This document shows, piece after piece, positions 1 through 8,278 of a stretch of 8,278 nt of DNA (positions are counted from its first letter, which is position 1; every line of letters starts with the position of its first letter). Origin of the DNA: Chloroflexota bacterium (lineage in GTDB: Bacteria > Chloroflexota > Anaerolineae > Anaerolineales > Villigracilaceae); assembly GCA_021812905.1 (NCBI GenBank), contig JAKAMM010000065.1, positions 1-8,278 on the forward strand, written 5' to 3'. A model generated the notes under the pieces. The model had not been told where the DNA came from, searched no databases, and was given only the letters and a program-made list of their open reading frames with translations. The translations under genes and the position numbers were made by a program.

Positions 1-36
1 TTGTCTTTAAATTAGATTCACCCACTTATTCGACAG

Positions 37-166
37 TTTCAACGGTTTGCGTTAGCTGCGTGTGGGCGGGCGCGGACAATGTTTGAGATGTAGAAAAAAA
101 CCCAAAGCCAGAAAGATACTTGTAAACTGCGCAGAATCCCCACCTCCACTACGCGCTGTGTCAGGC
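37..166 (-). other. Degenerate attC-like remnant after the first hydrolase (weak)
   Basis: Positions 1-160 hold no convincing gene. Two pieces resemble the halves of an integron attC site read on the minus strand. Overlapping the hydrolase stop codon is GCCTGAC (166-160), one base from the RYYYAAC box, followed by a GCGCGTA stretch. About 100 nt further on is GCTAACGC, a 5-nt spacer, then GTTGAAA (56-37), one base from GTTRRRY. The outer boxes pair poorly with each other, so this is at best a decayed site. I include it because the same layout occurs in much better form at 1959-2017. Confidence 0.2.
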
Positions 167-934
167 CGCGCCCGTTTGTTGGTCCACTTCCTCCAAGAAC
201 CTCTTGACGTGCGGTAGTACTTCGTCAATTCGCATGATCGCTCCCATGTGGTCGAGTCCCGGTAAGGTGACAAACGTGACGTTGGCTATCTGCTCGGCAC
301 ACTTCTTGGCAAGCGGGTATGCCTCATCCATTTCTCCGGCGTAAAGCATGCAAGGCATTCTTATCATTGGAAGTACAGCCTCCAGACTCTCACGGTCTTG
401 GGCTATCACTAAGTGAGTCGCAAAATCATAGGCCAACATCCGCTCCTTTGCCTCGGATGATAGCGCGCCAAGTTCTCTTTCCCACATCGCAACGAACGCT
501 TCTGGCCCATTCTCAACGCCATACTGCACGAACTGGCGTAACCCATCCATATTTTGTGCATAAGGGTGCTGTCCCCCAATAATCAAGGATTGGAAACGTT
601 CAGGAGCGTATTGCGCCACGCCGAAACCGATCCACCCGCCCATAGAGTATCCAAAGTAATGGGATTTCGCAATACCCAGATCATCCAGAACTGCGACGAT
701 GTCCTCCACCCGCTTTTTGAGATCGTAGGCGTCTGGATTATGTGGTTTATCACTGGCTCCATGTCCGCGCGCGTCCAGTAAGATAAGTTGGTAATCGTTT
801 TTCAGGGCGGACACATAGCCATAGTCATACCAACTCTCCAGGGTGTATAGAGACCCATGTTGGAGCACCAGTGGAGGTCCTTCACCTTCCGTTTTGTAAT
901 GGATGTGAATACCCATGTTGTCAGCATACGGCAT
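161..934 (-). CDS. Alpha/beta hydrolase (257 aa)
   Basis: Cytoplasmic alpha/beta-hydrolase-fold enzyme with no signal peptide or membrane segment. Visible motifs are the oxyanion-hole HG at residues 26-27, DARGHGASD at 54-62, the nucleophile elbow GYSMG with Ser97, a likely acid Asp203 in AGEMDE, and His229 in LDHMG. All three triad residues are therefore present, and 257 aa is a normal length for the family. The substrate cannot be read from sequence; esterase, lactonase or C-C hydrolase activity are all possible. I chose the ATG at 934 because a full AAGGAGGT lies 7 nt upstream. The ATG at 973 would add 13 unconserved-looking residues and put the ribosome site inside the gene. It is the last of three hydrolases on this strand, 79 nt after the previous stop, and could be co-transcribed with it. 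Confidence 0.9.
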   Translation of the reverse strand: MPYADNMGIHIHYKTEGEGPPLVLQHGSLYTLESWYDYGYVSALKNDYQLILLDARGHGASDKPHNPDAYDLKKRVEDIVAVLDDLGIAKSHYFGYSMGGWIGFGVAQYAPERFQSLIIGGQHPYAQNMDGLRQFVQYGVENGPEAFVAMWERELGALSSEAKERMLAYDFATHLVIAQDRESLEAVLPMIRMPCMLYAGEMDEAYPLAKKCAEQIANVTFVTLPGLDHMGAIMRIDEVLPHVKRFLEEVDQQTGAA

Positions 935-941
935 AGCTATT

Positions 942-949
942 ACCTCCTT
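942..949 (-). promoter_or_regulatory. Shine-Dalgarno site fixing the start of the first hydrolase
   Basis: On the minus strand this reads AAGGAGGT, the full anti-SD complement, 7 nt before the ATG at 934. It decides between that start and the upstream in-frame ATG at 973. Confidence 0.85.
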
Positions 950-994
950 GGTCAATGGATAAACCAATGACATCTCTCACATCAGTGCGCGGGG

Positions 995-1011
995 GAATGC
1001 GGCCGTTAGGT
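995..1011 (-). other. attC-like half-site after the second hydrolase
   Basis: Starting 3 nt after the stop at 1014, the minus strand carries ACCTAAC (1011-1005), a perfect RYYYAAC integron R'' box. A GGCC spacer and GCATTC (1000-995) follow, in the place of an L'' box. The matching half of the complete site at 1959-2017 reads GCCCAAC, CCT, GCGTTC, so order, spacing and bases are alike. I could not find the partner half (GAATGC-like then GTTRRRY) before the next gene, so the site looks truncated or eroded. A 7-base match alone could be chance; the adjoining L-like box and the position right after a stop raise its weight. Confidence 0.35.
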
Positions 1012-1013
1012 CA

Positions 1014-1880
1014 CTATTTCTTCAGCGCCAGCTTCAAACCCGCCTGAAAAGCGGGTGCAGTCACTTCGCAATGGTTGTTATCAAGAAACACTTGCTTTGT
1101 TAGTGAAAACCCTTTGTACTTCCGGCTTTCCAGGAGAGCAGCAAAGCGGTACATATCTGTGAGATCTGTAGTATCGGTGCCTACCTCCAATTCGCCCGCC
1201 GACAGATAAATTTGCGTCGGAAGTCTCTTATGTTTTTTTGCATACTTGCTTTCAAGGGTGAACATAGAATTTTCTGCAAAATTTAGCGAAGGGCTTAAGG
1301 CGATATAGCTGCTAAATAACCCGGGTTCCTGGAACATGGCAAACAAAGTGAACAAACCGCCATGTGAATGCCCTGCCAGAATTCTTCTCGCTGGATCTGT
1401 TCGATAATCCTTCTCAATCATTGGAATTAATTCTTGCTTGATGAAATTGAGAAATTGGCCGCCTCCACCTGATTTAACTTCGCGTTTCAACCATTCTCTG
1501 TTGTACTTTTCACTTTTTTCGCTCTGCATTGGTGTGAGATCATCTACACGTAGTGCGAAAACATTCCGCATTGATTCCTGTGGGGTTTCTTTTTCCGGAT
1601 AGCCGATCCCAACAACAATGGCATCTGTTGTCCGGCCGCACCACGCCATAATACGAACCATATCCGTGATCAAGCCAAAGTACCAATCGGAGTCAAGCAA
1701 GTAAACGACCGGCCAGGCGGCAAGCGGCTTATCAAATAAGTCGAATTTTATAGAATCATCGACGTAGGCATAAGGTAACGCGATCGAAATCCGGTAATTT
1801 TTGCCTGTGGCTTTTGATTTCATCTTGCGAAGTTCAGTAGCGAGCAGGGAAGTCTGTTTAGGCTTGGTTATTGAGATCAT
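1014..1880 (-). CDS. Putative esterase, esterase D/IroE-like alpha/beta hydrolase (288 aa)
   Basis: Resembles the Pfam 'Putative esterase' group (esterase D, Fes/IroE, S-formylglutathione hydrolase relatives). Features are the N-terminal strand region TGKNYRISIALP (25-36), PVVYLLD (57-63), a VVGIGYP strand (89-95), RVDDLTP (111-117), the nucleophile elbow GHSHGG with Ser172, ALSPSL (194-199), a likely acid Glu230 or Glu232 in SAGELE, and His270 in DNNHCE. I see no signal peptide, so a cytoplasmic location is likely. The start is uncertain: AAAGG abuts the ATG at 1880 with no spacer. However, an in-frame TGA lies just upstream, and the later ATG at 1823 has no ribosome site and would cut conserved-looking sequence. 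The gene looks more AT-rich than its neighbours, which fits separate acquisition. Siderophore-ester or other ester substrates are possible, but nothing nearby supports siderophore use. Confidence 0.85.
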   Translation of the reverse strand: MISITKPKQTSLLATELRKMKSKATGKNYRISIALPYAYVDDSIKFDLFDKPLAAWPVVYLLDSDWYFGLITDMVRIMAWCGRTTDAIVVGIGYPEKETPQESMRNVFALRVDDLTPMQSEKSEKYNREWLKREVKSGGGGQFLNFIKQELIPMIEKDYRTDPARRILAGHSHGGLFTLFAMFQEPGLFSSYIALSPSLNFAENSMFTLESKYAKKHKRLPTQIYLSAGELEVGTDTTDLTDMYRFAALLESRKYKGFSLTKQVFLDNNHCEVTAPAFQAGLKLALKK

Positions 1881-1915
1881 CCTTTCTACACACTGAAATC
1901 ATCTTTTTTCACAAC

Positions 1916-1946
1916 ACTGGCTTGACGAGCGGTTTTCAATGCCAGT
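1916..1946 (-). repeat. Inverted repeat in the leader of the second hydrolase
   Basis: ACTGGCTTG (1916-1924) pairs with CAATGCCAGT (1937-1946): 9 base pairs with one bulged base and a 12-nt loop. It sits between the attC-like element and the start of the esterase at 1880, so it would lie in that gene's 5' leader. No T-run follows on either strand, so it is not an obvious terminator. Its role is unknown. Confidence 0.5.
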
Positions 1947-1958
1947 CTTATCGGTGCA

Positions 1959-2017
1959 GACCAACGGTCGCGTTCAGCCGCGTAGCGGAGCAACTTCGGT
2001 AGAACGCAGGGTTGGGC
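1959..2017 (-). other. Candidate integron attC site (59 nt)
   Basis: Read on the minus strand, in the direction of the flanking genes and 10 nt after the stop at 2028, the order is as follows. R'' is GCCCAAC (2017-2011), then a 3-nt spacer. L'' is GCGTTC (2007-2002), then a 26-nt centre. L' is GAACGC (1975-1970), then a 4-nt spacer. R' is GTTGGTC (1965-1959). L'' and L' are perfectly complementary and R''/R' pair with one mismatch. Inside, further pairing (GCCG with CGGT) extends the stem after an A/A mismatch. The RYYYAAC...GTTRRRY order, unequal spacers and 59-nt length are those of classical '59-base elements'. The R' box departs from consensus at its sixth base. No integrase gene is in the window. 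Confidence 0.55.
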
Positions 2018-2027
2018 GGCACTAAGC

Positions 2028-2858
2028 TCACGTTATCACTCCAGCGTACTCCTCAACTCTATCAAGCCACTCACTTACTAACGCGTGGAACTGGCCTTCT
2101 TGCTCAAAGGGCAAGAAATGCCCTGAACGATCCAGGACGACAAATGTTCCCCGCGGATAGTTATCCAGGATTTCCCAGGCATCGCGATAACCAACGACAG
2201 AATCTTGTCTACCTGTGACTATGAGCGTTGGAGCAGGACATGGCTTGGGAAGCGCATCCACGTCAAATGAGAATGCGTAGTTCTCAGGCTCTCTGAGCTT
2301 CGCCTGGAAGTCAGTTGCCAGTCTCACTGTAGACGGAAAATTGGCCCGCATGTAATCAACAACCTTTCGACTTTGAACAACGGCTAACTGGAACAATTCC
2401 GTCTCAGTTGCTTCTAATTCGGACGCAAGCACCGGGTCCGCTACCAGGGTAACGGGAGAAGGCATATGCCGTTTTGCATCGTCAGCCACGATCACGGGGA
2501 CTGTCAGGAGTAATCCATCTATTAATGCCGATCGGTGATGGACCACGCCACGGGCAAGATACGCTCCTGCTGACGCGCCGACTAACACGAACCTTTGCCC
2601 TGAGACAACGTTATCAATGAAATCCAAAACAACGTCTAATATCTTATCTTGGTTCGTGATCCAATCCTTTCCTGCCGTCCTTCCGTGACCAGGCAAATCA
2701 AGATAGACGCGTTTCCATCCGTCACGCTGCCTGAAGAGTGGTTCCATATCACTCACCATATGGCGATGGTCACAAGACCAACCATGGAGCATGATAATGG
2801 GTCTACCTTTACCGAACAATTCATAGTGAACTGTGATGTCCTTAAGTTTGCAATCCAT
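2028..2858 (-). CDS. Alpha/beta hydrolase (276 aa)
   Basis: Alpha/beta-hydrolase-fold protein without a signal peptide. Motifs are LHGW with the oxyanion-hole HG (25-26), LDLPGHGRT (53-61), the nucleophile elbow GASAG with Ser96, a cap region around 120-190, a likely acid Asp219 in TGRQDS, and His247 in RSGHFLP. The triad is complete and the length typical. It is not close in sequence to the hydrolase at 161-934 beyond the shared fold motifs. The ATG at 2858 is preferred over one nine codons earlier because AAGGAGG lies 9 nt upstream of it. It starts 89 nt beyond the stop of the NYN gene, and a candidate promoter occupies that gap, so it may head a transcription unit of its own. The substrate cannot be inferred. 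Confidence 0.9.
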   Translation of the reverse strand: MDCKLKDITVHYELFGKGRPIIMLHGWSCDHRHMVSDMEPLFRQRDGWKRVYLDLPGHGRTAGKDWITNQDKILDVVLDFIDNVVSGQRFVLVGASAGAYLARGVVHHRSALIDGLLLTVPVIVADDAKRHMPSPVTLVADPVLASELEATETELFQLAVVQSRKVVDYMRANFPSTVRLATDFQAKLREPENYAFSFDVDALPKPCPAPTLIVTGRQDSVVGYRDAWEILDNYPRGTFVVLDRSGHFLPFEQEGQFHALVSEWLDRVEEYAGVIT

Positions 2859-2867
2859 TTTTGAGTT

Positions 2868-2874
2868 CCTCCTT
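2868..2874 (-). promoter_or_regulatory. Shine-Dalgarno site fixing the start of the third hydrolase
   Basis: AAGGAGG on the minus strand, 9 nt upstream of the ATG at 2858. It lies inside the longer reading from 2885 and so favours the shorter protein. Confidence 0.8.
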
Positions 2875-2903
2875 ACCTCATCCAATAGGGCCGTTCAACG
2901 ATA

Positions 2904-2941
2904 GTTTATACAGCCTGCATTCTTTATAACACGCTGTAAAC
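2904..2941 (-). repeat. Inverted repeat between the NYN gene and the third hydrolase
   Basis: GTTTATACAGC (2904-2914) pairs with GCTGTAAAC (2933-2941), giving 9 base pairs with a 2-nt bulge and an 18-nt loop. It lies just after the NYN stop on the minus strand. No T-run follows, so it is a poor terminator. Because it brackets a promoter-like sequence, it could equally be an operator. Confidence 0.4.
2923..2931 (-). promoter_or_regulatory. Candidate extended -10 promoter for the third hydrolase
   Basis: The minus strand reads TGTTATAAA, matching the extended -10 form TGNTATAAT except for the last base. It would start a transcript about 58 nt before the ATG at 2858. No recognisable -35 lies at the usual distance. 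A second TATAAA (2910-2905) is an alternative. Assigned by eye only. Confidence 0.3.
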
Positions 2942-2947
2942 GGAACA

Positions 2948-3709
2948 TTATTCCTTCATCTTCACAAAAAACAACGTCGAGCCATTCAACTCCTGCGGCT
3001 TGATCTCGAACGAATCTTTCAGACTGCGCACCAGGCGCGAGAGTTGCTTCTGTCCATAGGTGCGCGGGTCGAAGCCGGGGTCGAGTTGGATGAGGGCATT
3101 CCCCAAACTTGCCAGCGAAGCCCAGCCGTCTTCCTGCACGGCCATCTCGAAGGCCTGACTAAGCAATGGCATCGGGTCGGGTTCTTCTCTTCCATCTTTC
3201 TTCTTGCCCGCCTTGTTCGCCGGGACACGTTTCTGTTGAGCGGCTTTTTTCTCGGCCACCAGATTTTCGGTGTAGACAAAAACGTCGCAGGCATTGACGA
3301 AAGGCTTGGGCGTTTTCTTCTCCCCGATGCCCATCACAAAGATGCCGGTCTCGCGGATACGGGTGGCGAGGCGCGTGTAATCGCTGTCAGACGAGACCAG
3401 GCAAAATCCCTCGACCACGCCCGAGTGCAGGATGTCCATCGCGTCGATGATCATGGCGCTATCGGTGGCGTTCTTGCCGATCGTGTAGCGGAATTGTTGG
3501 ATGGGCTGGAAGGCGTGGAAGTTCAGCGTCTCTTTCCACGAATTCATGTTGGCCGTTGTCCAATCGCCGTAGATGCGCCGGACGGTGACCTGTCCGTAGC
3601 GGGCGGCCTCCACCAGCATTTGCGGAAGCAAAGCAGATTGGGCGTTGTCGCCATCAATCAACATGGCGATTTTGTGACGCGGTAGGTTTGTGAGTTGATC
3701 GTCTGTCAT
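2948..3709 (-). CDS. NYN (PIN-like) domain protein with C-terminal LOTUS/OST-HTH-like domain (253 aa)
   Basis: N-terminal NYN/LabA-like domain of the PIN nuclease superfamily, with its acidic residues in place: IDGDN (Asp19, Asp21, Asn22), YGDW (Asp49), GKNATDSAMIIDAMDIL (Asp83, Asp89) and SSDSDYTRL (Asp108, Asp110), ending near FVYTENL (144-150). A Lys/Ala-rich linker (152-176) leads to a C-terminal region of about 75 residues (178-252) with WASLASLGNALIQ and YGQKQLSRLVRSL. This looks like the winged-helix LOTUS/OST-HTH domain often fused to bacterial NYN domains. Family knowledge suggests a cytoplasmic RNase or RNA-binding protein; the target is unknown. There is no good Shine-Dalgarno site. 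Instead TATAAT ends 6 nt before the ATG, so the mRNA is probably leaderless. It is divergent from the gene at 3890. Confidence 0.9.
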   Translation of the reverse strand: MTDDQLTNLPRHKIAMLIDGDNAQSALLPQMLVEAARYGQVTVRRIYGDWTTANMNSWKETLNFHAFQPIQQFRYTIGKNATDSAMIIDAMDILHSGVVEGFCLVSSDSDYTRLATRIRETGIFVMGIGEKKTPKPFVNACDVFVYTENLVAEKKAAQQKRVPANKAGKKKDGREEPDPMPLLSQAFEMAVQEDGWASLASLGNALIQLDPGFDPRTYGQKQLSRLVRSLKDSFEIKPQELNGSTLFFVKMKE

Positions 3710-3715
3710 GCTCTT

Positions 3716-3744
3716 ATTATACTTTGCTCAAGCGGCAAAATAAA
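3716..3744 (-). promoter_or_regulatory. Promoter of the NYN gene, predicted leaderless
   Basis: On the minus strand a perfect TATAAT (3721-3716) is separated by six bases from the start codon at 3709. Standard sigma-70 geometry puts +1 on the A of ATG. At a 17-nt spacer upstream is TTTATT (3744-3739), a 3-of-6 match to the -35 consensus. With no properly spaced ribosome-binding site, this favours a leaderless transcript. Confidence 0.55.
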
Positions 3745-3803
3745 CGTGGAAATTAAGAAAAATGATCCTTGCGGCTTGGCGTTAAACGTTTGATTGGGGA
3801 TTT

Positions 3804-3842
3804 TCTTTACCAAATCTTTATATTTGCTTGCATCCCGCTTTA
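3804..3842 (+). promoter_or_regulatory. Candidate OmpR-family operator: CTTTA-type repeats at 11-bp spacing
   Basis: TCTTTA occurs at 3804 and 3815, GCTTGC at 3826 and GCTTTA at 3837, all in an exact 11-bp register; a fainter GCTCGT follows at 3848. OmpR/PhoB-family regulators bind direct repeats with this period, one helical turn apart, and such a regulator is encoded at 4705. The array lies 48-86 bp before the ATG at 3890. A possible -10 TACACT (3854-3859) without a recognisable -35 would fit an activator-dependent promoter. Whether this regulator binds here is inference. Confidence 0.4.
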
Positions 3843-3889
3843 TCTCTGCTCGTTACACTGGTTGCATAGTTCATTCAAAAGGAGATAAC

Positions 3890-4645
3890 ATGAATAACAT
3901 ACTGAAAGTTGCTTTGATTGTTGCCGCAGTCTTGGCGGTGGCGGGTGGATTGTTCTTTGCCGGTCAGGCTTATGGAAGTTGGCAAAACGGTTCACAATAC
4001 GGCTTTTGGGGAATGCCGATGATGCGCGGTGGACAGGTGGGCGTTGCGCGTGGCTCAATGATGAACGGTGGTGGCTATGGTTATGTAACCAATGCCCAGC
4101 CGCTGACGGTGGATGAGGCTCGACAGTCCGCGCAAAAATACGTAGACGCTCTCGGCCTTGGCGATCTGAGCCTGGGCGAGGTGATGATCTTCGACAATAA
4201 TGCTTATGTGGTCGTGAAAGAAACCAGCACCGGCATGGGCGCATTTGAATTGCTGGTAGACCCGGTTACGAAAACCGCATATCCCGAGTATGGCCCAAAC
4301 ATGATGTGGAATCTCAAATACGGTGGAATCAATCATGGTGGGATGATGGGCGGACGCGGCTCCATGATGGGTGGGTACGGACGGAATTTCACTAATGCTA
4401 CGCCCTCAAATGTCACGACTGACATGTCGGTGACTCAGGATCAGGCCGTCAAGAACGCGCAGGCTTATCTCGACCAGTATTTGCCCGGGGACACTGCCGC
4501 CACCGATCCGGTCAAGTTTTATGGATATTACACACTTGATTTTTCAAAGGATGGCAAGGTGGTCGGTATGTTGAGCGTCAATGGATACAACGGCGAAGTT
4601 TTTCTTCACACCTGGCACGGAACATTTATTGAGGAAGCCAGATAA
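3890..4645 (+). CDS. Exported or membrane-anchored protein with two PepSY-like repeats and Met/Gly-rich linkers (251 aa)
   Basis: A hydrophobic helix at residues 4-27 (signal peptide or anchor) places the rest outside the membrane. Two similar blocks follow. The first (about 71-140) starts LTVDEARQSAQKYVD, the second (about 178-246) starts MSVTQDQAVKNAQAYLD. Both go on to beta-strand-like sequence in the style of PepSY domains. Each block is preceded by a Met/Gly-rich linker: RGSMMNGGG at 54-62, and HGGMMGGRGSMMGG at 149-162. The linkers carry about 11 Met, with one His149. Thioether-rich segments of this kind often bind Cu(I) or Ag(I), but no function is known to me for this protein. The ATG at 3890 follows AAGGAG (3879-3884) by 5 nt; the earlier ATG at 3794 would bury this site and the repeats. 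It ends in a strong terminator and lies just upstream of the two-component genes. Confidence 0.8.
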   Translation: MNNILKVALIVAAVLAVAGGLFFAGQAYGSWQNGSQYGFWGMPMMRGGQVGVARGSMMNGGGYGYVTNAQPLTVDEARQSAQKYVDALGLGDLSLGEVMIFDNNAYVVVKETSTGMGAFELLVDPVTKTAYPEYGPNMMWNLKYGGINHGGMMGGRGSMMGGYGRNFTNATPSNVTTDMSVTQDQAVKNAQAYLDQYLPGDTAATDPVKFYGYYTLDFSKDGKVVGMLSVNGYNGEVFLHTWHGTFIEEAR

Positions 4646-4658
4646 TTACCAATCGGTT

Positions 4659-4687
4659 GGAGCCGCTGTTCGGCGGCTCCATTTTTT
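4659..4687 (+). terminator. Intrinsic terminator after the PepSY-like gene
   Basis: GGAGCCGC (4659-4666) and GCGGCTCC (4673-4680) form a perfect 8-bp stem with a 6-nt loop. After one A comes a run of six T (4682-4687). It begins 13 nt after the stop at 4645 and separates that gene from the response regulator. Confidence 0.88.
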
Positions 4688-4692
4688 ACGGG

Positions 4693-4698
4693 TACAAT
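4693..4698 (+). promoter_or_regulatory. -10 element of the two-component operon, predicted leaderless
   Basis: TACAAT, five of six to consensus, ends six bases before the ATG at 4705, so +1 would be the A of the start codon. No Shine-Dalgarno sequence precedes the gene. The -35 position (about 4670-4675) falls inside the 3' arm of the preceding terminator and shows no good match. Confidence 0.5.
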
Positions 4699-4704
4699 TT
4701 GAAT

Positions 4705-5394
4705 ATGTCCAACGCAAGAATCCTTGTCATTGACGACGAGCCCAGCATCGTGAATCTCGTCTCGGCTTATCTCAAGCCGGAAGGTTACGAAGTCTTCACT
4801 GCGGCTGATGGCCCGTCTGGGCTCAAGGCGATGCGCGCTTTCAAGCCCGACCTGGTGATCCTCGACATCATGCTGCCCGGCATGGACGGCTTGGAATTGC
4901 TCTCGCGTCTGCGGCGCGAATCGGAAGTCTATGTGATTCTGCTGACGGCGAAAACCGAAGAGACCGATAAGATCGTAGGACTTTCGGTGGGGGCGGACGA
5001 TTATGTGACCAAACCTTTTAGCCCGCGCGAGTTAACGGCTAGAGTCAAAGCCGCGCTGAGACGCGTCCAAACAGGGGCCGCTCCAGGGTCCGAAATGAGC
5101 GTACTGGCTTTTCGTCATCTGAGAATCGATCTCGGCGCGCGGCAAGCCACGGTGGATGATGTCCCTGTCGAATTAACTGCCATTGAATTTGATCTTTTGA
5201 AAGCGCTGGCCGAACAACGCGGCCGAGTCTTGTCGCGCGAACAACTATTGCAGAAAGTTTGGGGCGTCGAATATTTTGGCGAGATGCGTGTGGTGGATGT
5301 GCATCTCGGTCACGTGCGCCAAAAGTTGGGCCGCGAAGAATTGATCGCCACCGTGCGCGGCGTCGGTTATCGTTTTGAAGACGAGGCATTATAG
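4705..5394 (+). CDS. OmpR/PhoB-family response regulator (229 aa)
   Basis: Cytoplasmic DNA-binding regulator, phosphorylated by a sensor kinase. The receiver domain (about 4-118) has the acidic pair Asp10/Asp11, phosphoacceptor Asp54 in VILDIMLPGMDG, Thr81 in LLTAK and Lys103 in TKPFSPREL. After a short linker the winged-helix effector (about 131-227) shows LTAIEFDLLKAL, REQLLQKVWG, VVDVHLGHVRQKLG and the wing VRGVGYRF. The length is normal. I chose the ATG at 4705 because the receiver fold starts right there (MSNARILVIDDE); the earlier ATG at 4657 would begin inside the terminator stem. It heads an operon with the histidine kinase 84 nt downstream. Its likely targets include the 11-bp repeats at 3804-3842, which is inference. 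PhoB/RegX-like names would be guesses. Confidence 0.95.
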   Translation: MSNARILVIDDEPSIVNLVSAYLKPEGYEVFTAADGPSGLKAMRAFKPDLVILDIMLPGMDGLELLSRLRRESEVYVILLTAKTEETDKIVGLSVGADDYVTKPFSPRELTARVKAALRRVQTGAAPGSEMSVLAFRHLRIDLGARQATVDDVPVELTAIEFDLLKALAEQRGRVLSREQLLQKVWGVEYFGEMRVVDVHLGHVRQKLGREELIATVRGVGYRFEDEAL

Positions 5395-5426
5395 TGTTTT
5401 GCAGGCAAGGTCAAAATGTGTTGTCT

Positions 5427-5454
5427 GGGAGACTGCTTCGGGGAAAAGCATCCC
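5427..5454 (+). repeat. Hairpin between the regulator and kinase genes
   Basis: GGGA (5427-5430), a 3-nt bulge and TGCTT (5434-5438) pair with AAGCA (5446-5450) and TCCC (5451-5454) around a 7-nt loop. It lies in the 84-nt gap inside the operon and lacks a T-run, so it is not a terminator. It could be an mRNA stability or translation element, or chance. Confidence 0.35.
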
Positions 5455-5478
5455 TCGCAGCGACATAAAAGAGGAATT

Positions 5479-6633
5479 ATGGTTGATACCTTTCGCCGCC
5501 ATCTCAGCGCAAAACTTCTTTTTTCATATCTCATCATCATTGCGGTTGGCTTCCTGGTCCTGATCGTAGCTGGTCAGTTCAGCGCGCCGACCGCTTTCAA
5601 TCGTCACATGGCCGAAATGATGGTCCCTAGTACGGGCCAAATGATGGGCGGCATGGGCCAGATGATGGGCGGCCCCGGACAGGGCAGCGCGAGCCAGCGT
5701 CTTTACCAGGATTTTCGCGCCAGTTTTAATGAAGCTCTTTTATACGCCGTGTTCGCTGCGGTTCTGGTCGCCGTGGTGGTGAGCATCATCTTCAGCCGCA
5801 GCGTGGTTGCACCTCTGCACGCTGTCATGGACGCGAGTCAGCGCATCGCCGCCGGTAGTTATGACGAGCGTGTGCGGGTATATGGCAACGATGAACTTGC
5901 TCAACTGGCGGCGCGCTTCAATCAAATGGCAGAGAAACTCGAACAGGTCGAGTCCATGCGCCGTCGTCTGATTGGCGATGTCAGTCACGAACTTCGCACG
6001 CCGTTAACCGCCATCAAAGGTTCGATGGAAGGCCTGATCGATGGCGTCCTGCCAGCCACGCATGAAACGTATCAACAAATTTACACCGAGGCCGATCGTT
6101 TGAATCGGTTGGTGGATGATTTGCAGGAACTCAGCCGCGTCGAGGCAGGTTCTTATCATTTGGATATCAAGCCCGTTGACGTTTCCAGCCTTGTGCAGAC
6201 GGTTGCCAAGCGGCTTTCTCTGCAATTTGAATCCAAGCGCATCTCCCTGGACCTCAAGCTGGCTCCCGACTTGCCGCGTGTCCAGGCTGACGAAGACCGC
6301 GCCGTACAGGTTCTGACCAACCTGGTCGGCAACGCATTACAGTACACGCCGGAGAACGGCAAAGTGAGCGTGTCCGCAACGCGCCTCAATGACGAAGTTC
6401 AAATTGCCGTGCATGATACCGGTATCGGAATCCCGCCCGAACATTTGACTCACATCTTCGACCGCTTCTACCGTGTCGACAAATCGCGCTCACGCCGCGC
6501 CGGCGGCGGAAGCGGCATCGGCCTGACCATCGCGCGGGCGCTGGTCGAGGCGCAGGGGGGGCGCATCTGGGCCGGGAGCGAAGGCGAAGATCAAGGAAGT
6601 ATATTTACCTTCACTCTAAGAACCGTCAAGTAA
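5479..6633 (+). CDS. HAMP-containing sensor histidine kinase with a Met-rich extracytoplasmic loop (384 aa)
   Basis: Membrane kinase partner of the preceding regulator. TM1 (about 13-33) and TM2 (about 87-107) flank a short outer loop of some 53 residues. The loop holds His43 and eight Met between 44 and 63, including two tandem GQMMGG repeats. A HAMP domain (about 108-160) follows. The HisKA domain carries SHELRTPLTAIKG with phospho-acceptor His170. The ATPase domain shows the N box with Asn285 (NLVGNALQYTP), G1 DTGIGIP (313-319), the F box FDRFYR (327-332) and G2 GGGSGIGL (342-349). The ATG at 5479 follows GAGG by 4 nt and places TM1 directly after a short basic N-terminus; a start at 5416 would add 21 implausible residues. 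The loop composition suggests a soft-metal ligand such as Cu(I) or Ag(I), but this is inference. A terminator follows 8 nt after the stop. Confidence 0.95.
   Translation: MVDTFRRHLSAKLLFSYLIIIAVGFLVLIVAGQFSAPTAFNRHMAEMMVPSTGQMMGGMGQMMGGPGQGSASQRLYQDFRASFNEALLYAVFAAVLVAVVVSIIFSRSVVAPLHAVMDASQRIAAGSYDERVRVYGNDELAQLAARFNQMAEKLEQVESMRRRLIGDVSHELRTPLTAIKGSMEGLIDGVLPATHETYQQIYTEADRLNRLVDDLQELSRVEAGSYHLDIKPVDVSSLVQTVAKRLSLQFESKRISLDLKLAPDLPRVQADEDRAVQVLTNLVGNALQYTPENGKVSVSATRLNDEVQIAVHDTGIGIPPEHLTHIFDRFYRVDKSRSRRAGGGSGIGLTIARALVEAQGGRIWAGSEGEDQGSIFTFTLRTVK
5634..5675 (+). repeat. Two tandem 21-bp repeats in the kinase sensor loop
   Basis: Units 5634-5654 and 5655-5675 share 18 of 21 bases. They encode GQMMGGM and GQMMGGP (residues 53-59 and 60-66). 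The repeat lies wholly within the outer loop, so copy number would change the number of Met pairs without breaking the frame. Confidence 0.8.
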
Positions 6634-6641
6634 GACATTTT

Positions 6642-6669
6642 GAGACCGCTAATTTGGCGGTCTTTTTTT
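6642..6669 (+). terminator. Intrinsic terminator of the two-component operon
   Basis: GAGACCGC (6642-6649) pairs with GCGGTCTT (6657-6664), 8 bp including one G-U pair at the base, around a 7-nt loop. The T-run spans 6663-6669. It starts 8 nt after the kinase stop codon. Confidence 0.85.
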
Positions 6670-6683
6670 ATGACACCCGTAAC

Positions 6684-6723
6684 CAGAACATACATTCTGT
6701 GTTTCTAAAGCCAAATGATTGGC
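6684..6723. promoter_or_regulatory. Two dyads upstream of the DUF1761 gene (possible operators)
   Basis: CAGAA-N6-TTCTG (6684-6699) and GCCAA-N4-TTGGC (6710-6723) have their centres 25 bp apart in the 85 nt between the terminator and the DUF1761 start. Short dyads like these can bind dimeric repressors but also arise by chance. I could not place a convincing promoter; ATGACA (6670-6675) with TACATT (6691-6696) is the best weak pair, at a short 15-nt spacer. Confidence 0.25.
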
Positions 6724-6754
6724 GCGTGCTGATCCCAAACTTTAGGAGGCTGAA

Positions 6755-7183
6755 ATGAATTTTAGTACTGTCAATTGGTTGGCCGTGATTGCCTGCGTTG
6801 TAGCCAGTATGATTATTGGGTTTATCTGGTTTGGCCCCAAAACATTTTACCCGATGTGGTGGAAGGCTATCGGCAGGTCAGAGAGTGACGATCCTGGCAA
6901 AGGGATGAACATGGGAGTGATGTGGGGACTGACCATACTCGCCTCTTTTGTCCAGGCCGTATTCATGTCCCTCATGGTGACAGCAATGGGGAGCATAACG
7001 CCGGGAGGCGCAACGCTCGTTTCCGGCGCAACGGCTGGTTTCATTCTCTGGCTTGGATTTGTCATGCCTTCGAGCTTGACAAATAAATTGTTTGCAAATC
7101 AATTAACCGCCTGGATGCTCGAAATGGGAAACCATTTGATCACCTTTGTGGTGATGGGTGCGATTTTGGGCGCATGGCGCTGA
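6755..7183 (+). CDS. DUF1761-like integral membrane protein (142 aa)
   Basis: Small protein with four hydrophobic segments at about 6-27, 54-78, 86-107 and 121-141. The opening NWLAVIACVVASMIIGFIWFGP (from residue 7) is the hallmark start of DUF1761 proteins, where an Asn-Trp/Tyr-Leu-Ala-Val helix runs into a W-(Y/F)-x-P turn. A conserved-looking second part contains GFVMPSSLTNKLF (101-113). The function of the family is not known, and no catalytic motif is visible. The ATG at 6755 has AGGAGG (6744-6749) at a 5-nt spacing. It sits between two terminator-like hairpins, so it is probably a single-gene transcript. A role with the adjacent two-component system is possible only by proximity. Confidence 0.75.
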   Translation: MNFSTVNWLAVIACVVASMIIGFIWFGPKTFYPMWWKAIGRSESDDPGKGMNMGVMWGLTILASFVQAVFMSLMVTAMGSITPGGATLVSGATAGFILWLGFVMPSSLTNKLFANQLTAWMLEMGNHLITFVVMGAILGAWR

Positions 7184-7205
7184 CCCGGCCCAACCTGTAC
7201 TAAAA

Positions 7206-7249
7206 TAGACCTTGAAGGTTATGCAAACCTTCAGGGTCTAACTATTTTT
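7206..7249 (+). terminator. Strong hairpin with T-run before alr: terminator or leader attenuator
   Basis: Arms 7206-7220 and 7226-7240 form a 15-bp stem with a single G-U pair and a 5-nt loop. ACTA and five T (7245-7249) follow, so the T-run starts 4 nt after the stem, weaker than a classical terminator. It begins 22 nt after the DUF1761 stop and ends 12 nt before the alr start. The alr ribosome site GGAG (7252-7255) lies immediately downstream. A TAAAAT (7201-7206) just before it could be a -10, in which case the hairpin would be at the 5' end of the alr mRNA. Confidence 0.65.
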
Positions 7250-7260
7250 ATGGAGAACTT

Positions 7261-8278
7261 ATGCGTCCGACTTATTTGGAAGTAAATCTATCCCGCCTGA
7301 AACAAAATCTCGAAAATATCCGTGCGCACGTTGCGCCTGCCAAAGTGATGGCCGTGCTTAAAGCCAACGCTTATGGCCATGGCGTGGACGGTGTTGGGCC
7401 GTTCATCGCACCGTTCGCTGACTATATTGGCGTGGCGTTGGTGGAGGAGGGTATTCATCTGCGTGAACTCGGCATTGACAAACCGATTCTGGTGATGGGT
7501 GGGACTCTGCCTGAACAAGTTTCGTCATTTATCGAGCACAACCTGACACTGGCGGCGTCATCGCCCGAACTGCTCGAAGCGGCGGAAGAAGCGGCGCGCG
7601 CCGAGAAGACAAAACTCAAAGTGCATCTAAAAATTGATACTGGCATGGAGCGCACGGGCGTTCATGAGTATGAGGCTGAGCTGTTCATCGAAAAATCTCT
7701 AGCGTGTAGCCATTTAGATATTGAAGGGATATTTACCCACTTCGCAAATTCGGAATCGCCGGATTTAGTCCACGCCCGATTGCAGTTGGAAAGATTTCAG
7801 GATGTTCTGGCAATTTATGAAAAGTTGAGCGTGCCACATCCGCCGATTCGCCACGCGGCAAATTCGGGCGCGGTTTTGAATCTGCCTGAAAGTTATTTCG
7901 ACATGGTGCGTCCGGGCGTGATGTTTTATGGAGTCTATCCAGAGCGCGAGATCAAACGGGCGCTTGATGTTCGGCCAGCGCTGACATGGCGTTCGCAAGT
8001 TGCATTCTCAAAAGTCACGCGGCCCGGACGGCCGGTCAGCTATGGGTCGCTGTGGCAGGCCGAAAGTCCCGCGCGAATCGTAACTGTCCCGTGCGGATAT
8101 GCCGACGGATATTTCCGCCGCATGACCAACCAGGCGCGCGTCATCGTCAATGGGAAAAAATATCCGCAGGTTGGGCGCATTTGCATGGATCAGTTCATGG
8201 TCAATCTCGGTGAAGATGATGCGCGGGTTGGCGATGAGATCATTTTATTGGGCGAAGCCGCGTCGGGCGAGAGAATCA
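7261..8278 (+). CDS. alr: Alanine racemase, 3' end cut by the window (339 codons seen)
   Basis: PLP enzyme interconverting L- and D-alanine for peptidoglycan precursors in the cytoplasm. My own translation is open from 7261 to the window end. It shows the PLP-lysine motif VLKANAYGHG (Lys34), GVALVEEG (57-64), HLKIDTGMERTG (Lys124, Arg131), GIFTHFANS (156-164), RHAANSGAVL (197-206), MVRPGVMFYG (215-224), the second catalytic base Tyr261 in VSYGSLW, the phosphate-binding region GYADGY (279-284) and GRICMDQFMVNL (305-316). Family members are about 370-390 aa, so some 35-50 residues are missing off the end. Small departures are Glu130, where GMGR is usual, and Cys278 before GYADGY. The ATG at 7261 has GGAG at a 5-nt spacing. 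The strong hairpin upstream may limit read-through into the gene. Confidence 0.96.
   Translation, partial: MRPTYLEVNLSRLKQNLENIRAHVAPAKVMAVLKANAYGHGVDGVGPFIAPFADYIGVALVEEGIHLRELGIDKPILVMGGTLPEQVSSFIEHNLTLAASSPELLEAAEEAARAEKTKLKVHLKIDTGMERTGVHEYEAELFIEKSLACSHLDIEGIFTHFANSESPDLVHARLQLERFQDVLAIYEKLSVPHPPIRHAANSGAVLNLPESYFDMVRPGVMFYGVYPEREIKRALDVRPALTWRSQVAFSKVTRPGRPVSYGSLWQAESPARIVTVPCGYADGYFRRMTNQARVIVNGKKYPQVGRICMDQFMVNLGEDDARVGDEIILLGEAASGERI

Follow-up and report, generated by a model that had tools for sequence, protein, structure and literature searches.

Do a sensor kinase and an exported protein that share a Met-rich motif belong to one metal-responsive system, and what would such a system control? 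The question is raised by a locus in an 8,278-nt stretch of DNA (the window) from a Chloroflexota bacterium, for which a first-pass annotation proposed a metal-sensing module for Cu(I) or Ag(I), with the regulator encoded between the two genes acting through 11-bp repeats.

Gene trio and its conservation

Three genes are arranged on the forward strand. The first (3890..4645) encodes an exported Met-rich protein of 251 aa (EXP) with an N-terminal membrane helix and two putative PepSY-like halves, joined to Met/Gly linkers. The second (4705..5394) encodes an OmpR/PhoB-type response regulator of 229 aa, whose receiver and Trans_reg_C domains scored above the cut-offs (PF00072, 113.7 bits; PF00486, 91 bits). 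The third (5479..6633) encodes a sensor histidine kinase of 384 aa, recognized by its HAMP, HisKA, and HATPase_c domains and by relatives of its sensor part. All Met motifs that the annotation had ascribed to the kinase loop and the exported protein are present.

The annotation had suggested looking for the same trio elsewhere, and it is common: among the loci of the 80 best EXP relatives, a kinase gene lies directly 3' of EXP in 60 and 5' in 6, while 14 have no kinase on either side, some of them being contig ends or archaeal. The EXP family is large (7,351 of 7,999 scored candidates match at E 0.001), and the only protein name among the 120 matches listed was "hypothetical protein". No relatives were confirmed in viral contigs. 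In the open-licence literature, represented mostly by titles and the beginnings of abstracts, no description of the trio or of the promoter array presented below was found.

Sensor loop of the kinase

The extracytoplasmic loop of the kinase (residues 34–82, 5578..5724, forward strand) contains eight Met and one His, plus GQMMGGMGQMMGG. The arrangement H43-M44-x-x-M47-M48 is located near the outer end of TM1 and is followed by QMMGGMGQMMGG. Since Met accounts for only 1.5% of the remaining kinase, eight Met in 49 residues correspond to a binomial p of 6e-7. The numbering of Met 55, 56, 62, and 63 given previously is correct with the start at 5479. Unlike CusS and CopS, whose periplasmic sensor domain is folded and has His ligands at the interface, the kinase has a loop of 49 aa that is not folded in a low-confidence model, with pLDDT <50 at residues 35–72.

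In an alignment of 29 kinases (the window kinase and 28 of the 91 matches from a search with the sensor part), the membrane-proximal H43 and M55 are invariant, and M62/M63, belonging to the second GQMMGG, are common only to the closest relatives. The pattern H[MLI]x1-3M is kept in the loop of 54 of 57 non-redundant EXP-linked kinases and absent from three; loop Met reaches at least 8% in 53 and falls below this value in four, including L062 with a poorly parsed loop. No Cys was found in the loops of the linked kinases listed. Kinase paralogues served as a control: of 30 loci from three genomes, 23 could be parsed and 14 had a two-TM loop of at least 20 aa. Only three of these 14, all EXP-linked, had at least 10% loop Met, and none of the 11 unlinked kinases with readable loops was Met-rich.

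Exported protein

EXP carries GMMGG (residues 151–155) and SMMGG (158–162). Its two disordered Met/Gly linkers (pLDDT <50 in both) span residues 29–65 (3974..4084) and residues 148–172 (4331..4405), the latter with GMMGGRGSMMGG. The N-terminal part also holds MPMMRGG and SMMNGG. The stretch shared by the kinase and EXP is recognizable as a weak DNA repeat as well (40 nt, 73%), and a 27-bp element is inserted in frame within the linkers, whose lengths vary widely among relatives.

The EXP alignment comprised 82 rows (the window protein and 81 ORFs from 80 loci), in which the linkers align poorly. Well-kept Met include M57 and M58 (72/82 each), M99 and M138 (79/82 each), M139 and M227 (81/82 each), M159 (72/82), and M160 (71/82); the C-terminal residues H240 (81/82), W242 (82/82), and H243 (80/82) are also retained. 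M152 (41/82) and M153 (37/82) of the GMMGG pair, M44 (25/82), and H149 (28/82) are poorly kept. Loss of Met in homologues of the pair had been named as grounds for abandoning the metal-binding reading; the loop and the exported protein as wholes passed this test, but variation was seen at kinase M62/M63 and in the GMMGG pair.

The predicted EXP model is of moderate confidence (pLDDT 68). Its best fold match was the C-terminal domain of YpeB (5boi; E 8.8e-4, with a weak TM-score of 0.29), followed by copper amine oxidases (E 0.009–0.06). The window protein scored below the gathering thresholds of PF03413 and YPEB_PepSY1-2 (13.9 of 24 and 17.7 of 31.7), and these models matched 13 and 10 of 28 EXP relatives, respectively, at E 0.01. 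A PDB sequence search with the family gave nothing significant; ZraP was rejected as a relative, its match (E 0.29) being at chance level. No SilE or PcoE name appeared among Pfam (E up to 1) or NCBIfam (E up to 0.1) matches, as read from match names in libraries that may hold no such model.

Promoter array and hairpins

The 11-bp repeats exist as four phased CTTYA boxes with exact 11-bp spacing, although they lie at 3805..3842 (forward strand), outside the region 3890..6633 to which the annotation referred, and end 47 nt before the EXP gene. The third box is degenerate (CTTGC), and the array has 2 mismatches of 20. Arrays scoring at least 17 of 20 were found upstream of 36 of 41 EXP genes tested versus 0 of 2,050 mononucleotide shuffles; the upstream set represented 40 of the 80 loci, matched from residue 1, and some near-duplicates and contig-edge cases were left out. 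Box periods of 8–13 other than 11 gave no arrays in these regions. A -10-like element TACACT (3854..3859, forward strand; family consensus TATACT) is located 49 nt past the array start, and the hexamer closest to TATACT occupies this offset in 35 of 36 arrays. A scan for the sigma-70 consensus missed the promoter, as it should if the array takes the place of a -35 box. OmpR/PhoB response regulators use 11-bp direct repeats in promoters, and the array, having just such repeats, is a putative binding site.

A terminator-like hairpin followed by TTTTTT lies between EXP and the regulator gene (4658..4681, forward strand), and another one 3' of the kinase gene (6642..6664, forward strand). Since such sites are no more numerous in the region than in shuffles, it is placement that speaks for the latter; hairpins similar to the former occur in 51 of 59 EXP-regulator junctions versus 29 of 295 shuffles.

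Distribution and targets of the array

Twenty genomes selected because they have EXP contained 48 array sites versus 2 in the reversed control, and 100 genomes of the class contained 34 versus 1. The array was present in 14 of 28 class genomes with EXP versus 9 of 72 without detected EXP. Where both were present, it was located up to about 1 kb upstream of EXP in 8 genomes and not close upstream in 6. This co-occurrence and the conservation of the array (36/41) favour the proposed control through the repeats. In genome G116, the array matches represent a tandem repeat.

The window itself contains one array, and no copper gene was seen in it. In relatives, 16 of the 48 sites are followed, within 6 kb and on the same strand, by the start of an ATPase gene above the TIGR01511 cut-off, against 0.17 expected. 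Thirteen of these sites lead to 11 strongly Cu-scoring ATPases (588–630 bits; cut-off 397), so that the cis-element is shared with copper efflux genes, as in a copper regulon, at 13 of 48 sites; the remaining three cases are weaker (432–440 bits). Eight array-linked ATPases inspected (L160–L167) have CPC with MAFSS/MAVSS or CPH with MSLST, which we take to be motifs of copper-type P1B ATPases.

Further array targets or neighbours are CueP, multicopper oxidases, and small MMG-rich or Met-rich membrane proteins, the latter preceded by arrays in relatives. The CueP cluster was found in seven loci, with one representative scored, and cupredoxin and multicopper-oxidase clusters occur nearby. In locus L174, the order is array-MCO-RR-HK-array-SHOCT-CopA, and a CueO-like oxidase, below the CueO cut-off (285.6 vs 525), takes the place of EXP. 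The labels DUF1573, TlpA, ArsR, CcdA, DoxX, LysM, and zinc ribbon of neighbour clusters were read from the sequences themselves. Assignment of cluster C181 to the SHOCT family ("SHOCT2") was rejected as a mere label: its proteins end in a CxxC..CxxC tail and have no NCBIfam match.

The annotation had also pointed to adjacent CopA-type ATPases. Copper-type ATPases are indeed array-linked in relatives, but the ATPases beside the trio are mixed. Of eight rescored, six (L008, L012, L017, L022, L019, and L029) scored higher with general or Zn/Cd models than with the Cu model, L025 was of the Ca type, and one, L016, was of the Cu type. Adjacency alone thus overstates copper; the plain adjacency of P-type ATPases (one cluster, 26 loci), shown to be a mixed group by motif and model checks, was dropped as an argument, and only array-linked, strongly Cu-scoring ATPases were counted.

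Alternative explanations

A response to other or broader soft or borderline metals (Zn, Cd, Pb, Hg), copper being one of them, is quite improbable. It would account for the ATPases favouring Zn/Cd or general models that adjoin the trio in several loci, some by an ArsR-like gene (labelled from sequence), and for the three weaker array-linked ATPases, but 13 of 16 array-linked cases are strongly Cu-scoring, the eight inspected carry CPC or CPH motif sets, some operons include CueP, and the linked kinases listed have Cys-free loops. Very improbable is the idea that the kinase senses oxidation of its own Met by reactive chlorine or oxygen and that the copper genes are part of an envelope redox response. 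Such sensing by methionine oxidation is known for HprS; the loop, predicted to be disordered and with its Met in a cluster, would suit it too, and a thioredoxin-like cluster (C17, labelled from its WCPPC motif) recurs nearby. However, copper-type ATPases and small membrane proteins rich in Met are among the array targets, and in 29 kinases the Met are accompanied by an invariant His.

Other alternatives concern EXP. It is possible but rather unlikely that EXP, instead of being a metal buffer, assists the kinase as a co-sensor, regulates it, or acts as a YpeB-like PepSY protein. The YpeB fold match and the frequent operon linkage with the kinase point in this direction, and SilE has been proposed to act on SilS (PMC5008109). 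On the other hand, no linked kinase was found at 14 of 80 EXP loci, some at contig ends, and L174 keeps the kinase while an oxidase replaces EXP; an effector role therefore fits better than that of a required co-sensor. It is hardly credible that the GMMGG motifs have no function and are low-complexity Gly/Met linkers subject to drift in the two genes: the variable linker lengths, the in-frame 27-bp element, the alignment of M152/M153 in about half of the 82 rows, and the limited occurrence of kinase M62/M63 agree with drift, but kinase H43, M55, and many Met/His of EXP stay conserved despite the length changes, and MMG motifs recur in other genes with arrays.

Proposed model and its significance

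The conserved trio, the loop Met, and the array before copper-type P1B ATPases support the metal-sensing module as a whole. Judging from sequence comparisons, the trio is likely to form a two-component regulon that responds to Cu(I) and probably to Ag(I) and that includes a dedicated copper buffer or chaperone, the Met-rich protein with its putative tandem PepSY halves. Copper pumps of related bacteria are preceded by the same switch sites, which makes the trio look like the control unit for a set of copper-defence genes.

When soft metal is in excess on the outer side of the cytoplasmic membrane, it would be bound by the Met and His residues clustered in the kinase loop, where H43/M44/M47 at the TM1 end would most likely lie at the dimer interface. 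The kinase, as is usual in its family, would phosphorylate the regulator, which could then bind the four CTTYA half-sites of 11 bp a short distance 5' of the TATACT-like -10 box, a cis-element evident from its conservation, and presumably activate transcription. Mainly EXP output would rise, because the conserved terminator-like hairpin 3' of EXP may limit read-through to the regulator and kinase. Membrane-anchored EXP could use its Met/Gly linkers and the conserved Met and His of its core to bind Cu(I) on the outer side of the membrane and to buffer it or pass it on. In relatives, arrays of this kind lie ahead of genes for P1B copper ATPases and for small membrane proteins rich in Met, and some operons include CueP or a multicopper oxidase.

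A bolder version, which we regard as doubtful, is a separately evolved minimal copper sensor, in which a kinase without a folded sensor domain would detect Cu(I) at the membrane via the HMxxM turn and MM pairs. By the same ligand chemistry, copper would be passed along by the neighbouring tandem-PepSY protein with its GMMGG motif and by the small membrane proteins rich in MMG. The result would be a buffer-sensor-pump Met relay outside the membrane, with the buffer setting the sensor threshold.

For a bacterial group known mostly from metagenomes, the locus provides a candidate regulator, a readable putative binding site, and a list of targets. A function is also suggested for a large family of "hypothetical proteins", and mechanistic studies gain a putative metal sensor of very small size.

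Comparison with known systems

The best reading, drawn by analogy, is that the regulon works like CusRS/SilRS plus SilE/PcoE. CusRS, SilRS, and CopRS likewise combine an OmpR-type regulator with a two-TM kinase, sense metal outside the membrane, as proposed here, and control export and periplasmic copper proteins, as does the proposed regulon. Unlike them, the trio has a kinase loop of about 40–55 aa, Met-dominated and without a folded sensor domain, and its array consists of four CTTYA boxes. Both proteins miss the family cut-offs: the kinase scored 189.2 bits against TIGR01386 (cztS_silS_copS; cut-off 292.55) and 149 bits against the Cu(+)/Ag(+) sensor kinase model NF007345 (cut-off 423), and the regulator scored 170.6 bits against the heavy-metal response regulator model TIGR01387 (cut-off 279.2). 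CopS binds Cu(I) via interface His41 and His140, with Phe42 adjoining His41 as in CusS (PMC7763554); H43-M44 is a possible counterpart of His41-Phe42.

SilE and PcoE are exported Met-containing proteins made under a metal-sensing two-component system (PMC5008109), as is proposed for EXP, but EXP has two predicted folded PepSY-like halves, only three His, and a membrane anchor. It resembles YpeB/PepSY proteins in these putative PepSY-like halves and differs from them in its Met/Gly linkers, HxWH motif, and copper context. The copper chaperone CueP is encoded in the same operons as the trio in some relatives; it is a separate gene of another family, absent from the window.

Conservation of the gene trio

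The genes for a Met-rich exported protein (EXP, 3890–4645, plus strand, from gene calling), an OmpR-type response regulator (RR, 4705–5394, plus strand) with Pfam receiver and winged-helix domains, and a sensor kinase (HK, 5479–6633, plus strand) with Pfam HAMP, HisKA and HATPase_c domains form a unit. A genome-collection search for EXP returned 533 pattern matches, 501 of which were EXP relatives. In the best 80 of these 501 loci, EXP was followed within 2.5 kb by a same-strand kinase gene in 60 cases, while the kinase gene lay upstream in 6 and in neither place in 14; the trio, proposed in the first-pass annotation as worth seeking elsewhere, is thus recurrent. According to record titles, 75 of the 80 loci belonged to Chloroflexota, where we place Leptolinea and like genera, four were archaeal and one was assigned to Clostridiales. 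The loci closest to the window, L001 and L002, were titled Chloroflexi and Anaerolineae. The contigs titled archaeon or Methanophagales (L076, L077, L078 and L080) encoded EXP relatives with 47%–50% identity, and no EXP-linked kinase was found in them; gene transfer or mis-binning is possible. Clostridiales bacterium PH28_bin88 (L041) had the same locus order and near-equal match scores as the Anaerolineae loci L034, L035 and L042, and is probably a mis-binned contig.

Met-rich kinase loop and exported protein

The outer loop of HK (residues 34–82) contains the eight Met and one His initially reported (p = 6e-7 relative to the remaining HK sequence). When window HK was aligned with 28 of its 91 matches, H43 and M55 were invariant in all 29 kinases despite varying loop length, whereas M62 and M63 were common only to the closest relatives. 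In a low-confidence model, the first transmembrane helix extends to residue 47, and H43, M44 and M47 would sit on its outer end. The 66 linked kinases were reduced to 57 at 95% identity; the loops of 54 carried the motif H[MLI]x1-3M, and 53 had a loop Met content of at least 8%. For the paralogue control, 30 kinase loci from three genomes were taken, of which 23 were parsed and 14 had a two-transmembrane loop of at least 20 residues; just the three EXP-linked kinases among these 14 reached 10% Met. Long-loop kinases not immediately beside EXP, in L006 (5152–6846, minus strand) and L136, have Met-rich patches (GMMGPMMGPQMM; SMSMGMMG), the one in L136 being short, and might represent another class of Met sensors.

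Window EXP matched no Pfam family above cut-off and gave weak PepSY/YpeB matches only. The latter are supported by the finding that 13 of 28 EXP relatives matched PepSY at E 0.01 and that the best PDB match of the EXP model was the YpeB C-terminal domain (E 8.8e-4, TM-score 0.29). The next fold matches, copper amine oxidases (E ≥ 0.009), were taken as fold noise. The model (mean pLDDT 68) comprises an N-terminal helix and two similar alpha/beta halves (residues 74–132 and 183–247), while the Met/Gly linkers (29–65 and 148–172) are disordered. Conservation of Met residues, on which the first-pass proposal of metal binding depended, was confirmed for M55 of HK and for the linker and core residues of EXP (M57 and M58 in 72 of 82 aligned rows each, M139 and M227 in 81 each), but not for M62/M63 of HK or the GMMGG pair of EXP (M152 aligned in 41 rows and M153 in 37). 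The HxWH motif was also retained (H240 in 81 rows, W242 in 82, H243 in 80). H149, like the GMMGG pair, was poorly kept, being aligned in only 28/82. The conserved residues of both proteins may bind a metal, presumably Cu(I) or Ag(I).

A hairpin followed by six T separates EXP and RR (4658–4681). Such sites in the window alone were no commoner than in shuffles, but a hairpin with a T-rich tail was present in 51 of 59 EXP-RR junctions versus 29 of 295 shuffles, a count that allows one mismatch and includes some near-duplicate loci and a few matches in the first bases of RR. Its conservation suggests that more EXP than RR or HK would be produced, which fits a role as buffer or chaperone.

Promoter array

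The 11-bp repeats noticed earlier are an array upstream of EXP in which four CTTYA boxes are spaced exactly 11 bp apart (3805–3842; 2 of 20 positions off). In 170-nt upstream regions from 41 cases (the window and 40 of the 80 loci), scores of at least 17/20 were obtained in 36, compared with 0 of 2050 mononucleotide shuffles, and box periods of 8, 9, 10, 12 and 13 were absent from all 41. The hexamer best matching TATACT begins 49 nt downstream of the array start in 35 of the 36 arrays. The array was not found within 170 nt upstream of EXP at L018, L033, L044, L052 and L074; at L033 and L044 it sits farther upstream. RR, upon phosphotransfer from HK, could bind this array.

With up to one mismatch, 48 array sites (reversed pattern, 2) occurred in 18 of 20 whole genomes drawn from the 80 loci and selected for carrying EXP. 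Across 100 genomes sampled evenly from the class, 34 sites were found in 23 genomes (reversed pattern, once). Some of these sites are unlikely to be promoters (those in genome G116 form a tandem repeat, and the matches in G021, G060 and G092 are near-identical). The array was present in 14/28 EXP-positive versus 9/72 EXP-negative genomes (Fisher p = 1.6e-4). Eight of the 14 genomes with both had it no more than about 1 kb upstream of EXP. The first gene after 97 distinct sites in the compared loci, all exact or one-mismatch matches, was EXP (51), a member of the SHOCT cluster (29), a small GMMGG membrane protein with a CxxC tail (6), RR (1), members of two other clusters (1 each) or an unassigned gene (6), with no frame at 2; this tally is biased towards EXP since the loci were mostly gathered around it.

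Association with copper genes

At 16 of the 48 array sites (expected, 0.17), a same-strand TIGR01511 ATPase above cut-off begins no more than 6 kb downstream. The ATPases that follow thirteen of these sites, 11 in number, score 588–630 bits; those after the other three form a weaker group (432–440 bits). The eight strong ones examined (L160–L167) carry CPC with MAFSS/MAVSS or CPH with MSLST, which we take as marks of Cu-type P1B-1 and P1B-3 pumps. Several loci, among them that of Levilinea saccharolytica (L060), show the gene order EXP-RR-HK-array-SHOCT-CueP-ATPase. A single CueP protein was scored: it fell just under the metallochaperone-model cut-off (186.9 vs 195) and exceeded that of the CueP family (165.6 vs 60). 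L174 (855–8301) shows the order array-CueO-like oxidase-RR-HK-array-SHOCT-CopA, with the oxidase in the place of EXP, which was not found in this genome; CopA scored 620.8 bits against a cut-off of 397, while the oxidase was under the CueO cut-off. Near the trio, clusters of cupredoxin/COX2-like, PCYCGC, Fer4_5 ferredoxin-type and multicopper oxidase proteins are found repeatedly. Two observations count against copper: of eight rescored ATPases adjoining the trio, six looked Zn/Cd-like or general, one was Ca-type and one Cu-type; and no second array or copper gene was found in the window.

At L010, L024, L038, L040, L063 and L072, the trio is adjoined by members of a recurring set that comprises a cupredoxin, a Fer4_5 ferredoxin-type membrane protein, a COX2-cytochrome c fusion, PCYCGC and DUF1573-like proteins (the last label is ours, from sequence). 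The set might serve as a unit for electron transfer or for the assembly of copper enzymes.

Other features of the loci

An NYN + OST-HTH/LOTUS protein is encoded directly upstream of the trio on the opposite strand (2948–3709), and members of its cluster occur near EXP in L001, L007 and L030. Window flanks (161–2885 and 6755–8278) encode two alpha/beta hydrolases, a putative esterase, a DUF1761 protein and most of an alanine racemase, whose gene is cut at the window end, with no sign of a copper link.

A near-identical 27-bp mini-element, CACTTG CACCTG GCG CAAGTG CAGGTG, consists of two interleaved complementary hexamer pairs and was found at 32 distinct places in the compared loci (near 10166 and 10574 in L006, 10211 in L008, 10514 in L017, 995 in L170, and elsewhere), including one in viral contig L208, and at none in the window. 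It occupies A^T sites in 29 of the 32 places, ten of them ATGA^TG; inside EXP, an ATGA^TG-sited copy reads in frame as TLAPGASAGV. When one mismatch was allowed, 38 copies were counted in nine of 15 genomes, some of the 15 having been selected for carrying the element (reversed control, 0). We liken it to the very small mobile repeats of cyanobacteria.

Comparison with known systems

Searches limited to open-licence PMC papers turned up no description of the trio or array. Since HK and RR missed the metal-sensor family cut-offs and HK lacks the folded sensor domain of CusS/CopS, the system was not assigned to that group. The Cu(I) ligands of CopS are the interface residues His41 and His140; Phe42 is adjacent, as it is in CusS (PMC7763554). 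A putative copper reductase is reported among PepSY_TM proteins (PMC13038864), which have a different architecture, and silver induced a SHOCT-domain membrane protein in Haloferax (PMC10694973). SilE serves as a Met/His sponge and has been proposed to act on SilS (PMC5008109). The trio would work like CusRS, CopRS or SilRS together with SilE or PcoE.
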